This document shows, piece by piece, positions 1-64,000 of a stretch of DNA of 64,000 nt. The notes beneath the pieces were generated by a model. That model saw nothing but the letters and a program-made list of their open reading frames with translations, made no database searches and was not told the origin of the DNA. The DNA is from Streptomyces abyssalis (GTDB lineage: Bacteria; Actinomycetota; Actinomycetes; Streptomycetales; Streptomycetaceae): contig NZ_LJGT01000037.1 of NCBI RefSeq assembly GCF_001751365.1, forward strand, positions 558,001 through 622,000, given 5' to 3'. The position numbers and the translations under genes are program-made. Positions within the stretch are counted from its first letter, which is position 1. Each line of letters starts with the position of its first letter.

Positions 1-821
1 AATTCGGCGTATCGACCTTCATCACCGATCAAGGGATCGCCCCCGACGCCCTGGGCCGTGCCGTCGAGGAGCGCGGCTTCGACTCGCTGCTGATCGCCGA
101 ACACACCCACATCCCCGTCGACCGCCGCTCGCCCTACCCGGGAGGGGGCGACCTGCCGGAGATGTACTACCGCACCCTCGACCCGTTCGTCGCCCTGAGC
201 GCCGCCGCCGCGGTCACCGACCGGCTGCTGCTGGGCACCGGCATCGCGCTCGTGCCGCAGCGGGACCCGATCGTCACGGCGAAGGAGGTCGCCTCGCTCG
301 ACCTCGTCTCCGGCGGGCGTGCCGTCTTCGGCGTCGGCGTCGGCTGGAACCGTGAGGAGATGGAGAACCACGGGACAGACCCGTCCACCCGCGGGCGCCT
401 CGCCGACGAGCGGCTGCGCGCGATCCGCGAGTTGTGGACCGCGGAGAAGGCCGAATTCCACGGTGAGTTCGTCGACTTCGACCCCGTCTACTCGTGGCCC
501 AAGCCGGTGCAGCGTCCGCATCCGCCCATCTGGGTCGGCGGCGCCGAGGGCGCCTTCAAGCGGATCGCCGCCCTCGGGGACGTATGGCTCGCCAACAGGA
601 CCACACCCGAACAGCTGGGCCCGAAGATCGAGCGGATGCGCGCGGTCGCAGGCCGGGACGTGCCGGTGACGGTGTACGCGACTCCCGACGACCCCGCGGC
701 GATCGAGGGCTTCGCACAGCTCGGCGTCGAGCGCCTGCTGCTGTATCTGCCGACGCGTCCCGAGGGCGAGTCGCTGGAGGCACTCGACCGGCTCGCCGCG
801 TGCGCCGGCCGGTTCAGCTGA
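1..821 (+). CDS. LLM-class F420-dependent oxidoreductase (5' end outside window)
   Basis: The window opens inside this gene; the open frame begins at base 3 and gives 272 residues to the TGA at 819-821. It is a luciferase-like TIM-barrel oxidoreductase expected to use cofactor F420. Visible family signatures are GTGIALVPQRDP, SGGRAVFGVGVGWN (the phosphate-binding stretch) and the late PHPPIWVGG segment. Only the first strand of the barrel seems to be missing. The substrate cannot be told from sequence. It lies 13 nt before another F420-type protein on the same strand, so the two are probably co-transcribed. An FMN-dependent monooxygenase of the same fold is the alternative. Confidence 0.85.
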   Translation, partial: FGVSTFITDQGIAPDALGRAVEERGFDSLLIAEHTHIPVDRRSPYPGGGDLPEMYYRTLDPFVALSAAAAVTDRLLLGTGIALVPQRDPIVTAKEVASLDLVSGGRAVFGVGVGWNREEMENHGTDPSTRGRLADERLRAIRELWTAEKAEFHGEFVDFDPVYSWPKPVQRPHPPIWVGGAEGAFKRIAALGDVWLANRTTPEQLGPKIERMRAVAGRDVPVTVYATPDDPAAIEGFAQLGVERLLLYLPTRPEGESLEALDRLAACAGRFS

Positions 822-834
822 GCGGCGGCCGGCC

Positions 835-1266
835 GTGCCGAAGATGACGGGCGACGAGGCGCGGGAACGCTTCGCGCGGGCGCGGGCCGCCACCCTGGCC
901 ACCGCCGACGAGACCGGGCGACCGCACCTCGTGCCCGTCACCTTCGCCCTCAGCGGCGACGTCGTCGTCTTCGCCGTCGACCACAAGCCGAAACGGTCGC
1001 AGCGGCTGAAGCGGCTCGACAACATCCGGGCCAACCCCGCGGTCGCCCTGCTCACCGACGCGTACGACGAGGACTGGGAACGGCTCTGGTGGGCGCGCGC
1101 CGACGGCACGGCGCGCGTCCTGCCGGCGCCGGAGAGCTCCGCCGCGTCCGCCGGATACGCGGAGCTGCTCACGCGGAAGTACGCCCGGCAGTACGGGCCG
1201 ACGCCGCCGCGAGGGCACGTCGTCGAGATCGCGGTGACGCGGTGGAGCGGCTGGCGGGCAGTGTGA
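835..1266 (+). CDS. PPOX-class F420-dependent oxidoreductase (TIGR03668-like)
   Basis: A 143-residue split-barrel flavin/F420-binding protein. The N-terminal half carries the typical ATLATADETGRPHLVPV strand pair, followed by a KPKRSQRLKRLDNI stretch and an EDWERLWWARADGTA segment characteristic of the small actinobacterial F420-binding group near the pyridoxamine-phosphate oxidase fold. Members reduce small molecules with F420H2 or store the cofactor; no substrate can be assigned. It starts with GTG 13 nt after the preceding oxidoreductase, implying one transcript. An in-frame ATG nine bases on is an alternative start. Confidence 0.8.
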   Translation: MPKMTGDEARERFARARAATLATADETGRPHLVPVTFALSGDVVVFAVDHKPKRSQRLKRLDNIRANPAVALLTDAYDEDWERLWWARADGTARVLPAPESSAASAGYAELLTRKYARQYGPTPPRGHVVEIAVTRWSGWRAV

Positions 1267-1392
1267 CCCCTGGCCCCGGCCGGAGGTGCTCGTGCCGCGC
1301 GTGGAGTGCGCCCGTCCGCCGGCCGGAGGGGACCGGTCCGCTTGCGGGCCCCGCCGTTCCCGCTGCTCGGTGAACGTGCAACGATCCGCCTC

Positions 1393-2205
1393 ATGGCGAC
1401 AGTGAGTGAACTCCTCCCCAGCGACGCCGTGAGCCTGGAGGCCCCGGCGGCGGACTGGCGGGAGGCCGTCCGGCTCGCCGGCGAGCTGATGACGCGGACC
1501 GGGACGAGCACCGGCGACTACACCGCGGAGATGATCCGGAACGTCGAGGAGAACGGTCCGTACATCGTCATCGCGCCCGGCTTCGCGCTCGCGCACGCCC
1601 GTCCGTCACCGGCGGTGCTGAGAACCGGCATGTCGTGGGTGCGGCTCGCGGAACCGGTGGAGTTCGGGCACGAGTCGAACGACCCCGTGGGACTGGTCGT
1701 CGGCCTCGCCGCCGAGGACCAGGGCGCACACCAGGCGGCACTCGCGGGGCTGGCGCAGCTGCTGGCTGACCCGGAGACCGAGCAGGCGCTGAAGGACGCC
1801 CCCTCGCCGGACGCGCTGCTGGCCGTTCTCGGCGGCGGGCACGGGGGCGGGAACGCCGAGCGGGCGGACGCCGGGACGGCGGCCCGGGACGGTGGCGGTG
1901 GCGGTGGCGGTGGTGCCACCGTGCACAAGATCCTCACGGTGTGCGGCAACGGCCTGGGCACGAGCCTCTTCCTGAAGAACACCCTCGAACAGGTGCTGCA
2001 GCGCTGGGGCTGGACCGCCCACGTCACCGTCGAGGCCACGGACACCGTCTCGGCGAAGGGCAAGGCCTCGGAAGCCGTCGCCGTGTTCACCTCCCGTGAG
2101 ATCGCGGCGGCCCTTGCGGACATGGGCGTCCCGGTCCGGGTCATAGAGGACTTCACCAGCACCGCCGAGGTCGACGGTGCTCTTCGCGACACCTACGACG
2201 TCTGA
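1393..2205 (+). CDS. PTS sugar transporter, fused EIIA-EIIB (ascorbate/Ula type)
   Basis: A 270-residue cytoplasmic phosphocarrier. Residues 1-150 are a mannitol/fructose-type (PTS_EIIA_2) IIA domain with the phosphorylated His in ALAHARP (His68). A Gly-rich linker follows, encoded by GGTGGC repeats at 1891-1914. Residues 178-270 are a UlaB-like IIB domain with the phosphocysteine in VCGNGLGTS (Cys184). Phosphate would pass from HPr to His68, to Cys184 and then to the sugar on the IIC partner 25 nt downstream. In enterobacterial ula systems IIA and IIB are separate proteins. I chose the ATG at 1393; an in-frame extension to 1306 looks non-coding. Confidence 0.85.
   Translation: MATVSELLPSDAVSLEAPAADWREAVRLAGELMTRTGTSTGDYTAEMIRNVEENGPYIVIAPGFALAHARPSPAVLRTGMSWVRLAEPVEFGHESNDPVGLVVGLAAEDQGAHQAALAGLAQLLADPETEQALKDAPSPDALLAVLGGGHGGGNAERADAGTAARDGGGGGGGGATVHKILTVCGNGLGTSLFLKNTLEQVLQRWGWTAHVTVEATDTVSAKGKASEAVAVFTSREIAAALADMGVPVRVIEDFTSTAEVDGALRDTYDV
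1891..1914 (+). repeat. GGTGGC hexanucleotide tract in the IIA-IIB linker
   Basis: Four copies of GGTGGC (the last ends in T) encode an uninterrupted glycine run between the IIA and IIB domains. Such a tract is prone to slippage in multiples of six bases, which would change linker length without breaking the frame. Confidence 0.85.
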
Positions 2206-2230
2206 CGTCGGGAAGGGAGCAGGCGGCACC

Positions 2231-3850
2231 ATGGGCCCGCTCATCTCCACCGCCGAGTTTCTCGTCAACGAGATCCTCAGCCAGCCTCCGTATCTGATCG
2301 GGCTGATCACGGCCGTCGGCCTGATCGCGCTGAAGAAGCCGGCGGGACAGGTCGTCGGCGGCGCCATCAAGGCGACCCTCGGCTTCCTGCTGATCAACGC
2401 CGGCGCCGGCCTCGTCGTCGACTCCCTCGCACCGCTGGGCGAGATGATCCAGGGCTCGACCGGCGCGCACGGCGTGATCCCCACCAACGAGGCGATCGTC
2501 GGCATCGCGCAGGAGCAGTTCGGCGCCCGCGTCGCCTGGCTGATGATCACCGGGTTCGCCCTGAGTCTGCTTCTGGCCCGCTTCACGCCGCTGCGGTACG
2601 TCTTCCTGACCGGCCATCACATCCTGTTCATGGCGACGCTGACGACCATGGTGCTCGCCACGGCGGGGCTCTCGCCGGTGGTCGTCGTCATCGTCGGCGG
2701 CGTGCTCCTGGGCATCATGCTGGTCTCCATGCCCGCCTTCGCTCATCCCTGGACGAAGCGCATCACGGGCAACAACAGCATCGCCGTCGGGCACTTCGGC
2801 ACCGCGGGCTACGTCGCCGCGGGCGCGACCGGCCAGCTCATCGGCAAGCGCAGCCGCAGCACCGAGGAGATGAACCTGCCGGAGGGGCTGCGGTTCCTGC
2901 GTGACTCGATGGTCGCCACCGCCCTGTCCATGCTGCTGATCTACGTGGTCATGGCGCTGGTCCACCTGGCGGAGGCAGGCCGCCGGACGGCGTTCAAGGC
3001 GTTCGCCGCCGGCGGGGGAGAGGCCGCGACCGACGTCGGCAACTACGTGATGAGCGCAGTCATGCAGGGCCTGCAGTTCGGCATCTCCGTCGCCGTCATC
3101 CTCTTCGGCGTCCGTACGATCCTCGGCGAACTCGTCCCCGCCTTCCAGGGCATCGCCGCTCGGGTGGTGCCCGGTGCGGTGCCGTCGCTGGACGCGCCGA
3201 TGGTCTTCCCGTACGCGCAGAACGCCGTCCTGATCGGCTTCATCGCCAGCTTCACCGGCGGGCTGGCCTCGCTGGGGCTGCTCACCGCCGTCTTCGGCCC
3301 GGCCTTCGGGCTCGCGCTGGTGCTGCCGGGGCTCGTGCCGCACTTCTTCACCGGCGGTGCCGCAGGCGTCTACGGCAACGCGACGGGCGGCAGGCGCGGC
3401 GCCGCAGTCGGCGCCTTCCTCAACGGCGTCCTCATCACCTTCCTCCCGGCGCTGCTGCTGAAGGTGCTCGGAGCCTTCGGCAAGGAGAACACGACGTTCG
3501 GGGACGCGGACTTCGGCTGGTTCGGCATCCTCATCGGCAACGCCGCCAAGGCGGGCGAGACCGCGGGCGTCGTACTGATGCTCCTGATCGGCGCCGTGGT
3601 GCTCGGGGGCGCCGTGCTGGTGCAGAAGCGCGTGGTGGAGCCCGGCTGGAACCCCGGGGCACGCCGCGACGCCCTGCTGCCGCAGCAGCAGGACGGATCG
3701 GACGGACCCGCGGCGGCCGGCGCCTCCACGGGAATCCCCGCCCAGCCGGCGGGACCGGGGACGGGTACCGGTGCCGGTGCGAGCCCGGCGAAGATCGCCC
3801 CGCCCCGAGGCGCACCGGCTCCGCCGCCGCCTCCTGCGAAGAGGGAGTGA
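2231..3850 (+). CDS. ulaA: PTS ascorbate-type transporter subunit IIC (UlaA/SgaT family)
   Basis: A polytopic membrane protein of 539 residues, the membrane channel that moves the sugar while IIB phosphorylates it. The first 450 residues are a run of hydrophobic segments with UlaA-family landmarks, including ALKKPAGQVVGGAIKA near the start, FLTGHHILFMA and FFTGGAAGVYGNATGG. The C-terminal 60 residues are Pro/Ala/Gly-rich, extend past the usual 450-470 length and are probably cytoplasmic. The ATG at 2231 has GGAAGGGAG upstream. The frame stays open back to 2177, inside IIB, but that part is unlikely to be translated. The substrate is inferred only from family. Confidence 0.88.
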   Translation: MGPLISTAEFLVNEILSQPPYLIGLITAVGLIALKKPAGQVVGGAIKATLGFLLINAGAGLVVDSLAPLGEMIQGSTGAHGVIPTNEAIVGIAQEQFGARVAWLMITGFALSLLLARFTPLRYVFLTGHHILFMATLTTMVLATAGLSPVVVVIVGGVLLGIMLVSMPAFAHPWTKRITGNNSIAVGHFGTAGYVAAGATGQLIGKRSRSTEEMNLPEGLRFLRDSMVATALSMLLIYVVMALVHLAEAGRRTAFKAFAAGGGEAATDVGNYVMSAVMQGLQFGISVAVILFGVRTILGELVPAFQGIAARVVPGAVPSLDAPMVFPYAQNAVLIGFIASFTGGLASLGLLTAVFGPAFGLALVLPGLVPHFFTGGAAGVYGNATGGRRGAAVGAFLNGVLITFLPALLLKVLGAFGKENTTFGDADFGWFGILIGNAAKAGETAGVVLMLLIGAVVLGGAVLVQKRVVEPGWNPGARRDALLPQQQDGSDGPAAAGASTGIPAQPAGPGTGTGAGASPAKIAPPRGAPAPPPPPAKRE

Positions 3851-3854
3851 GCCG

Positions 3855-3870
3855 CGGGCCGCGCGGCCCG
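3855..3870 (+). terminator. GC palindrome after the PTS genes
   Basis: A perfect 16-base palindrome, CGGGCCGC followed by GCGGCCCG, starts five bases after the IIC stop codon. There is no T-tract, as is usual for terminators in high-GC actinomycetes. Confidence 0.5.
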
Positions 3871-3897
3871 TCGCGACCCTTCCGGAGCGCTCGCGGT

Positions 3898-4220
3898 TCA
3901 GCCGCGGAGCGCCCCGGGGTTCACGCCCCAGGTGAGGTACACATCCGTGTGGCGGGCGGCGACTTCGCCGGCCGCGGGGGAGGAGCCGCCGAAGTACACC
4001 CTCGGTGCCGGCTCGGGAAGACGGCTCAACTCCGCGCCCTCGACGCGCAGATGCTCACCGTGGTGGTCGACCTTCCCACCGGCCCGCAGACGGCGCACGA
4101 TGCCGAGCAACTCGCCCGTGCGCGCGTAGCGTTCGTCCTTGCCGAGGAAGTCGCCGTAGGCACGCTGCTCCGCCGACTCCCCGCCGGTGACGACGTTGGC
4201 GCGACGAGTGGGCGGTCTGC
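3898..4220 (-). pseudogene. Remnant of an SsuD-like alkanesulfonate monooxygenase
   Basis: About 106 residues in one minus-strand frame match the interior of the SsuD family of FMNH2-dependent alkanesulfonate monooxygenases. Landmarks in order are NVVTGG, an ERYARTGEL helix, LPEPAPRVYFGGSS and DVYLTWG. Intact SsuD is about 380 residues. Both the N-terminal barrel strands and everything after the YLTWG segment are missing, and a stop follows shortly after. No start codon with a ribosome site is present. It lies directly behind an unrelated reading frame, so this is a decayed fragment rather than a short functional protein. Confidence 0.75.
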
Positions 4221-4249
4221 GGCGCGTGGCGGGCCGAGGGGCCGCGTCC

Positions 4250-4813
4250 TCAGCCGCCGTCCAGGACGCCTGTGGCGGCCTTGAGTTGCAGTTCTTCGAG
4301 GGTCGCGCTCTGCTCGCGCGCACGCCGGAGGAGTCCGGTGAGCTGCTCCTCGTCGAGGACGGCGGACCGCGGTCCCTCAAGGGCGTGCAGCGCCTGCCAC
4401 ATCAGCCTCTTGCCCTCGACTCCCAGGCGCAGCGCCTCCAGTTCGAGGACGCTGCTCAGCGGTGACCTGCGTACGAGGAAGCCGTTGGTCTTGGCCCTGC
4501 CGGCCTTCTCCAGCAGCCACCCGGCGGCCGTCCTGTAGCGGCGCACCGGTAGGCCGAAGCCGTGCATGATCCGCAGCAGCGCTGCGCGGTCCTGCGCGAT
4601 CTCGTCGGCGACGCGCAGGAGCGTCGCCCCCGCGGGCGACATGGCGTGCCGCTTGGCGACGCGGCGTGCGAGTTCGCTGCCGCTGGTCGCCCCGAGGAGA
4701 TGGTCGTTGAGGTAGATGGCAAGCGGGTCCGTCATCGGCCCGGCCGAGCGGGCCGCCCCGGCGTTGCCGGAGCCGGTGGCGTCGCCGGTCGCGGTGTTCG
4801 CGGCACGTGTCAT
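4250..4813 (-). CDS. Conserved hypothetical protein, helical
   Basis: A 187-residue soluble protein that I cannot assign to a function. The first 25 residues are Ala/Gly/Thr-rich and probably disordered. The rest is predicted largely helical and begins with DPLAIYLNDHLLGATSGSEL; later it has RIMHGFGLPVRRYR and LEALRLGVEGKRLMWQAL. No signal peptide or membrane segment is visible. The ATG has GGGAG six bases upstream. It is divergent from the SDR gene. Helical proteins of this sort in Streptomyces are usually annotated only as hypothetical. Confidence 0.7.
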   Translation of the reverse strand: MTRAANTATGDATGSGNAGAARSAGPMTDPLAIYLNDHLLGATSGSELARRVAKRHAMSPAGATLLRVADEIAQDRAALLRIMHGFGLPVRRYRTAAGWLLEKAGRAKTNGFLVRRSPLSSVLELEALRLGVEGKRLMWQALHALEGPRSAVLDEEQLTGLLRRAREQSATLEELQLKAATGVLDGG

Positions 4814-5075
4814 GGGTGGCTCCCGTCGGGACGAGGCGCCTGCTCCTCCAGGCTCGCACCCGGCGGTGCGCTGTCAATTCGCGGCGGCTGCGCGCACGCC
4901 CCCGGGCGGCTGCCACCTGGGGTGATCCGTCCAGGTGTGCCTTCGCCCGCTCGGAGTACAGGTCCGTTTGTTGATCGCGGCGTGCTCCGGTGAAGTGGTC
5001 GTAGTGGAGGTTTCCGGCCTTCCTCTCGACGCCGGGTCCCTCCCGCTCCGGACCGCCACGCGAGACGGGAAGACC

Positions 5076-6020
5076 ATGACCGACACCGCACCCATCAGCA
5101 CCCCCTTCACCGCCGAATCCACCGCCGAAGAGGTCATCGGCGGCATCGACCTGACCGGACGGCGGGCCGTCGTCACGGGCGGTGCCTCCGGCATCGGCGC
5201 GGAGACCGCTCGCGCGCTGGCCGGTGCGGGTGCGCAGGTGACCCTCGCTGTACGGGACACGGAGGCGGGGCGGCGCAAAGCGGCGGAGATGGCCGCCGCC
5301 ACCGGCAACGAGCAGATCCGGGTCGCCCGGCTCGATCTGGCCGACCGCAGGTCCGTCGCGGGTTTCCTGGCCGCGTGGGAGGGCCCGCTGAACATCCTGG
5401 TCAACAACGCCGGGGTCATGGCCTCGCCCGAGGTGCGTACGCCCGAGGGCTGGGAGCTGCAGTTCGCCACCAACCACCTGGGCCACTTCGCGCTCGCCGT
5501 GGGGCTGCACCGTGCGCTGGCGGCGGCGGGCGGTGCACGCGTCGTCTCGGTCAGTTCCAGCTCGCACCTGCGTTCACCGGTCGTCTTCGAGGACATCCAC
5601 TTCCGCAGGCGTGCATACGATCCGTGGACCGCGTACGCGCAGTCCAAGACGGCCAACGCGCTCTTCGCGGTAGGGGCGTGGGAGCGCTGGGAGAGCGACG
5701 GAATCGCCGTCAACTCCCTGATGCCGGGCGCCATTCGCACCCGTCTGCAGCGCCACGTCACCGAGGAGGAGCTGGAGCGGCTGCGCGCCGAGGCCGGCGG
5801 CGACGCCCCGGCGTGGAAGACGCCCGGGCAGGGCGCGGCGACGTCGGTGCTCCTGGCCACGTCGTCGCTGCTGGAGGGCGTCGGCGGCCGCTACTTCGAG
5901 GACTGCAACGAGGCACCGCTGCACGAGCCCGGCTCCGAGCGGGGTGTGGCTCCCCACGCCGTCGATCCCGAAGCGGCGGCGCGGCTGTGGCAGGTCTCCG
6001 TCGAGACCCTGACGGCCTGA
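5076..6020 (+). CDS. Short-chain dehydrogenase/reductase
   Basis: A 314-residue NAD(P)-dependent oxidoreductase of the classical SDR fold. The nucleotide-binding glycine motif TGGASGIG is near residue 33, NNAG follows the fourth strand and the catalytic pair is Tyr187 and Lys191 in YAQSK, with Ser residues of SVSSSS upstream. The extended length and the NHLGHFAL segment resemble retinol/WW-domain-oxidoreductase-like SDRs, which often reduce or oxidise lipophilic alcohols. The specific substrate is unknown. The ATG at 5076 is favoured over the longer frame starting at 4935, because the extra residues lack family similarity. Confidence 0.88.
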   Translation: MTDTAPISTPFTAESTAEEVIGGIDLTGRRAVVTGGASGIGAETARALAGAGAQVTLAVRDTEAGRRKAAEMAAATGNEQIRVARLDLADRRSVAGFLAAWEGPLNILVNNAGVMASPEVRTPEGWELQFATNHLGHFALAVGLHRALAAAGGARVVSVSSSSHLRSPVVFEDIHFRRRAYDPWTAYAQSKTANALFAVGAWERWESDGIAVNSLMPGAIRTRLQRHVTEEELERLRAEAGGDAPAWKTPGQGAATSVLLATSSLLEGVGGRYFEDCNEAPLHEPGSERGVAPHAVDPEAAARLWQVSVETLTA

Positions 6021-6065
6021 AGGAGCGCTCGCCCGCATTCACGCCCCTCGCCTTCAATGGGCGCA

Positions 6066-6082
6066 CCTGCGGAATCCGCAGG
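6066..6082 (+). terminator. Tight hairpin downstream of the SDR gene
   Basis: CCTGCGG, AAT, CCGCAGG form a seven-pair stem with a three-base loop 46 nt after the SDR stop. It may end SDR transcription or be a protein-binding dyad ahead of the secreted-protein gene. Apart from this and a smaller CGGGTC/GACCCG hairpin at 6205-6220, I see nothing in 6021-6278. Confidence 0.4.
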
Positions 6083-6278
6083 GGCCGGGTGCAGGCACAC
6101 GTCGCACTTCTCCGCGATGCCCGATTCCGCTTGTGCCCGTCGAGTGAAGGTCTGTACGCGGGGGCGGTGTTCTCAAGGAGGGCGGCTCCAGGATGTGCCT
6201 GCTTCGGGTCGGCAGACCCGGGGCGGGGGCGCGAACGACGCGCCCTGGAACATCCTCCCCCCCACCATGAGGAGCGGA

Positions 6279-6875
6279 ATGACTCTGACGTCCCTCAGCC
6301 GGCGTGCACGCGTCTCGCTTGCCGCCGTGGCGGCCGGCAGTGCCGCCGTTCTGGGCTTCGCGGTACTGCCGTCGTCCGCGACGGCGACCCCCGCCGAGAA
6401 GCCCGCCCAGGTCGCGGCCAAGAGTGAGAAGTCGGCCAAGGCCGATGCGGTCACGCGGGCCCAGATGCTGGAGCGCGCGGCCACCTGGCTGACCGCGAAC
6501 AACGGCGCGCAGGTTCCCTACAGCCAGACCGAGGTCTGGTCCGACGGGTACCGGCAGGACTGCTCCGGCTACGTGTCGATGACGCTGGGCCTGTGGAAGT
6601 CCGGGCCGAACACCGTCGAGCTCGCGGGCAACCGGGATCTGACCACCCCGATGAACGTGGGTGACCTCAAGCCCGGCGACCTGCTCATCGACGCGGACGG
6701 CTCCAACACCACGCGCCACGTGGTGATCTTCGAGAAGTGGACCGACGACTCGAAGACGGCCTACTCGGCGTTCGAGCAGCGCGGCGGCCACGGCACGGAC
6801 CACCGGGTGCTGGACTACGGTCTGGACGCCGGCAGCGAGTACAAGGCCTACCGTCCGAACAACCTGACGGACTGA
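6279..6875 (+). CDS. Secreted NlpC/P60-like protein
   Basis: A 198-residue exported protein. Residues 1-36 form a signal peptide (Arg-rich start, hydrophobic core AAVAAGSAAVLGFAVL, Ala-rich end). The mature part contains QDCSGYVS with a candidate nucleophile Cys95, then NVGDLKPGDLLI and RHVVIF with His147. These are hallmarks of NlpC/P60-type papain-like hydrolases. The usual peptidoglycan-binding repeats are absent, so it is a stand-alone catalytic domain that could act on wall peptides, or an inactive relative. The ATG at 6279 follows GGAG by four bases; an ATG at 6267 is in frame but lacks a ribosome site. Confidence 0.75.
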   Translation: MTLTSLSRRARVSLAAVAAGSAAVLGFAVLPSSATATPAEKPAQVAAKSEKSAKADAVTRAQMLERAATWLTANNGAQVPYSQTEVWSDGYRQDCSGYVSMTLGLWKSGPNTVELAGNRDLTTPMNVGDLKPGDLLIDADGSNTTRHVVIFEKWTDDSKTAYSAFEQRGGHGTDHRVLDYGLDAGSEYKAYRPNNLTD

Positions 6876-6931
6876 GCCGGTCCGGGCCGCACGGCCTGTG
6901 CCTGTGCCGTACGGCCCGTGCCACAACAGCC

Positions 6932-6969
6932 GAGCGCTCCCGTCCCTCCTCTCGTGGACGGGAGCGCTC
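6932..6969. terminator. Bidirectional terminator between convergent genes
   Basis: GAGCGCTCCCGTCC and its exact complement GGACGGGAGCGCTC make a 14-pair stem with a ten-base loop. It sits between the stop codons of the secreted protein and the ABC permease, which converge here. Confidence 0.85.
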
Positions 6970-6987
6970 CGCGTCGCGCCGGAGCGC

Positions 6988-7884
6988 TCATTCCTTCACG
7001 GAACCGGCGTTCGCCCCGCGGATGAAGTGGCGCTGGAAGCAGAAGAAGAGCACCGCCACCGGAATCGTCGACAGCAGAGCCGCGCCCAGCTTCAGCGGAT
7101 ACTGCGTGCCCTGACCCAGCCCGCCGGAGACGAACCGCGCCAGACCGGTGGTGAGCGTCTCGTAGTCGCTGGACTGGGTCGATACCAGGAAGTGCGTGAA
7201 CTCGTTCCACGATCCCTGGAACGACAGCAGCGTTACGGTGATCAGTGCGGGCCGTGACATCGGCAGCACCACGTACCAGAAGATCCGCCCCACACCGGCG
7301 CCGTCGATCCGCGCCGCCTCCTCGACCTCCCGTGGGATGGACTCGAAGAACTGCTTCATGATGAAGATCCCCGCCGCGTCGAAGAGCAGCGGCACGATCA
7401 TCCCGGTGTAACTGTCGAAGATGCCCAGCGTGTTGAGGACCAGGAACTTCGGGATGAGCAGCACGACCGGCGGCACGGCCATCACCGCGATGAGGAAGGC
7501 GGTGAGCACGACACGGCCGCGGAAGCGCAGCCTGGCCAGCGCATAGCCTGCCGCCGAGTCGAACAGCACGCGGCCCAGTGTCACCACGACCGTCACCAGC
7601 GTGCTGTTGCCCAGCCAGCGCATGAACGGCACACTGCCGGCCTCGCCGGAGCCGCTGAGCTTGTCGAAGACGGCTGTGGTGGGGGCCTGGGGCAGCAGCG
7701 ACAGCGGGTGTGACGCGGCCTCCGGATCGGTCTTGAAACTCGTCGACAGCTGAACCAGGAACGGCAGCGCGTAGAGCAGGGCGAAGCCGAGCAGCAGCGC
7801 GTAGCCGGCCAGCCGGGCGGGCCGCGGGAACCGTGCCAGTACGGGCCGTTCGTCCGTGGAGAGCGGTTTCTCAGTTGTGCGCAC
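6988..7884 (-). CDS. Carbohydrate ABC transporter permease (MalG type)
   Basis: A 298-residue inner-membrane permease of the CUT1 family with six predicted membrane helices. The cytoplasmic EAA loop that docks the ATPase is visible as EVEEAARIDGAGVGRIFWYV. It is the second permease of a sugar importer encoded with the binding protein and MalF-type subunit upstream. The GTG at 7884 is chosen because GGAGG lies six bases before it. It overlaps the end of the preceding permease gene by 14 nt, implying translational coupling. No ATP-binding gene is nearby. Streptomyces CUT1 systems usually borrow the shared ATPase MsiK, so that is the inferred energiser. Confidence 0.9.
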   Translation of the reverse strand: MRTTEKPLSTDERPVLARFPRPARLAGYALLLGFALLYALPFLVQLSTSFKTDPEAASHPLSLLPQAPTTAVFDKLSGSGEAGSVPFMRWLGNSTLVTVVVTLGRVLFDSAAGYALARLRFRGRVVLTAFLIAVMAVPPVVLLIPKFLVLNTLGIFDSYTGMIVPLLFDAAGIFIMKQFFESIPREVEEAARIDGAGVGRIFWYVVLPMSRPALITVTLLSFQGSWNEFTHFLVSTQSSDYETLTTGLARFVSGGLGQGTQYPLKLGAALLSTIPVAVLFFCFQRHFIRGANAGSVKE

Positions 7885-9061
7885 GGTGCGCCTCCTTGCC
7901 CTCGTCGGCAGCGGGCTGCCGGGCGGTGGCCGTGGCAAGACGCCGCCTCAACTGCCCCCGCACGCCGCGCTCGCGCAGCAGGAAGCGCTGGATTCCCGTC
8001 ATCACCAGGACGATCCCGAGCAGGATGAACGAAATGGCGGCGCCCTGCCCGAACTCCGCGTTGTCGAACCCGTAGGAGTAGGAAAGAAAGGCGGGCGTGA
8101 GGGTGCTGTTGGCGGGGTCGCCCTGACCCATCACGTACACCTGGTCGAAGACCTGCCAGGTGGCGATCAGACCGAGTGTCGTCACCAGGAACAGCACCGG
8201 ACGCAGCGCCGGAAGATACACATGGCGCAGCACATGGCGGCGGCCAGCCCCGTCGAGGGCCGCCGCCTCCTCCAGTTCGCGGGGGATGTTCTGAAGCGCC
8301 GCGAGGAAGATGAGCATGAAGGTGCCCGAAGTCGTCCATACGGCAAGCAGGATGAGCGTGCACATGGCCACCGAGGGCCCCGCGAGCCACTCCACCCAGG
8401 GAAGCCCCATGAGGCGGTGCTCGCCGAGCGCACCGTCCGGGCGGCCGTCGACGATCCCCACTGCGTCGAGCAGCACCCACAGGACGCCGCGCGAATCCTG
8501 GAACCAGTTCGGGCCTTTGATCCCGATCCAGCTCAGCATCCGGTTGACGGCGCCGCTGCCCTGGAAGAGGAAGAGGAAGACCGTGGCCACGGCGATGGAG
8601 CTGGTGACGGAGGGGAAGTAGAAGGTGGTCCTGAGCATGCTGCGGCCGCGCAGCATGCGCTGGTTGACGGTGATCGCCAGAGTGAGGGCGAGCGCCGTCT
8701 GAATCGGCACGGTCAGCAGCACGTAGTACACGTTGTTGCGAAGCGACGTCGCGAGCAGCGACTGCGCGAGCCCTTCCTCGGCGAGCAGGCTGCGGTAGTT
8801 GTCGAGCCCGACGAAGTCGGCGTCCGGGGTGAACGGGTTGGACTGTCCGTCCCAGTTCAGCAGGCTGACCCACGCGGCCATCAGGATGGGCAGCGCCATG
8901 AACAGCCCCAGGCCGACGACCATGGGGGAGACGAACAGCCAGCCCCACACCCCCTCACGTCCGCGCGTCGTACGGGACCTCGAGCTCGCGGGAACCCCGG
9001 GCCGTCCGGGCCGCCGCCCCGGGGGCGGCGGCGCCGGACGTTCGGTGACAGTGGTCGGCAT
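7871..9061 (-). CDS. Carbohydrate ABC transporter permease (MalF type)
   Basis: A 396-residue CUT1 permease. An N-terminal Pro/Arg-rich cytoplasmic stretch of about 40 residues is followed by hydrophobic segments and the EAA motif ELEEAAALDGAGRRHVLRHV. It is longer than a typical 300-residue MalF-like permease because of a periplasm-facing insertion between helices (around the NWFQDSRGVLWVLLDAV and DGALGEHRLMGLPWVEWL stretches). It lies six nt after the binding-protein gene and overlaps the next permease, so all three belong to one operon under the LacI-type regulator. Confidence 0.9.
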   Translation of the reverse strand: MPTTVTERPAPPPPGRRPGRPGVPASSRSRTTRGREGVWGWLFVSPMVVGLGLFMALPILMAAWVSLLNWDGQSNPFTPDADFVGLDNYRSLLAEEGLAQSLLATSLRNNVYYVLLTVPIQTALALTLAITVNQRMLRGRSMLRTTFYFPSVTSSIAVATVFLFLFQGSGAVNRMLSWIGIKGPNWFQDSRGVLWVLLDAVGIVDGRPDGALGEHRLMGLPWVEWLAGPSVAMCTLILLAVWTTSGTFMLIFLAALQNIPRELEEAAALDGAGRRHVLRHVYLPALRPVLFLVTTLGLIATWQVFDQVYVMGQGDPANSTLTPAFLSYSYGFDNAEFGQGAAISFILLGIVLVMTGIQRFLLRERGVRGQLRRRLATATARQPAADEGKEAHRAHN

Positions 9062-9067
9062 GCGGGG

Positions 9068-10315
9068 TCAGTCGCCCTTCTTGAGCGCCTGCTCACCGTT
9101 GCGCTGCAGCGTGGAGAGGATCTCGGCGGGACTGCCGGTGGCGAGCCCCTGCAGATCGGCGTTGAACTGGTCGAGGACCTTGGTGAAGCCGGGGACCGTC
9201 ACCGGGCGCTGGGCATATGAGTTGCCCTCCGCCCACCCCTTGGACTCCGGGTGCTCCTTCGCGAAGGTCTTCATGACGCTGGTGCGCGAGGGCATGACGC
9301 CGATCTGGTCCGAGGACGCCAACTGCTCCTTCTTCGAGGTGAGATGGCGGATCATGTCGATGGCCGCGGTCTGGTGCGTGCTCTCCTTCGCCACGCCCCA
9401 GCAGTTGCTGAAGGCGAGGGTGCCCTTCCCGGCGGGGCCCGCCGGGAGCGGCAGGACCTTGTAGCCGACGTCGGGGAAGTCCGCCTTCATGGCGCCGTCG
9501 AGCCAGTTGCCCTCGATGATCATGGCTGCCTTGCCCTTGCCGAGCGCCTCGCCGGCCCAGCCGGTGTCCACCTGCTTGGCGAACTTCATGGAGCCCGAGC
9601 GCAGCATCTTCTTGGCGAAGCCGAGTCCTTCGGCGTTCTCCTTGCTGTCGGCGGTCATCTTCGACTCCTTGGAGTCGGTTATCCAGCCGCCGGCCTGCTT
9701 CATGAACACCCCGAGCCGCTGGTACTCGTTGGTGGTGACCAGCCCTGTCGTCTTGCCCTCGGTGAGCTTGTCCGCGGTCTTCTCCAGCTCGTCCCAGGTG
9801 GTGGGGTAGTCCTTCTCGGTCAGGCCCGCCTCCTTCCACTTCTCGGTGCTGATCACCAGGCCTAGCGTCGAGGAGTCCTTCGGCAGGCAGACGAGCTCGC
9901 CGTTGTAGGTGAAGGCCTTGCGCAGCTCGGGAGCGAAGTCCTCCGCGTCGGGGATCTTGTCGCCGTACGCGTGCAGGGAGCCTCCCTTGGCGTAGTTCGC
10001 GAACTGGTCGGAGTTGATGTAGAAGGCGTCCGGCGGACGGTTGCCCGCGAAGGCCTGCGCGAGCTGCTGGTCCATGTCCTTCGCGATCTGCACGGTGACC
10101 TTGTGGCCGGACTTCTTCTCCCAGGCCGCCGTCGCCGACTTCACGGCCTTGGTCTCGGCGTCACCGGAGGTGGCGATCAGAACGCGCAGGGACTGCTTCT
10201 TGCCGGTGTCCTGCTCGGGTCCGTTCTTGCTCTTGTCGAACCCGGACGAACAGGCTGTCGCGGTGGTGGCCAGCACCGCGCATGCGGTGACTGCCACGGT
10301 GGAGCGACGGAACAT
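9068..10315 (-). CDS. Sugar ABC transporter substrate-binding lipoprotein
   Basis: A 415-residue family 1 extracellular solute-binding protein. The N-terminus has a lipoprotein signal, with the lipobox ending TTATAC at Cys22, so the mature protein is anchored to the outer face of the membrane. The body has the two-lobed MalE-like pattern: DMDQQLAQAFAGNRPPDAF, a LPKDSSTLGLVI hinge-strand segment, TTWDELE, and the AAMIIEGNWL segment. The ligand is probably an oligosaccharide, judging from the divergent debranching-type glycosidase; the sugar itself is unknown. It is the first transport gene after the regulator, with a 71-nt gap that could hold an extra promoter. Confidence 0.9.
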   Translation of the reverse strand: MFRRSTVAVTACAVLATTATACSSGFDKSKNGPEQDTGKKQSLRVLIATSGDAETKAVKSATAAWEKKSGHKVTVQIAKDMDQQLAQAFAGNRPPDAFYINSDQFANYAKGGSLHAYGDKIPDAEDFAPELRKAFTYNGELVCLPKDSSTLGLVISTEKWKEAGLTEKDYPTTWDELEKTADKLTEGKTTGLVTTNEYQRLGVFMKQAGGWITDSKESKMTADSKENAEGLGFAKKMLRSGSMKFAKQVDTGWAGEALGKGKAAMIIEGNWLDGAMKADFPDVGYKVLPLPAGPAGKGTLAFSNCWGVAKESTHQTAAIDMIRHLTSKKEQLASSDQIGVMPSRTSVMKTFAKEHPESKGWAEGNSYAQRPVTVPGFTKVLDQFNADLQGLATGSPAEILSTLQRNGEQALKKGD

Positions 10316-10386
10316 GCGGGCCTCCTGGGGGAGTTGGTGCGGAGATTCGGGACGGTGGTGACGGGCGGACCGCGCAGCGGCGGCGT

Positions 10387-11442
10387 TCAGCCGGAAGCGG
10401 CGCCGAGGCTTGCCCGTACGACGAGAGCGGGCGGCAGCAGCACCCGTTCGGGAGGTTTCGCGGGATCGGACATGCGGGCCAGCAGCAGACGCATCGCCTC
10501 GCGGCCCACGTCGCCGAGCGGCTGCGCGACGCTGGCGAGGCCGGGGGAGAGGAGCGGCGCGACCGAGGAGTCGTCGAAGCCCACCACGGACACCTCGCGC
10601 CCGGGGACCCCGCCCGTGTTGGCGACCGCCCGGTAGCAGCCGAGGGCGAGCGTGTCGCTGGCGGCGACCACCGCCGTCACACCGGCGTCGAGCAGCGGCT
10701 GGACGGCGCGGGCCGCGGCCCCGACGTCATCGACACTCTCGGCGCGCAGACCGGGTGCCTCCAGGCCGTGTGCGCGCAGCGCCCGTTGCCAGCCCTCGGC
10801 GCGGTCGTCGCCGGAACCGGAACCCGCCGGCCAGCCGAGGAAGCCGATGCGCCCGTGCCCCTCGGACACCAGCCGTTCCACCGCCGAGGCGGTGCCGGCG
10901 GCGCCGTCGACGTCGACCCAGTCGCCGACGTCCTTCCCCGACCACATCCGGCCGAAGGCGACGAACGGGATGCCGCGCTCCTCCAGCCACGCCTGCCGTG
11001 GGTCGCCGTGCCGGGTGTTGCTGAGCACGAACGCGTCGACGCCGTGCTCGCCCAGCAGCTCTTCGTACGAGGCCAGTTCGCGCTGCCCGGAGGCCGCGGC
11101 GAACAGCAGCAGCCGGTATCCGGCGGCGTCCGCGGTCTCCGACAGGGCGTGCAGGAACCGGTCGAGCACGAGGTTGCCGGGCCCGGCCGGCTCGATGCCG
11201 AAGCCGATGAGCCGGCTGGCGCGCGTACGGAGTGAACGGGCCGCGCGGTGCGGGCGGTAGCCCATCTCGTCCACGGCACGGCGCACGCGCTCAAGCGTCT
11301 CCGGCCGCAGCAGCTCCGGGGTGTTCAGCGCGTTCGAGACCGTCTGCGTGGAGACCCCCGCACGCCGCGCGACCATCGCCATCGTCACCGAACCCGAGCC
11401 CTGGGCGGGCACGGGCGGCGACGGATCGGGGCCTGGCGGCAT
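10387..11442 (-). CDS. LacI-family transcriptional regulator
   Basis: A 351-residue repressor. Residues 18-75 are the LacI helix-turn-helix (VTMAMVARRAGVSTQTVSNA) and hinge helix; the remainder is a periplasmic-binding-protein-like sugar sensor (SVVGFDDSSVAPLLSPGLA near the end). It likely represses its own operon (binding protein and two permeases) and the divergent glycosidase, with the transported sugar or a breakdown product as inducer. The ATG at 11442 is chosen because GGGAG lies eight bases upstream and it directly precedes the HTH. A frame extension to 11595 crosses the divergent promoter and is not credible. Confidence 0.9.
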   Translation of the reverse strand: MPPGPDPSPPVPAQGSGSVTMAMVARRAGVSTQTVSNALNTPELLRPETLERVRRAVDEMGYRPHRAARSLRTRASRLIGFGIEPAGPGNLVLDRFLHALSETADAAGYRLLLFAAASGQRELASYEELLGEHGVDAFVLSNTRHGDPRQAWLEERGIPFVAFGRMWSGKDVGDWVDVDGAAGTASAVERLVSEGHGRIGFLGWPAGSGSGDDRAEGWQRALRAHGLEAPGLRAESVDDVGAAARAVQPLLDAGVTAVVAASDTLALGCYRAVANTGGVPGREVSVVGFDDSSVAPLLSPGLASVAQPLGDVGREAMRLLLARMSDPAKPPERVLLPPALVVRASLGAASG

Positions 11443-11505
11443 GACGTGAGCTCCCGGGAGCAAGCGGCAACGGACAAAGGTGAGCGAAGGCGGACGATCT
11501 CCCGT

Positions 11506-11564
11506 GCAAAGAGGGCAATTTGGGCTCTTGACCTCTTTGCTAGGGTCCTTTTTGATCGATCCAA
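11506..11564 (+). promoter_or_regulatory. Divergent control region: promoter and two dyads
   Basis: Between the LacI-type regulator and the glycosidase gene there is a perfect nine-base inverted repeat, GCAAAGAGG at 11506-11514 and CCTCTTTGC at 11532-11540, 17 nt apart. Overlapping its right arm is a -35-like TTGACC at 11528-11533; TTTGAT at 11551-11556 could be the -10 with a 17-base spacer. The latter lies in TTTGATCGATCCAA (11551-11564), an imperfect dyad centred on CG as in LacI-family operators. The last 20 bases before the GTG start hold no clear ribosome site. Confidence 0.5.
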
Positions 11565-11585
11565 TGGCTGAGAGGTTGCGCCCAC

Positions 11586-13730
11586 GTGGAGACAACTGTC
11601 AAGACTCATGACGGCAACGGCACGACGAGCGCGCCCGCACCACCCGCGGAACTCCAGCCGTTCCTGCACGACGCCTGCGTCACGCTCTGCGCGCCGAGCA
11701 TGGCGGTCTCCCGTCCGGACGGTCAGATCACCGGCGGCTGCGACGGCTTCTACCACGGCGACCGCAGGGGCCTGTCGTTCCTGACGGTCCTCGCCGAGGA
11801 CGTTCCCAACGCGCCCATCAGCGGCGGTCCCGACAGCGCCGGGCGTGCCTCGTTCCGTACGGTGCTGCGCGGCCTCGCCGAGCACAGCCCCGACCCGGCC
11901 GTCACGCTGGAGCGCCGACGGTCCGTCGAACCGGGCGAGTTGAGCGAGACGCTCACCCTCCACAACGCCGGCCTGACATCCGTACGCGTGCGGTTCACGC
12001 TGCGCGCCACCAGCGACCTTGCCTCCATGGAGACTGTCAAGTCCGGCCACACCGTCCCCGTCGTCGCCCCGGCGATCGAGCCGGACGGGCTGACCTGGAG
12101 CGACGGGGAGCTGACGGCGCGCCTCACGTGCACACCCGCCCCGGACGCCGCCGGACACGCACCCGCCGACGCCGCCGAACTGCGCTACAGCGTCGAACTC
12201 GGCCCCGGGGAGCGCTGGGAGGCCACCCTGAGCTGCACCATCGAGGACGACAAGGGTGAGGCGTTCCCCCCGGCCAGTCCCCGCGCACGTGTCGCGCTCG
12301 CCTCCGGTACGGCTCTCACCACGGCCGACCGCGGACTCGACCACTGGTTCGCCCGCTCCCGCTCCGACCTCGCGGCGCTGCTGCTCGCCGACCCGCTGGA
12401 CGAGAACGACACCTTCCTCGCGGCCGGCGCCCCCTGGTTCCTCACTCTCTTCGGGCGGGACTCGATCTGGGCCGCCCGCATGCTGCTGCCGCTGGGCACG
12501 GAGCTCGCCGCGGGCACGCTGCGTACGCTCGCACGCCGTCAGGGCGCCGCGAACGACCCGTCGACCGAGGAGCAGCCCGGCAAGATCCTGCACGAAATAC
12601 GCCGCGACGGACTGCACTTCGGAGACGGGCTGTCCGTGCCGCCCTGCTACTACGGCACCGTGGACGCCACCCCCCTGTGGGTGACGCTGCTGCACGACGC
12701 ATGGCGCTGGGGTATGCCCGCCGAACAGGTCGAACGCCTCCTGCCGCACGCCGAGTCGGCTCTCACGTGGATGGACGAGCACGGCGACGCCGACGGCGAC
12801 GGGTTCCTGGAGTACGTCGACAGCACCGGGCGCGGACTTGCCAACCAGGGCTGGAAGGACTCCGGCGACGCCGTGCGCCGGCGCGACGGCAGCCTCGCCG
12901 AACCGCCCGTCGCGCTCTGCGAGGTGCAGGCGTACGCACACGAAGCGGCCGTGTCCGCCGCCGCGTTGCTGCGCGCCTTCGGCCTCCCGGGCGCGGACCG
13001 CTGGGAGGAGTGGGCGCAGGGACTCAGGCGCCGCTTCCGCGAGCGTTTCTGGGTCGAGGACGCCGACGGCCCCTACCCGGCCATCGCGCTGGGCAGTGAC
13101 AAGAAGCCGCTGGACGCGCTGACTTCCAACATCGGCCACCTGCTGGGCACCGGCCTGCTGGATGAGGAGGAGAGCCGCCTCGTCGCCGGGCGCCTGGCCG
13201 GTGAGACCCTCGACTCCGGTTTCGGGCTGCGTACGCTCGCCGCCGGCTCAGGCGGATTCAGCCCGCTCGGCTACCACATCGGGACGGTGTGGCCGCACGA
13301 CACGGCGATCGCCGTCCAGGGGCTCGTACGCGACGGGCACTTCGACGCCGCGGAGTCGCTGGCCGCCGGGCTGGTGCGTGCCTCGGCGTCCTTCGACGGC
13401 CGGCTGCCGGAACTCTTCGCCGGCCACGGCACGCGTACCGACAGCAGGCCCGCTCCGTACCCGGCGGCGTGCCGTCCGCAGGCGTGGGCCGCCACGTCGT
13501 CGGTGGCGGTGCTCCAGGCGGTGCTCGGGCTTCAGGCCGACGCACCGGGCGGCCGGCTCACCGTACGTCCGCGCATGGCGGGCCGGTATCTGCCGCTGCG
13601 GGCGAGCGGACTGCGCCTGGGGGAGCGGGAGTTCGAGGTGGCGGTGGACGCCGACGGTGCGCCGCGGGTGACCGGCCTGCCCGAGGGCTCCGTGACGGTG
13701 GAGACGGAGGCGGCGCCGCGGGAGCGGTGA
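11586..13730 (+). CDS. Glycogen debranching N-terminal domain / MGH1-like glycosidase
   Basis: A 714-residue cytoplasmic enzyme. Residues 25-230 match the beta-sandwich N-terminal domain of bacterial amylo-alpha-1,6-glucosidase-like proteins (DGFYHGDRRGLSFLTVL). Residues 250-650 are an alpha/alpha toroid (GH63/MGH1 class) with WFLTLFGRDSIWAARMLLP, GLANQGWKDSGDAV and GYHIGTVWPHDTAIAV. The acidic residues in GRDS and WKDSGD are likely in the active site. It should hydrolyse an oligosaccharide imported by the divergent ABC system. It lacks the GH13 domain of classical debranching enzymes. It starts with GTG at 11586. Confidence 0.88.
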   Translation: METTVKTHDGNGTTSAPAPPAELQPFLHDACVTLCAPSMAVSRPDGQITGGCDGFYHGDRRGLSFLTVLAEDVPNAPISGGPDSAGRASFRTVLRGLAEHSPDPAVTLERRRSVEPGELSETLTLHNAGLTSVRVRFTLRATSDLASMETVKSGHTVPVVAPAIEPDGLTWSDGELTARLTCTPAPDAAGHAPADAAELRYSVELGPGERWEATLSCTIEDDKGEAFPPASPRARVALASGTALTTADRGLDHWFARSRSDLAALLLADPLDENDTFLAAGAPWFLTLFGRDSIWAARMLLPLGTELAAGTLRTLARRQGAANDPSTEEQPGKILHEIRRDGLHFGDGLSVPPCYYGTVDATPLWVTLLHDAWRWGMPAEQVERLLPHAESALTWMDEHGDADGDGFLEYVDSTGRGLANQGWKDSGDAVRRRDGSLAEPPVALCEVQAYAHEAAVSAAALLRAFGLPGADRWEEWAQGLRRRFRERFWVEDADGPYPAIALGSDKKPLDALTSNIGHLLGTGLLDEEESRLVAGRLAGETLDSGFGLRTLAAGSGGFSPLGYHIGTVWPHDTAIAVQGLVRDGHFDAAESLAAGLVRASASFDGRLPELFAGHGTRTDSRPAPYPAACRPQAWAATSSVAVLQAVLGLQADAPGGRLTVRPRMAGRYLPLRASGLRLGEREFEVAVDADGAPRVTGLPEGSVTVETEAAPRER

Positions 13731-13736
13731 GGGGAA

Positions 13737-13775
13737 GGGGGCCGGGAATCCCCGGTCCGGAATCCCCTGGCCCCC
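13737..13775 (+). terminator. Hairpin after the glycosidase gene
   Basis: GGGGGCC at 13737-13743 pairs with GGCCCCC at 13769-13775, with further partial pairing inside. It starts six bases after the stop codon. Confidence 0.6.
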
Positions 13776-13863
13776 GGCTCCATGCCCCGGAATCTCCGCG
13801 TCCTCTGGCGCACGTACCACGCAGAGGTGATGGTGGAGACCCATACGGATAAACGGGGGTCTG

Positions 13864-14094
13864 ATGGTGTTCGTTCTCTTCCTCTGCGCCGTACTGCTGC
13901 TGACCATCGTGCTGTTGGCGTGGGTGCTGGTCCGCCGGGAACGCCGCAGGCGTGGAGCCGGCATGACCTCCGACGCGATGCGCGTCGAGGCGGCGGCGAC
14001 GGCCCGGTGGCGCGAGGGCCGTCGCCGGGCCCGAATGGGGCGCGACATGCGCGCGGTCTCCACGACTCCGTACCTGGAGCAGCGGGACAGGTGA
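13864..14094 (+). CDS. Small single-span membrane protein, function unknown
   Basis: A 76-residue protein with one membrane helix (residues 2-23, Leu/Val-rich) followed by a strongly basic segment RRERRRRG and a basic, probably cytoplasmic tail. The positive-inside rule puts the C-terminus in the cytoplasm. No family is recognisable. The ATG follows a GGGGG run. It is flanked by the glycosidase terminator and the convergent aromatic-acid genes, so it is probably a monocistron. It is short enough to be spurious, but the clean helix-plus-basic-tail layout supports it. Confidence 0.5.
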   Translation: MVFVLFLCAVLLLTIVLLAWVLVRRERRRRGAGMTSDAMRVEAAATARWREGRRRARMGRDMRAVSTTPYLEQRDR

Positions 14095-14174
14095 CGACGC
14101 GGCAGCCGGAGCCCGTGCCCTGAACCGTCCCGCCTCCGCTGCCACCCGTGCGACCGGGCGAGGCGGCCGGCCCG

Positions 14175-15083
14175 TCAGAGATGTGCGCCGGGCGCCCCGA
14201 TGAGACCGGCGAAGTCGGCGAGCATACGGCGGCTGTCGGGCTCCAGGCCCGTGAACAGGCGCAGCGCGTCGGCCGCTTGGAACACGGCCATGCCTCCGCC
14301 GTCGAGTACGCGGCAGCCGGCGGCGCGGGCCGCGCGGGTCAGCTCGGTCTCCAGCGGCCGGTAGACGACCTCGGCGACCCACAGCCCGGGACGCAGCGCG
14401 CCGGCCGGGACGGGCAGCCCCGGGTGTGCCGCCATCCCGGTCGGGGTGGCGTGCACCAGGCCGTCCGCGCGCGCCAACAGGGCGCCCGCCTCCCGGAGTC
14501 CGGCCGCCGTCGCACGCCCCGCGCCGAAGTGGCGGGTCAGCGACTCCGCGAGGCCGGCCGCGCGTCCGGCCTCGGCGTCGACGACCGTGAGGTGCCCGGT
14601 CCCGAGCCCGAGCATCGCGTGTGCGACGGCCGCACCGGCGCCTCCGGCGCCGAGCAGCACGACCTCCTCGATGCCGGCGTCCGGCAGGCCGCGCGCGAAG
14701 GACGCCGCGAAGCCGGTGACGTCCGTGTTGTGCCCGATGGCGCGGCCGCCGTCGAAGACCACCGTGTTGACCGCGCCGAGCGCTTCTGCCTGGGGCGCGA
14801 GTTCGTCGAGGTGGGGAATGACGGCCTGCTTGCAGGGGTGGGTGATGTTCAGCCCGTCGAAGCCCAGTTCACCGGCCGCGCGCACGAGCGCGCCCGCACG
14901 CTCGGGGGCGGCTTCCCCTGGGCCCGGCGGCCCGGGCGATGCCCCCGTGCCGTCGAGGTCGACGAGCCGGTACACGTAGCGCAGACCCAGCCGCTCGGCT
15001 TCCCGCTCGTGCAGGGCCGGACTGAGCGAGGGGCCGATGCCGCTCCCGATGAGCCCGACGAGGTAGGTCCGCTCCGCGCTCAC
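14175..15083 (-). CDS. aroE: Quinate/shikimate dehydrogenase (AroE/QsuD family)
   Basis: A 302-residue NAD(P)-dependent dehydrogenase. The substrate domain has SLSPALHE and [12 protein letters not shown] with the catalytic Lys; the Asp partner is in GHNTDVTGF; the cofactor domain has [19 protein letters not shown] and [18 protein letters not shown] segments close the protein. Across its length it reads like the catabolic quinate/shikimate dehydrogenase QsuD of Corynebacterium rather than biosynthetic AroE. It would oxidise quinate or shikimate to the 3-dehydro acids. It overlaps the dehydroquinase gene by four bases and shares a TetR locus with an MHS-type transporter, which favours a catabolic role. 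Confidence 0.85.
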
Positions 15084-15556
15084 CGCTTCTCCCGCACCAG
15101 CGTGGCCGCGTGGGCCAGCGCCAGGGCGTACCCGTGGGCGCCGGCGCCGCAGATCACGGTGTCGGCGACGGCGGAGACGTAGCTGTGGTGGCGGAACGCC
15201 TCCCGCTTGTGGATGTTGGAGAGATGCACCTCGACGACCGGCAGTTCCACTGCCGCGAGGGCGTCGCGCAGCGCCACGGAGGTGTGGCTGTAGCCCCCGG
15301 GGTTGATCACGATCGCCCGGTGCCCGGTGCGGGCCTCGTGTACGGCGTCGATGAGCGCGCCCTCGTGGTTGCTCTGCCGGCAGTCCGCCCGCAGCCCGTG
15401 CGCCGCCGCCGTCTCACGGCACATCTCCTCGATGCCGGCGAGGGTCTCCTTGCCGTAGATGTCGGGCTCACGCAGGCCGAGGAGATTGAGATTCGGGCCG
15501 TTGAGCACGAGCACCGGGATGTCCTGGGGCCCGGACCCGCCGGAGGAGTGCGGCAT
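15080..15556 (-). CDS. aroQ: Type II 3-dehydroquinate dehydratase
   Basis: A 158-residue enzyme of the dodecameric type II dehydroquinase family, interconverting 3-dehydroquinate and 3-dehydroshikimate. Visible active-site segments are [10 protein letters not shown] near the start, the flexible loop REPDIYG with its Tyr, [41 protein letters not shown] and [11 protein letters not shown]. The first 12 residues are a short unconserved extension. It is the first gene of a two-gene operon with the dehydrogenase, read away from the TetR gene. A candidate operator lies 20-36 nt before the start codon. Confidence 0.92.
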
Positions 15557-15576
15557 CTGTCGCTTCCCATCAATGT

Positions 15577-15592
15577 ACGAACTGGTTCGTTA
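15577..15592. promoter_or_regulatory. Operator-like palindrome upstream of aroQ
   Basis: ACGAAC, TG, GTTCGT (15577-15590) is a perfect six-base dyad in the divergent region between the dehydroquinase and TetR genes. The stretch CTGGTTCGTTA (15582-15592) recurs with two changes as CTGGTGGGTTA at 16448-16458 before the transporter gene. That suggests one regulator, most simply the TetR protein encoded between them. Confidence 0.6.
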
Positions 15593-15694
15593 GTCATATC
15601 AAGCCGGTGCTCCGCTGTGAAGTCCCGCCCGGACCGGCCCGCCGGGGCGCGCCCTACAATCGCTGGACTGCAGCGACCCCCGCCGAGGAGCCGG

Positions 15695-16357
15695 ATGAGC
15701 ACCGCGGAAGACCCGGCACAGCCTGCCGGACGCGTACGTGACGCCGCCCGTACCCGGGCCGAGATCATGGACGCCGCCACCCAGGAGTTCGCCCGCGCCG
15801 GCTACGCGGGAGCCCGCGTCGACGAGATCGCCGCCCGTACGCGCACCACGAAGCGGATGATCTACTACTACTTCGGCGGCAAGGAGCAGCTGTTCACCGC
15901 CGTGCTGGAGCGGGCGTACTCGGTCATCCGCGAAGCCGAACAGAAGCTCGACGTCGAGCACCTGGACCCGGCCGCGGCCATCCGCCGGCTCGCCGCTGTC
16001 ACCTTCGACCACCACGAGGCGCACCCGGACTTCATCCAGCTCGTCAGCATCGAGAACGTCTACGGAGCGCAGCACATCGCCGGCTCGGAGGAGCTGCGCC
16101 GGCTCAGCTCGCCCGCGATCGACGTCATCCGGCGCATCCTCGACGCCGGGCGGGCGCAGGGGGTCTTCACGGCCGACGTCGACGCCGTGGACCTGCACGC
16201 GATGATCAGCTCCTTCTGCTTCTTCCGCGTCGCCAACCGCGACACCTTCCGGGCCCTCTTCGACCGCGATCTGCTGGAGGAGGGCCGCCGCGAGCACTAC
16301 CGGACGATGCTCGCGGACATGGTCATCGCATATCTCACGAGGGACGAGAAGGGCTGA
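15695..16357 (+). CDS. TetR-family transcriptional regulator
   Basis: A 220-residue regulator. Residues 20-75 hold the TetR helix-turn-helix (RAEIMDAATQEFARAGYAGA, then TTKRMIYYYFGGKEQLF). The ligand domain contains HHEAHPDFIQLVSIEN and VDLHAMISSFCFFRVANRD, resembling regulators of the TetR_C family found with aromatic-acid genes. It is divergent from the dehydroquinase operon and upstream of the MHS transporter, so it probably represses both and responds to quinate, shikimate or a dehydro acid. The ATG at 15695 has GAGGAG nearby; the frame is open further upstream but crosses the operator. Confidence 0.88.
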   Translation: MSTAEDPAQPAGRVRDAARTRAEIMDAATQEFARAGYAGARVDEIAARTRTTKRMIYYYFGGKEQLFTAVLERAYSVIREAEQKLDVEHLDPAAAIRRLAAVTFDHHEAHPDFIQLVSIENVYGAQHIAGSEELRRLSSPAIDVIRRILDAGRAQGVFTADVDAVDLHAMISSFCFFRVANRDTFRALFDRDLLEEGRREHYRTMLADMVIAYLTRDEKG

Positions 16358-16394
16358 CCCCGGGGCGGCTCGCAGAAAGCCCGTTCCCGGCCCC

Positions 16395-16460
16395 TTGACA
16401 CAAGCGGAATGCGGGCGCAGCATCCGTAGCCACTCACTATTAACTATCTGGTGGGTTAAT
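16395..16460 (+). promoter_or_regulatory. Promoter and dyad ahead of the MHS transporter
   Basis: TTGACA at 16395-16400 is an exact -35; CAGCAT at 16418-16423 is a weak -10 with a 17-base spacer. Downstream lies an AT-rich dyad, ATTAAC at 16439-16444 and GTTAAT at 16455-16460 with ten bases between, containing CTGGTGGGTTA. A repressor bound there would block a transcript starting near 16430. Confidence 0.55.
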
Positions 16461-16495
16461 TAGGAGCCGCGAGGGACGCCCCGAAGGAGCACGCC

Positions 16496-17872
16496 GTGAC
16501 CGCCGACAACGAGCCCGGCTCTGCCGCCGCACCGGCACAGCCACGCAAGGCCGCCATAGCTGCCGCGGTCGGCAGCGCGCTGGAGTACTACGACTTCTTC
16601 ATCTACGGCAGCGCCGCCGCGCTGATCTTCCCGGAGATCTTCTTCGACGACTCGGACCCCGCCGACGCCACCCTGCTCTCCCTGGCCACCTTCGGCGTCG
16701 CCTACGCCGTCCGCCCCCTGGGCGCCCTGTTGCTCGGGCACATGGGGGACCGCTTCGGGCGGAAGAAGATCATGCTCTTCACGCTGCTCCTGATGGGCGT
16801 GGCGACCTTCCTCATCGGCTGTCTGCCCACCCGAGGCCAGATCGGCGCCGCCGCGCCCGCCCTGCTGGTGCTGCTGCGCGTCATGCAGGGCCTGTCGGCC
16901 GCCGGCGAGCAGGCCAGCGCCAACTCCATGAGCCTGGAACACGCACCACCGCACAGGCGCGGCTGGTTCACCAGCTTCACGCTGGGCGGGACCCAGGCGG
17001 GACAGCTCCTGGCGACCCTCGCCTTCATCCCCGTGGCGGCGCTTCCGGAGGAGCAGATGCTCAGCTGGGGATGGCGCATCCCCTTCCTGCTGAGCGCCGT
17101 GGTGGCCTTCATCGGGTACTTCATCCGGCGGACCCTGCACGAGACGCCCGAGTTCACGAAGGCGGCGGCGGCCGGCGAGGTGCCGAAGCTGCCGCTGGTG
17201 ACGCTGGTGCGCGCGCACTGGCCGGCGGTACTGCGGGTCGTCAGCGGTGCGCTGGTCGCCTCCGTCAGCACGATCTTCACGGTCTGGGCGCTGTCGTACG
17301 CGACGAGCGACGCGGTCGGCATGGACCGTTCCGGAATGCTCTGGGTCGGCGCGCTCGCGAATGTCGCCGCGCTGGGAGCCATTCCCCTGTGGGCGAGGCT
17401 GTCCGACAAGGCCGGCCGCAGGCCCGTCTTCCTCCTGGGGGCGGCCGGCAGCGCGGTGACGATGTTCCTGTACCTGTGGGCGATCTCCTCGGGCAACTAC
17501 CCGCTGACGCTGCTGACCGGGATCCTCTGCTTCGGCATCGTCTACAGCGCCGCCAACGGCGTCTGGCCCTCCTTCTACGGGGAGATGTTCCCGACGTCCG
17601 TGCGGCTGTCCGGTATGGCGGTCGGCACCCAGATCGGCTTCGCCATCTCCGGATTCGCCGTGACGTTCGCGGCCGCCATCGCGGGGCCCGAAGGCGACGG
17701 CTGGGCCCGGGTCGCGCTGTTCACCGCCGCACTGTGTGTGCCGCCGGTGCTGGCCGCGCTCTTCTCGCGGGAGACCGCGCACGTCCCCACCGAAGAACTC
17801 GGGTTGCCCGCGGACCGGAGCGCCGCCGGGCCGGCGGGCGACGTGCCCCGGCGGGCGGCCGAGCGCGCCTGA
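16496..17872 (+). CDS. MFS transporter, metabolite:H+ symporter (MHS) family, shikimate-type
   Basis: A 458-residue protein with twelve predicted membrane helices. MHS hallmarks are the opening SALEYYDFFIYGSAAALIFP, the loop GHMGDRFGRKKIML between helices 2 and 3, and RGWFTSFTLGGTQAGQLLA. The family includes ShiA (shikimate) and other carboxylate:proton symporters. Next to a QsuD-like dehydrogenase and dehydroquinase, quinate or shikimate uptake is the best guess. It starts with GTG at 16496 after GAAGGAG. No dehydroshikimate dehydratase, needed for entry to protocatechuate, is present in the window. Confidence 0.85.
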   Translation: MTADNEPGSAAAPAQPRKAAIAAAVGSALEYYDFFIYGSAAALIFPEIFFDDSDPADATLLSLATFGVAYAVRPLGALLLGHMGDRFGRKKIMLFTLLLMGVATFLIGCLPTRGQIGAAAPALLVLLRVMQGLSAAGEQASANSMSLEHAPPHRRGWFTSFTLGGTQAGQLLATLAFIPVAALPEEQMLSWGWRIPFLLSAVVAFIGYFIRRTLHETPEFTKAAAAGEVPKLPLVTLVRAHWPAVLRVVSGALVASVSTIFTVWALSYATSDAVGMDRSGMLWVGALANVAALGAIPLWARLSDKAGRRPVFLLGAAGSAVTMFLYLWAISSGNYPLTLLTGILCFGIVYSAANGVWPSFYGEMFPTSVRLSGMAVGTQIGFAISGFAVTFAAAIAGPEGDGWARVALFTAALCVPPVLAALFSRETAHVPTEELGLPADRSAAGPAGDVPRRAAERA

Positions 17873-17894
17873 CAGGCAGTCACGGAGAGGCTTT

Positions 17895-17984
17895 CGGGGC
17901 GGGCCCCGGAGGTGCCCGCCCCGGGCCCGTCCCCGCAGGACTTCGCGAGGCGTCCGGCCGACCCCGTTCGCCGGACGCCTCGCG
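17895..17984 (+). terminator. Tandem terminators after the MHS transporter
   Basis: First stem: CGGGGCGGG (17895-17903) with CCCGCCCCG (17915-17923). Second: CGCGAGGCGTCCGGC (17944-17958) with its exact complement GCCGGACGCCTCGCG (17970-17984), a 15-pair stem with an 11-base loop. They isolate the methyltransferase gene that starts at 18009. Confidence 0.85.
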
Positions 17985-18008
17985 GGTTCCGTGCGCCAGA
18001 ATGGGCGC

Positions 18009-18812
18009 ATGACTACCCACGACACCGGTCACGGCTACCTGCTGGACAACCGGCAGCAGGAGGCAGGCACCCGCTTCAGGGCCCTCAGCGAACTGCTGGA
18101 CCCCGTGACCTTCCGGCACGTGGACGAGATCGGGGTCACCGCCGGCATGCGGTGCTGGGAGGTCGGCGCCGGGGGACCGTCCGTGCCTCTCGGCCTGGCC
18201 GAGCGCGTCGGCCCTGCCGGGACGGTGGTCGCCACCGACATCGACGTGTCCTGGACCCGGGATGTGGCCGGCGACGTGGTCGAGGTGCTGCAACACGACG
18301 TGGCGGCCGACCCGCCGCCGCCCGGCGGCTTCGACCTCGTGCACGCGCGCCTGGTCCTGCTGCATGTGACCGACCGTGCCGAGGCGCTGCGCCGCATGGT
18401 GGGAGCGCTGAGGCCCGGTGGGAGCCTGCTGCTGGAAGAGGCCGACCCCGAGTTGCAGCCTCTGCTCTGTCCGGAGGAGTCGGGCCCCGCGCAGCAGCTG
18501 GCGAACCGGCTGCGGTCCGGCTTCCGCAGCCTGATGGCGGGGCGCGGCGCGGACCTCGCATACGGGCGGACGCTGCCCAGGCTCCTGCGCGAGGCAGGTC
18601 TGGACGACGTGCGTGCGGACGCCTACTTCCCGATCACCGCCCCTGCCTGTGCCGTTCTGGAGACGGCCACCGTGCAGCAGATCCGCCGCGGCCTGGTCAC
18701 GGAGGGAATCGCGACCGACGATGAGATCGACCGTCACCTCGGGAACGTGGCAGGCGGGGGCCTCGACCTGGCCACGGCACCGATGATCTCCGCATGGGGC
18801 CGCCGTACGTGA
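18009..18812 (+). CDS. Class I SAM-dependent methyltransferase
   Basis: A 267-residue Rossmann-fold methyltransferase. The SAM-binding motif I is WEVGAGGPSVPLGLAERV near residue 47; the acidic end of strand 2 is VVATDID; motif IV FDLVHARLVLLHV and the post-motif ALRPGGSLLLEE are clear. Such proteins methylate small molecules; no substrate is evident. It is isolated by strong terminators upstream and is convergent with the response regulator gene. The start codon is taken as the ATG at 18009, only 25 bases after the terminator stem, so the transcript may have a very short leader. Confidence 0.82.
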   Translation: MTTHDTGHGYLLDNRQQEAGTRFRALSELLDPVTFRHVDEIGVTAGMRCWEVGAGGPSVPLGLAERVGPAGTVVATDIDVSWTRDVAGDVVEVLQHDVAADPPPPGGFDLVHARLVLLHVTDRAEALRRMVGALRPGGSLLLEEADPELQPLLCPEESGPAQQLANRLRSGFRSLMAGRGADLAYGRTLPRLLREAGLDDVRADAYFPITAPACAVLETATVQQIRRGLVTEGIATDDEIDRHLGNVAGGGLDLATAPMISAWGRRT

Positions 18813-18861
18813 GGTGACGGCGACCGCCCCGCCTTCTTGAAGCGCGGGAGCGGGAACCACC

Positions 18862-19572
18862 TCAGGCGCCGCTGTCACCCGCCCCGAGCCGGCGTACGGC
18901 TGATTCCAACTCGGCGATGCGGTTGGAGAGTTCGGGCTCTTCGGACGTCTCACGCTCGCGCAGCATCATCTCGATCTGCACGAGCCGCTCGGTGATCTCC
19001 GCGAGCTGCTCCGCGCCGCCCTTGCCGGCACCCATGCCGTCCTCCCGGCCCGCCCCCGACCAGGTCCCCTCCAGCGGCCCCTCCGCGGCCGCGCCGCCGG
19101 GGCCCCCGGAGCGGGGCGAGTGCTCGGCGACCAGGAGACGGCGCAACTGCTCGGCCTGGACGGCGAGTTGCCGGTTCTTGCGGTCCAGGTCGAGGAAGAC
19201 GTTGACCTTCGTGCGCAGCACCCACGGGTCGATGGGCTTGGAGAGGAAGTCGGCCGCGCCCAGCGCGTAGCCGCGGTAGGCGTAGTCGGCGTCCACGTCG
19301 GTGCCGGTCAGCAGGATGATCGGCACGTCCTTCGTCTGGTCGAGACGCTTGATGTTGCTCGCGGTCTCGAAGCCGTCCATCCCGGGCATCAGGACGTCGA
19401 GGAGCACGACCGCGAAGTCCTGCCGGAGCATCGCCTTCAGCGCGTCCTCACCCGAGCGCGCGGTCACCAACTGCTGGTCCAGGGGCCCGAGTACGGCCTC
19501 CAGCGCGATGAGGTTCTCCTCCATGTCGTCGACGATGAGGATGCTCGACCTGTCGGGCGCCGGGGCACTCAT
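18862..19572 (-). CDS. osaB: Response regulator with C-terminal coiled coil (OsaB-like)
   Basis: A 236-residue protein. Residues 10-130 are a receiver domain with acidic pocket Asp15-Asp16, phospho-acceptor Asp59 in VVLLDVLMPGMDG, Thr90 and Lys112. There is no DNA-binding domain. The tail has two likely coiled-coil segments (about 130-150 and 185-230) around a Gly-rich linker. It begins four bases inside the end of the hybrid kinase gene. The arrangement matches, from memory, OsaB beside OsaA in S. coelicolor, a regulator needed for osmotic adaptation. It probably acts by protein-protein contact. The symbol rests on architecture and gene order only. Confidence 0.75.
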   Translation of the reverse strand: MSAPAPDRSSILIVDDMEENLIALEAVLGPLDQQLVTARSGEDALKAMLRQDFAVVLLDVLMPGMDGFETASNIKRLDQTKDVPIILLTGTDVDADYAYRGYALGAADFLSKPIDPWVLRTKVNVFLDLDRKNRQLAVQAEQLRRLLVAEHSPRSGGPGGAAAEGPLEGTWSGAGREDGMGAGKGGAEQLAEITERLVQIEMMLRERETSEEPELSNRIAELESAVRRLGAGDSGA

Positions 19573-22500
19573 GTCGTCGGTCCCGGCGGCTCGGCTTCGG
19601 CGTCGTCTCCGGGCGGACCGCTGTGGTGCTCACGCCCCCCGCTGCCGTCCGGCGAGGCGGTGGCGTGCGGTTCGCCGGTTCCGGGCGGTGCCGGCGCGGG
19701 CTGCGCCGGTGCGGACTCGGACGGACCGGGCTGTGCCGGACCGGGGTTGCCGGGCTGGCCGGGCTGTGCCGTCCCGCGCTGTGCCGTCCCGGGCTGTGCG
19801 GGCGTGCCCGTCCCGGCTGCCGCGGGGGCGGCGCCGTCTCCTCCCTCACCGGCCTTCGCGCTGCCGCCCTGGGTGAGCAGGTCGTACATGGACTGCAGCA
19901 GCTCGTCCAGGTCGACCGGCTTGGCGACGTACAGGTCGGCGCCGCTGTCGAGGGCCTTCCGGCTGTCGCCGGACATGGCTTTGGCGGTGAGCGCGATGAC
20001 GGGCAGACCCGCCAGGCGCGGCGTGTGCCGGATGGTCCGGATCGCCTCGTACCCGTTCATCTCCGGCATCATGATGTCCATCAGGACCATCGACACCTCG
20101 GGGGAGCGGTCCAGCACGTCGAGACCCTCGCGGCCGTTCTCGGCGTACTTCACGGAGATGCCGACGCGGCCCAGGACGTGAGTGAGCGCGAAGACGTTGC
20201 GGATGTCGTCGTCGACGATGAGCACGTGCGTCCCCGCCAGGACCTGGCCCCGCGGCCCGCTCAGCCACTGCTTCAGCTGCGTCGTCTCCGGCCAGGCGTC
20301 CTCGTGGCCCTCGGCCGCCGTACGCGGCTCGGCCTCCGCGGGCCGCTCGGGACCCACCGGCTCGACCTGCGGTGACGGCGCGGACGGCGCGGGGGCGCCC
20401 TCGGATGCCTCGGGCCACGCCGCGGCGGTGGGCTCCGCAGGCGCTCCGGACGCCGGCGGCTCCGCGGTCGTGGCGGCGCCCGCGGGTCCGAGCGGCTCGG
20501 GCTCGGGCAGCGCCGCGGGCGGCGGCGGTGGCGCCGGCGCGGCGGGGCCCCCGCCTTCGGAGTCGCGGCTGCTGACCCTGGGGGTGGCCGTGGCGGGCAC
20601 CGGGGCGGCGGAAGGAGCGCTGCCCGGATAGACCGCCGGAATGTAGAGCGTGAAGCGCGAGCCCACGCCCTCCTCGCTCGCGACGTCGATGCGGCCGCCC
20701 AGCAGGCCGGCGATCTCCCGGCTGATGGACAGGCCGAGGCCGGTGCCGCCGTAGCGGCGGTTCGTGGTGCCGTCGGACTGCTGGAACGCCTCGAAGATCA
20801 CCGCGAGCTTGTCCGGAGGGATGCCGCTGCCGGTGTCCTTGACGGAGAAGGCGAGCACCGTCTCCGCGTCCCGCAGCGTCGGCTCGTCGAACTCCATGTC
20901 CGTGGTCCGCTCCACGCGCAGTTCGATGCCGCCGCTGGCGGTGAACTTCACGGCATTGGAGAGGAGGTTGCGCAGCACCTGCTGGATGCGCTGCTCGTCG
21001 GAGTACAGCTCGCGCGGCACGTTCTCGCCGACGGCGATCTCGAAGGCGAGCCCGCGGTCGATGGTCATCGGACGGAACGTCGCGTGCACGTAGTCCAGCA
21101 GCTTCGTCAGCGGCAGCTTCCGCGGCCGCACGTCCATCCGTCCGGCCTCGACCTTGGACAGGTCCAGGATGTCGTTGATCAGCTGCAGCAGGTCGGAGCC
21201 CGAACGGTAGATCGTGGTGGCGAAGTCCACCTCCTGCTCGGAGAGCCGCCCGTCGGGGTTGTCGGCCAGCAGCCGCGCGAGGATCAGCAGCGAGTTCAGG
21301 GGCGTACGCAGCTCGTGCGACATGTTCGCCAGGAACTCCGACTTGTACTGCGAGGACGTGGCGAGCAGCGCTGCCTTGTCCTCCAGTTCGGCGTTGGTGC
21401 GCTGCAGCTCGTCCGAGCGCTGGCGCAGCTCCTTGGTCAGCCGCTGGGACTCCGAGAGCAGCACCTCAGTACGGGCGTTGGCGAGGATGGTGTTGATCGA
21501 GACGCCGATGGTGTGCACGAACTGGTCGATGAAGGTCAGGTAGATCTCGTTGAACTTGCTGAACGAGGCGACCTCGATCACGCCGAGCGCCCGGTCCTCG
21601 AATAGGATCGGCAGGATGAGGATGTTCGCGGCGGGCGCGGAGCCCAGCCCCGACTCCACCCTCACGTAGTCCGGAGGGGCGTCCTCGATGAGGATGCGCT
21701 TCTTCTCCGAGACCGCCTGGGCGAGCAGCCCCCGCAGCGGGGAGTCGGGCGACCCGGTGTCGTCGCTTCCGCTCGTGCCGTAGCCGGCGATGAACTCCAG
21801 CTCCTCGCCCGGCCTCCCGCCGGCGCCGACCAGGAAGAAGGCCCCTGCCTGCGCGTTCACCAGCGGCGTGAGCTCCCGGAGGATCAGGTCGGCGACCTCC
21901 ACCAGATCGCGCTGGCCCTGCATCAGACCGGCGATGCGGGTGAGGTTGGACTCCAGCCAGTCCTTTGTACGGGTGGTCTCGCGCAGGTTGGCCACCATCA
22001 CGTTGATGTTGTCCTTGAGCTCGGCGACCTCGCCCCGGGCGTCGACGGCGATGGAGCGCGACATGTCGCCCTGCGTGACGGCGCTGGCGACCTCGGCGAT
22101 CGCGCGGACCTGGGTCGTCAGATTTCCGGCGAGTTCGTTGACGCTGGTCGTCAGTCCCTTCCAGGTGCCGTAGACGCCCTCGACGCGGGCCTGCCCGCCC
22201 AGCTGTCCTTCGCTGCCGACTTCGCGTGCGACGCGGGTGACCTCGGCGGAGAAGGAGGAGAGCGTGTCGACCATGGTGTTGAGGGTCGTCTTCAGCTCCA
22301 GGAACTCCCCGCGTGCGTCGACGTCGATCTTCTTGGAGAGGTCGCCGTTGGCGACGGCCGTGGCGACCTGGGCGATGTTACGTACCTGCGAAGTCAGGTT
22401 CGTCGTCATGAAGTTGACGTTGTCGGTGAGGTCCTTCCACACGCCGGAGACACCGTGTACCTGTGCGCGGCCGCCGAGGTTGCCCTCGGTGCCGACCTCA

Positions 22501-24113
22501 CGCGCGACGCGGGTGACCTCGTCGGAGAACGCACGCAGCTGGCTGACCATCGTGTTGACGGTGTCCTTCAGCTCCAGGATCTCGCCGCGTGCGTCGACGT
22601 CGATCTTCTTGGAGAGGTCGCCGTTGGCGACGGCCGTGGTCACCTGGGCGATGCTGCGTACCTGCGAAGTCAGGTTCAGCGCCATGGAGTTGACGCTGTC
22701 GGTCAGGTCCTCCCAGACGCCGGAGACGTCCCGCACCTGCGCCTGGCGGCCCAGGTTGCCTTCGGTGCCGACTTCGCGTGCGACGCGGGTGACTTCGTCG
22801 GCGAAGGCGGAGAGCTGGTCGACCATCGTGTTGAGGGTGGTCTTCAGCTGGAGGATCTCGCCCTTGGCGTCGACGGTGATCTTCTGGCTGAGGTCGCCGT
22901 CCGCGACGGCGGTGGCGACCTGGGCGATGCTGCGTACCTGCGAAGTCAGGTTGGACGCCATGATGTTGACGTTGTCGGTCAGGTCCCGCCATACGCCCGA
23001 GACGCCCCGCACCTCGGCCTGTCCGCCGAGGTTGCCTTCGGTGCCGACTTCGCGTGCGACGCGGGTGACTTCGTCGGCGAAGGCGGAGAGCTGGTCGACG
23101 GTCGTGTTCACCGTGCCCATGAGCTGGAGGATCTCGCCCTTGGCGTCGACGGTGATCTTCTGGCTGAGGTCGCCCTGTGCGACGGCCGCGGAGACCTGCG
23201 CGATGTTCCGTACCTGCGAAGTCAGGTTGGACGCCATGATGTTGACGTTGTCGGTCAGGTCCCGCCAGACCCCGGAGAGGCCCCGCACCTCGGCCTGTCC
23301 GCCGAGGCTTCCTTCGGTGCCGACTTCGCGTGCGACGCGGGTGACCTCGTCGGCGAAGGCGGAGAGCTGGTCGACCATCGTGTTCACGGTGAGCTTCAGC
23401 TCCAGCAGCTCACCCGAGGTCTCGACCGTCACCTTCTGCGTCAGGTCGCCGCGGGCCACCGCCGTCGTCACACCGGCGATGTCGCGCACCTGCTCGGTGA
23501 GGTTCTCGGCCATGGTGTTGATGGCCGCGGTCACCCGCCGCCAGTCGCCGGAGAGCTCGCCCACATCCGCACGTCCGGCGAGGTTGCCCTCCGTGCCCAC
23601 TTCCCGGGCGACCCTGGTGACCTCCCCGGTGAACTTGGACAGCTCGTCCACGAGACGGCTGAGGCCGTTGTCCAGACGGCCGAGCTCCCCCTCGGCCACA
23701 TGGTGGCTGCCCTCGAAGCGCTCCAGATGCTGGGTGAGATCACCGTCGGCCACGGCTTCCAGCACCCGCGATGTCTTCATCAACGGTTCCGACAAGGCCG
23801 CGATCAGCTGGTTCGCCTCGTCGACTCCGGTGGCCCAGGCGCCCTGGCCGGGGCTCGCGGAGATCCGCTCGTCGAGCCGGCCCTCCTTGGCCACCTGACG
23901 GCGGACCCGGTGCAGCTCACCGGCCAGGTGCTCGTTCCGCGCGGCTATCTGGTTGAACGCCCCGGCGAGCTCGCCCAGCACTCCCTCGCTCTCTGTCGCC
24001 GCACGCACGGAGAAGTCGCCGTCGCTCAGTGACCGCATGGCTCCCAGCAGTGGACGCAGCTCCGCCTCGCGCACCGACCGGCCCTGGGGGTCGTCCATGG
24101 CATCCCATCCCAA
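19569..24113 (-). CDS. osaA: Soluble multi-HAMP hybrid histidine kinase (OsaA-like)
   Basis: A 1514-residue cytoplasmic kinase with no membrane segment. Residues 1-160 are HAMP-like helices. Residues 165-715 hold six near-identical 92-residue HAMP repeats, each opening [13 protein letters not shown] domain spans about 730-880. The dimerisation domain has phospho-acceptor His933 in [10 protein letters not shown], and the ATPase domain shows [16 protein letters not shown] and [10 protein letters not shown] Pro/Ala-rich linker leads to a receiver with Asp1346 in [12 protein letters not shown] 55-residue Pro/Gly/Ala-rich tail ends the protein. The tandem HAMP array resembles fungal Nik1 osmosensors and S. 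coelicolor OsaA. An ATG 15 bases downstream is an alternative start. Confidence 0.85.
21966..23621 (-). repeat. Six 276-bp tandem HAMP-coding repeats
   Basis: Six consecutive units of 276 bp each encode a 92-residue HAMP pair, with the VTRVAREVG starts at residues 165, 257, 349, 441, 533 and 625. The central four are the most alike in protein and in DNA, which would allow unit gain or loss by recombination. Confidence 0.85.
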
Positions 24114-24129
24114 GCATCCTGGATGTGTA

Positions 24130-24168
24130 GCTTTATCCTATTGTAGAGGCTTTATCGCCATGACATCC
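24130..24168 (-). promoter_or_regulatory. Promoter region of the hybrid kinase operon
   Basis: On the minus strand TACAAT (24145-24140) is a near-consensus -10, with a weak -35 GGATGT (24168-24163) 17 bases before it. Transcription would start about 20 bases before the kinase ATG. A direct repeat GCTTTATC (24130-24137 and 24149-24156) overlaps it, in an unusually AT-rich 71-nt divergent region shared with the phosphatase gene. Confidence 0.45.
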
Positions 24169-24184
24169 GAGTCAGGAGAGGCTT

Positions 24185-26050
24185 GTGCGACTGCCGTCCG
24201 CCGGCCTGAGCGATCCCGCGTCGCGGAGGGCCCTGCCCACAAGTCAGCTCGCACCCTCCACCGCTCGCGCGCTCGTACGCTCGGAGATCGACAAGTGGGC
24301 GCGCTCGAGCGTCACGCCGGTGCGGCTGACCGAGCGGCTGGCTGACGACGCGGAGCTCCTCGTCAGCGAGCTCGTCACCAACGCCCTCATGCACGCGGGC
24401 ACCCGGATCGAAGTGGTCTGCGGCGTCGAGACGGTGCCGGCCCCGTCCGGCGCCACCTCCTCGCAGACGGTCCCTGAGGCCGCCGACGGCCCGGGCGCCG
24501 CCGACCAGGACGAGGGCCCGGTGGACATCGCCGCCGTACTGGTCGAGGTGGCCGACAGACAGCCCACCGGCCGGGTCACCGGGGACGCGGCCTCACGGCG
24601 CAGCGGACGGGGCCTGGGGCTGCAGATCGTCGGGGCGCTGTGCGAGTCCTGGGGCGTGACCTACCGGCGTACCGAGAAGGTCGTCTGGTTCCGGCTGGCG
24701 GTCTCCGAGATGGTGCCCAAGCCGTCCGGGTCGCTCAGCGAATCGATGCACCGCGAGCTGGACGCCGCCGAGGTCTTCTCCTCCTCGCCGCAGGCCGACC
24801 GCCGCCGCAGCGCCGAGTGGGCCGATCGCGGCGGAGCGTTCCTGGCCGAGGCCAGTGAGCTTCTGTCCGGTCAGCTCGACGAGGACATGGTCGCCGCGCT
24901 GGCCGGCCAGCTGCTGGTGCCGCGGCTGGCCGACTGGTGCGCGGTATGGCTGACCACGGAGAGCGGCGCGATGCGCCTCTCCCGCGTCTGGCACTCCGAC
25001 GAGCGGAAGGTGGACGCGCTCCGCTACGCCCTCGAAGCGGATCCGCCCCCGGTCGGCCTGCGGACGGTGGGCATTCCCTGGCCCTGGCCGGAGAGCGCCG
25101 ACGGATCCGGGAGGGGCGGCTCGGCGCTCGCGTTCTCCCTGGTCTCCGGCGGGACCTGCCTGGGCTCGCTCGTCATCGGACGGGCCGGGCCGACGGAGAT
25201 GACCGACTCCGTGGCGCGCACCGTCGAGGACGTCGCGCGCCGGGTGGCGCAGGCGGTGGTCACGGCCCGCCAGTACACACGTCAGACCAGCATCAGCCGC
25301 GCGCTCCAGCGCAGGCAGCTGCCGCCGTCGCTCGCCAGCCTGCCGGGCGTGGAGACGGCGATCGTCTACGAGCCGCACGCCATGGGCCAGACCGTCGGCG
25401 GCGACTTCTACGACCTCTTCCCCATGGGCGACAACCGCTGGTCCTTCCTCCTCGGGGACGTGCAGGGCAAGGACCCCGAGGCGATGTCGGTCACGGGCCT
25501 GACCCGGCACCTGGTGCGGCTGCTCGCCCGGGAGGGCCACGGCGTGGAATCCGTGCTGAGCCGGCTGAACGCCGCCATGGCGGAGGAGGGCGCCGAGGCC
25601 GTGGCGGTCGGCGGGGAGACCGCACAGCCGCGCTTTCTGAGCCTGGTCTACGGCGAGCTGGAGCCGGACCGGCAAGGGGGCGGCGCGCACTGCAGCATCG
25701 CCAGCGCCGGACACCCGCCTCCGCTGAAGCTGTCGGCGGACGGCGACGTGGTGGCGGTGGTGGAGTCGCAGATGCTGCTCGGCATCGACGAGGGCACCGA
25801 GTTCAGAGCCTTCGAGTTCGACCTGGCGCCGGGGGAGTCGCTGCTGTGCGTCACCGACGGAGTCACCGAACGGCGCAGCGGGCAGCGGCAGCTGGACGAC
25901 GACGACGGGCTGGCGGAGATCCTCGCCGGCTGCGTCGGCATGGGTGCCATGGCGGTGGCGGAACGGGTGCGTCAGTCGGCGCACGACTTCGGGCCGGAGC
26001 CGGTGGAGGACGACCTGGCGATTCTCGTGCTGCACGCGGTGGCCGCCTGA
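24185..26050 (+). CDS. RsbW-like ATPase / GAF / SpoIIE PP2C phosphatase (OsaC-like)
   Basis: A 621-residue multidomain regulator. Residues 20-175 are a GHKL ATPase of the anti-sigma-factor kinase type, with the N box SELVTNALMHAG and G box GRGLGLQIVGAL. Residues 210-365 resemble a GAF domain. Residues 390-620 are a SpoIIE-type PP2C phosphatase with metal-binding GGDFYD, then GDVQGKD, ASAGHPPPL and VTDGVTERR. One chain could thus phosphorylate and dephosphorylate anti-anti-sigma partners. Its position divergent from an OsaAB-like pair recalls OsaC, which modulates SigB in S. coelicolor. I recall OsaC being larger with PAS domains, so I give no symbol. The start is GTG at 24185 after GGAGAGG. 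Confidence 0.85.
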   Translation: MRLPSAGLSDPASRRALPTSQLAPSTARALVRSEIDKWARSSVTPVRLTERLADDAELLVSELVTNALMHAGTRIEVVCGVETVPAPSGATSSQTVPEAADGPGAADQDEGPVDIAAVLVEVADRQPTGRVTGDAASRRSGRGLGLQIVGALCESWGVTYRRTEKVVWFRLAVSEMVPKPSGSLSESMHRELDAAEVFSSSPQADRRRSAEWADRGGAFLAEASELLSGQLDEDMVAALAGQLLVPRLADWCAVWLTTESGAMRLSRVWHSDERKVDALRYALEADPPPVGLRTVGIPWPWPESADGSGRGGSALAFSLVSGGTCLGSLVIGRAGPTEMTDSVARTVEDVARRVAQAVVTARQYTRQTSISRALQRRQLPPSLASLPGVETAIVYEPHAMGQTVGGDFYDLFPMGDNRWSFLLGDVQGKDPEAMSVTGLTRHLVRLLAREGHGVESVLSRLNAAMAEEGAEAVAVGGETAQPRFLSLVYGELEPDRQGGGAHCSIASAGHPPPLKLSADGDVVAVVESQMLLGIDEGTEFRAFEFDLAPGESLLCVTDGVTERRSGQRQLDDDDGLAEILAGCVGMGAMAVAERVRQSAHDFGPEPVEDDLAILVLHAVAA

Positions 26051-26095
26051 CGGGCGGGCAGGGCGCGTGCGGGGGCTGCAGGCGGCGTGGTCAGG

Positions 26096-28819
26096 TCAAG
26101 TACGCCGGGGTGCGGTCATGTCCGCGCCGCCGCCACCGCCACCGCCACCGCCACCGCCGCCAGCGTCGCGGCGGTGCTCCGGGACGCAGCCGAGTACGCC
26201 GGCGAGTTCCGTACGGGAGCGGACGCCGAGCTTGGCGTAGACGGTCTGCAGATGGTTGGCGACAGTCCGGACCGCCAGACCGAGCCGCGCGGCGATGGCC
26301 GCGTTCTCCAGCCCTTGCGCCGCCAACTCGCCCACCTCGCGCTGCCTTTCGGACAACGGCTCCTGCCGGGGTGCCGGCGCCGACCACACCGCGGTGAAGC
26401 CTCCGCACATCTCGCGCAGCCAGGCCGCTCGCCGTGCGTGGCCTGCCGCGTCCCGCCCGCCGCCGTGGACCGCGGCGCTCGCCGCCGCCTCCGCCGCCAT
26501 GCCGTGGTAGCCGAGCCCGGCCAGCGTTCCCGAGACCTGGCCCAGCGCCGCCGGATCGCCCTCGGCCGCGGCCCGCGCATGGAGCGCCAGTACGGGGAAG
26601 AGGGCGCTGTCGCAGGAGGAGGCCACCTCTTCCAGGCGCGCCGCGGTATCGGCCGAAGGCCGCGTACGGGCCGCGTAGTAGAGAGCCTCGGCGGCGTTGG
26701 TCAGCCGTCCGCCGGCCAGATACCGCCCGGAGAGCGCGACGGCCTCCGCGGCGGCCTCCTCCAGCCGGCCCGAACAGGCCAGGACGCGCACCCGGCCCAG
26801 CGTCAGATGGGCCCGCATCGCCGAGTCCGCGGGCAGCCTGCCGGCGCCGTCCCCGAGCATCCGCCACGCGGCGTCGAACTCGCCGCGTGCGGCCAGTCCG
26901 GCGGCCAACTCGCTGCAGACGTACGCCTGTACGGGGAACGGCGTGTGTTCGTCGGTCAGCGCCCGCGCCTCCCGGAAGTGCGGCAGGGCGGCGTCGTGGC
27001 GTCCCGCCCATGTCTCGCACACGCCCAACTCGAGGCTCAGCAGGGCTGTTTCCTCACCGGCGCCCTTCTCCAGCGCAGCTTCGTAGTACTGCCGTCCGAT
27101 GGCCAGGGCCGCCAGGAGCCGGCCGTCCAGGACCAGTGCGTGCAGGTGGCAGGCCCGTGCGGCGCCGTCCATCGCGGGCCACACTCCGGTCGGCGGCGCC
27201 TCGTTCGTACCGGCCTCCGCCACGACCTTCGCCGGACGGCCGGTGAAGGTCAGCAGGTAGGCGCGCAGCGGCGCCACCGCACCGGCCACCGCGCCGCCCG
27301 GCGGCAGATCCGTGAACCGGGCGGCCCCGGCGGCGTCCGCGGTCCCGGCGGCGTCCACGGTTCGGGCGGCGTCCGCGGTACCCGTGAACTCCGTGACACC
27401 GGTGCCCGCCGCTGCGTCGGCGGATTCGGGGAACTGCGCGTCCCCGCCGCCGAAGACCGCCAACGCCAGTTCGGCCACGGCCAGTTCTGGGGCACTGTCG
27501 CCGTCCGTGCGGGCGGCGCGCACCAGGGCGGCGGCGTCGGCGGTGCGCCGCAGCCCCCAGAATAGGTTGAGCGCGCGCAGCGCGCCGAGGTGCCGCAGAT
27601 CCCGCGCCGACAGCACGGTCTCCGCCTCCTCGGCCTTGCCCTGCACCACGAGTGCTTCCGCCAGCAGGGCACGGCCGTCCGCGTCCGCGACCCTGCGGGC
27701 GAGGTCCTCGGCGAGTTGCGGGTCGTGGCCGGCCAGGGCCTCCGACGCCGCCGCGAGCACATCGCCGTCGGGCACCCTCTCCCCGGCCAGCAGCCGCCAG
27801 TTGACCAGCGGAAGGCGCTCCTCGCCCGCGAGGTCGCTGCTGCCGAGTGCGGCGGCGAACCGGGAGTAGACGGCGCGGCGCGCGGCCGGGGAGGTCCGCG
27901 CGCGTACGACCTCGCCGTAGAGGGGGTGCCCGGCACGGACCACCGGCCGCCGGCCCCGCGTCTCGAGGACGATGAGGGACCGGCGCTCCAGCTCCTCCAA
28001 CTCATCCGGTTCCGTGAGGCGTTCGAGGACCGTCAGCGGCACGGGCTCCACGTGCGATACGAGTTCGAGCGCACGGGCGGGTGCGTCACCGAGCGCACCG
28101 AGCTGTGCGGCCACGAGGTCCCCGAGCTTCTCGTGACCGCCCGGCCTCCCGTGCCACCTCCACACCCCGGCACCCGCGCGCAGCGCTCCGGACCCGCGGC
28201 CCGCGGCGACGACGTGCCGCAGGAAGAGCGGGTTGCCTTTCGTCAGTCTGAAGAGCCGGTCGGCGGTGACGCCGTCGACCGGGCCGCCGAGCGTCAGCCG
28301 CAGCAGTTCGCCGACCTGTTCACGGTCGAGTCCGCCGACGGTGATCTCACGTACGAGGAGGCGTCTGCGCAGCGCCCGTACCGTCGCTGACTCCGGCGCG
28401 CCCGTACGGGCGGTCACCAGCAGCCGTGCGCTGCCGGTGGCCGCCAGGTGCCGGACGAGCGCGGCGGAGACCTCGTCGAGATGGCCGGCCTCGTCGACCC
28501 CGAGGACGACGCGGCGTCCGGCTGCTCCGCGGCGCAGCTCCCGTGCCGCCCGCGCGAAGAGGTCCGCGGCCGGTTCGCGGGTGAGCAGTCCGGACGCGGC
28601 GCCGAAGGGCAGCGAGCTGCTCGCCTCGGCGCCCGAGATCCGTGCCGTGTACATGCCTGCGCCGGCGCACCGCTCCAGCACCGCGTCGGCCAGGCGGGAC
28701 TTGCCGATGCCCGGTTCGCCGGTCAGCAGCGCGCCCGGCCCGTCGCCGTCCAGCAGCAGCGAGCAGAGCGTGCCGATCGACTCGTCGCGTCCCACGAGCG
28801 GCCAGGGGGCACCGTTCAC
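26096..28819 (-). CDS. LAL-family LuxR transcriptional regulator (AAA ATPase), repeat-rich
   Basis: A regulator of about 907 residues in the large ATP-binding LuxR class. Near the start is Walker A GEPGIGKS (about residues 34-41); the Walker B-like VVLGVDEAGHLD follows. A long helical-repeat middle leads to a C-terminal LuxR HTH with ENAAIAARLGLAVRTVANHL. Two low-complexity insertions are unusual: an Ala/Thr/Asp-rich stretch from three 18-bp repeats (27329-27382) and a poly-Gly run near the end from CCACCG repeats. The GTG at 28819 is a best guess. It lacks a good ribosome site, and the frame stays open to 29053 through a tandem-repeat region. Confidence 0.75.
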   Translation of the reverse strand: MNGAPWPLVGRDESIGTLCSLLLDGDGPGALLTGEPGIGKSRLADAVLERCAGAGMYTARISGAEASSSLPFGAASGLLTREPAADLFARAARELRRGAAGRRVVLGVDEAGHLDEVSAALVRHLAATGSARLLVTARTGAPESATVRALRRRLLVREITVGGLDREQVGELLRLTLGGPVDGVTADRLFRLTKGNPLFLRHVVAAGRGSGALRAGAGVWRWHGRPGGHEKLGDLVAAQLGALGDAPARALELVSHVEPVPLTVLERLTEPDELEELERRSLIVLETRGRRPVVRAGHPLYGEVVRARTSPAARRAVYSRFAAALGSSDLAGEERLPLVNWRLLAGERVPDGDVLAAASEALAGHDPQLAEDLARRVADADGRALLAEALVVQGKAEEAETVLSARDLRHLGALRALNLFWGLRRTADAAALVRAARTDGDSAPELAVAELALAVFGGGDAQFPESADAAAGTGVTEFTGTADAARTVDAAGTADAAGAARFTDLPPGGAVAGAVAPLRAYLLTFTGRPAKVVAEAGTNEAPPTGVWPAMDGAARACHLHALVLDGRLLAALAIGRQYYEAALEKGAGEETALLSLELGVCETWAGRHDAALPHFREARALTDEHTPFPVQAYVCSELAAGLAARGEFDAAWRMLGDGAGRLPADSAMRAHLTLGRVRVLACSGRLEEAAAEAVALSGRYLAGGRLTNAAEALYYAARTRPSADTAARLEEVASSCDSALFPVLALHARAAAEGDPAALGQVSGTLAGLGYHGMAAEAAASAAVHGGGRDAAGHARRAAWLREMCGGFTAVWSAPAPRQEPLSERQREVGELAAQGLENAAIAARLGLAVRTVANHLQTVYAKLGVRSRTELAGVLGCVPEHRRDAGGGGGGGGGGGGADMTAPRRT
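26133..26156 (-). repeat. CCACCG x4 tract (poly-Gly codons)
   Basis: Four perfect CCACCG units, flanked by more CCG triplets, encode a glycine run 10-20 residues before the C-terminus of the LAL regulator, after the HTH. Confidence 0.85.
27329..27382 (-). repeat. Three 18-bp tandem repeats inside the LAL regulator
   Basis: Units 27329-27346, 27347-27364 and 27365-27382 share GGCGGCGTCC(G/A)CGGT. On the coding strand they give repeated Ala/Thr/Asp hexapeptides that look like an unstructured insertion in the helical domain. Confidence 0.85.
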
Positions 28820-28891
28820 GGGGCCGCGCTCATCGCTCGGGAGAGCTGCGCGGCCGCCGTGACGGCGGCGGGCGGCAGGGGGCCCGGTGCC

Positions 28892-28966
28892 GGTGATCCC
28901 GGCGTCGGTGATCCCGGTACGGGTGGTCCTGGTGTCGGTGGTCGCAGCATCGGCGGTCCCAGTATC
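28892..28966. repeat. Five 15-bp tandem repeats between the divergent LAL regulators
   Basis: The 409-nt gap 28820-29228 holds five degenerate units, 28892-28906 to 28952-28966, with consensus GGTGGTCCCGGTGTC. They have no stop in the upstream frame of the minus-strand regulator and could encode a Thr/Asp/Ala-rich N-terminal extension, but the absence of a family match there favours an intergenic minisatellite. I see no clear promoter elsewhere in the gap. Confidence 0.7.
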
Positions 28967-29228
28967 GTCCGCACGCCTGTACGGGGGAACGGTCCGGCAG
29001 GGGCGGCGTCGGCGGCAGGGGAGGTCGGCGGGAGGTGTGCCCGCGAGGGACACGTGCGGCGGTCAGGGGCGGGCCGGCGGGAAGAGACGAGCCGGCGGGA
29101 CGGCGGCCAGGGGGGCGCCGTCCCGCCGGAGTTCCCCCTTGCGGCCACCCTTCACCGGCTCGTGTGCGGCGGTCATGAGTAACCCATGACCATTGCTTTT
29201 CCTTCGCGCCCGTGACCAGGATCGACGC

Positions 29229-31802
29229 GTGCGCTCCGACTTCCTGACCTGCTCCTGGCCGCTGTCCGGCCGGAGCGACGAAGTCGCCGGACTGGCCGGG
29301 CGGTTGACCCGGCCCGACGCCGGCCGGGTGCTGCTGCTCGGTGAGGCGGGCGTCGGCAAGACCGCGCTGTGGCGTGAGGTTCTGGACCGCTGCGGAGAGC
29401 GCGGGGCGCACGTACTGTCCGCGGCGGGCGGCGCCTCCACCAGCGACATCCCCTTCCTGGCGCTGTCCGACTGGGCCGGCCCGGCAGGGACGGAAACCTT
29501 CGAGAGCATGCGCCGGGCCGTCCGCGCACAGGCCGGGCCCCGTCCCCTGGTCCTCGGGATCGACGAAGTGGACCATCTGGACGGCGCGTCCGCCTCCCTC
29601 GTCGCCGCGCTGGCGCAGGAAGCCGGCGCGGCGCTGCTGCTGACCGCACGATGCCCGGAACCGGAACCGCGGGAGGGCGTGCTCCCCGGGCCGCTGGGGC
29701 GCGTCCCCTGCGAGACGGTGCAGGTCGAACCGCTTTCCGAGCCGGCTTTCGACCGCCTGCTCCGAGCCGTCCTGGACGGCCCCGTCGACGGCCTCACCAC
29801 GGGCGCGCTCTGGCGGATGTCCGAGGGGAATCCGCTCTTCCTGCGCCATCTGCTGCTCGCCGGCGCGGAGAGCGGCGGGCTGCAGCGCAGGCACGGGGTG
29901 TGGACGTGGCGGGGCCCGGCCGGCGGCCATCCGCGGCTGCGGGACCTGGTGGCCGGCGCGGTCGGAGTGCTTCCGGACGAGGAGGCCCGCGCGCTCGAAT
30001 ACGTCGCACAGGCCGGGTCCGTGCCCCGTACCGCGCTGGAATCCCTGATCGGCGCGGAGGCCCTGGCCGGGCTGCGGCGGCGGTCGCTGATCACCGTGCG
30101 GCCCGAAGCGGAAGGCGAACAGGTCCGCGTCGCGCACCCGTTGTACGGCGAGGTCGTGCGCGCCGGGACGGGCCCTCTGCGCCGCCGCCGCATACACCGG
30201 GACCTGGCCGACGCCGTGGACCGGTGCGGCGGTGCGCCCGACCCGATCCGCCCCGTGCTGTGGAGGCTGCGTGCGGGAGCCGAGGTCCCCGAGGCACGGC
30301 TGGTGCGCGCGGCCTCCGCCGCGCTGCGGCACTCGGACCCGCAGCTCGCGCAGCGTCTGGTGGCCCACCTGCACAGCCCCGGAGCAGTACGGGTCCACGG
30401 ACAGGCACTCGTGGCCCAGGGGCTGGCCGCCGAGGCGGAGGAGTTGCTCGCCACCCGCGACGGGCCGCCCGCGCTGCGCGCCCTCAACCTCTTCTGGGGG
30501 CTGCGCCGCCCCGCGGAAGCACGTGCCGTGCTCGACGGGCTCGACGAGGCCGCCGCGAAGGAGCCGGAGACGAGGGTGGCCGCACGGGCGCTGGCGCTCT
30601 TCACCCACGGCGAGAGCCACGCCCGGGACGTGCTGCCGTCGGCGCTCGACGCCCCGGACAGCGGGGACTGGCTGACCGACAACGCGGCGGCGACCCTGCG
30701 GGCGTACGCCCTGACACTCCGCGGCAGGCCGGCGCGGGTCGTCCGGGAGTTCGAGCGCGGAGCCATCGGGCTGCCGCCCGCCTGGGGCTCGATGCGCGGC
30801 GCCGCCGAGGCGTGCCATGTGTACGCCATGGTCATGGCGGGAGAGCTGGAGGACGCGCTGCGTACGGCCGGGCGCTACTGCCGGGAGGCCCTGGAGCGCG
30901 GTGACGAGGCGGAGCTGGCGCTGGCGGCGTTCATCCGCGGTGTGGCGCTGTACTGGGCGGGCCGGCCCGATGAGGCGCTGGAGCCGCTCCGGGAGGCGCA
31001 GGCGCTGGTCAACGAGCAGACGATCTTCCCCGTCGAGGGGATCATCGTCACCGAGTACGCCTCGTGCGCGGCGGCCCTCGGCCGTACCGAAGAGGCCTCC
31101 GAAGCGCTCGCGGTGGCGGCCGGCCGCTTCCCGGAGGGCTCCAGCATGCGCGAGAACCTGCGCAAGGGCGAGGTACGGGTGCACGCCGCGGCGGGACGGG
31201 TGGCACTGGCAGCGGACCTGGCCGACCGGCTCGCCGAGACGTATCTGGCCGGGGGCAGGTTGACCACCGGTGTGGAGATCGCCTATCTGTGCTGCCGGCT
31301 GCGGCCCTCCGCCGCTGCCGCACGCCGTCTGCACGAGGCGGCACAGGAGTGCGACAGCGAGCTCTTCACGCTCTTCGCCCGTCACGGGAGCGCACTCGCC
31401 GGGCGCGACGTGGCCGGACTCTCGGCGGTGGCCGAGGAGCTGGCCTCACTCGGCTACGCGGGTCTCGCCCTGGAGGCCGTCCAGGCGGCACGTGATCTGA
31501 GCAGCGGCCGTGTGTCGGACGAACTCGCCAGGCGGGCCGGGGAGTTGGCGAGAGGCCGCCCCCCGGGCCCGCGTTCACCGTCCCCCGCTCCGGCGCGCGG
31601 ATCCGGCGAACTGACCGGCCGGGAACGGCAGATCTGCGAGCTGGCCGCGTCCGGGATGAGCAACCCGGACATCGCCGGGTACCTGCGCATCTCCGTCCGC
31701 ACCGTCGCCAACCACCTGCAGCGCGCCTACGACAAGCTGGGTGTCAAGCGGCGCGCGGATCTCCCGGGCGCGCTGGCACTGCCGTCCGCAGACGGCTCGT
31801 GA
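29229..31802 (+). CDS. LAL-family LuxR transcriptional regulator (AAA ATPase)
   Basis: An 857-residue paralogue of the divergent regulator. Walker A is GEAGVGKT (residues 38-45), Walker B-like is PLVLGIDEVDHLDG, and the NPLFLRHLLLAG segment is shared with its neighbour. A helical-repeat middle leads to the C-terminal LuxR HTH (LTGRERQICELAASGMSN, then YLRISVRTVANHLQRAYDKL). It probably needs ATP and an unknown inducer to activate transcription, as MalT does. The GTG at 29229 is chosen because AGGA lies seven bases upstream; a TTG at 29193 is also in frame. Unlike its neighbour it has no low-complexity insertions. Confidence 0.85.
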   Translation: MRSDFLTCSWPLSGRSDEVAGLAGRLTRPDAGRVLLLGEAGVGKTALWREVLDRCGERGAHVLSAAGGASTSDIPFLALSDWAGPAGTETFESMRRAVRAQAGPRPLVLGIDEVDHLDGASASLVAALAQEAGAALLLTARCPEPEPREGVLPGPLGRVPCETVQVEPLSEPAFDRLLRAVLDGPVDGLTTGALWRMSEGNPLFLRHLLLAGAESGGLQRRHGVWTWRGPAGGHPRLRDLVAGAVGVLPDEEARALEYVAQAGSVPRTALESLIGAEALAGLRRRSLITVRPEAEGEQVRVAHPLYGEVVRAGTGPLRRRRIHRDLADAVDRCGGAPDPIRPVLWRLRAGAEVPEARLVRAASAALRHSDPQLAQRLVAHLHSPGAVRVHGQALVAQGLAAEAEELLATRDGPPALRALNLFWGLRRPAEARAVLDGLDEAAAKEPETRVAARALALFTHGESHARDVLPSALDAPDSGDWLTDNAAATLRAYALTLRGRPARVVREFERGAIGLPPAWGSMRGAAEACHVYAMVMAGELEDALRTAGRYCREALERGDEAELALAAFIRGVALYWAGRPDEALEPLREAQALVNEQTIFPVEGIIVTEYASCAAALGRTEEASEALAVAAGRFPEGSSMRENLRKGEVRVHAAAGRVALAADLADRLAETYLAGGRLTTGVEIAYLCCRLRPSAAAARRLHEAAQECDSELFTLFARHGSALAGRDVAGLSAVAEELASLGYAGLALEAVQAARDLSSGRVSDELARRAGELARGRPPGPRSPSPAPARGSGELTGRERQICELAASGMSNPDIAGYLRISVRTVANHLQRAYDKLGVKRRADLPGALALPSADGS

Positions 31803-31828
31803 CACCCGCGGCATGCGACACCCGCGGC
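31801..31828 (+). repeat. 12-bp direct repeat after the second LAL gene
   Basis: GACACCCGCGGC occurs at 31801-31812 and again at 31817-31828, four bases apart. The first copy includes the last two bases of the stop codon. No function can be assigned. Confidence 0.7.
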
Positions 31829-31926
31829 TCATGACGCCCGCCGGTCACGCGAGGGGAGCCGGTACGCGACGGTGAGCCAGGCGGACCGGAGCCCGGCGAC
31901 CGCTTCATCCGCGGTATCCGGGCGGT

Positions 31927-32769
31927 TCAGGGAATGATGCCCGCCCGGCGGGCCGCCACCACGGTCTCCAGCCGCGTGTGCGTGCCCAGCTTGCGCATCG
32001 CCGAGCGCAGATACGCCTTCACGGTCTCCGGCTTCAGCCCGGTACGGGCGGCCACCGCGGCGTTCGTGCCGCCTCCCGCGATGCACGAGACGATGTCGAC
32101 CTCACGCGGCGTGAGCGAGACCGCTTCCCCGGGGCGTCCCTTTCCGTCCGCGTCCGGCCCGCACGCGGACGCCAGGCGGCCGCACGCGTCGAGCAGTTCA
32201 CGCCGCACTTCGCCCTCCGGCAACCGCTGGGCGAGAGTGCGAAGTTCGGCGTGTGCCTCGCGCACCTCCTCCCAGGCGCGGGGATCGCCGACCGCGGTCT
32301 GCTGCGCCTCCATCAGCCGTTGCGCCTCCTCGCGCACGGCCAGCGTCTGCTCCAGCTCGCGCACCGCGTCGGCGGCGGTGTCCAGGGCGCGGTCGCCGAG
32401 CGCGAGCGACTCCCGCAGCGCCGCGTACACCACACCCCGCACACGGCGGCGTACCACCACGGGGACCGCCAGCACGGAGCGCAGGCCCTCCGCCGCGACG
32501 GCGGCGTCGTACTCGTGGCTGATCACACGTGAGGAGCGGTAGTCGGTGACGGAGGTGGGTCTGGCCAGCGCGACGGCCTTGCCGCCCAGCCCGTTGCCCG
32601 GCGCGATCGCCAGGCCGCGCAGCGCCTGCGTCGTGGTGCCGGTCATCTCTGTGATGCGGTAACCACGGCCCTCTCCGGTCATCCCCGCGAAGGCCACCGG
32701 TATCTCCGTCGTGCGCCGCAGCCTGGACAGTGCCGCCCGTATCGCACCGGATTCGGCCTGATCCGTCAT
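31927..32769 (-). CDS. GAF-domain LuxR-family regulator
   Basis: A 280-residue regulator. Residues 15-130 look like a GAF sensor (APGNGLGGKAVALARPTSV, then LRSVLAVPVVVRRRVRGVVY). A coiled-coil stretch from about 135 to 200 follows. The C-terminal LuxR HTH is at about 215-272 (LTPREVDIVSCIAGGGTN, then TGLKPETVKAYLRSAMRKLG). It is divergent from an acyl-CoA synthetase gene and separated from it by a perfect C5/G5 dyad, so it most likely controls that gene and itself. The ATG is preceded by GAGAGGGG. The ligand is unknown; a fatty acid or acyl-CoA is conceivable from context only. Confidence 0.82.
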   Translation of the reverse strand: MTDQAESGAIRAALSRLRRTTEIPVAFAGMTGEGRGYRITEMTGTTTQALRGLAIAPGNGLGGKAVALARPTSVTDYRSSRVISHEYDAAVAAEGLRSVLAVPVVVRRRVRGVVYAALRESLALGDRALDTAADAVRELEQTLAVREEAQRLMEAQQTAVGDPRAWEEVREAHAELRTLAQRLPEGEVRRELLDACGRLASACGPDADGKGRPGEAVSLTPREVDIVSCIAGGGTNAAVAARTGLKPETVKAYLRSAMRKLGTHTRLETVVAARRAGIIP

Positions 32770-32801
32770 GGCAGTCCCCTCTCGCGTTCACCGCGCGACC
32801 T

Positions 32802-32819
32802 CACCCCCGTTCGGGGGTG
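32802..32819. promoter_or_regulatory. Perfect C/G-rich dyad between regulator and acyl-CoA synthetase
   Basis: CACCCCCG, TT, CGGGGGTG is an 18-base site with eight-base perfect arms, 33 nt from the regulator start and 62 nt from the synthetase start. It is a good candidate binding site for the GAF-LuxR protein. Confidence 0.6.
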
Positions 32820-32881
32820 GTGAGGCGCAGATCACTACAACACGATGCTAAAGCCATGGCTCATGGAACGAGGAGGTCCCG

Positions 32882-34528
32882 GTGACCGGAGAATCCACGG
32901 CGCTCTCGTATGCGAGCGGGACCGCCACGACGCCGCTGCTCGGCGAGACGATCGGCAGCAACCTCGACCGCACCGCGGCCGCGTTCCCCGACCGCGAGGC
33001 CCTGGTCGACGCGACCGACGGCAGGCGCTGGACGTACGCGGAGTTCGTCGCGGACGTCGACCAGCTCGCGCGCGGACTGCTGGCGCGGGGCATCGGCAAG
33101 GGCGACCGGGTGGGGATCTGGGCCGTCAACTGCCCGGAGTGGCTGCTGGTGCAGTACGCGACGGCACGCATCGGCGCGGTGATGGTCAACATCAACCCCG
33201 CATACCGAACACATGAACTGGCCTATGTACTGCGCCAGTCGGGTGTGCGTCTGCTCGTAGCGTCCACCGCGTACAAGACGAGCGACTACCGCGCGATGGC
33301 GCGGGAAGTGGCCGGCGAATGCCCGCAGTTGCTGGAGACCGTCCACATCGGCACCCCGTACTGGGAGGTGCTGACCAACGCCGGACACGAGACCACCGAC
33401 GAGCAACTCAGGGCGGCCGAATCCCGGTTGAGCTGTGACGACCCGGTGAACATCCAGTACACCTCGGGGACGACCGGCTTTCCCAAGGGTGCGACCCTCT
33501 CGCACCACAACATTCTCAACAACGGCTACTTCGTTGGTGAGTTGCTGGGCTACACCGAGCAGGACAGGGTCTGCCTGCCGGTGCCCTTCTACCACTGCTT
33601 CGGCATGGTGATGGGCAACCTCGCGGCCACCAGCCACGGCGCATGCGTCGTCATCCCCTCGGCGACGTTCGAGCCGGCCGCCGCGCTGCAGGCGGTTCAG
33701 GACGAGCGCTGCACGTCACTGTACGGGGTACCCACGATGTTCATCGCGGAGCTCGGCCTCTCCGACTTCCCCTCCTACGACCTCAGTTCGCTCCGTACCG
33801 GGATCATGGCCGGGTCGCCGTGCCCGGTGGAGGTGATGAAGCGGGTCGTCGCGGAGATGCACATGGAGGAGGTGGCGATCTGCTACGGCATGACCGAGAC
33901 GTCACCGGTCTCCACGCAGACACGTACCGACGACGACGTGGAGCGGCGCACCGAGACCGTCGGCAAGGTGCTGCCGCACCTGGAGGTGAAGGTCGTCGAC
34001 CCGGGCAGCGGTGTGACCCTGCCCCGCGGCGAGCCCGGCGAACTGTGCACCCGCGGGTACTCGGTGATGCTCGGCTACTGGGACGACAAGGAGCAGACCG
34101 AGCAGGTCATCGACCCGAGCCGCTGGATGCACACCGGCGACCTCGCGGTGATGCGCGAGGACGGATACCTCGCCATCACCGGACGCATCAAGGACATGAT
34201 CATCCGCGGCGGCGAGAACATCTACCCACGCGAGATCGAGGAGTTCCTCTACACCCATCCCAAGATCTCCGACGTGCAGGTGGTGGGCGTCCCCGACGAA
34301 CGTTTCGGTGAGGAGGTCCTCGCCTGCGTCATCCCGGTCGACCAGGACGACCCGCCCTCCGAGGACGAGATCGTCGCCTTCTGCGAAGGCCGGCTGGCGC
34401 ACTACAAGATCCCGCGCCGGGTACGCGTCATGGCGGAGTTCCCCATGACCGTCAGCGGCAAGGTCCGCAAGGTCGAGCTGCGCCGGGACGCGATAGAGGG
34501 ATCGGAGGCGCTGCCCGGAGCGGTCTGA
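32882..34528 (+). CDS. AMP-binding acyl-CoA synthetase (fatty-acid CoA ligase)
   Basis: A 548-residue member of the ANL superfamily that activates a carboxylic acid to acyl-AMP and then acyl-CoA. Visible core motifs are YTSGTTGFPKGA (from Tyr193), YGMTETSP, the hinge TGRIKDMIIRGGENIYPREI and the C-terminal catalytic Lys in TVSGKVRK. The PFYHCFGMVMG segment is typical of medium- and long-chain fatty acyl-CoA ligases. The GTG start follows AGGAGG by five bases. It is divergent from the GAF-LuxR regulator and convergent with the amidase gene. The chain length accepted cannot be read from sequence. Confidence 0.9.
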   Translation: MTGESTALSYASGTATTPLLGETIGSNLDRTAAAFPDREALVDATDGRRWTYAEFVADVDQLARGLLARGIGKGDRVGIWAVNCPEWLLVQYATARIGAVMVNINPAYRTHELAYVLRQSGVRLLVASTAYKTSDYRAMAREVAGECPQLLETVHIGTPYWEVLTNAGHETTDEQLRAAESRLSCDDPVNIQYTSGTTGFPKGATLSHHNILNNGYFVGELLGYTEQDRVCLPVPFYHCFGMVMGNLAATSHGACVVIPSATFEPAAALQAVQDERCTSLYGVPTMFIAELGLSDFPSYDLSSLRTGIMAGSPCPVEVMKRVVAEMHMEEVAICYGMTETSPVSTQTRTDDDVERRTETVGKVLPHLEVKVVDPGSGVTLPRGEPGELCTRGYSVMLGYWDDKEQTEQVIDPSRWMHTGDLAVMREDGYLAITGRIKDMIIRGGENIYPREIEEFLYTHPKISDVQVVGVPDERFGEEVLACVIPVDQDDPPSEDEIVAFCEGRLAHYKIPRRVRVMAEFPMTVSGKVRKVELRRDAIEGSEALPGAV

Positions 34529-34580
34529 GCCGTGCCCTGCGGGCACCGTCCGCGGAGGGACCGCCGGACCTGCCCGGCCC

Positions 34581-34598
34581 CGCCCGCCCGGGCGGGCG
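34581..34598. terminator. Palindromic terminator between convergent genes
   Basis: CGCCCGCCC directly followed by GGGCGGGCG gives an 18-base perfect palindrome in the 87-nt gap between the acyl-CoA synthetase and amidase stop codons. Confidence 0.65.
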
Positions 34599-34615
34599 GC
34601 CCGGCCCGCGCCCGT

Positions 34616-35821
34616 TCAGCTCCGGCTCTCGGCGACCCCGAGGTCCAGCAGCGCGCGGTCCGCGCCCCGGTCCGCGATCACGCACAGCCCCACGGGCAGA
34701 CCGCCGGACGTCATACGGGGAAGCACCAGGCACGGCAGCCCCGCGCCGGACGCCAGACAGGTGAGCTGGAGCGCGGCGGCCCTGGCCGTGTCCCTCTCCG
34801 CCGCGCTGGAGTCCCTCGCCGGGGCAGGCGCGGGCGCAGCCGGCAGCAGCAGCACCGTGCCGGGGGAGAGGACGGCGCGCAGTGCGGTGGTGGTCGTCCG
34901 CAGGGACTCGCGGGCGTTGGCCAGCCGCTCCCCGCCGACGCCGGACGCCCAGGCGAAACGGCGCTCGATCTCCGGCCCCAGCGCGCCGGGGTGCGAGCCG
35001 ACCCACGCGCCGTCGGACTCCCACACCTGCTCGGCCTGCACCACGGAGAAGGCGTTCGCACGTTCCTGCGGATCGCCTCCGAACTCGCACTCCTCACTGC
35101 GCAGCCCGAGCCGCCCGGCCAGCCCGGCGGCAGCCGCGAGGAATGCCTCACGCACCGCGGGTTCCGCGGGGGCGAGGAGGTCCGGCGCCACCAGCGCGGT
35201 GTGGAAGGGGCCGGAGTGCCGCGCCTCGTCCGCACCGGGCAGCAGTACGTCGCCGATCCGGGCCAGCGTGGCGGCGTCGCGCGCGAGCCAGGCGACCGTG
35301 TCGAAGCCGGGGGCCAGGGGCAGCATCCCGGTGACCGGGACCGCGCCGTGCGTGGGGCGCATGCCGTACAGACCGCAGTAGGAGGACGGAACGCGGATCG
35401 AGCCCGCCGTGTCGGTGCCCAGGCCCGCGTCCGCCTCGTGGAGCGCGACGGCGGAGGCCGGGCCGCTGGAGGAGCCGCCGGGGATGTGGCCTGGAGCCTG
35501 GGGGTTGGGCGGGGTGCCGTAGTGGGCGTTCATGCCGTCGAGGCTGTAGGTCAGCTCGTCCGTCTGCGCGATGCCGGTGATCTCGGCGCCCGCGCCGAGG
35601 AGGGCGGCGACGGCCCACGCGTGCGTGGTCTCCGGTTCCGCTTCGGCGAGCCAGGAGGGGTTGCCGGCGCCGGTCCGGTGTCCCGCGATCGCGTACACGT
35701 CCTTCACGGCCAGACGCAGGCCGCTGAGCGGCCCGCTGCGGGACGGGGCGAGCAGCGGGGCGCCGCGCTCGCGCCAGACTGCCTTCTCCGCATTGGTCTC
35801 GGACGTCGCGGACGTGGTCAT
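34616..35821 (-). CDS. Amidase signature family hydrolase
   Basis: A 401-residue enzyme of the amidase signature family, with the Ser-cisSer-Lys triad visible: Lys40 in GLRLAVKD, the GGSSSGPAS loop around residues 115-123 and nucleophile Ser141 in GTDTAGSIRVPS. It would hydrolyse an amide to a carboxylate and ammonia. Members of this length are often close to AtzE/AtzF or plant AMI1-type indole-3-acetamide hydrolases; the opening PLSGLRLAVKDVYAIAG is AMI1-like, but this is only suggestive. The ATG has GGAGG five bases upstream. It appears to be a single-gene unit, convergent with the synthetase and divergent from the polyol operon. Confidence 0.88.
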   Translation of the reverse strand: MTTSATSETNAEKAVWRERGAPLLAPSRSGPLSGLRLAVKDVYAIAGHRTGAGNPSWLAEAEPETTHAWAVAALLGAGAEITGIAQTDELTYSLDGMNAHYGTPPNPQAPGHIPGGSSSGPASAVALHEADAGLGTDTAGSIRVPSSYCGLYGMRPTHGAVPVTGMLPLAPGFDTVAWLARDAATLARIGDVLLPGADEARHSGPFHTALVAPDLLAPAEPAVREAFLAAAAGLAGRLGLRSEECEFGGDPQERANAFSVVQAEQVWESDGAWVGSHPGALGPEIERRFAWASGVGGERLANARESLRTTTTALRAVLSPGTVLLLPAAPAPAPARDSSAAERDTARAAALQLTCLASGAGLPCLVLPRMTSGGLPVGLCVIADRGADRALLDLGVAESRS

Positions 35822-35953
35822 GGGAGCCTCCAGCAGCGGGTCGGGCGGGTCGCTCCGGCCGCGGCGTGAACCGGGCCGGGGGTGCGATGTGTACCCGCCC
35901 GCGGCGGCCCGCCGGCAGAGGTCACTCCGGGTCTCACCGGTCGGCGGGAGTCA

Positions 35954-36020
35954 TTGACACCACCACGGATCTCTCCCTACGTTGCCGCAGGATTCTAGTT
36001 CACGGAACCCTGTTCCGTGA
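35954..36020 (+). promoter_or_regulatory. Strong promoter plus perfect operator of the polyol operon
   Basis: TTGACA (35954-35959), an 18-base spacer and TACGTT (35978-35983) form a good vegetative promoter. From about ten bases past the expected start site, TCACGGAAC (36000-36008), CCT and GTTCCGTGA (36012-36020) make a nine-base perfect dyad. A repressor bound there would block elongation. No local regulator gene is present, so the binding protein is encoded elsewhere. Confidence 0.75.
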
Positions 36021-36062
36021 GGCGGAATTTGAAACGGCGCGCGACGTACGTGAGGAGGCCTG

Positions 36063-36437
36063 ATGTGGGGTCACTACTGGGCGGCGTCCAACGGCATGAC
36101 CATCGCCTCGATGGTCGCGCCGAGCCGCTACAAGGCGACGGCCTCCGGCTTCGGGTACGTCTTCGTGAAGCTCGCCGCCTTCGTGACGATCTTCTTCTTC
36201 CCCGTGCTCTTCGAGAGTCTGGGAGTGCCGCTGGCGACCGTCATCGTCTCCGTGCTGTCCCTGACGGGCTATCTCGCCGCGACCTATGTGCTGCCCGAGG
36301 TGTACGGATACGTCGAGCAGGAGGAGCAGCACGAGCAGAGCCGGAACGGCCGGGAGGGCCGGGACGGGCATGGCACGACCACGGGCGGAGGCGGCGCGGG
36401 CATGCTGTCGAAGTCCCTTGCCGAGGAGGGCTCTTGA
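36063..36437 (+). pseudogene. N-terminally truncated MFS transporter
   Basis: The 124-residue frame encodes only the last part of a major-facilitator sugar/polyol transporter: a SMVAPSRYKATASGFGYVFV helix followed by two more hydrophobic segments and VLPEVYGYVEQEE, then a Gly/Arg-rich tail. About three of the usual twelve helices remain. Yet it has AGGAGG four bases before the ATG and sits right behind an intact promoter and operator, so it is probably still transcribed and translated. It ends by overlapping the TTG of the mannitol dehydrogenase gene by four bases. A deletion that fused the original start region to the 3' part would explain this layout. Confidence 0.7.
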
Positions 36438-37882
36438 ACGAAGGCGGCGGCGCGCACCGTATCCTGCATCTGGGCCTCGGCAACTTCCACCGTGCCCACC
36501 AGGCCGTGTGCACCGAGGACGCCGGCCGGCACGGCGACGCCTGGGAGATCACCGGGGTCGCCGGCAGCACCCGCCGCGTCGTCGAGGCGCTGCACCGTCA
36601 GCGGATGCGCTACAGCGTCGTCACCCTCGGCCCCGGCAGAACCGAGGTGCGCCAAGTCGCAAGCATCACCGACGCGTTCGTGGCCGCCGGCGAACCGCAC
36701 AGGGTGACACGGGAGATCGCCGACCCCGCCACCCGGATCGTCTCGCTGACGGTCACCGAGAAGGGGTACGGCATCAACCCCCTCACCCGGCGCCTCGACC
36801 TCGACGCACCGGACGTACGCGCCGACCTGGCAGGCGAAGGGCCGCCGCGCAGCACGGTCGGCCGCCTCGCCGCCGGACTGCTGCGCCGCTCCCGCGAGTC
36901 CGCAGCCCCGGTCACCCTGCTCAGTTGCGACAACATCACCGCCAACGGCACCACGCTCGCGGGCCTGCTGCGCGACTTCGCGGCCGCCATGCCGTCCAGG
37001 GACGGCGCCGGACTGCTGGCGTGGATGGAGGAGTCGGTGACCTGCCCCGACACGATGGTGGACCGCATCGTGCCCGCGACGACGGACGCCCACCGGCAGA
37101 CGGCCGCCGACGCGGGCTTCGCCGACGAAGTGCCGGTGCCCGCCGAGCCGTTCTGGATGTGGGTGATGCGCGACGCCTTCGCCGCGGGGCGGCCGGCCTG
37201 GGAGGAGGCCGGGGCGGTCATGACGGACCGCGTCCACGACTACGAGACCGTCAAGGTCCGCCTGCTCAACGGCAGTCACTCGCTCCTGGCCTATCTCGGG
37301 CTTCTCACGGGACGCGCCCTGATCGCCGACGCCGCCGCCGACCCCGGGATCGCCCGGGCGGTGCACCGGCTCGGCGACGAGTACGAACCGACGCTCGCCC
37401 TCCCCGAGGGGCTCGACGTCACCGCCTACCGCGCGCAGCTCGGCGAACGGTTCGCGAACCGCCGGCTCGCGCACAGCACCGCACAGGTCGGCGCCGACGG
37501 CTCCCTCAAGCTCGGCCAGCGCGTGCCCGACGCCGCGCTGTGGCACCTGGAATCCGGACGCGTGCCGTCGGCGCTGGCCCTGACCGTCGCCGCATGGCTG
37601 CGCTGCACCGCGTATCCGGAGCAGCTGGAGTCGGACCGTACTGGCGTCCCGGCCGACCCGAGCGGTGAGCGCATCCGTGCACTCGCCGCCCGGTCGGGCG
37701 CCATAGGAGGCGGCGCACATGACCGGGCCCGGCGCCTGGCCCAGGCGGTGCTGGTGGACGAAGCGATGCTGGGCCGACGCCTCGGCGGATACGGGGAGTT
37801 CGCGGAGTCGGTCGCCGGGCTGCTGGAAGTGCTGGAGACCGGGGGAGTGCAGGCGGCGGTGCGGGCGGCATGCGAGGCCTGA
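36434..37882 (+). CDS. Mannitol dehydrogenase family oxidoreductase
   Basis: A 482-residue NAD-dependent polyol dehydrogenase of the long-chain mannitol dehydrogenase family. The N-terminal Rossmann part starts LHLGLGNFHRAHQA; the catalytic motif KVRLLNGSHS gives Lys274, Asn279 and His282. Members interconvert mannitol/fructose, arabinitol/xylulose or hexuronate/hexonate pairs. The position between a polyol-type MFS relic and an idonate/sorbitol-type dehydrogenase supports sugar-alcohol or sugar-acid catabolism. It starts with TTG at 36434, four bases after GAGGAGG, overlapping the preceding stop. The longer frame back to 36017 is the out-of-frame shadow of the MFS remnant. Confidence 0.85.
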   Translation: MNEGGGAHRILHLGLGNFHRAHQAVCTEDAGRHGDAWEITGVAGSTRRVVEALHRQRMRYSVVTLGPGRTEVRQVASITDAFVAAGEPHRVTREIADPATRIVSLTVTEKGYGINPLTRRLDLDAPDVRADLAGEGPPRSTVGRLAAGLLRRSRESAAPVTLLSCDNITANGTTLAGLLRDFAAAMPSRDGAGLLAWMEESVTCPDTMVDRIVPATTDAHRQTAADAGFADEVPVPAEPFWMWVMRDAFAAGRPAWEEAGAVMTDRVHDYETVKVRLLNGSHSLLAYLGLLTGRALIADAAADPGIARAVHRLGDEYEPTLALPEGLDVTAYRAQLGERFANRRLAHSTAQVGADGSLKLGQRVPDAALWHLESGRVPSALALTVAAWLRCTAYPEQLESDRTGVPADPSGERIRALAARSGAIGGGAHDRARRLAQAVLVDEAMLGRRLGGYGEFAESVAGLLEVLETGGVQAAVRAACEA

Positions 37883-38055
37883 CGGCCGTCCGGGCCCCGC
37901 ACCCGTGTGACGGCGGTGGACGAGGAACGCGAACGGTACGCACAGTACGCAGAGGACGGAGGTCACGAGCGGGGACGGAGAAGGCGCGGAGCGCGAACGG
38001 GACGGACCGGTCCGGCCTAGGGGACCGCGTACGGGACAGGGAAGGGAGGTGCGTG

Positions 38056-39189
38056 ATGCTGACCGCTGTCGTGCACGGCGCGGGCGACCTGCGGGTCGAG
38101 CAGCGCCCCGACCCCGTCCCGCGGCAGGGCGAGGTGCTCGTCGCGATGACGCACGGCGGCATCTGCGGCTCGGACCTGCACTACTACCGCGAGGGCGCCG
38201 TGGGCTCCTTCGCCGTGCGCGAGCCGCTCGCCCTCGGCCACGAAGTCGTCGGCAGGGTCGCCGAGGACCCGGCGGGCCGGCTGCGCCCGGGAACGCCCGT
38301 GGCCGTACATCCCGGGACCTCTTGCGGGACGTGCCAGGAGTGCGCCGAAGGACACCCCCAAGTCTGCGCCGGAGCAGGCTACTTGGGCTCCGCTGCCACG
38401 TTCCCGCACACACAGGGCGGCTTCACCGGGCGGCTGGCCGTCCCCGCGGACCGCCTGCATGCCGTACCCGACGGGCTTCCGCTCTCCAGGGCCGTACTGG
38501 CGGAACCGCTCGCCGTCGCGCTCCACGCCCTGCGCCGTGCGGGCGGTGTGGCAGGGGCGCGGGTCCTCGTCAACGGTGCCGGACCGATCGGCGCCCTGAC
38601 CGCGGGAGCGGCAAGGTCATGGGGTGCTGTGGAGGTGTGGGCGAGCGACATCCGTGACGCGCAGCTGCGCATCGCCGAGCGCACCGGGGCGGACACCACG
38701 GTCCGGGCCGGCCGGGAGGCGCTTCCCGGCGAGTACTTCGACGTGGTCGTCGAGGCGTCCGGCGCGCCGGGGGCGCCCGCCGCGGTGATGGGCGCCGTAC
38801 GCAGACGCGGAGTGATCGTCCAGCTGGGCTCGGCCCCCGCGGAGCCGGTGCCGGTGCCCTTCGGGCCCGTCGTGGCGAAGGAGATCGAACTGCGCGGCAC
38901 CTTCCGCTTCGAGGGCGGGCTCGGGACCGCACTCGCCATGCTCGCCGCCTCCGACCGCCTGGAGGCCGTCGTCACCCGCACCTTCCCGCTGCGTGACGCG
39001 GTCGAGGCGATGGAGACCGCCGCCGATCCGGCAGTCCCCGGGAAGGTGGTCCTCCTGCTCGGCAGCGAGGACACGGCAGCCGCTCCGGCCTCTTCGACGG
39101 CGTCGGCAACGACGGCCACCCTGACCGGCAGACCAACCACATCGGACACGGACCGCACCACCCGCACCACACGGAGAGCATCCCCATGA
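38056..39189 (+). CDS. Zinc-dependent L-idonate/sorbitol-type dehydrogenase
   Basis: A 377-residue MDR-superfamily dehydrogenase. Catalytic zinc ligands are Cys37 and His61-Glu62 (GHEVVG); the structural zinc site is Cys90, Cys93, Cys96 and Cys104; the NAD-binding stretch is NGAGPIGALTAG. HYYREGAVGSF is typical of L-idonate 5-dehydrogenase and sorbitol dehydrogenase. The conserved fold ends near residue 345; the last 32 residues are Thr/Ser/Ala/Arg-rich and unlike the family, possibly from a shifted stop. The gene overlaps the next by four bases. GGGAGG lies six bases before the ATG. A 173-nt gap separates it from the mannitol dehydrogenase gene. Confidence 0.87.
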   Translation: MLTAVVHGAGDLRVEQRPDPVPRQGEVLVAMTHGGICGSDLHYYREGAVGSFAVREPLALGHEVVGRVAEDPAGRLRPGTPVAVHPGTSCGTCQECAEGHPQVCAGAGYLGSAATFPHTQGGFTGRLAVPADRLHAVPDGLPLSRAVLAEPLAVALHALRRAGGVAGARVLVNGAGPIGALTAGAARSWGAVEVWASDIRDAQLRIAERTGADTTVRAGREALPGEYFDVVVEASGAPGAPAAVMGAVRRRGVIVQLGSAPAEPVPVPFGPVVAKEIELRGTFRFEGGLGTALAMLAASDRLEAVVTRTFPLRDAVEAMETAADPAVPGKVVLLLGSEDTAAAPASSTASATTATLTGRPTTSDTDRTTRTTRRASP

Positions 39190-40439
39190 CCCGACTCGAA
39201 CGGCGACTTCCGCGCCCGAAGGACCTGGCGCCCCTGCTGAAGCTGAAGACCCGGCCGAGGAGCGCCGTCGAGCGCAGGCTGGCCGGGGCCCACACGATCT
39301 GGGACCTGCGGCGCATCGCCCGGCGCCGCACACCCGCGGGCCCGTTCGACTACACCGACGGTGCCGCGGACGGCGAGGTCGGCGTACGCCGGGCCCGGGA
39401 GGCGTTCGAGGACCTGGAGTTCCGGCCGGGCGTCCTGCGCAACGTCGAGACGGCCGAGACCTCCACCACCGTGCTCGGCGGGCACTCCGCGCTGCCCTTC
39501 GGCCTGGCTCCCACCGGCTTCACGCGCATGATGCACTCGGCGGGCGAGCGCGCCGTCGTCGCCGCTGCCGGGCGGGCGGGCATCCCGTACGCGCTGTCCA
39601 CCGTCGGCACGACTTCGATCGAACAGGTCGCCGAGACGGCCCCGTCCGCGCGCAAGTGGTTCCAGCTCTACCTGTGGAGGGACCGCGACCTCTCGCGCGA
39701 GCTGGTGGCGAACGCCAAGGCCGCCGGATACGAGGCCCTCATCGTCACCGTCGACGTCCCTGTGAACGGAAACCGCCTGCGCGACCTGCGCAACGGCATG
39801 ACCATCCCGCCCCAGCTGACGCTCAGGACGTTCCTCGACGCCTCCTACCGCTGGGAGTGGTGGCTGAACTTCCTGACCACGGAGCCGTACACGTTCGCCT
39901 TCGACAAGGACGGCCACGGCGCCCTCACCGAACTCGTCAGCAAGCTCTACGACCCGACCGTCACCTTCGACGACCTGGAGTGGATACGGGAGCAGTGGGA
40001 CGGCCCGATCCTGGTGAAGGGCATCCAGACGGTCCACGACGCCGAGGCCGTCATGGCGCACGGCGCGGACGGCGTCATCGTCTCCAACCACGGCGGCCGC
40101 CAGCTGGACAGGGCACCCGTACCGCTGCACCTGCTGCCGGACATCGCCGCGGCGGTGGGGGACCGGGGCACCGTAATGCTGGACACGGGGATCATGAACG
40201 GTGGCGACATCGTGGCCGCGCTGGCCCTCGGCGCGGACTTCGCCCTCGTCGGACGCGCCTATCTCTACGGCCTGATGGCAGGCGGCGAGGCGGGGGTGGC
40301 CCGTGCGATCTCCATCCTGGCCGCCGAGGCCGAGCGCACCATGAAGCTGCTCGGCGTGACCAGCGTCGCCGAACTCCGCCCGGACCACGTGCGGTTGATG
40401 ACCCGGCGCACCCCGGTAGTGCCGGAAGGGAAGGACTGA
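39186..40439 (+). CDS. FMN-dependent alpha-hydroxy-acid oxidase/dehydrogenase
   Basis: A 417-residue (S)-2-hydroxy-acid oxidising enzyme related to L-lactate dehydrogenase LldD and glycolate oxidase. FMN and substrate motifs are visible: PFGLAPTGFTRMMH, LSTVGTTSIE, KWFQLYLW, IVTVDVPVNGNR, ILVKGIQ and the catalytic His in VSNHGGRQLD. An N-terminal extension of about 50 basic residues is present. It would oxidise lactate or a sugar-derived hydroxy acid to the keto acid. It is translationally coupled to the idonate-type dehydrogenase, which puts it in the polyol/acid catabolic operon. It is not the divergent MftD type. Confidence 0.88.
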   Translation: MTRLERRLPRPKDLAPLLKLKTRPRSAVERRLAGAHTIWDLRRIARRRTPAGPFDYTDGAADGEVGVRRAREAFEDLEFRPGVLRNVETAETSTTVLGGHSALPFGLAPTGFTRMMHSAGERAVVAAAGRAGIPYALSTVGTTSIEQVAETAPSARKWFQLYLWRDRDLSRELVANAKAAGYEALIVTVDVPVNGNRLRDLRNGMTIPPQLTLRTFLDASYRWEWWLNFLTTEPYTFAFDKDGHGALTELVSKLYDPTVTFDDLEWIREQWDGPILVKGIQTVHDAEAVMAHGADGVIVSNHGGRQLDRAPVPLHLLPDIAAAVGDRGTVMLDTGIMNGGDIVAALALGADFALVGRAYLYGLMAGGEAGVARAISILAAEAERTMKLLGVTSVAELRPDHVRLMTRRTPVVPEGKD

Positions 40440-40675
40440 GGGAGCGGCGAGCAGGGACGGGCCCCGGTCCCGTTGGACTCGCCGCCCGGCCCTGCGGCTC
40501 CGCCTCACCGCACCTGGCCACCAGTCCCGGCTTGGACCGGCCTCCGGCTCCGGTCGGGACTGGTGGCCGTGCTCTTTCTGTGGAAGCGTGATCGCGGCGC
40601 ACGAGCGCCCGCCGCGCGCGCCGCTCGTCAGCGGTGCCGCGCCGGCGCACCGCACCAGGAGGAGCAGAACCATCC

Positions 40676-41407
40676 ATGGACACCCCCGCACCCGCCGTCC
40701 GCGCACTGCCGCTGGAGACCACCGGCGACGCGGCTGAGCGCAAGGCCACGGTGGCTCTCCTGCCCGTCGGGAGCTACGAACAGCACGGCCCGTACCTGCC
40801 GCTGTCCACGGACACCCTCATCGCCTGCGCCGTCGCAGAACGGGTCGCCGCCTCGTACCCGGTGCAGCCGCTGCCGCCGCTGACCGTCTCCTGCTCGCAG
40901 GAGCACGCGCGGTGGCCCGGCACGGTCAGCATCACCGCGGGCACACTCGGCGCCGTCGTACGGGACGTCGCGCACTCGCTCCGGCGCTCGGGAGTGCCCG
41001 GGCTGGTGCTGGTCAACGGCCACGGCGGCAACTACGTACTGCGCAACGTCGTGCAGGAGGCCACCGCGGACGGACACCGCATGGCGCTCTTCCCCGTCGC
41101 CGCGGACTGGGAGGACGCCGCCGCCAAGGCCGGTGTGGAGACCCCCGCGCGCAGCGACATGCACGCCGGCGAACTGGAGACGTCGATCCTTCTGCACGCA
41201 AGGCCTGACTGCGTACGGGAGGGGTACGAGACCACGGACTGGCTCAGCGACGACCGCAGGCACCTGCACACCCTGGGGCTCGGCCCGTACACCGAGTCCG
41301 GCGTCGTCGGCCGGCCCTCCCTGGCGACCGCGCGCAAGGGCGACGACGTGCTCACCGCGCTGACCGGTGCCTTCGCCGGCCATCTGGAAGCTCTGGAGTC
41401 GTTGTGA
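40676..41407 (+). CDS. Creatininase-family amidohydrolase (ArfB-like formamide hydrolase candidate)
   Basis: A 243-residue metal-dependent hydrolase. The creatininase metal ligands are all present: Glu35 and His37 in SYEQHGPYLPLSTDT, Asp46, His116 in VNGHGGN and Glu166 in DMHAGELETS. The family includes creatininase, MftE and the archaeal ArfB, which removes the formyl group from FAPy, an opened GTP ring product. It shares four bases with the RibD-C-type reductase gene and lies in a cluster with a GTP cyclohydrolase II of altered active site, so a FAPy deformylase role is the best inference. AGGAGGAG lies rather far, 11 bases, from the ATG. Confidence 0.85.
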   Translation: MDTPAPAVRALPLETTGDAAERKATVALLPVGSYEQHGPYLPLSTDTLIACAVAERVAASYPVQPLPPLTVSCSQEHARWPGTVSITAGTLGAVVRDVAHSLRRSGVPGLVLVNGHGGNYVLRNVVQEATADGHRMALFPVAADWEDAAAKAGVETPARSDMHAGELETSILLHARPDCVREGYETTDWLSDDRRHLHTLGLGPYTESGVVGRPSLATARKGDDVLTALTGAFAGHLEALESL

Positions 41408-42366
41408 CGGGGCAGGGCAGGCCCGCACCGGCAGCGCCGGAAGCACACATACCCGCCCCGCCCGGCGGCGGCGCCGCAGAAGAAGGCCTCGGCACCGAGC
41501 CGGCGTGGGAGCGGCTGCTCGGAGTGCGTACGGCCGAAACGGCAGCCGAGGCCGGACTGCTGCGGGGCGAGGACGGCGTGTGGCGCTGGGCGGTGCCCGC
41601 CTCGTCCGGGGCGCAGACCCTCGCCGCGCTCTACACCCCCCTCTGCCTGGGCGGGCCGGGCTACGCCTTCGCGCAGCTCGGCCAGAGCATCGACGGCTTC
41701 ATCGCCACCAGGACCGGCCACTCCAACTACGTCACGGGGGAAGAGGACCGCCTCCATCTGCACCGGCTGCGTGCGCTGTCGGACGCCGTCCTCGTCGGGG
41801 CGGGCACCACCATCGCCGACGATCCGCAGCTGACGGTCCGCGCGTGCGCCGGCACCAATCCCGTACGTGTCGTGCTCGATCCGCGTGGCCGCGCCGGCCG
41901 GGAGACCCCCGGGGCACGGGTCTTCACCGACGGAAAGGCGCCGACACTGCGCCTCGTCGGCACGGGCCACGCCCCCACGGCGGGTCGTGCGGGCCGGACG
42001 GGCGCGGCCGGCGAAGGCGGCAGTGCTGCGGCCGGCCAGGGCGACGAGGAGGTCGTCGAACTCCCGCGCGGGGAGGCGGGGTTCGAACCGAGGCTAGTAC
42101 TGGAGACCCTCGCCCGCCGCGGCCTTGGCCGGGTGCTTGTCGAGGGCGGCGGCGCGACGGTGTCCGGGTTCCTCCGCGCGGAAGTGCTGCACCGGCTCTA
42201 CGTCACGGTCGCGCCGGTTCTCCTCGGAGACGGCGTACCGGGGCTCCGCTTCCCAGGGCCCGTACGGATGGGGGAGGCCCTGCGGCCCCGGACCCGTGCC
42301 TTCGGCCTCGGCGCGGACATGCTCTTCGAACTCGACCTCCTGGACCTCCTCGACGGCACGGCGTGA
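41404..42366 (+). CDS. RibD C-terminal-type pyrimidine reductase
   Basis: A 320-residue NADPH-dependent reductase of the dihydrofolate-reductase-like RibD_C fold. Core signatures are GQSIDGFIAT, the long DAVLVGAGTTIADDPQLTVR segment and VLVEGGGATVSGFL. About 75 unconserved residues precede them and a Gly/Ala-rich insertion sits around residues 185-215. RibD-C enzymes reduce the ribosyl side chain of diaminopyrimidine phosphates to ribityl. There is no deaminase domain. It starts with GTG overlapping the creatininase stop. Its 3' end overlaps the convergent membrane-protein frame by 273 bases. Confidence 0.87.
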   Translation: MTGQGRPAPAAPEAHIPAPPGGGAAEEGLGTEPAWERLLGVRTAETAAEAGLLRGEDGVWRWAVPASSGAQTLAALYTPLCLGGPGYAFAQLGQSIDGFIATRTGHSNYVTGEEDRLHLHRLRALSDAVLVGAGTTIADDPQLTVRACAGTNPVRVVLDPRGRAGRETPGARVFTDGKAPTLRLVGTGHAPTAGRAGRTGAAGEGGSAAAGQGDEEVVELPRGEAGFEPRLVLETLARRGLGRVLVEGGGATVSGFLRAEVLHRLYVTVAPVLLGDGVPGLRFPGPVRMGEALRPRTRAFGLGADMLFELDLLDLLDGTA

Positions 42367-43293
42367 ACGCCTCGCCGCGAGGAGCCGGCAGACCAGCACA
42401 CCCGCTCCCGGAAGGCTGGAGAGCAGCGCAAGCGCCCCGTAGACGACCGCGGACGCCAGACCTTGGGACGCGCCCAGGCCCGCGGCGCCGAACGCCAGCG
42501 CGCACATGCCTTCGCGGGGGCCCCAGCCTCCGACGTTGACGGGCAGCACCATCACCAGCAGCGCCAGCAGGAGCGGAGGCACCAGTGCGGCCAGCGGCGC
42601 GGAGGAACCGGCCACGCGCGCCGCGGCGAGAAAGAGCGCGAGATGTCCCGAGAGGGCCAGCACGGACAGCGCCAGCACGCCGGGCCAGCTGTCGCGGGCG
42701 AAGAGCGAGGCCCGCGCGTCGATGAGGAAGACCCCCAGGTCACGCCGCCACTTCGCCGAGCGTCCACCCCGTCCCGCCAGCACCACGCCGGCGACGGCTG
42801 CCAGCCCGCACAGCACCAGACCGGTCATGGCGAACGGCCCTTCGAGAGCGTTCAGCACCGGCAGCGGCGGAGGCGCCACGACCAGCACCACGACGCCCGC
42901 GGCCACGATGACGGCCTGGCCCGCGGTGCGCTCCAGAATCACCGCCCGCACGCCGCGGGCGACGTCGCCCGCTTCGCGGCCGTTGCGGACGGCACGGTGC
43001 ACGTCGCCCAGCACGCCCGAGGGCAGCGTCGCGTTCAGGAACAGCGCCTGGTAGTAGTCGGCGACGGCCGTACGCAGCGGCAGAGCGATCCCGAGCCTGC
43101 CCGCCACGAGACGCCAGCGCCACGCGCTGAAGACGGTGGCCGGGACGCTGAAGGCGAAGGTGATCAGGACGGCCTGTGCGTCGATGCGGCCGAGGGCCCC
43201 CAGCAGGGCGGAGGTTCCCAGCTTGTGGACCACCACGCCGAGGATGACGAGTGCTATGGGTACGCGCAGCCTGCGCCAGAGCGGGCCCTTCAT
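42094..43293 (-). CDS. Lysylphosphatidylglycerol synthase TM region-like membrane protein (UPF0104)
   Basis: A 399-residue frame. Residues 1-305 are a polytopic membrane domain of the LPG_synthase_TM/AglD class: GVVVHKLGTSALL, TVFSAWRWRLVAGRLG, YYQALFLNATLPSGVLGDVHRA and LPVNVGGWGPREGMCALAFG. These proteins often accompany lipid-linked glycosylation. Residues 310-399 are polar, lack family similarity and lie entirely antisense to the end of the reductase gene. The ancestral stop has probably been lost, or the tail is translated read-through. The gene begins four bases inside the methyltransferase gene, so the two are coupled. Confidence 0.8.
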   Translation of the reverse strand: MKGPLWRRLRVPIALVILGVVVHKLGTSALLGALGRIDAQAVLITFAFSVPATVFSAWRWRLVAGRLGIALPLRTAVADYYQALFLNATLPSGVLGDVHRAVRNGREAGDVARGVRAVILERTAGQAVIVAAGVVVLVVAPPPLPVLNALEGPFAMTGLVLCGLAAVAGVVLAGRGGRSAKWRRDLGVFLIDARASLFARDSWPGVLALSVLALSGHLALFLAAARVAGSSAPLAALVPPLLLALLVMVLPVNVGGWGPREGMCALAFGAAGLGASQGLASAVVYGALALLSSLPGAGVLVCRLLAARRSRRAVEEVQEVEFEEHVRAEAEGTGPGPQGLPHPYGPWEAEPRYAVSEENRRDRDVEPVQHFRAEEPGHRRAAALDKHPAKAAAGEGLQY

Positions 43294-44153
43294 GCGGTGG
43301 CAGTTCCGGCCGTGCCTCCGGGCAGCGCCAGCAGGTCGCGGTGGTGAACCACGGCCCGCAGCGTGCCCGCCTCGCAGGAGTCGAGTCTGCGCCGCAGATA
43401 GTCCTCGCTCGCCGCCTCCAGCGACGGCTCCTGTGCGCACGCCGCCGCCACCCATCCCAGCAGCCACTGCGCGGTCAGCCCGCTCTCCTGCGGACCGAGC
43501 TGCCACGGGCTGGAACGCGTGAGCACGGAGAAGCCGTTGCGCTCGAAGGCGGCCGTCGCCGCCTCGGCGGCGTCCGGTCCGAGCAGCCTGCGGCCCGCGT
43601 CGGCGCGGCGCTGATGAGCGTCGAAGGCCGCGGCGAACTCCTCGTCCAGCGGATCGGACGGTTCGAGCTCGACGCGCCCCTCGACGGACAGCGCCAGCAG
43701 CACGGCGCAGCCCGCCGCGGCGCAGCTCGCCGCGAGCGACTCCACCTCGTCGGCGGTCAGCAGGTCGAGCAGCGCGGAGGCGGTGACCAGGGACGTGCCC
43801 GCCAGGTCGTCGCCCGTCAGGCGTGTGATGTCCCGCTGCTGCGGCACCACTTCGAGAGGGCTGCCGTCCCCGGCCTCCCGCGGCATCCGCGCTGCGATGT
43901 TCTCCAGCAGCGCCGGATCGCGGTCGTACATGAACCAGCGTTGGGGACCGCCCAGGCGGGCGGAGAGCCACCGCCCCATCGAGCCCGTGCCGCACCCCAG
44001 ATCGTGGACGGTCAGCCGGTCGCCCGACGCGGGGGTGTCCGCGAGGAAGGCGTTCAGCGGACCGATGAGCTCTTCCGCGCGGGCGCGGGCGTCCGCGTCC
44101 TCGCGCAGGGCGAGCCACTCGGGGGCGTAGCGGGGCGAGCCGACGGTGTTCAA
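43290..44153 (-). CDS. Class I SAM-dependent methyltransferase
   Basis: A 287-residue methyltransferase with SAM motif I VHDLGCGTGSMGRWLSARL near residue 50, FMYDRDPALLEN for the ribose-binding acid and SLVTASALLDLLTADEV for motif IV. The C-terminal half (DPLDEEFAAAFDAHQRRAD onwards) is typical of a group found beside PTPS homologues in actinomycetes. It would methylate an intermediate of the pyrimidine/pterin-like product. The start is TTG at 44153, six bases after GGAG and 11 bases after the glycosyltransferase stop. Confidence 0.83.
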   Translation of the reverse strand: MNTVGSPRYAPEWLALREDADARARAEELIGPLNAFLADTPASGDRLTVHDLGCGTGSMGRWLSARLGGPQRWFMYDRDPALLENIAARMPREAGDGSPLEVVPQQRDITRLTGDDLAGTSLVTASALLDLLTADEVESLAASCAAAGCAVLLALSVEGRVELEPSDPLDEEFAAAFDAHQRRADAGRRLLGPDAAEAATAAFERNGFSVLTRSSPWQLGPQESGLTAQWLLGWVAAACAQEPSLEAASEDYLRRRLDSCEAGTLRAVVHHRDLLALPGGTAGTATA

Positions 44154-44164
44154 GCGCTACTCCG

Positions 44165-45352
44165 TTATTCGAGCCGGAGATGCTCCAGAACCCCGGCCAG
44201 CTGACGAGAGCTTTCGGGCCAACCCTGCAGCTTGGCGCGCCGCCCGCGCGCGGATGTTGTCAGATGCGAACGAATTCCTGGATCTGTGAGCCAAGTGTGC
44301 AGCGCAGCGGTTAGAGCTGCGGAATCGCCGGGTGGCACCAGAATGCCGGGAATGCTCCCGTCCGGCGCCGTGCCCACGGTGTACGGGACGGCGCCGGCCT
44401 CCGTGGCGAGCACGGGGATGCCCCGGGAGAGCGCCTCGGTCAGCACCATGCCGTACGTCTCCGTGTGCGAAGCCAGCACGAGAAGATCCGCGGCGTCGTA
44501 TGCGGCTGCAAGGTCCTCGCCCGAGCGCGCGCCCGTCAGCCGCACCCGCTCGCCCAGGCCGTGCTCGCCGACGCTGCGGCGCAGTCGCTCCACGAATCCG
44601 GGAGCCCGGTCCAGGGGACCCGTCAGCTCGCACGTCCACGGCGGGCCGCCGGAATCCCCTCCGCGCGGACCCTGTCCCTCAGCGAAGACCGGCCGGACAG
44701 AGCCCAGGCCGGCGAGCGCTTCGACGAGCAGATCCTGCCCCTTGCGCGGTGTGAGCGCCGCGACGCACAGCAGCCGCGAGGCGCCGTCGGTCCCCCGGGC
44801 GAGAGGCGCGGGGTCGGTGCCGGGCAGGACGGAGTGGACGCGGGCCGCCTCCAGCCCGTGCCGCGCCGTCACTTCCCGCGCCGCCCACTCGCTGGTCACG
44901 ACGACGGCGGCGGCCGCGTGCAGCGTCCGCCGCTCCAGCCGCTCCAGCTCCCGGGCCTCGGCGGGACCCAGGCCCGTCTCGTCCGCCAGCGGCAGATGCA
45001 CCAGCACCGCCAGACGCAGCCGCCGGGCCTGCGGCACGACGACGTCGGGGACGCCGCACGCCACGAGCCCGTCGACGAGCACGACCGCCCCGTCGGGCAA
45101 CTCGCGGAGCACACCTGCCAGTTCGGCGCGCGCCGCCGCGGAAGGGCGCGGCCAGGTCCCGGCGACCGCCCTCGTGCGCACCGGCGTCCCGGCCGCGCTC
45201 ATCTCGCGGCACACGCGGCGGTCGTAGCTGTTGCCGCCGCTGACGGAGCGGGGATCGTCGACGTCCCCGGGCATCACCACATGGACGGGCCGCGCGGATG
45301 GCACGTCCGGCTCGTCCGCACCGCTCACAGCCGTCGCTCGTAGCTGGCCCAT
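44165..45352 (-). CDS. Glycosyltransferase family 4 protein
   Basis: A 395-residue GT-B glycosyltransferase. The donor-binding C-terminal half has [40 protein letters not shown] and the GT4 signature [21 protein letters not shown]. The acceptor-binding N-terminal half opens with [20 protein letters not shown]. It would transfer a sugar from a nucleotide donor onto the cluster's product or a lipid carrier. The first 28 bases overlap the end of the PTPS-like gene, so the two are tightly coupled. Confidence 0.86.
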
Positions 45353-45723
45353 GCGACGTGCGACTCGTGCAGCGTCACCGAGATCGCCTCCAGCCCGCGG
45401 GCCCCCTCACCCAGGGCGCCGGCGTGGACCCGCTCCGCGAGGCGGTCGGCGACGACCCTGGCCAGCATCTCCGTCGAGGTGTTGATCCCGGCGAAGGCGG
45501 GTTCGTCGTCCAGATTGCGGTAGTTGAGGTCGCCGAGAACACCGCTGAGTTCCTGCGTCGCGGCACCGATGTCCACGACGATGCCGTCGGCGTCGAGTTC
45601 GCCGCGCCGGAAGGTGGCATCCACGACGAACGTCGCACCGTGCAGTCGCTGTGCCGGGCCGAAGACGTCACCGCGGAAGCTGTGGGCGATCATCATGTGG
45701 TCACGAACGGTGATGCTGTACAT
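45325..45723 (-). CDS. 6-pyruvoyl-tetrahydropterin synthase (PTPS/QueD) homologue with altered active site
   Basis: A 132-residue T-fold protein. PTPS landmarks retained are His14 and His28 (two of three zinc ligands), the NTSTEMLA stretch and the pterin-anchoring Glu120 in LHES. Aligned by eye with E. coli QueD, the third zinc His is Ala30, the catalytic Cys is Ala24, and the catalytic Asp-His pair is Asn67-Tyr68. It therefore cannot use the standard QueD/PTPS mechanism. S. coelicolor SCO6650 is the known homologue in a similar cluster. It may bind a pterin or pyrimidine and catalyse a different step. It is the second gene of the minus-strand group. Confidence 0.85.
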
Positions 45724-45804
45724 CGGCTCACTTTCCTGTACGTGCCTGTACGCGTCCTGTGTGCTGTACGGGCGGTCTGCGTCGCTGCGCGGGCTCGGGG
45801 GTGC

Positions 45805-46863
45805 TCAGCCGGCGGCTGTGCTCCCGTCGTTGCCGACGTTCCCCTCGTTCGCGTCGTCGTTGTCGTTCTCTTCGGCCTTGTCGTAGGTGACGAGGTGGCA
45901 CAGAGCGGGCAGTTCCCCGCCCGCGATGCGGGGCATCACCGCCGGCAGGTCGCCGAAGGCGGACTCCCCGGTGATCAGGGTCTCCATCGCCGGGTCGGCG
46001 AGGAGATCCAGCGCGAGGGCCATGCGGTCGGCGAAGCCGCGGCGCGCGCGGCGCGACGGCGGCAGCGCGCCGACCTGGCTGCTGCGCACCGCCAGCCGCC
46101 GGGAGTGGAAGGACTCTCCCAGCGGGATGCTGACCTTCCGGTCGCCGTACCAGCTGAGTTCGATGACCTCACCGTCCGGTGCGAGCAGCTCCAGCGACCT
46201 GGCGAGGCCCTCCTGAGACGCGCTGGCGTGCACGACGATGTCGCACTCCCCGGTGGCGTCGGCGGGCAGGGCGAAGGGGACACCGAGCGCCGCGGCGACG
46301 GCGGCCCGGCCGGGATCGGCGTCGACCAACTGCACGCGTGCGGCGGGGAAGCGGGAGAGCACCGAGGCCACGCAGGCCCCGACCATCCCGGCACCGACGA
46401 CGGCGATCCGGTCGCCCAGCGCCGGAGCCGCGTCCCACACCGCGTTCACCGCGGTCTCCACCGTGCCGGCGAGCACGGCGCGCCTCGCAGGTACCGCCTC
46501 CGGTACGGGCGTCACCGCGTCGGCAGGCACCACGTACCGGGTCTGGTGGGGGTGGAGGCAGAAGACGGTGCGGCCCATGAGGGCCGCGTCCACTCCCTCG
46601 CCGCTCTCTTCGACCACGCCCACGCTGAGGTAGCCGTACTTGACCGGCCCCGGGAAATCGCCCTCCTGAAAGGGAGCCCGCATCACGTCGTGCTGGCTCC
46701 GCGGCACCCGGCCGTCGAAGACGAGGGTCTCCGTTCCGCGGCTGACGCCCGAATAGAGCGCACGGACGAGGACTTCGCCGGGCCCCGGGGAGCCCAGGGC
46801 GACGGTGCGGATCTCGCCGGAACCCGGGGAGCGCAGCCAGTAGGCATGAGCGGTGCGCTCCAT
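45805..46863 (-). CDS. MDR-family oxidoreductase without zinc sites
   Basis: A 352-residue medium-chain dehydrogenase/reductase. The N-terminal part has YSGVSRGTETLVFDG and KYGYLSVGVVEE where zinc enzymes carry their Cys and GHE ligands, so no catalytic or structural zinc site is present. The nucleotide domain has AVVGAGMVGACVASVL. This BchC-like subgroup often accompanies PTPS homologues in Streptomyces. It would oxidise or reduce an alcohol or ketone on the cluster's product. The last 20 residues are Asp/Asn/Glu-rich. It is the first gene of the minus-strand group, divergent from the phosphatidyltransferase gene. Confidence 0.83.
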   Translation of the reverse strand: MERTAHAYWLRSPGSGEIRTVALGSPGPGEVLVRALYSGVSRGTETLVFDGRVPRSQHDVMRAPFQEGDFPGPVKYGYLSVGVVEESGEGVDAALMGRTVFCLHPHQTRYVVPADAVTPVPEAVPARRAVLAGTVETAVNAVWDAAPALGDRIAVVGAGMVGACVASVLSRFPAARVQLVDADPGRAAVAAALGVPFALPADATGECDIVVHASASQEGLARSLELLAPDGEVIELSWYGDRKVSIPLGESFHSRRLAVRSSQVGALPPSRRARRGFADRMALALDLLADPAMETLITGESAFGDLPAVMPRIAGGELPALCHLVTYDKAEENDNDDANEGNVGNDGSTAAG

Positions 46864-46900
46864 CTATGTGTCCTCCGTGTATGACGACAACTGCTAAGCC

Positions 46901-46928
46901 TTCACATCCCAGCGGCCACTCGTACCAT
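46901..46928 (+). promoter_or_regulatory. Promoter of the phosphatidyltransferase gene
   Basis: TTCACA (46901-46906), a 16-base spacer and TACCAT (46923-46928) form a plausible vegetative promoter in the 107-nt divergent gap. AGGAGG at 46961-46966 is the ribosome site of the downstream gene. Confidence 0.5.
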
Positions 46929-46970
46929 AATCAGCCCCCCTCGACTCCGCCATATGCACCAGGAGGCGCG

Positions 46971-47762
46971 ATGAGCAGCCAGCACAAGCAGGACAGGCGG
47001 GCCACGGACCAGCTGAAATTGCAGACAGGACTCGGGCTGGCCGGGCAACTGCTGCTGCTGGGAGTCCTTTGGGGCGTCACCGGTCTGGGCCCCGTGGGAT
47101 GGGTGGTGGGGGCGGCCTGCGGCGTGACCGTCGGTGCCCTGCTGCTGCGATCGGGAGCCCCCGCGCTCGGACCGGCGGATCTGGTGACCCTGAGCAGAGC
47201 GGGCCTCGCCGGGGGCACGGCCGCACTCGTCGCGGACCAGGGCACGGACGCGTCCCTCGTGGTGGTGGCGGTCGTGGCGACCGTGGCGCTGGTGCTCGAC
47301 GCGGTGGACGGGCTGGTGGCCCGGCGCACCGGGACGGCCTCGCCGCTCGGCGCACGCTTCGACATGGAGGTCGACGCCTTCCTGATACTTGTGCTCAGCG
47401 CCTTCGTCGGCCTGTTCGTGGGCATGTGGGTGCTGGCCATCGGGGCCATCCGGTACGCCTTCGTCGCCGGCCAGTGGATGCTGCCGTGGCTGCGCGGGCC
47501 GCTTCCCCCGAGCCGCGCCCGTAAGACGGTCGCGGCGGTCCAGGGCATCGCGCTCGTGGTGGCCGGATCCGGACTGGTGCCGGGGCCTGTCGCGGTATTC
47601 GTGGCAGGCGGCGCCCTGTCGGCTCTCGTGTGGTCCTTCGGGCGGGACATCTCCTGGCTGTGGCACGTGCGCACGCTTCCCGTCATCGCGGAGGGTGCCC
47701 TCGACTTCGCCGTGGTGCCGCGGAGCGGAAGCTCACCCGCGACCGGCGGGCAGAGGGGCTGA
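46971..47762 (+). CDS. CDP-alcohol phosphatidyltransferase family protein
   Basis: A 263-residue integral membrane enzyme. The family signature D-G-x2-A-R-x8-G-x3-D-x3-D is visible as DAVDGLVARRTGTASPLGAR followed by FDMEVDAF, with all the acidic metal ligands. Six or more hydrophobic helices surround it. These enzymes move a phospho-alcohol group from a CDP-activated donor onto an alcohol acceptor such as glycerol phosphate, inositol or serine. In this cluster it could join a CDP-activated unit to the GTP-derived product, or make a lipid carrier. The ATG has AGGAGG four bases upstream. The cyclohydrolase gene follows. Confidence 0.85.
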   Translation: MSSQHKQDRRATDQLKLQTGLGLAGQLLLLGVLWGVTGLGPVGWVVGAACGVTVGALLLRSGAPALGPADLVTLSRAGLAGGTAALVADQGTDASLVVVAVVATVALVLDAVDGLVARRTGTASPLGARFDMEVDAFLILVLSAFVGLFVGMWVLAIGAIRYAFVAGQWMLPWLRGPLPPSRARKTVAAVQGIALVVAGSGLVPGPVAVFVAGGALSALVWSFGRDISWLWHVRTLPVIAEGALDFAVVPRSGSSPATGGQRG

Positions 47763-47891
47763 GCGGGCGCCATGAGAGACGAAATGCCCGGGAAACCGCA
47801 CATTCCCCTCCGCGCCGTGCAATCAATTCCACGTACACGCAACCCGGTTGAGGATTCTCCCAAAAAACCAGATGCGGAGTTGGCCGACGGG

Positions 47892-47897
47892 TATGCT
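47892..47897 (+). promoter_or_regulatory. -10 element consistent with a leaderless cyclohydrolase mRNA
   Basis: TATGCT ends seven bases before the A of the cyclohydrolase ATG, exactly the spacing that places +1 on the start codon. No ribosome site precedes that ATG. I see no convincing -35. Confidence 0.4.
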
Positions 47898-47903
47898 CCC
47901 GGC

Positions 47904-48557
47904 ATGGCGTACCAGGAACTCTCTGTGAACAGCTCCCCGCGGCAAACCGCCGCTGTCGAGAGGGTGGTGGAGGTCCGGCTTCCCACGGTCCATGGAGAAT
48001 TCCGTGCCATCGGATACATGGACCGCCGCACCAACCAAGAGCAAGTCGCGCTCGTGCACGGCGACATTGCCGCACACGGCGCACTGACGCGTGTGCATTC
48101 GGAGTGCCTTACAGGTGAGGTCTTCGGGTCCACTCACTGCGAGTGCGGAGACCAGCTCGGCACGGCGATGCGGATGATGGTCACGGACGGTTCCGGCATC
48201 CTCGTCTACATACAGGGTCACGAAGGCCGCGGAATCGGTCTGCTCGCGAAGCTGAAGGCGCTGCAACTGCAGCAGGAAGGCCTCGACACGGTGGAGGCCA
48301 ATCTGGCACTCGGCCTTCCCGTCGATGCCCGCGAGTACACGGTGGCCGTTGAAATACTCAATGATCTGGGTGTGGAGTCCGTGCGGCTCCTCTCGAACAA
48401 TCCCAGAAAGCGGGACGCACTGGAGGCGAACGGCATAACAATCGCCGAGCGCATTCCTCTGCTCATCCCGCCGAACAAGGAGAATCACCAGTATCTCCTG
48501 GCGAAGCGGAAGCGGCTCGACCACAGCCTTCCGCATCTCGACGGCCTGCTCGGCTGA
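47904..48557 (+). CDS. ribA: GTP cyclohydrolase II homologue with Leu at switch position 120 (SCO6655-like)
   Basis: A 217-residue RibA-type zinc enzyme. Zinc ligands Cys68, Cys79 and Cys81 lie in HSECLTGEVFGSTHCECGDQ; HEGRGIGLLAK and SNNPRKRDAL line the GTP pocket. Canonical enzymes have a Tyr (E. coli Tyr105) in the helix that here reads AKLKALQLQ; the aligned residue is Leu120. In S. coelicolor SCO6655 the same numbered residue is Met120, and that protein stops at the formylated product FAPy instead of losing formate. A FAPy-forming activity is therefore predicted. The matching numbering supports the ATG at 47904. It lies 141 nt after the phosphatidyltransferase gene. Confidence 0.88.
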   Translation: MAYQELSVNSSPRQTAAVERVVEVRLPTVHGEFRAIGYMDRRTNQEQVALVHGDIAAHGALTRVHSECLTGEVFGSTHCECGDQLGTAMRMMVTDGSGILVYIQGHEGRGIGLLAKLKALQLQQEGLDTVEANLALGLPVDAREYTVAVEILNDLGVESVRLLSNNPRKRDALEANGITIAERIPLLIPPNKENHQYLLAKRKRLDHSLPHLDGLLG

Positions 48558-48585
48558 GGCCGGAAGGCACCCGGAACGATCTCTG

Positions 48586-48625
48586 CGGTCCCGGGTCCGC
48601 GCCCAGGCGCGCGGGTCCGGGACCG
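48586..48625 (+). terminator. Terminator after the cyclohydrolase gene
   Basis: CGGTCCCG (48586-48593) pairs with CGGGACCG (48618-48625), and inside it CCGCGC (48597-48602) pairs with GCGCGG (48609-48614), giving one long interrupted stem. Confidence 0.75.
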
Positions 48626-48696
48626 ACGTATGCACCCGTCCGCAGAGGCACCGGGCCGGGAGCTGGGACGCCGGCCCGGGTGCCTTGCGCGCGATT

Positions 48697-49383
48697 TCAG
48701 CCAGCCACGGGGGCGCCGGGCGGTGCCGGAAGCAGACCGGCTACGGCCTCGGCACTCCAGTGCCCGGCGGCGCCGGGGCGCGTGGCCAGATACGTCCCGA
48801 TGCGTGCCCCGGACCAGCCGTGCGACTCCGCCAGCCCCGAGGCGAGATGTCCCAGATACGCGGCGGCCGGCGGATTCCCCGGCACACCCGCACGCGCCCA
48901 GGGAGCCGTGAACGTCAGTACGGGGTGACCGTCGAGAGTCCCGGCACAGACCAGGGTCTCGTAGCGCCCCGTGCCCAGTTCATGTCTGCCGGAGACCAGC
49001 ACTTCGCGCAGGTCCAGGTCCTCGCCCGGCTCGCGGTGCATCTCCTGCGCGGCGATGTCCGCGAACTGTCCGGCCGTGACCAGCCATGCCCGGGCTGCGG
49101 TGCGGCCCTCCCCGCCGGGGTCGTAGAAGGCAGTGCCGCCCGTCCACAAGGGGGACTCCAGCGCGAAGTAGAGCTCCCCGGGGAGCATCACCGGAAGCGC
49201 CCGCTCGGGCGGACGCGGATCACGGCAGCCCGGCTGGGCGCGGCGACCGCCGGGCGGACAGCCGCCGGTGAGGTAGCAGTCGAGGCGGGAGCGGTGCATG
49301 TTGGACCCGAACGCCGCATACCAGACCTTGCGCGGGGCGGTGAACTCACGCTGCGGCGGGCCTGGTTGGCGTGGGACGTGCAC
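48697..49383 (-). CDS. Gamma-glutamylcyclotransferase-fold protein, function unknown
   Basis: A 228-residue protein. Near the N-terminus VWYAAFGSNM is the phosphate/substrate-binding start of the GGCT/AIG2 fold. A later Glu-containing segment (REPGEDLDLREVLVSGR) is compatible with the fold but no catalytic residue can be pinned down. Related Streptomyces proteins are annotated as hypothetical or histone-deacetylase-like without support. The GTG at 49383 has GAGGGAG four bases upstream. It is convergent with the cyclohydrolase gene, separated by the terminator. Confidence 0.65.
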   Translation of the reverse strand: MHVPRQPGPPQREFTAPRKVWYAAFGSNMHRSRLDCYLTGGCPPGGRRAQPGCRDPRPPERALPVMLPGELYFALESPLWTGGTAFYDPGGEGRTAARAWLVTAGQFADIAAQEMHREPGEDLDLREVLVSGRHELGTGRYETLVCAGTLDGHPVLTFTAPWARAGVPGNPPAAAYLGHLASGLAESHGWSGARIGTYLATRPGAAGHWSAEAVAGLLPAPPGAPVAG

Positions 49384-49595
49384 TGTTCTCCCTCTCGCGT
49401 GGTCGGACGTCGCAGAGCCGCAGGCCGGACAGGCCGGCCCGGGGCGCACCTACCCGGGGCGGTCCGGCGCCGAACAGTGTGTCCGGTCACGCCGGGACGG
49501 ACCGTCCGGTCACGCGGTACGCAGCGCGGCGCGGCACGCATCGCAGGCATCCTCTGTGCGACGCTCCGTCCGTATATGTGCCGTCTGTCGCGTCG

Positions 49596-50133
49596 CTACG
49601 TACGTGCTGCGCCGCCGTCCGCCGCGCCGCCCGCTGTCCCGGGCGCAGGAGCATCGAGCGCGTAGACCGTGACCGGCTTGCCGAACAGGCTGTCCTCGCG
49701 GCGAGGGGTGAACGCCAGACGCCGGGCCACCCGGGCCGACGCCGCGTTGTCCGGGTGGATCATCGCGGTCACGCGAGCGAGCCCCAGCTGCGAGAACCCC
49801 CCACTCCACCACCGTGGCCGCGGCCTCGGTGGCGTACCCGTGCCCCCAGGCCGAGGGCTTGAACGTCCAGCCTGCTTCGACTTCGTCGAACTGCGGCCAG
49901 TGCTGGAGGCCGCACCGCCCGACGAACTCGCCCGTCGTCCGCAGTGCGACGGCGCACAGGCCGTGACCGCGCCGCGACCACTGTTCCTCGATCCCCAGCA
50001 GGCGCTCCAGGGCCTGCTCATGGGAGAACTCCGGTACGAACCGGTTCACCCGGGGATCGGCATGCAGATCGACGAGAGCGTCCACGTCGTGCCGGGTCAG
50101 CGGGCGCAGAGTGAGCCTGTCGGTCTCGAACAC
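49596..50133 (-). pseudogene. GNAT acetyltransferase gene with a frameshift in a G run
   Basis: The first frame (from ATG at 50133) encodes a RimJ/RimL-type N-acetyltransferase: FETDRLTLRPLTRHDVDALV, GRCGLQHW, WGHGYATEAAATVVEWG. Family similarity then jumps to the next frame, which continues FSQLGLARVTAMIHPDNAA and RVARRLAF to a stop at 49596. The switch lies at a run of six G (C on the plus strand, 49797-49802); removing one G restores a full-length protein of about 179 residues. It is either a recent inactivating insertion or a sequencing error. Were it intact it would acetylate a small molecule or protein N-terminus. Confidence 0.75.
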
Positions 50134-50262
50134 GGGAGCCTCCCTGCTGGTCGTCAGTGTGGCCGGCGTTGCCGCCGTGCCCGTGGCACTCGTCCAACGA
50201 CCCGATCGTGCCGACTCACTCCCGTCCCCTGCACATCAGCTCGGCGGAGGGCGCCACGGCCC

Positions 50263-50370
50263 AGGGCCGAGGTCGAGCGCTTCTTCGACGGGCCCGGCCT
50301 CGTCGACCCCGGCCTGCGGCCGCCGCACCGGTGGCGGCCCGGGGGCCCGTCACCCTCGCCGGTCGGTGTC
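50263..50370 (+). pseudogene. C-terminal relic of an S-adenosyl methyltransferase (DUF574/PF04672-like)
   Basis: A short plus-strand stretch reads RAEVERFFDGPGLVDPGL followed by HRWRP, which matches the C-terminal end of the Streptomyces SAM-dependent methyltransferase family PF04672. The rest of the gene is absent, and the relic is squeezed between the acetyltransferase and phytase genes. The gap 50134-50349 shows nothing else. Confidence 0.5.
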
Positions 50371-51780
50371 GCGCGGGTCGAAGGAATCCGTGTCGACGGT
50401 GAGCGGCGCCGGGAAGGCGGCAGCGAGGTCGTCCCACCTCACGAACTTGAAGCCGGTGCTTTCCCGTTCGCCGTCGGCCGGCGTCGCCTCGCCGTCGTGG
50501 GTGGCCAGCAGTCCCTTGGGGAACGCCCTGCCCAGCGGGACGTTGAGCGCCATGGCGCCGTCGGAGTGCTGTACTCCGTCGGTCTCCGGCCCGTCCGCCA
50601 CGGTGAACGATCCGATGTACGGGTTGCGCCCGCCGCGTCCGTAGACCGCGAAGGTGTCGTCGCCCTGGCTGGAGGCGAGTACGTACCCCTCGCCGTCGCC
50701 CGCGTGATAGACCGTGACGCCCTCGGCGTCCGCGCTCAGACGGTTCCCGCCGTGTCCCGGATCGTTGTCCGTGTCGAGGACGCACTCCTCCTTCGCCTCG
50801 TCGTACGTCCACGGCACGCCGTACTCGCGCACCTTGTCGAACAGTGACGGGCCGCCGAACTCGCCGTCGTCGAGGGCGATCCGCCACAGGCCCACATCCT
50901 CCTGGGCCGCGTAGAGCACCCCCTTCTCCTGGTCGACGGCCATGCCTTCCACTTGGGCCCGCTCGCCCGGGTCCGTGCACGGCTCCCAGTTCTTCCCGTC
51001 CGGCAGCGTGAACGAGCCGGGCAGGTCTGCCGTGTCCTCGGTGGCGTAACCGACCCTGCCGCCCTCGTCCTTGAGCCTCAGCAGCTTCAGCCGGGTCTCC
51101 GCACGCCGTGAGACGACCGCGTACGCCTCGCCGTCGTCGCTGTAGGAGGCGAGTCCGTAGGCCGTGTGCTGCTCGTCGACCTCCTCCTCGTCCGCGGCGA
51201 ACACGGGACCCGCGGAGGCCGCGGTGACCTCGGTGAGCGGTGGTTCCCCGGCGGCGACGGCTGCCGGGTCGATGGCGTAGGCGCGGAGCCGGTCGCGGCC
51301 GCGGTCGCTGACGAGGGCCAAGTCTGTCGGGTGTCCGTCCAGTTCGAAGCCGTAGACGATGTCGACGTTGTTGAAGCGGCCGGGCTCCGATCCCTCACCC
51401 GGTGCGGGCGGTGCGCCGATGTGCTGCAGCCGCCGGCCGTTCAGCCCGTACACGTCGAGACCCGCGTCCTTGAGGGTGCCGAGGACGAGGCTGCGTCCGG
51501 GGGACTCCGGGTCGACCCAGACGGCAGGGTCGTCGGCGTCGGCGTTGCCGCCGGCTTCGTCGTCGTGCACGGCCGGGGTCTCGGCCGTCGCCGTCGTCCG
51601 CACCGGCTGCGGTGCGCCGCCGTCCGCAGGTGCGGCGGGTGCGGCCGCGGCGACGAGCAGCACAGCGGCCAGGACGGCCGCGTTGCGGGTGGCCGCGGGA
51701 CGGGCGACGGCGCTGCGGACGAGGGCGGTACGGGCAAGTGCGGTGCGGATGACGGCCGCACGGGCGGTGGAAGGTCTCAC
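50350..51780 (-). CDS. Secreted beta-propeller phytase (3-phytase)
   Basis: A 476-residue exported protein. The first 50 residues form an Arg/Ala-rich signal peptide with core NAAVLAAVLLVAAAAPAAPA. The mature part is a BPP-type phytase: DADDPAVWVDPESPGRSLVL at the first blade, NNVDIVYGF, DLALVSDRGRDRL, QVEGMAVDQEKGVLYAAQED, SADAEGVTVYH, and acidic Ca2+ ligands throughout. It would release phosphate from phytate outside the cell. The GTG at 51780 follows GAGGAG; the longer frame to 51855 is less likely. A single-gene unit; phosphate control is plausible but I see no PHO box. Confidence 0.88.
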   Translation of the reverse strand: MRPSTARAAVIRTALARTALVRSAVARPAATRNAAVLAAVLLVAAAAPAAPADGGAPQPVRTTATAETPAVHDDEAGGNADADDPAVWVDPESPGRSLVLGTLKDAGLDVYGLNGRRLQHIGAPPAPGEGSEPGRFNNVDIVYGFELDGHPTDLALVSDRGRDRLRAYAIDPAAVAAGEPPLTEVTAASAGPVFAADEEEVDEQHTAYGLASYSDDGEAYAVVSRRAETRLKLLRLKDEGGRVGYATEDTADLPGSFTLPDGKNWEPCTDPGERAQVEGMAVDQEKGVLYAAQEDVGLWRIALDDGEFGGPSLFDKVREYGVPWTYDEAKEECVLDTDNDPGHGGNRLSADAEGVTVYHAGDGEGYVLASSQGDDTFAVYGRGGRNPYIGSFTVADGPETDGVQHSDGAMALNVPLGRAFPKGLLATHDGEATPADGERESTGFKFVRWDDLAAAFPAPLTVDTDSFDPRDTDRRG

Positions 51781-51908
51781 GGCTCTCCTCGGGCAGGGAC
51801 ACGGGTTGACGCAAGCCTGAACCGGAGTGATGAACTCCCTTCCACCGCACGGCATCTGACGAAAGATCAGTGAATGACCGTCTCAGCGGTGGCGCGGATT
51901 CCGGTGGA

Positions 51909-52349
51909 TCAGAAGGCGAAGACGCTCCCGCCGGACTTGTTCATCGTGCAGGAGTTGGCGAACGTGTGCTGCCAGGAGACCCGCTGGCCCTTCCACACGC
52001 CGTCCGCCGTGACGACGACCGGGTCCCAGATCCGGGTGCACATCATCCCCGGTGCCGCGTCCGTCACGAGCTGCTGGAACCGGCCGTTGACGGAGCGTAC
52101 TTCGGCGCACGCGGTGCCGGCGGCGGGGTGGGTGCCGCTGGGCTTCGGAGCGCAGTTCAGGACGACCGCCCGCTCGACCGTGGTGGTCGCGGCGTCCGAG
52201 CCCTTGCCGACGGTCAGCACGAGAGCCGACGGTGCGTAGAGGCTCTTCGTCCCGGCGGAGTCGGCGTGTGCGACGCCGCCTCCGACCCCCGTCAGGCAGC
52301 CGACGGTGATCGCTGCCGCAGTACCGAGAACCTTGAGTCTGAACCGCAT
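51909..52349 (-). CDS. Subtilisin-inhibitor-like (SSI family) secreted protease inhibitor, P1 Arg
   Basis: A 146-residue exported inhibitor. A signal peptide ends at AHA, about residue 29. The mature domain has four Cys (66, 81, 104, 134) in the SSI pattern, the strand [13 protein letters not shown] and the terminal SGGSVFAF. The reactive loop reads MCTRIWDPV, which puts Arg106 at P1 and Ile107 at P1' where classical SSI has Met-Val. That predicts strong inhibition of trypsin-like rather than subtilisin-like proteases. The ATG at 52349 has GGAG eight bases upstream. Such inhibitors are secreted at high level and control developmental proteases. Confidence 0.92.
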
Positions 52350-53163
52350 TTCGAACACTCCTTCACTTGAGTTTCCAGATATCGGACGGATGTCGGACGA
52401 GGAGGACTCTGACGGAAGCCCGGCGGAAACGCACACCGAACGATCACTTCCGGTCACGGAGAGTGGACGGAATCCTGGTCGAGAGTGGATCCGTCCAGGT
52501 GGGAACGGTTGACCGGCCATTCGGGCATGTGTCCGGCATGTGGACAAAACGGCAGTGGTTCAACCGGAAACATCTTCCTGAGCTGCGGAAACGGACTCCT
52601 GTGCGGCTGTCCGGTCGCCTCATCTCGGCCGGAAAGCACCGCTTCCGGGCATGTGCACCAGACGGACCTGGCCGGTGCGGCCCGGCCGGTGCGGCCCGGC
52701 CGCCCGTGAGTGAAGGGGCGGGTCCGCGTGTGAAGTCGCAGCTCCGCCGGATCAATTGCCACAATTCCACGGGGATATTCACGGACATGCCGTAGAAAAA
52801 CCTCAGCACCGAAAGCGGATACGACGCCCGGGAACTGATTGTTCGTCCTGTTACGTTCCAGCCTTTTCTTCCCCGAGTGGCTTTCACCCGCCCACGGTTT
52901 CCCTGTTGACTGGACTGGGCGGGCAATCCGCGCCCGCGCGGCCGCGTACACGGCGGGGCATCACGATCTGAGTCCCCCGGCTTCCGTCGCCACGGGTGTA
53001 CGGAAGGCATGAGCGCAGGTCGGTGTGGAGGACCGGCGCTCGCCGGTCCGCCGGGACCGCCCGTCGCGGAGTCCGCCGAAGAGGCGGAGGAGCGCGCGAG
53101 TTGACGGAGTAAAGGCCACTCCGTGACTTGCCGGACATTGCACATATCCGCCGAGAGGACGCG
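52350..53163. other. 814-nt stretch without a recognisable gene
   Basis: No frame here shows family similarity. It contains a 14-base tandem duplication CCGGTGCGGCCCGG near 52673-52700, AT-richer segments around 52750-52870 and a control-like dyad just before the lectin gene. It probably holds the divergent promoters of the inhibitor and lectin genes plus unassigned sequence. Confidence 0.5.
53104..53124. promoter_or_regulatory. Dyad ahead of the lectin gene
   Basis: ACGGAGT (53104-53110), seven bases, ACTCCGT (53118-53124) form a perfect dyad that overlaps a -35-like TTGACG at 53101-53106. It lies 40 nt before the lectin ATG and could be an operator. Confidence 0.45.
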
Positions 53164-54174
53164 ATGACAGATTCCCGTGATGAACAGCAGGCCCAGGGGG
53201 ATTCCCGTGACGAGGAATCCGCCGCCTCCGCGCGCCCCGCGGAAGAGACGTCTGCTTCATCGCAGGATCAGGAAGAGCAGAACTCCCGGGCGCGCTTTGG
53301 CGCCCGCGGGGAGACCGGCACGGACTCCGGACCGCACGCCCGCACGGACGACGACGCGGAAGCCGACCGCGTCGTCACCACGGTGAACCCCCGGATCGTG
53401 CCCGCGGGTTCGCGGAATCCGGCACCTCCGGCGCCGCCGCCGAGCCGGACCCGCATGGCGGTGCTCGCCGCCGTCGCGGCCCTGGCCATCACCGGTCTGT
53501 CGACGGGTGCGTACATGCTGTACGGCGGCAGCGACGACGAGCAGATCTCCCGCTCCGGCGCCACACCCGGCCCGGAATGGCAGGGCGGCCAGGAGAACGA
53601 CGCGCCCGGCACGGCCCCGGCTCCCGGCGAATCCTCGCCCGGCAAGGGGAAGGGTAAGGAGCCCGGTGCCGGGCGCGGTCCGGATTCGAAGCCGCCCGGG
53701 GACGAAGGCAGGGACCGTCCGCCGGAGGGGGGCGGCGGAGGCGGGGCACCGGCGCCGGAACGCCCGCCGGGGGACGGCGGCGGCCCGGACGGCACCGTCC
53801 GGATCGGGAACCACAACTCGGACCAGTGCATCAATGTCCCTGGCGGCCGGGCGCAGGACGGCATGTTCCTGGAGATCCGCACCTGTTCGGGCGCCTCGTC
53901 GATGGAGTGGAGCTTCGAGGACGACGGCACGGTGCGGGCCTCGGGCCTGTGCATGGACGTCGCCAACGGGTCGCGTGAGAACGGCACCGTGATCCAGCTC
54001 GCCGAGTGCAGTGGCAACCCGGCGCAGCAGTTCGTCCTCAACGAGGCCAGCGACCTGGTGAATCCGCAGGCCGACAAGTGCGTGGCGGTCCGCGACGGCG
54101 ACGTACGCAGCGGCCAGCACCTCCAGTTGTGGGACTGCAGCGGCGACGACAGCCAGAAATGGAGCCCGGTCTGA
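53164..54174 (+). CDS. Membrane-anchored ricin-type lectin protein
   Basis: A 336-residue protein. Residues 1-95 are polar, Asp/Glu/Ser-rich and cytoplasmic; residues 98-120 form a single membrane helix; 121-210 are a Pro/Gly/Lys-rich extracellular stalk; 215-336 are a ricin B-type beta-trefoil with Q-x-W-like SMEWSF, PAQQFVL and the terminal SQKWSPV, and paired Cys. No catalytic domain is present, so it probably binds carbohydrate at the cell surface. The short signature repeat DSRDEQ/DSRDEE opens the protein. The ATG follows GAGAGGA. Similar anchored lectins are common in Streptomyces but of unknown role. Confidence 0.85.
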   Translation: MTDSRDEQQAQGDSRDEESAASARPAEETSASSQDQEEQNSRARFGARGETGTDSGPHARTDDDAEADRVVTTVNPRIVPAGSRNPAPPAPPPSRTRMAVLAAVAALAITGLSTGAYMLYGGSDDEQISRSGATPGPEWQGGQENDAPGTAPAPGESSPGKGKGKEPGAGRGPDSKPPGDEGRDRPPEGGGGGGAPAPERPPGDGGGPDGTVRIGNHNSDQCINVPGGRAQDGMFLEIRTCSGASSMEWSFEDDGTVRASGLCMDVANGSRENGTVIQLAECSGNPAQQFVLNEASDLVNPQADKCVAVRDGDVRSGQHLQLWDCSGDDSQKWSPV

Positions 54175-54197
54175 GGCGACGGACGGGCTGTTGCGAG

Positions 54198-54293
54198 GTG
54201 ACGGCCCGGCCTTGAGGCGTCTCGCCGGCGGACCTGGCCGGACCGGGTGAGTCGCGGACCGGTCACTGATCACCGGTCAGGCCGGGCCGTCAC
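54198..54293. terminator. Nested hairpins between convergent genes
   Basis: GTGACGGCCCGGCC (54198-54211) and its exact complement GGCCGGGCCGTCAC (54280-54293) enclose a second hairpin, GACCGGT (54257-54263) with ACCGGTC (54272-54278). The structure includes the last codons of the MFS gene. Confidence 0.65.
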
Positions 54294-55497
54294 CGCCCCG
54301 TCCCGCCTGCTGGAGTTGCCGCTCGGCGGACGGCTGCCGGGACTTCCGCCTGCTGCCCCGTACGGCCAGAGCGGTCGGTGTGATCAACGCGGTGAGCAGC
54401 CCTACGAGACCGATCGACACGGTGAGACTCGTCAGCGAGGCGACCCCGCCGACCAGCGGCGGGCCGCCGAGGAACCCGGCATAGGCGACGGTCGTGACGA
54501 AGCCGAGCTCCCGCTCGCCGCCGCTGCCGTCCTCGCGGCGGCCCGCGTCGCCGGCCAGCGCCATCGCGACCGGGAAGCAGAACGCCAGGCCCGCGCCGGC
54601 GAGTGCGAATCCGGCGTAGGCCACCGCTCCGGCCGGAACCGCCGCCGAGGCCGTGAGTCCGCAGGCGGCGACGAGTCCGCTGCCCGCGAGCACGCGGTAA
54701 GGACCGAACCGGGCCTCCACACGCTCGCCGACCAGCCTCGTCAGCGCCATCGTCACCGAGAAGACGGAGTACGCGGTGGCCGCGACGGCCTCCGTGACCT
54801 CACGTTCACGTACCAGGAACAACGCCGACCACTCGGCGCACGTGCCCTCGGCGACCGCGGCGCACAGCGCCACCGCCGCCAGCAGCCAAAGCCGCTTGCG
54901 CACAAGCACGTTCCGGAATCCGCCGCCGGTGTGCTGCTGCTCCTTCTCCGGCCGTTCCCCCGGCAGGCCCCGCCCGGTGCACAGCAGGGCCAGCAGCCCC
55001 GCCGCCGTCACGAAGCAGAAGTGCGCGGCCGGCGCCACGCTCAGTGCGGCGGCCAGTGCGGCGCCCAGCGACCCGAGCAGTCCGCCCGCGCTGAACCCCG
55101 CGTGGAAGAACGGCATCAGGGGACGGCCCAGCTCCCGTACGACGGCGACGGCCGCCACGTTCATCGCCACGTCGACCGTGCCCATCAGGCCGCCGAGACC
55201 GGCCAGCGCGAGGCCGAGCGTCAGCGGTGACCCCGCGAGGCCGACCAGGGGCAGCGCGAGGCAGGCGGCCGCGAGTGCCGCCACGATGACCCGGCGCGCT
55301 CCCCACGCCGCACACGCGCGCGCGGCCAGCGGCGCGGTGACGATCATCGCGATGCTGGGGCCGAGGAGCGCGAGCCCGAGCCCGGCCGGTTCCGCTTGCA
55401 CCTGCGAGGCGAGTGCGGGAACGCGGGCTGCCCAGGCTCCGTATAGCCCGCCGTTCACGACGAACACCACGGCCACGGCGGCGCGGTGGGAAACCAC
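54277..55497 (-). CDS. MFS transporter
   Basis: A 406-residue twelve-helix major facilitator. It opens VVFVVNGGLYGAWAARVPAL, typical of the sugar/drug exporter subgroup that includes fucose-permease-like and YbjJ-like proteins; FFHAGFSAGGLLGSLGAAL and the repeated loop GERVEARFGPYRVL are also visible. The C-terminal 30 residues are basic and Gln/Arg-rich. The start is GTG at 55497 after GAGGGG. It is divergent from the glycosyltransferase/radical SAM cassette and could export its product, but it could equally be independent. Confidence 0.85.
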   Translation of the reverse strand: MVSHRAAVAVVFVVNGGLYGAWAARVPALASQVQAEPAGLGLALLGPSIAMIVTAPLAARACAAWGARRVIVAALAAACLALPLVGLAGSPLTLGLALAGLGGLMGTVDVAMNVAAVAVVRELGRPLMPFFHAGFSAGGLLGSLGAALAAALSVAPAAHFCFVTAAGLLALLCTGRGLPGERPEKEQQHTGGGFRNVLVRKRLWLLAAVALCAAVAEGTCAEWSALFLVREREVTEAVAATAYSVFSVTMALTRLVGERVEARFGPYRVLAGSGLVAACGLTASAAVPAGAVAYAGFALAGAGLAFCFPVAMALAGDAGRREDGSGGERELGFVTTVAYAGFLGGPPLVGGVASLTSLTVSIGLVGLLTALITPTALAVRGSRRKSRQPSAERQLQQAGRGGDGPA

Positions 55498-55624
55498 GCG
55501 TGCCCCCCTCTGTCGGCTACGGATCTTCGGCTGCGCGGGAGGGTCAGGCTATTGGCAACTCCGCTTCCGTGGATGGAAGTTGATCGGATCGCGGTGTTCT
55601 CGTCAAACCTCAGCGGGGGTCACC

Positions 55625-55641
55625 TAATGTCTGGACCAGAC
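55625..55641 (+). promoter_or_regulatory. -10 box abutting a perfect palindrome
   Basis: TAATGT (55625-55630) is a good -10 with no clear -35. The palindrome GTCTGG, A, CCAGAC (55629-55641) overlaps its end and the expected start site, 35 nt before the glycosyltransferase ATG. It has the form of a repressor or antiactivator site. Confidence 0.45.
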
Positions 55642-55675
55642 TCAGCGGCACGTGAGGGCAGGAGTACCGGAGTCC

Positions 55676-58363
55676 ATGACCGTTCTGTGGGGAATATCGT
55701 TCGACGCCACTCCGATCTCCGGTGTGGTGGTGGAGTTCGTCAAGACAGCGCGGCACTTCCGGGAGCGGGGCTACCGGGTGCATCTGGATCTCGGCTACGA
55801 CGTGAAAGCCGACAAGAACGCGTTCTTCAAGCCCTACTCGGACGAAGCGGCGCTGCTGCCGCACTGGATACGGCTCGACCGCGTCGCAGGCCTCGACCAA
55901 GTCCCCGGTTACGACCAGGACTTCGTCTCCGACGTGCTGCGCGAATGCGTGCAGGACGGCGCGGGCGCCCACCTGCTGCCGCGCGTGGAAGCCGCCGCCG
56001 AGGCCATCAGCGAGCGCATCGTGGAGACCTGGGAGCGGCTCGATGTGTCGTACGTGCTGGTGGAGAACGGCACGCTCCCGGAGAACATCACCTACACCAC
56101 GGCACTCCGCTCGGCCGTCGAGCGGTACGGACGGCGCCGCCGGCTGGGGCGCTTCGTACTGTGGCGCGACCACGACCTGATGTGGCAGAGCGAGCCCGGC
56201 ACCGGCAAGTACGGCACCTTCCCCTACCCGAGAACGGTGGCGCCGGTGAACTCGCCGTACATCCGGTACCTCGCCCTGCACGAGGAGGCGCGCACCAAGA
56301 CCCTCGAATGGGTGCCGGACTTGGAGAACATCGACGTCCTGCCGAACACCTTCACGCACGCACCCACGGTCGGCGCCGGCGGTCCCCCCGGCACCCCGGG
56401 CGCCTTCTCGGCTCCCGGGCGGGAGCAGCAACACGGCAGTTTCCGGCGGGACTTCGGGATTCCCGAGGACGCGCCGCTCATCGCCCGCTTCACCAGGATC
56501 ATCCCTCAGAAGCGCATAGACCGTGACATCCATCTGGTGGCCCGTCTCGCGGACCGCGCCGACGTCCACCTCTTCGTCGCGGGCGACACGGGGGAGTCGC
56601 CCGAGGAACACAGCAGGCTCGTGCGCCTCGCCGAGTCCCTCGGCGTACGCGACCGCGTCGTCTTCGGCGGGCGGCTCGCGCCGCACGAGGCCGGTGCCGC
56701 AGCCGCACGCGGCGACGGACACTCGGTCCGCGACCTGCTCGCCCACGCCGACCTGGCGTCCTTCCTGACCTCCTACGACTACGAGAGCTACGGGAACCCG
56801 ATCGGCGAGGCGATCGCCTCGCGCGTCCCGTATCTGACCACCCGCTACCAGCTCTACGACACGGTGTACGGGGACAAGGGATTCCGCGCCCCCGTCATGG
56901 AACTCACCGACGGCGACCTGCCCACGCAGAGCTTCGTGGACAGCGTGGCCGAGCTGATCCTGGACGAAAGGAAGCGCGAGGAGATGGCGGACTTCAACCA
57001 CCGGCTCGGCGAGCGGCACTTCGGTGCCGACCGTGCGGGCGAGCTGCTGACCGAGCTGTTCCTGCCGCCCATGGGCGAGCGGACCCGCATGAGCGTCGTA
57101 CTGCCCGTCTACAACGAGGCGGAGAACCTGCCGGCCGTGCTGGACTCGCTGAACGGGCAGCGCGGCCCTGACGGCCCGCTGGACAAGTCGCTGTACGAGG
57201 TCGTGCTGGTCGACAACAACTCCACCGACGAGACGGTGCGGATCGCACGCCGGTTCGCCGCCGAGCACCCCGACCTGGCTCTGCACGTCGTCCCCGAGCC
57301 CGAACAGGGAGTGGCCTGCGCGCGGAAGACCGGCATGGACTTCGCGTCGCAGCGCAGCGAACGCCGCTCGGCACCCGACGCGGAGCGGCGCTTCTACCTG
57401 GTCTCGGCCGACGCCGACTGCCGCGTCGACGAGGGATGGCTGTGGGAGCTTCTGAACGCCATGGACTCGGGCAAGGCGGCGATCGGAGTGTGCGACTACT
57501 ACTACGCGCCGGAGCACTTCACCACGAGGCCGCGGCTGTGGGACGCCATCCAGCGCACGCTGCGCTGCCGTGCCGTGACGTTCGCGCTCTTCGGCGGTTT
57601 CCCGGACGGCAAGGGCTTCGCCGTGACCCGGGACGCCTACGAGAAGGTCGGCGGCATCGAGATCTTCTACCAGCTGCAGAACGGCCGGTTCGTCAACCAC
57701 CTGTCGGACGACTGGGACTTCGGCATCCTCGTGCGCGGCTCAGGGGAGGACATCACCTACGTGCCGGGCTCACGAGTGGAGATCAACCCCCGCCGGGTGA
57801 ACCACGCCATCGACGAAGTGATCACCGGGCGCGCATACGGCTCGGACGGGATCATCGTCATGCGCGACATCCGGCCGGAGTCCTCCGAGGACCGCGAAGA
57901 GGGCGGCCAGGGCACCGCCGAGCCCCCTGACCTCACGCCTGAAGAGGCCCTGCAGGCATGGGAGTTCTCCGTCAAGGACTTCACGCCCAAGAACACCATC
58001 CTGCCGGTGCTGCTGACGCCGTCCCTGCTCGACGACGACGCGGTCGTGGAGTTCTTCGGACCGTCGCTGGCCGAACGGCTCGGAAGGCGCATCGCCGAGA
58101 TCACGGACGAGATGCGCGTGGTCGACTTCACGCCGATCCACTCGTACAAGACGCCGTCCTACAGGCTGTACTTCGAGTTCGCCGACGAGATATTCGCCAG
58201 GCTGCGCGCCACCGTCGGCGAGGACATCGGCCATCCGCCGCCGCTGCCGGAGTGCCTGCGGGACGTGCCACCGGAGCGCTTCGCCGAGTTCGTCAAGTAC
58301 TACTGCGAGGACCGCGAATCCGGCGAGGCCCACAACTACTTCGGAAACGGGGGCGTGTTCTGA
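55676..58363 (+). CDS. Fused GT4-GT2 glycosyltransferase
   Basis: An 895-residue protein with two catalytic modules. Residues 1-460 are a GT-B domain (LWGISFDATPISGVVVEFV, then IARFTRIIPQKRIDRDIHLV and YDYESYGNPIGEAIASRVPY). From residue 472 a GT-A family 2 domain begins, MSVVLPVYNEAENLPAVL, with VDNNSTDETV, the metal-binding region SADADCRVDEGWL and LSDDWDFG. A C-terminal extension of about 190 residues has no recognised fold. Two sugars could be added in sequence. Its stop overlaps the radical SAM start (TGATG), so the two proteins are made together. An upstream in-frame GTG at 55652 is an alternative start. Confidence 0.85.
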   Translation: MTVLWGISFDATPISGVVVEFVKTARHFRERGYRVHLDLGYDVKADKNAFFKPYSDEAALLPHWIRLDRVAGLDQVPGYDQDFVSDVLRECVQDGAGAHLLPRVEAAAEAISERIVETWERLDVSYVLVENGTLPENITYTTALRSAVERYGRRRRLGRFVLWRDHDLMWQSEPGTGKYGTFPYPRTVAPVNSPYIRYLALHEEARTKTLEWVPDLENIDVLPNTFTHAPTVGAGGPPGTPGAFSAPGREQQHGSFRRDFGIPEDAPLIARFTRIIPQKRIDRDIHLVARLADRADVHLFVAGDTGESPEEHSRLVRLAESLGVRDRVVFGGRLAPHEAGAAAARGDGHSVRDLLAHADLASFLTSYDYESYGNPIGEAIASRVPYLTTRYQLYDTVYGDKGFRAPVMELTDGDLPTQSFVDSVAELILDERKREEMADFNHRLGERHFGADRAGELLTELFLPPMGERTRMSVVLPVYNEAENLPAVLDSLNGQRGPDGPLDKSLYEVVLVDNNSTDETVRIARRFAAEHPDLALHVVPEPEQGVACARKTGMDFASQRSERRSAPDAERRFYLVSADADCRVDEGWLWELLNAMDSGKAAIGVCDYYYAPEHFTTRPRLWDAIQRTLRCRAVTFALFGGFPDGKGFAVTRDAYEKVGGIEIFYQLQNGRFVNHLSDDWDFGILVRGSGEDITYVPGSRVEINPRRVNHAIDEVITGRAYGSDGIIVMRDIRPESSEDREEGGQGTAEPPDLTPEEALQAWEFSVKDFTPKNTILPVLLTPSLLDDDAVVEFFGPSLAERLGRRIAEITDEMRVVDFTPIHSYKTPSYRLYFEFADEIFARLRATVGEDIGHPPPLPECLRDVPPERFAEFVKYYCEDRESGEAHNYFGNGGVF

Positions 58364-59847
58364 TGACGACGAACGTCGAGCTGACGGGCGGCGAGCACAG
58401 GCAGACGTACGAGGAGTCGCTCGCCTCCCTGCGGCAGACCGACCCGCGCCATCCCGAGCCGGCGGTGCTGGAGCGGCTGGCCGCCCCGGAGAACCGGCAT
58501 CTCCTCGAGTACGTGACCGAGGACCCGTTCGGGGCGCACGTCTTCCCCGGCAACATCCCCGGCTTCTCGCCGGCGGACTTCCTCTCCGACCTCGACGACC
58601 AGCTGGCGCAGACGGCACCGATTCACCTGTGGTCCTACATCCCCACCTGCGCCTACCGCTGCCGCTTCTGCCAGTACCCCGTGGTGCTGGTCAAGGGAGC
58701 ACCGGAGGTCGCCGAGAGCAAGGCGAACCAGTGGGTCGACTGGAACATCCGGGAGGCCGAGCTGTGGCTGCGTGAGGTGCCGCATCTGGCCTCGGCGCCC
58801 ATCGGCGAGTTCAACGTGTTCGGCGGCACGCCCTCGCTGCTGCCCCCGGACGCCATCCGCCGCCTGCTCGGCTTCTACAAGGAGAACTTCAACTTCGCCC
58901 CGGACACGGCGATCCGCTTCGAGGGCGACCCCAGCACGTTCACGCCGGAGAAGCTGGAACTCCTCGCCGAACTGGGCTGCACCAAGCTGAGCAGCGGCGT
59001 GCAGTCCTTCGACGACCCGGTGCTGGAACAGTGCGGCCGGGAGCACACCGCGCAGATGTGCGTGGACTTCGTACGCAACGCGCAGCGCACCGGGTTCGAA
59101 TGGATCAGCATCGATCTCATGTACGGGCTGCTCGACCAGACCGTCGACAGCGTGCGCCGGGACCTCGACATCGTCGTCGAGAACGAGCTGACCGCCGTCG
59201 TGTGCACGAAGCTCCACCTGGCCTCCTACAGCGACACCAGGACGGGGGTGGCCGGCGTGCAGCCCGCGGCGTGGCAACTGCCCGACTACCGGGACAAGTT
59301 GGTGAGGGACGGCCACCGGTGGCCGACGCTCGGTGAGCAGTACCAGATGAGGGAGCTGCTCACGGAGGGGCTCGAAAGCGCCGGCTACCGCGAACAGCCG
59401 ACCATGTACTTCGCCCGTGACGGCCTCGGCCCGGAGAAGTGGAAGTCCATCATGGTCGACCAGGACAAGCAGGAGGCGGAGGTCGCGATCGGACTGGGCG
59501 GCAGCTCCAGCTGCCGCACCTCGGAAGCGATCACCGACGTGAACTGGAAGACGTACTCCGAGGCGGTCGAGGCGGGACGCGTCCCGCTGGGCTCCGCGAC
59601 CCGCTTCAGCGAGGAGGGCCAGGAGGCACGGGCGGTGAAGATGGCACTCTCCACGCTGCGCCCCCTCAGCGGAAGCCTCCACCGGCAGCGCTTCCCGGGG
59701 ACGTCGCTGTTCGAGGAGCCGTGGCTCGGCAGGTTCCGTTCACTGGAGGAACGCGGCCTGGCCGTCGTGGACCGCGACGCGGACGAGATCCGGCTGACGC
59801 CGGAGGGGAAGGTGCTGGTCGAGGCGGTCATCAACTCCGAACTCTGA
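58363..59847 (+). CDS. HemN-like radical SAM protein
   Basis: A 494-residue radical SAM enzyme of the coproporphyrinogen III oxidase-like group. The [4Fe-4S] ligands are Cys96, Cys100 and Cys103 in TCAYRCRFCQY. The SAM-contacting FGGTPSLLP is one Gly shorter than the usual GGGTPS. Later come FEGDPSTFTPEKLELLAELG, the HemN-type SSGVQSFDDPVLEQCGR, and WISIDLMYGLLDQT. The C-terminal third carries a HemN_C-like winged segment. True HemN would sit with heme genes; here the only partner is the fused glycosyltransferase, so a sugar- or natural-product-modifying role, perhaps C-methylation or epimerisation, is more likely. Confidence 0.85.
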   Translation: MTTNVELTGGEHRQTYEESLASLRQTDPRHPEPAVLERLAAPENRHLLEYVTEDPFGAHVFPGNIPGFSPADFLSDLDDQLAQTAPIHLWSYIPTCAYRCRFCQYPVVLVKGAPEVAESKANQWVDWNIREAELWLREVPHLASAPIGEFNVFGGTPSLLPPDAIRRLLGFYKENFNFAPDTAIRFEGDPSTFTPEKLELLAELGCTKLSSGVQSFDDPVLEQCGREHTAQMCVDFVRNAQRTGFEWISIDLMYGLLDQTVDSVRRDLDIVVENELTAVVCTKLHLASYSDTRTGVAGVQPAAWQLPDYRDKLVRDGHRWPTLGEQYQMRELLTEGLESAGYREQPTMYFARDGLGPEKWKSIMVDQDKQEAEVAIGLGGSSSCRTSEAITDVNWKTYSEAVEAGRVPLGSATRFSEEGQEARAVKMALSTLRPLSGSLHRQRFPGTSLFEEPWLGRFRSLEERGLAVVDRDADEIRLTPEGKVLVEAVINSEL

Positions 59848-59926
59848 GCGCGGCACCGGCGGCACAGCACCGCAGCGGCACCTCGGCACGCGTGCACGCC
59901 CGTACGCGTACGCGGGAAGGGCCCGA

Positions 59927-59968
59927 ACGCCCGGCAGCGGAAGGGCCGTCCGGCCCGGGGCCGGGCGT
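59927..59968. terminator. Terminator between the radical SAM and regulator genes
   Basis: ACGCCCGGC (59927-59935) pairs with GCCGGGCGT (59960-59968) around an inner GGGCC/GGCCC hairpin at 59943-59956, between converging genes. Confidence 0.7.
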
Positions 59969-60588
59969 CAGGACGAGGCCGGCGCGGAGGCCGAGGAGGG
60001 GCGCGCCCGTACGTGGATCCGCTCGCCCTGCGCTCCGAACAGGCTGAGGAACTCCACCGGACGCCGCCCCGCGTTGGCGAACCCGTGCGGCACGCGGGTG
60101 TCGAACTCGGCCGCCTCCCCGGCGGTGAGGACGAGATCGTGCTCGCCCAGGGCGAGGCGAAGCCGGCCGGACAGGACGTACAGCCACTCGTAGCCCTCGT
60201 GTGTCCGCTGCTCCGGCCGTACGTCCCCGGCCTGCTCGTGATCCTTCCGTGCCGGGAGGATCTGCTTGTACGCGTGGAGCCCGCCGAGGTCACGGGTGAG
60301 GGGCACGAACGTCTGGCCGTGCCGGGTGAAGGGACGCGGGTGGACGCGCGGGTCGCCGGTGGCGGGGGCGCCGACCAGTTCGTCCAGCTGCACGCGGTAG
60401 GCCTTCGCCAGCGGCAGTAGGAGCTCCAGGGTCGGTCGGCGCCGGCCGGACTCCAGGCGGGAGAGGGTGCTGAGTGAGATGCCGGTCGTCTCGCTCAGCC
60501 GGGCCAGAGTGGTGCCGCGCTCCTCGCGCAGAGCCCGCAGCCGCGGGCCCACGGCGGTCAGTACGTTCGCAAGGTCGTCGTCTGCCAT
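59968..60588 (-). CDS. XRE-family regulator with C-terminal cupin
   Basis: A 206-residue regulator. Residues 15-70 are an XRE helix-turn-helix (RLRALREERGTTLARLSETT, then ISLSTLSRLESGRRRPTLE). Residues 110-195 are a cupin sensor domain (EGYEWLYVLSGRLRLALGEH, then FDTRVPHGFANAG). These proteins repress small detoxification operons. It is divergent from a thioredoxin-reductase-like gene and an operator-like dyad lies between them. The ATG at 60588 is favoured. GAGGAG directly abuts it, too close to work as a ribosome site, while a -10 (CAAAAT) and -35 (TTGACA) place the transcript start on the ATG itself. A TTG at 60612 is also in frame. Confidence 0.85.
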   Translation of the reverse strand: MADDDLANVLTAVGPRLRALREERGTTLARLSETTGISLSTLSRLESGRRRPTLELLLPLAKAYRVQLDELVGAPATGDPRVHPRPFTRHGQTFVPLTRDLGGLHAYKQILPARKDHEQAGDVRPEQRTHEGYEWLYVLSGRLRLALGEHDLVLTAGEAAEFDTRVPHGFANAGRRPVEFLSLFGAQGERIHVRARPSSASAPASS

Positions 60589-60597
60589 CTCCTCATT

Positions 60598-60612
60598 TTG
60601 CCGAACCGGCAA
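60598..60612. promoter_or_regulatory. Operator-like palindrome of the cupin regulator
   Basis: TTGCCG, AAC, CGGCAA is a perfect six-base dyad lying inside the spacer between the minus-strand -35 TTGACA (60625-60620) and -10 CAAAAT (60600-60595). It is placed for autorepression and control of the divergent oxidoreductase gene. Confidence 0.6.
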
Positions 60613-60670
60613 GAAACTTTGTCAAGTGGAGAGGTGTCCGCGGACCATCTCCGTGAAGGAGGTGGTTCGC

Positions 60671-61738
60671 ATGACGGACCAATCGGAACCCCTGAAGAGA
60701 CACCCGCAGGCGGACGGGGAGAGGCGCTACGACGCCGTCGTCGTGGGCGGCGGCGCGGCCGGTCTGAGCGGGGCCCTGACCCTGTCACGGGCACGGCGCT
60801 CGGTGCTGGTGATCGACGAGGGCCGGCCGCGGAACGCTCCGGCCGCCGGCGTCCACGCGTACCTGGCACGCGAGGGTGTGGCCCCGTCCCGGCTGCTGGC
60901 CGACGGCCGCGCGGAGGTGACCGGCTACGGCGGCGAGATCGTCACGGACCGCGTGGTCGCGGCCGAGCGGCTGGAGGCCGGGCGCGGCTTCCGCGTCGTG
61001 CGCCGCGACGGGCCGGCGGTGCTCGCCGACCGGCTGCTGGTGACCACCGGCCTGGCCGACGAACTGCCCGACGTGCCCGGAGTGGCTGAGCGTTGGGGGC
61101 GCGACGTGCTGCACTGCCCGTACTGCCACGGCTGGGAGGTCCGCGATCAGCCGGTCGGCGTGCTGGGCACCGGGCCGCTCGCGGTGCACCAGGCACTTCT
61201 GTGGCGCCAGTGGACCGCGGACGTGACGCTCTTCCTGCACACGGCGCCCGAGCCGGCCGAGGACGAGTACGAGCAGCTCGCCGCCCGCGACATCGCCGTC
61301 GTGGACGGGAAGGTGGCGTCGCTGGAGGTGACCGGCGACCGCCTCACGGGGGTGACTCTGGCCGGCGGCCGTGTGGTCCCACGCCGGGCACTGGCGGTCG
61401 CGCCGCGCTTCACGGCACGCGCCGGAATCCTCACCGGGCTGGGGCTCGGAACGACCGAGCAGGAGACGGGCGGCCATGTGGTCGGCAGCTATGTCGCCGC
61501 CGATCCGACCGGGGCGACGGAGGTACCCGGGGTGTGGGTGGCGGGGAACGTCTCCGGCCTGACCGAGCAGGTCATCGGCGCCGCCGCGGCGGGAGCGCGG
61601 GCCGCCGGCGCCATCAACGCGGACCTGGTCGCCGAGGACACCCGCCGGGCCGTCGCCGCCCGGCGGGCTCCCTTCTCCGCCCCGATGGAGCGGGAGCTGA
61701 GCGAACGCACCTCCGGCAGCCGCCGGCACGGCCTGTGA
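60671..61738 (+). CDS. Thioredoxin-reductase-like NAD(P)/FAD oxidoreductase
   Basis: A 355-residue flavoprotein. The FAD motif is VVVGGGAAGLSGALTLSRA; the redox pair is Cys149 and Cys152 in CPYCHGWE; the NADPH-binding part has VGVLGTGPLAVHQAL; the FAD-contacting PGVWVAGNVSG is near the C-terminus. This group (often with a CPYCHG motif) reduces disulfides of unknown partners and is usually linked with a small methyltransferase and a cupin-type regulator, as here. It follows AAGGAGG by nine bases. The N-terminal 18 residues are an unconserved polar extension. Confidence 0.88.
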   Translation: MTDQSEPLKRHPQADGERRYDAVVVGGGAAGLSGALTLSRARRSVLVIDEGRPRNAPAAGVHAYLAREGVAPSRLLADGRAEVTGYGGEIVTDRVVAAERLEAGRGFRVVRRDGPAVLADRLLVTTGLADELPDVPGVAERWGRDVLHCPYCHGWEVRDQPVGVLGTGPLAVHQALLWRQWTADVTLFLHTAPEPAEDEYEQLAARDIAVVDGKVASLEVTGDRLTGVTLAGGRVVPRRALAVAPRFTARAGILTGLGLGTTEQETGGHVVGSYVAADPTGATEVPGVWVAGNVSGLTEQVIGAAAAGARAAGAINADLVAEDTRRAVAARRAPFSAPMERELSERTSGSRRHGL

Positions 61739-61805
61739 GACGTAACGCGGCACGACGGCGGGAGAAGTCCCCGCCCGGAAACGAGGAAACGGAGAGGACA
61801 CACCG

Positions 61806-62447
61806 ATGACCGACGACACGAACACCGCCTCACCCCAGGAGTACTGGGACGGCCGCTACGGCGAGAGCGACCGGATGTGGAGCGGCGATGCCAACGCCGT
61901 CCTGGTACGCGAAGTCACCGGCACGCAGCCCGGGCGGGCCCTGGACCTGGGCTGCGGCGAGGGAGCCGACGCGATCTGGCTCGCGCGGCGGGGATGGCGG
62001 GTCACCGCTGTCGACATCTCCCGTATCGCCCTCGAACGTGCGAGCAGGCACGCGGCGGATGCGGAGGTCGCCAGTCGCATCGACTGGGTGGAGGCCGATC
62101 TGGGGACCGGCTTCCCCTCCGGGAGCTTCGAACTGGTCTCCGCCCACTTCCTGCACTCCGAGGTCGAACTGCCCCGGGAGCAGATCCTCCGGGCCGCCGC
62201 CTCGGCCGTCGCTCCGGGCGGTGTCCTCCTCGTCGTGGGCCACGCCGGGTGGCCCTCCTGGGAACACCACCCCGATCACAGCGTCGAGTTCCCCACCCCG
62301 GACGAGGTCCTGCAATCCCTTGAACTGGCGGAAGGGGAATGGGAGGTGCTGCTCAGCGGCGAACATGAGCGGACGCAGACCGGGCCCGACGGCCGGGACG
62401 GAGTCCGCACGGACAACGTGCTCAAGCTCCGGCGGCTGGCGGGCTGA
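61806..62447 (+). CDS. Class I SAM-dependent methyltransferase (TehB/TPMT-like)
   Basis: A 213-residue methyltransferase. It opens with PQEYWDGRYGESDRMWSGDA, typical of TehB and thiopurine-methyltransferase-like proteins; SAM motif I is ALDLGCGEGADAIWLARRGW, and the later segment FELVSAHFLHSEVELPREQI is motif IV. Relatives methylate toxic thiol, selenium or tellurium compounds. It follows the thioredoxin-reductase-like gene by 67 nt and would share its transcript and XRE-cupin control. Its role in redox stress is inferred. Confidence 0.85.
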   Translation: MTDDTNTASPQEYWDGRYGESDRMWSGDANAVLVREVTGTQPGRALDLGCGEGADAIWLARRGWRVTAVDISRIALERASRHAADAEVASRIDWVEADLGTGFPSGSFELVSAHFLHSEVELPREQILRAAASAVAPGGVLLVVGHAGWPSWEHHPDHSVEFPTPDEVLQSLELAEGEWEVLLSGEHERTQTGPDGRDGVRTDNVLKLRRLAG

Positions 62448-62461
62448 CCGCCCGGGCGTCT

Positions 62462-62491
62462 GACCGGTTGCCGGGCGCCCGGCAACCGGTC
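62462..62491. terminator. 30-base perfect palindrome between convergent genes
   Basis: GACCGGTTGCCGGGC followed at once by its complement GCCCGGCAACCGGTC. It lies 14 nt after the methyltransferase stop and 35 nt before the small membrane protein stop; as RNA it forms a long hairpin with a minimal loop, on both strands. Confidence 0.85.
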
Positions 62492-62526
62492 GACGGGTCC
62501 CGCACCGAAACGGACCACGCGTCCGG

Positions 62527-62817
62527 TCAGGCCTCCGTCTTCGGCTTTCTGAACGCGCCGACGGCCGCGACGCCCACGCCGCCCAGAACCAGCACCAGTC
62601 CGCCGATGTTGTCCCAGCGCGGCCCGGACGCCGCCTCCCGGATGCGCTCGTAACTCTCCACGGATATCGGACAGTTCTTCTCCTCGTCGACGAACCCCGA
62701 TGTCCTGCCGGTGTCCTTGGCGCACTCGGCCTCAGGCTCTTCCGGCTCCCAGACGAACAGACCCACCCCGATTGCGATCAACAACGCGGCGAGCACGAAC
62801 AGTTTCGGCTTCGTCAT
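62527..62817 (-). CDS. Small two-span membrane protein, function unknown
   Basis: A 96-residue protein with hydrophobic helices at about 5-23 and 70-88. The loop between them is acidic (WEPEEPEAECAKD) with two Cys (32 and 49) that could form an extracellular disulfide, and an NCPIS segment. The C-terminus is basic. It has GAGGGGG before the ATG. I do not recognise a family; the layout fits a small cell-envelope protein. Confidence 0.65.
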   Translation of the reverse strand: MTKPKLFVLAALLIAIGVGLFVWEPEEPEAECAKDTGRTSGFVDEEKNCPISVESYERIREAASGPRWDNIGGLVLVLGGVGVAAVGAFRKPKTEA

Positions 62818-62973
62818 GATCCCCCCTCATGGGAAGTACGCATTCGACAGCGCCCACGGATGAGGGCAAGCAAAGGTACAACGCCCGCCGCGCAACGCGA
62901 CCCCGTACGGAGGGGCCCGTGTGGGTCCCGGGCAGCCCGGTGCCGTACGAGGCGCTGCGGGGCTGTCCGGGGT

Positions 62974-64000
62974 TCAAGCCCTGACTGCCTGCCGGGCGGG
63001 GGAGAGGAGTTCGCTGACCGCCGGATCGGGACGGTCCGCGATGAGGCCGGCGACCATGCGTCCTGTCGCCGGTCCGAGCATCAGGCCCAGCATGTTGTGC
63101 CCCGATGCGAGATAGACACGGGACTTCCCGGGGACGAGGCCGATGGCGGGCAGCCCGTCGGGGGTCATGACCCGGGCGCCGACCCACTCGTCCTGGCGTG
63201 CCGACCAGGCCGCCGACTTCAGATAGCCGCGCGCGGCGGCGACGATCGCCGAGACCCGCCGCGGGTGGAAGGCCTCCGCGTCGCTGTCGAACTCCATGGT
63301 CCCCGCGACCCGCAGCCGGCCTCCCATCGGTGTGAACACCACGCGGGCGTCCCCGAGATGGACGACGCGCCGCGGCATCGGGTCCGCGTCGACGGAGAAG
63401 CTGTAGCCCTTGCCGGGGAAGAGACCGACGTCGGCGCCCAGGCCCCGGCACAGTTCACGGGACCAGATCCCGGCGGCGACGACGGCGGTGTCACTGACGA
63501 AGTCGCCGTCCTGCGTACGTACGCGGGTTCGGCCGCCGGCCTCCTCGACCGACGTCACCCGCGTGCCCTCCACGATCTCGACTCCCCGCTCCCGCAGAGC
63601 ACCGGCGAGCCGGTCGACGAAGAGCGAAGGGACCACGGACCACTGGTCCTCGACGAGGATTCCCGCCCGTGCGCCCGGCCCCAACGCCGGTTCCAGCTCG
63701 GACAGTTCGGCCCCCAGCAGCACTGAGGACCCGAGCGGCGCACCGATCTCGCGGAAGCCCCGCAGCGCGCGGTGCGCGCTGTCCGCCGAGCCGTACGCGA
63801 AGACGAAGCCGCGCTTGACCGGGTCCGCCTGAACCCCGGCCGCCTCCAGCTCCTCGAACAGCCGGAAGCTGCCCGACGCCAGCCCGGACAGCGCCCGGAC
63901 ACCCGAGGCGTACCGTCGCCGGGTGGAGTTCCGGCCGAAGCGGACGAGGAAGCGGACCAGTGCGGCGTTCAGACGCGGCCGGATGTACAGAGGACTGTCG
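62974..64000 (-). CDS. FAD-dependent D-amino-acid dehydrogenase-like oxidoreductase (5' end outside window)
   Basis: The frame is open from the stop at 62974 to the window edge, giving about 341 residues; the N-terminal FAD-binding segment lies beyond. The protein belongs to the DAO family and is closest in layout to DadA: RFGRNSTRRRYASGV near the left edge, GILVEDQWSVVPSLFVDRLA, TAVVAAGIWSRELCRGLGAD, GLFPGKGYSF and GARVMTPDGLPAIGLVPG before the final GHNMLGLMLGPATG. DadA deaminates D-amino acids to keto acids. The internal GTG at 63723 is not the start. The gap 62818-62973 holds only the start region of the small membrane gene. Confidence 0.85.
   Translation of the reverse strand, partial: DSPLYIRPRLNAALVRFLVRFGRNSTRRRYASGVRALSGLASGSFRLFEELEAAGVQADPVKRGFVFAYGSADSAHRALRGFREIGAPLGSSVLLGAELSELEPALGPGARAGILVEDQWSVVPSLFVDRLAGALRERGVEIVEGTRVTSVEEAGGRTRVRTQDGDFVSDTAVVAAGIWSRELCRGLGADVGLFPGKGYSFSVDADPMPRRVVHLGDARVVFTPMGGRLRVAGTMEFDSDAEAFHPRRVSAIVAAARGYLKSAAWSARQDEWVGARVMTPDGLPAIGLVPGKSRVYLASGHNMLGLMLGPATGRMVAGLIADRPDPAVSELLSPARQAVRA

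Follow-up and report, generated by a model that had tools for sequence, protein, structure and literature searches.

The stretch of DNA analysed here (hereafter the window) comprises 64,000 nt of Streptomyces abyssalis (GCF_001751365.1, contig NZ_LJGT01000037.1), and all coordinates are positions within it. ORF prediction and a Pfam profile search recovered, between positions 40676 and 48557, all nine adjacent families that the first-pass annotation had listed, with a marginal match for the methyltransferase and one below the Pfam cut-off for the dehydrogenase. Two gene pairs lie on the plus strand: a creatininase-family hydrolase (CRE, a predicted FAPy formamidase; 40676..41407, PF02633, 208.6 bits), whose ATG is preceded by AGGAGG, with a RibD_C-type reductase (RED, a predicted ribosyl-to-ribityl reductase; 41404..42366, PF01872, 119.2 bits), and a CDP-alcohol phosphatidyltransferase (CDP; 46968..47762, PF01066 (CDP-OH_P_transf), 42.2 bits) with a GTP cyclohydrolase II carrying Leu at its switch position (GCH; 47772..48557, PF00925 (GTP_cyclohydro2), 215.4 bits). 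Placed between them on the minus strand are a BchC-like medium-chain dehydrogenase without zinc motifs (MDR, a predicted polyol dehydrogenase; 45805..46863), a PTPS-like T-fold protein orthologous to SCO6650 (PTP; 45325..45723, PF01242, 86.3 bits), a family 4 glycosyltransferase (GT4; 44165..45352, PF00534, 85.9 bits), a class I SAM-dependent methyltransferase (MET; 43290..44153, PF13649, 28.3 bits against a cut-off of 27), and a flippase-like membrane protein of the LPG_synthase_TM family (LPG; 42094..43293, PF03706, 90.2 bits over residues 11-294). The strands being mixed, the nine genes are not one operon. The LPG reading frame overlaps RED, and its last ~100 residues lie outside the PF03706 match; for CDP, the start at 46968, behind an AGGAGG, seems more likely than the one at 46866.

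The cyclohydrolase scores above the curated ribA cut-off (214.3 versus 205.85 bits) and has the zinc Cys residues at E. coli positions 54, 65, and 67. Yet it carries Leu where E. coli has Tyr105, and so does not have the residue of the riboflavin type that forms APy (2,5-diamino-6-ribosylaminopyrimidinone 5'-phosphate). We take this position to be the product-switch residue of GTP cyclohydrolase II; its meaning is said to go back to work of Spoonamore in 2006. In CRE, the motifs EQHG, TD, NGHGGN, and DMHAGE are kept in relatives, and a structure model of moderate quality (mean pLDDT 77.6) fits creatininase folds but is uninformative on the substrate. By the curated model (NF033501, 32.4 bits for a cut-off of 180), CRE is not the archaeal deformylase ArfB. 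The better precedent is BrbF, a FAPy formamidase from the creatininase family that serves riboflavin synthesis in Sinorhizobium and Brucella and deformylates FAPy in vitro (PMC9478397). CRE is creatininase-like as BrbF is and has the same predicted reaction; it differs in standing beside an orphan core and a paralogue of GTP cyclohydrolase II, the rib genes being located elsewhere. The solved structure nearest to RED by sequence is 6p8c (74.1 bits), named 2,5-diamino-6-ribosylamino-4(3H)-pyrimidinone 5'-phosphate reductase; the N-terminal extension of RED has no family match.

The suggested kinship to the SCO6650-SCO6655 cluster of S. coelicolor is borne out by PTP, which matches PDB entry 3d7j, the structure of SCO6650, with 234 bits. 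Like the QueD/PTPS family (COG0720), PTP has the PTPS family match and retains the family's Glu, which we take to be the pterin anchor. Unlike that family, it lacks the third zinc His, the Cys, and the Asp-His: in the motif alignment, HGH is replaced by HGA, Cys by Ala, and Asp-His by Asn-Tyr, leaving neither a three-His zinc site nor a Cys-Asp-His triad, and its score against the QueD model (33.4 bits) is below the cut-off of 89.25. Both groups of these proteins have lost the Cys and the Asp-His, and the SCO6650 type alone has also lost the third His. One study calls the function of the PTPS-V subfamily unclear (PMC5041015).

The MDR protein stays below the cut-offs of ADH_zinc_N (24.5 versus 31.8 bits) and of BchC itself (TIGR01202, 55.4 versus 291), and is thus not assigned as a BchC. 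It has SRGTE and GYL at the sites where zinc-dependent MDRs carry their catalytic-zinc motifs, which supports its reading as a zinc-lacking member. Comparison by sequence to solved structures gave weak matches only, and its predicted assignment also leans on sub-cut-off BchC-like NCBIfam matches and on a structure model, which resembles many MDRs, including threonine, butanediol, xylitol, sorbitol, and idonate dehydrogenases, with identities of at most 20% in the matches shown. The CDP signature motif D-x2-DG-x2-AR...G-x3-D-x3-D is conserved over 82 aligned rows, placing the protein in its family; a search for the acceptor among solved structures gave a weak match confined to the motif region.

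Co-occurrence across Actinobacteria, which had been proposed as a check, was counted in two sets of loci. In 81 loci (the best 80 named actinobacterial relatives and the window), MDR and PTP are present in 81, GT4 in 80, and MET and LPG in 78, and the gene order is identical in nearly all; in the 60 that are fully flanked (59 relatives and the window), MDR and PTP occur in 60, GT4 and LPG in 59, MET and CDP in 58, and GCH in 56. A tenth conserved gene was sought in the outer flanks, where no gene family exceeds 28 loci. Since the core genes are found in 78 to 81 of 81 loci in the same order and flank families in 28 at most, the arrangement is not due to chance. A beta-lactamase-family gene adjoining GCH in S. 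tendae, whose gene cluster counts 28 loci, was excluded as a member. Among 17 Streptomyces genomes, close CRE and GCH genes are found in all 12 that have PTP and in none of the five without it. PTP relatives were found on 26 plasmid records; in the eight fetched, MDR adjoins PTP in seven, six of which have RED, and some proteobacterial plasmids carry shorter versions of the cluster. The early genes are sometimes missing: GCH is absent from two loci that have CRE (L059, and L078, where a contig end is nearby), and GCH, CRE, and RED are all absent from L033 and L066.

The strongest new evidence on the chemistry comes from the co-occurrence of the GCH switch residue with CRE. Of 70 cyclohydrolases in the clusters, 52 have a residue other than Tyr (43 Met, 8 His, and the single Leu of the window), and CRE is found in the same locus in every one of these 52 cases, within 500 bases of GCH in 47; in the window, the two genes lie at opposite cluster ends, 6.4 kb apart. 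Conversely, none of the 18 loci with a Tyr-type GCH yielded a CRE match, even at E ≤1. Further cluster loci follow the same rule (Met with CRE, 11/11; Tyr without CRE, 6/6), two of these Met loci being assemblies already counted and one (L115) a 3.8 kb contig. The count omits the Tyr-type cyclohydrolases of L125, L129, L132, and L133, where PTPS is present and MDR absent; these loci gave no CRE match either. This co-occurrence supports the predicted order of GTP to FAPy to deformylation. Since the non-Tyr cyclohydrolases form one clade (support 96/93; 48 of 90 rows used), the rule may reflect a single origin and common descent, with few independent events. On a tree of the core genes (65 of 94 rows), switch residue and CRE need three changes each, and the independent pairs number three on the best tree and one on well-supported branches, at which a phylogenetic sign test cannot reach significance. 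The FAPy-forming partner of BrbF is reported to be undiscovered (PMC9478397), a gap on which the rule bears, as it provides a sequence test for an FAPy-forming GTP cyclohydrolase II and its deformylase.

The reductase shows a different distribution: RED is present in all 18 loci with a Tyr-type GCH but absent from the fetched flanks of 42 of the 52 non-Tyr loci. Because of this, and because GCH or CRE is missing in other loci, cyclohydrolase, deformylase, and reductase are not a fixed set. The route from GTP through FAPy and deformylation to reduction, as first proposed, thus gains from the residue rule and from two Pseudonocardia loci in which GCH and RED are fused, supporting a reduction after the cyclohydrolase, but not as an obligate trio. 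In the 21 genomes searched for a RED outside the cluster, RibD_C paralogues number 3 to 19 per genome, which is too many to tell whether one of them takes its place. The window, keeping its reductase, differs from most Streptomyces loci read (S. coelicolor not among them), which lack one, and also in its Leu, since those loci have Met at the switch, as presumably does SCO6655.

Some 220 kb away, at 828-832 kb of the contig that holds the window, a RibD-like gene is grouped with a lumazine synthase and another GTP cyclohydrolase II (604-aa frame). In the nine genes themselves, Pfam detected no domain of a DHBP synthase, a deaminase, or a lumazine synthase; they therefore do not form a canonical riboflavin operon. 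The separate location of these rib genes supports a role other than ordinary riboflavin synthesis, in line with the first-pass annotation. With moderate confidence, we propose that the cluster encodes a widespread orphan pathway, a dedicated branch from early riboflavin synthesis towards a pyrimidine or pterin that likely carries a sugar and a methyl group and is probably bound to the membrane. A GCH without the switch Tyr would open GTP and stop at the formamide FAPy, whose formation has reportedly been measured for SCO6655. CRE would then take off the formyl group to give APy, as the residue rule and the BrbF precedent suggest, and RED would turn the ribosyl into a ribityl side chain, judging from its family and the fusions. 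All these activities are predictions from sequence for this genome. The archaeal ArfA/ArfB/ArfC route has the same succession of FAPy, deformylation, and side-chain reduction, but the cluster has a GTP cyclohydrolase of type II instead of III, and a CRE that fails the ArfB model. Loci with a Tyr-type GCH would bypass deformylation, and those without GCH may tap the cell's own riboflavin intermediates. In the next step, oxidation and reshaping of the polyol side chain would fall to the invariant pair MDR and PTP; the T-fold protein PTP would here bind a pterin or pyrimidine rather than work as a classical zinc PTPS. Judging from their gene families, GT4 would add a sugar and MET a methyl group, and CDP and LPG would link the product to a membrane lipid or carry it with one.

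Alternatively, though we judge this unlikely, the cluster might make a dihydropterin: RED would reduce C1' and MDR re-oxidise C2', which taken together amounts to the Amadori step that GTP cyclohydrolase I performs, and the T-fold protein would then close the ring for GT4, CDP, and LPG to decorate. A distant actinobacterial family (f19) favours such a route, as RED, MDR, PTP, and GT4 occur together in 9/9 fetched loci (of 17 genomes matched) and FolB (dihydroneopterin aldolase) lies ~2.2 kb from PTP in the same nine genomes, as sole copy in eight; the likeness of the MDR model to polyol dehydrogenases, among others, would agree with it. However, FolB adjoins the cluster in f19 only, RED is absent from many loci, and GTP cyclohydrolase I (FolE) is present in 22/22 genomes tested, 17 of them f19, which leaves no pterin gap and removes the most obvious reason for a route to pterins. 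For the same reason, we rejected a folate rescue in which RED, MDR, and PTP replace a missing GTP cyclohydrolase I in f19. A widespread bacterial pathway to a membrane-anchored pterin glycoside that bypasses GTP cyclohydrolase I, with RED and MDR replacing the Amadori step and a zinc-free T-fold protein closing the ring, would be quite unlikely.

The product could also be a diffusible, pyrimidine-nucleoside-like compound, CDP and LPG serving export or self-protection rather than lipid attachment. Four shorter clusters (L114, L135, L140, and L141) have no CDP or LPG match, and the distribution in Streptomyces is patchy (12/17 genomes), but CDP and LPG are found in 58 and 59 of the 60 fully flanked loci, and PTP is 77-88% identical to the window's in the best 80 named loci, which we judge unusual for antibiotic clusters; we consider this possibility unlikely. 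Because PTP is so conserved and partial clusters occur in proteobacteria, the product is probably of general use, perhaps a cofactor or surface lipid absent from metabolic maps. Our literature searches, which missed most subscription papers, found none naming it.

The cluster might instead be an additional, regulated branch for riboflavin or for flavin secretion, supplying APy to ordinary flavin synthesis. Such a role would agree with the first three enzymes forming an archaeal-type riboflavin set, and a separate flavin-secretion branch has been proposed for S. meliloti (PMC9478397); we consider it improbable, as the nine genes lack the downstream domains named above, the rib genes lie elsewhere, and the conserved MDR, PTP, GT4, CDP, and LPG would be left unexplained. 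A decayed mycofactocin locus, with CRE as the MftE peptidase beside an FMN lactate-dehydrogenase-like MftD and a glycosyltransferase, is hardly credible and was rejected: MftE (TIGR03964) is the best-scoring model for CRE, over ArfB, and the upstream gene at 39186-40439 matches MftD, but both scores (136 and 231 bits) fall short of the curated thresholds (172 and 470.85), nothing in the genome exceeds the MftC cut-off, and of the loci searched, L004 alone has a homologue of the MftD-like gene.

Inositol-monophosphatase-like genes lie beside the cluster in five loci (Pfam was run on one), fitting a dephosphorylation step.

The nine adjacent genes listed by the first-pass annotation are present at 40676-48557 of the window according to gene calls and Pfam. 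The first part carries, on the plus strand, a creatininase-family hydrolase (CRE) and a RibD_C-type reductase (RED); the middle block, on the minus strand, a flippase-like membrane protein (LPG), a methyltransferase (MET), a family 4 glycosyltransferase (GT4), a PTPS-like T-fold protein (PTP) and a medium-chain dehydrogenase (MDR); and the last part, on the plus strand, a CDP-alcohol phosphatidyltransferase (CDP) and a GTP cyclohydrolase II (GCH). PTP matches 3d7j (SCO6650) with 234 bits and is its orthologue, so that the nine genes correspond to the cluster of S. coelicolor that the annotation had pointed to. The LPG frame (42094-43293) shares 273 bases with RED, tail to tail, and its final ~100 residues extend beyond the family match; a similar overlap occurs in the nearest relative, L004. 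A gene resembling FMN-dependent lactate dehydrogenases lies directly upstream of CRE (39186-40439), with a homologue, among the loci searched, only in L004.

Scanning genome contigs for PTP yielded at least 458 confirmed loci, and nearly all of the best 80 of these, from Streptomyces, Micromonospora, Pseudonocardia, Amycolatopsis, Actinomadura, Catellatospora, Phytohabitans and others, keep the order MDR-PTP-GT4-MET-LPG. In the 60 loci with full flanks (59 relatives and the window), the families found are MDR (60), PTP (60), GT4 (59), LPG (59), MET (58), CDP (58), GCH (56), CRE (46) and RED (20). PTP was matched in 81 of 346 genomes drawn from the phylum, at 75% identity or more in 15 of those 81. 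Seventeen of the genomes with a match belong to a distant actinobacterial family (f19), where all nine loci fetched contain RED-MDR-PTP-GT4, with FolB ~2.2 kb from PTP.

The presence of CRE follows a single residue of GCH. SCO6655 is reported (Spoonamore 2006) to halt at the formamide pyrimidine (FAPy) because it carries Met in place of the Tyr of enzymes forming the deformylated product (APy); we take the column at E. coli Tyr105 to be this switch site. Read in 70 cluster GCHs (69 loci and the window), it holds Met in 43, His in 8, Leu in the window and Tyr in 18. CRE is present in 52/52 loci with a non-Tyr GCH and in 0/18 with a Tyr GCH, a looser profile search of the latter giving no match even at E 1; four of these (L065, L074, L079, L039) have less than 7 kb of sequence on one side. 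In 47 of the 52 non-Tyr loci no more than 500 bases separate the two genes; in the other five (the window, L004 and three from Actinomadura) they sit at the two ends of the cluster, with 4.8 to 6.4 kb between them. The window genome's other GCH II has Tyr, without CRE in its 3.5 kb locus. Further cluster loci agree (Met with CRE, 11/11, two being assemblies already counted; Tyr without CRE, 6/6, one being a short contig). Genome-wide, CRE (at least 61% identity) and the GCH orthologue (at least 56%) occur in 12/12 Streptomyces genomes with PTP and 0/5 without. CRE was also found without a nearby GCH in L059 and in L078, whose contig stops 1.5 kb from PTP, and a second creatininase (55% identity to CRE) lies outside the cluster in one genome (G319 C1:2329322-2330023).

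This rule fits a division of labour, since a cyclohydrolase stopping at the formamide needs a deformylase. Yet common descent alone could tie CRE to non-Tyr GCHs: these form one supported clade (tree of 48 of 90 rows), and on a tree built from MDR and PTP, using 65 of 94 rows, each trait must have changed three times. The best tree holds three independent trait pairs and its well-supported branches one, too few for significance. For deformylation by CRE there is bacterial precedent, as PMC9478397 describes FAPy deformylation by the creatininase-like BrbF in S. meliloti and Brucella, its FAPy-forming partner being called undiscovered there. By curated cut-offs CRE is neither archaeal ArfB nor MftE. 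Our analysis argues against the placement of SCO6655 in riboflavin metabolism by an S. coelicolor model (PMC2853524).

RED occurs in 18/18 Tyr-type loci and is absent from 42/52 non-Tyr loci; RibD_C paralogues, any of which might stand in for it, are numerous elsewhere in the genomes. Two Pseudonocardia loci encode a GCH-RED fusion (Pfam), so that the reductive step would sit beside ring opening. Four loci have RED without GCH (L019, L020, L055, L062; full flanks only in L020). We take precursor supply to be exchangeable, because every riboflavin-making cell contains these intermediates. RED and MDR might perform the equivalent of an Amadori rearrangement in a dedicated dihydropterin route. 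Were this a substitute for GTP cyclohydrolase I, that enzyme would be expected to be missing from f19, but its presence in 22/22 genomes tested (17 of them f19) removes the strongest motive for the idea. In G026 C15, G194 C73 and G224 C230 this enzyme was matched in two or three pieces within one open frame (552-864 aa), as if intein-interrupted.

PTP lacks the PTPS Cys, Asp-His and third zinc His, and its f19 homologues keep the three His and have also lost Cys and Asp-His, losses that, at the sequence level, speak against either being an active PTPS; the 3d7j protein reportedly contains no zinc and shows no activity. As annotated, zinc motifs are missing from MDR. Its structure model (pLDDT 87.3) is similar to dehydrogenases of polyols and secondary alcohols, and also to other MDR enzymes. 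The signature motif of CDP is intact. From core genes and neighbours we predict that the ribityl chain would be oxidised and reshaped, a sugar and a methyl group transferred, and the product linked to a lipid. An inositol-monophosphatase-like gene adjoining five loci (Pfam run on one) suggests that a phosphate is taken off.

A plasmid search returned a PTP relative in 26 records, and MDR adjoins PTP in seven of the eight fetched, from Proteobacteria (Thiodictyon, Methylosinus, Peteryoungia, Agrobacterium, a Rhodobacteraceae strain), Microbacterium and Arthrobacter. Six of these seven carry RED; the Arthrobacter locus comprises MDR, PTP and GT4 only. The eighth, from Streptomyces anthocyanicus (L138), has a lone SCO6650-type PTPS (69%), with cupin and MBL-fold genes in its vicinity and no MDR. 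The cluster itself is already known through SCO6650 and SCO6655; the literature searched made no mention of the residue-CRE rule, the GCH-RED fusions, the spread across phyla or the MDR-PTP core. Three proteobacterial loci (L134, L136, L137) have a cytochrome b close to RED (b561 family, by Pfam on one) and a sulfatase-annotated or sulfatase-like gene close to the core, the sulfatase-annotated L136 protein being assigned to no family by Pfam; together, these neighbours perhaps represent a membrane step.
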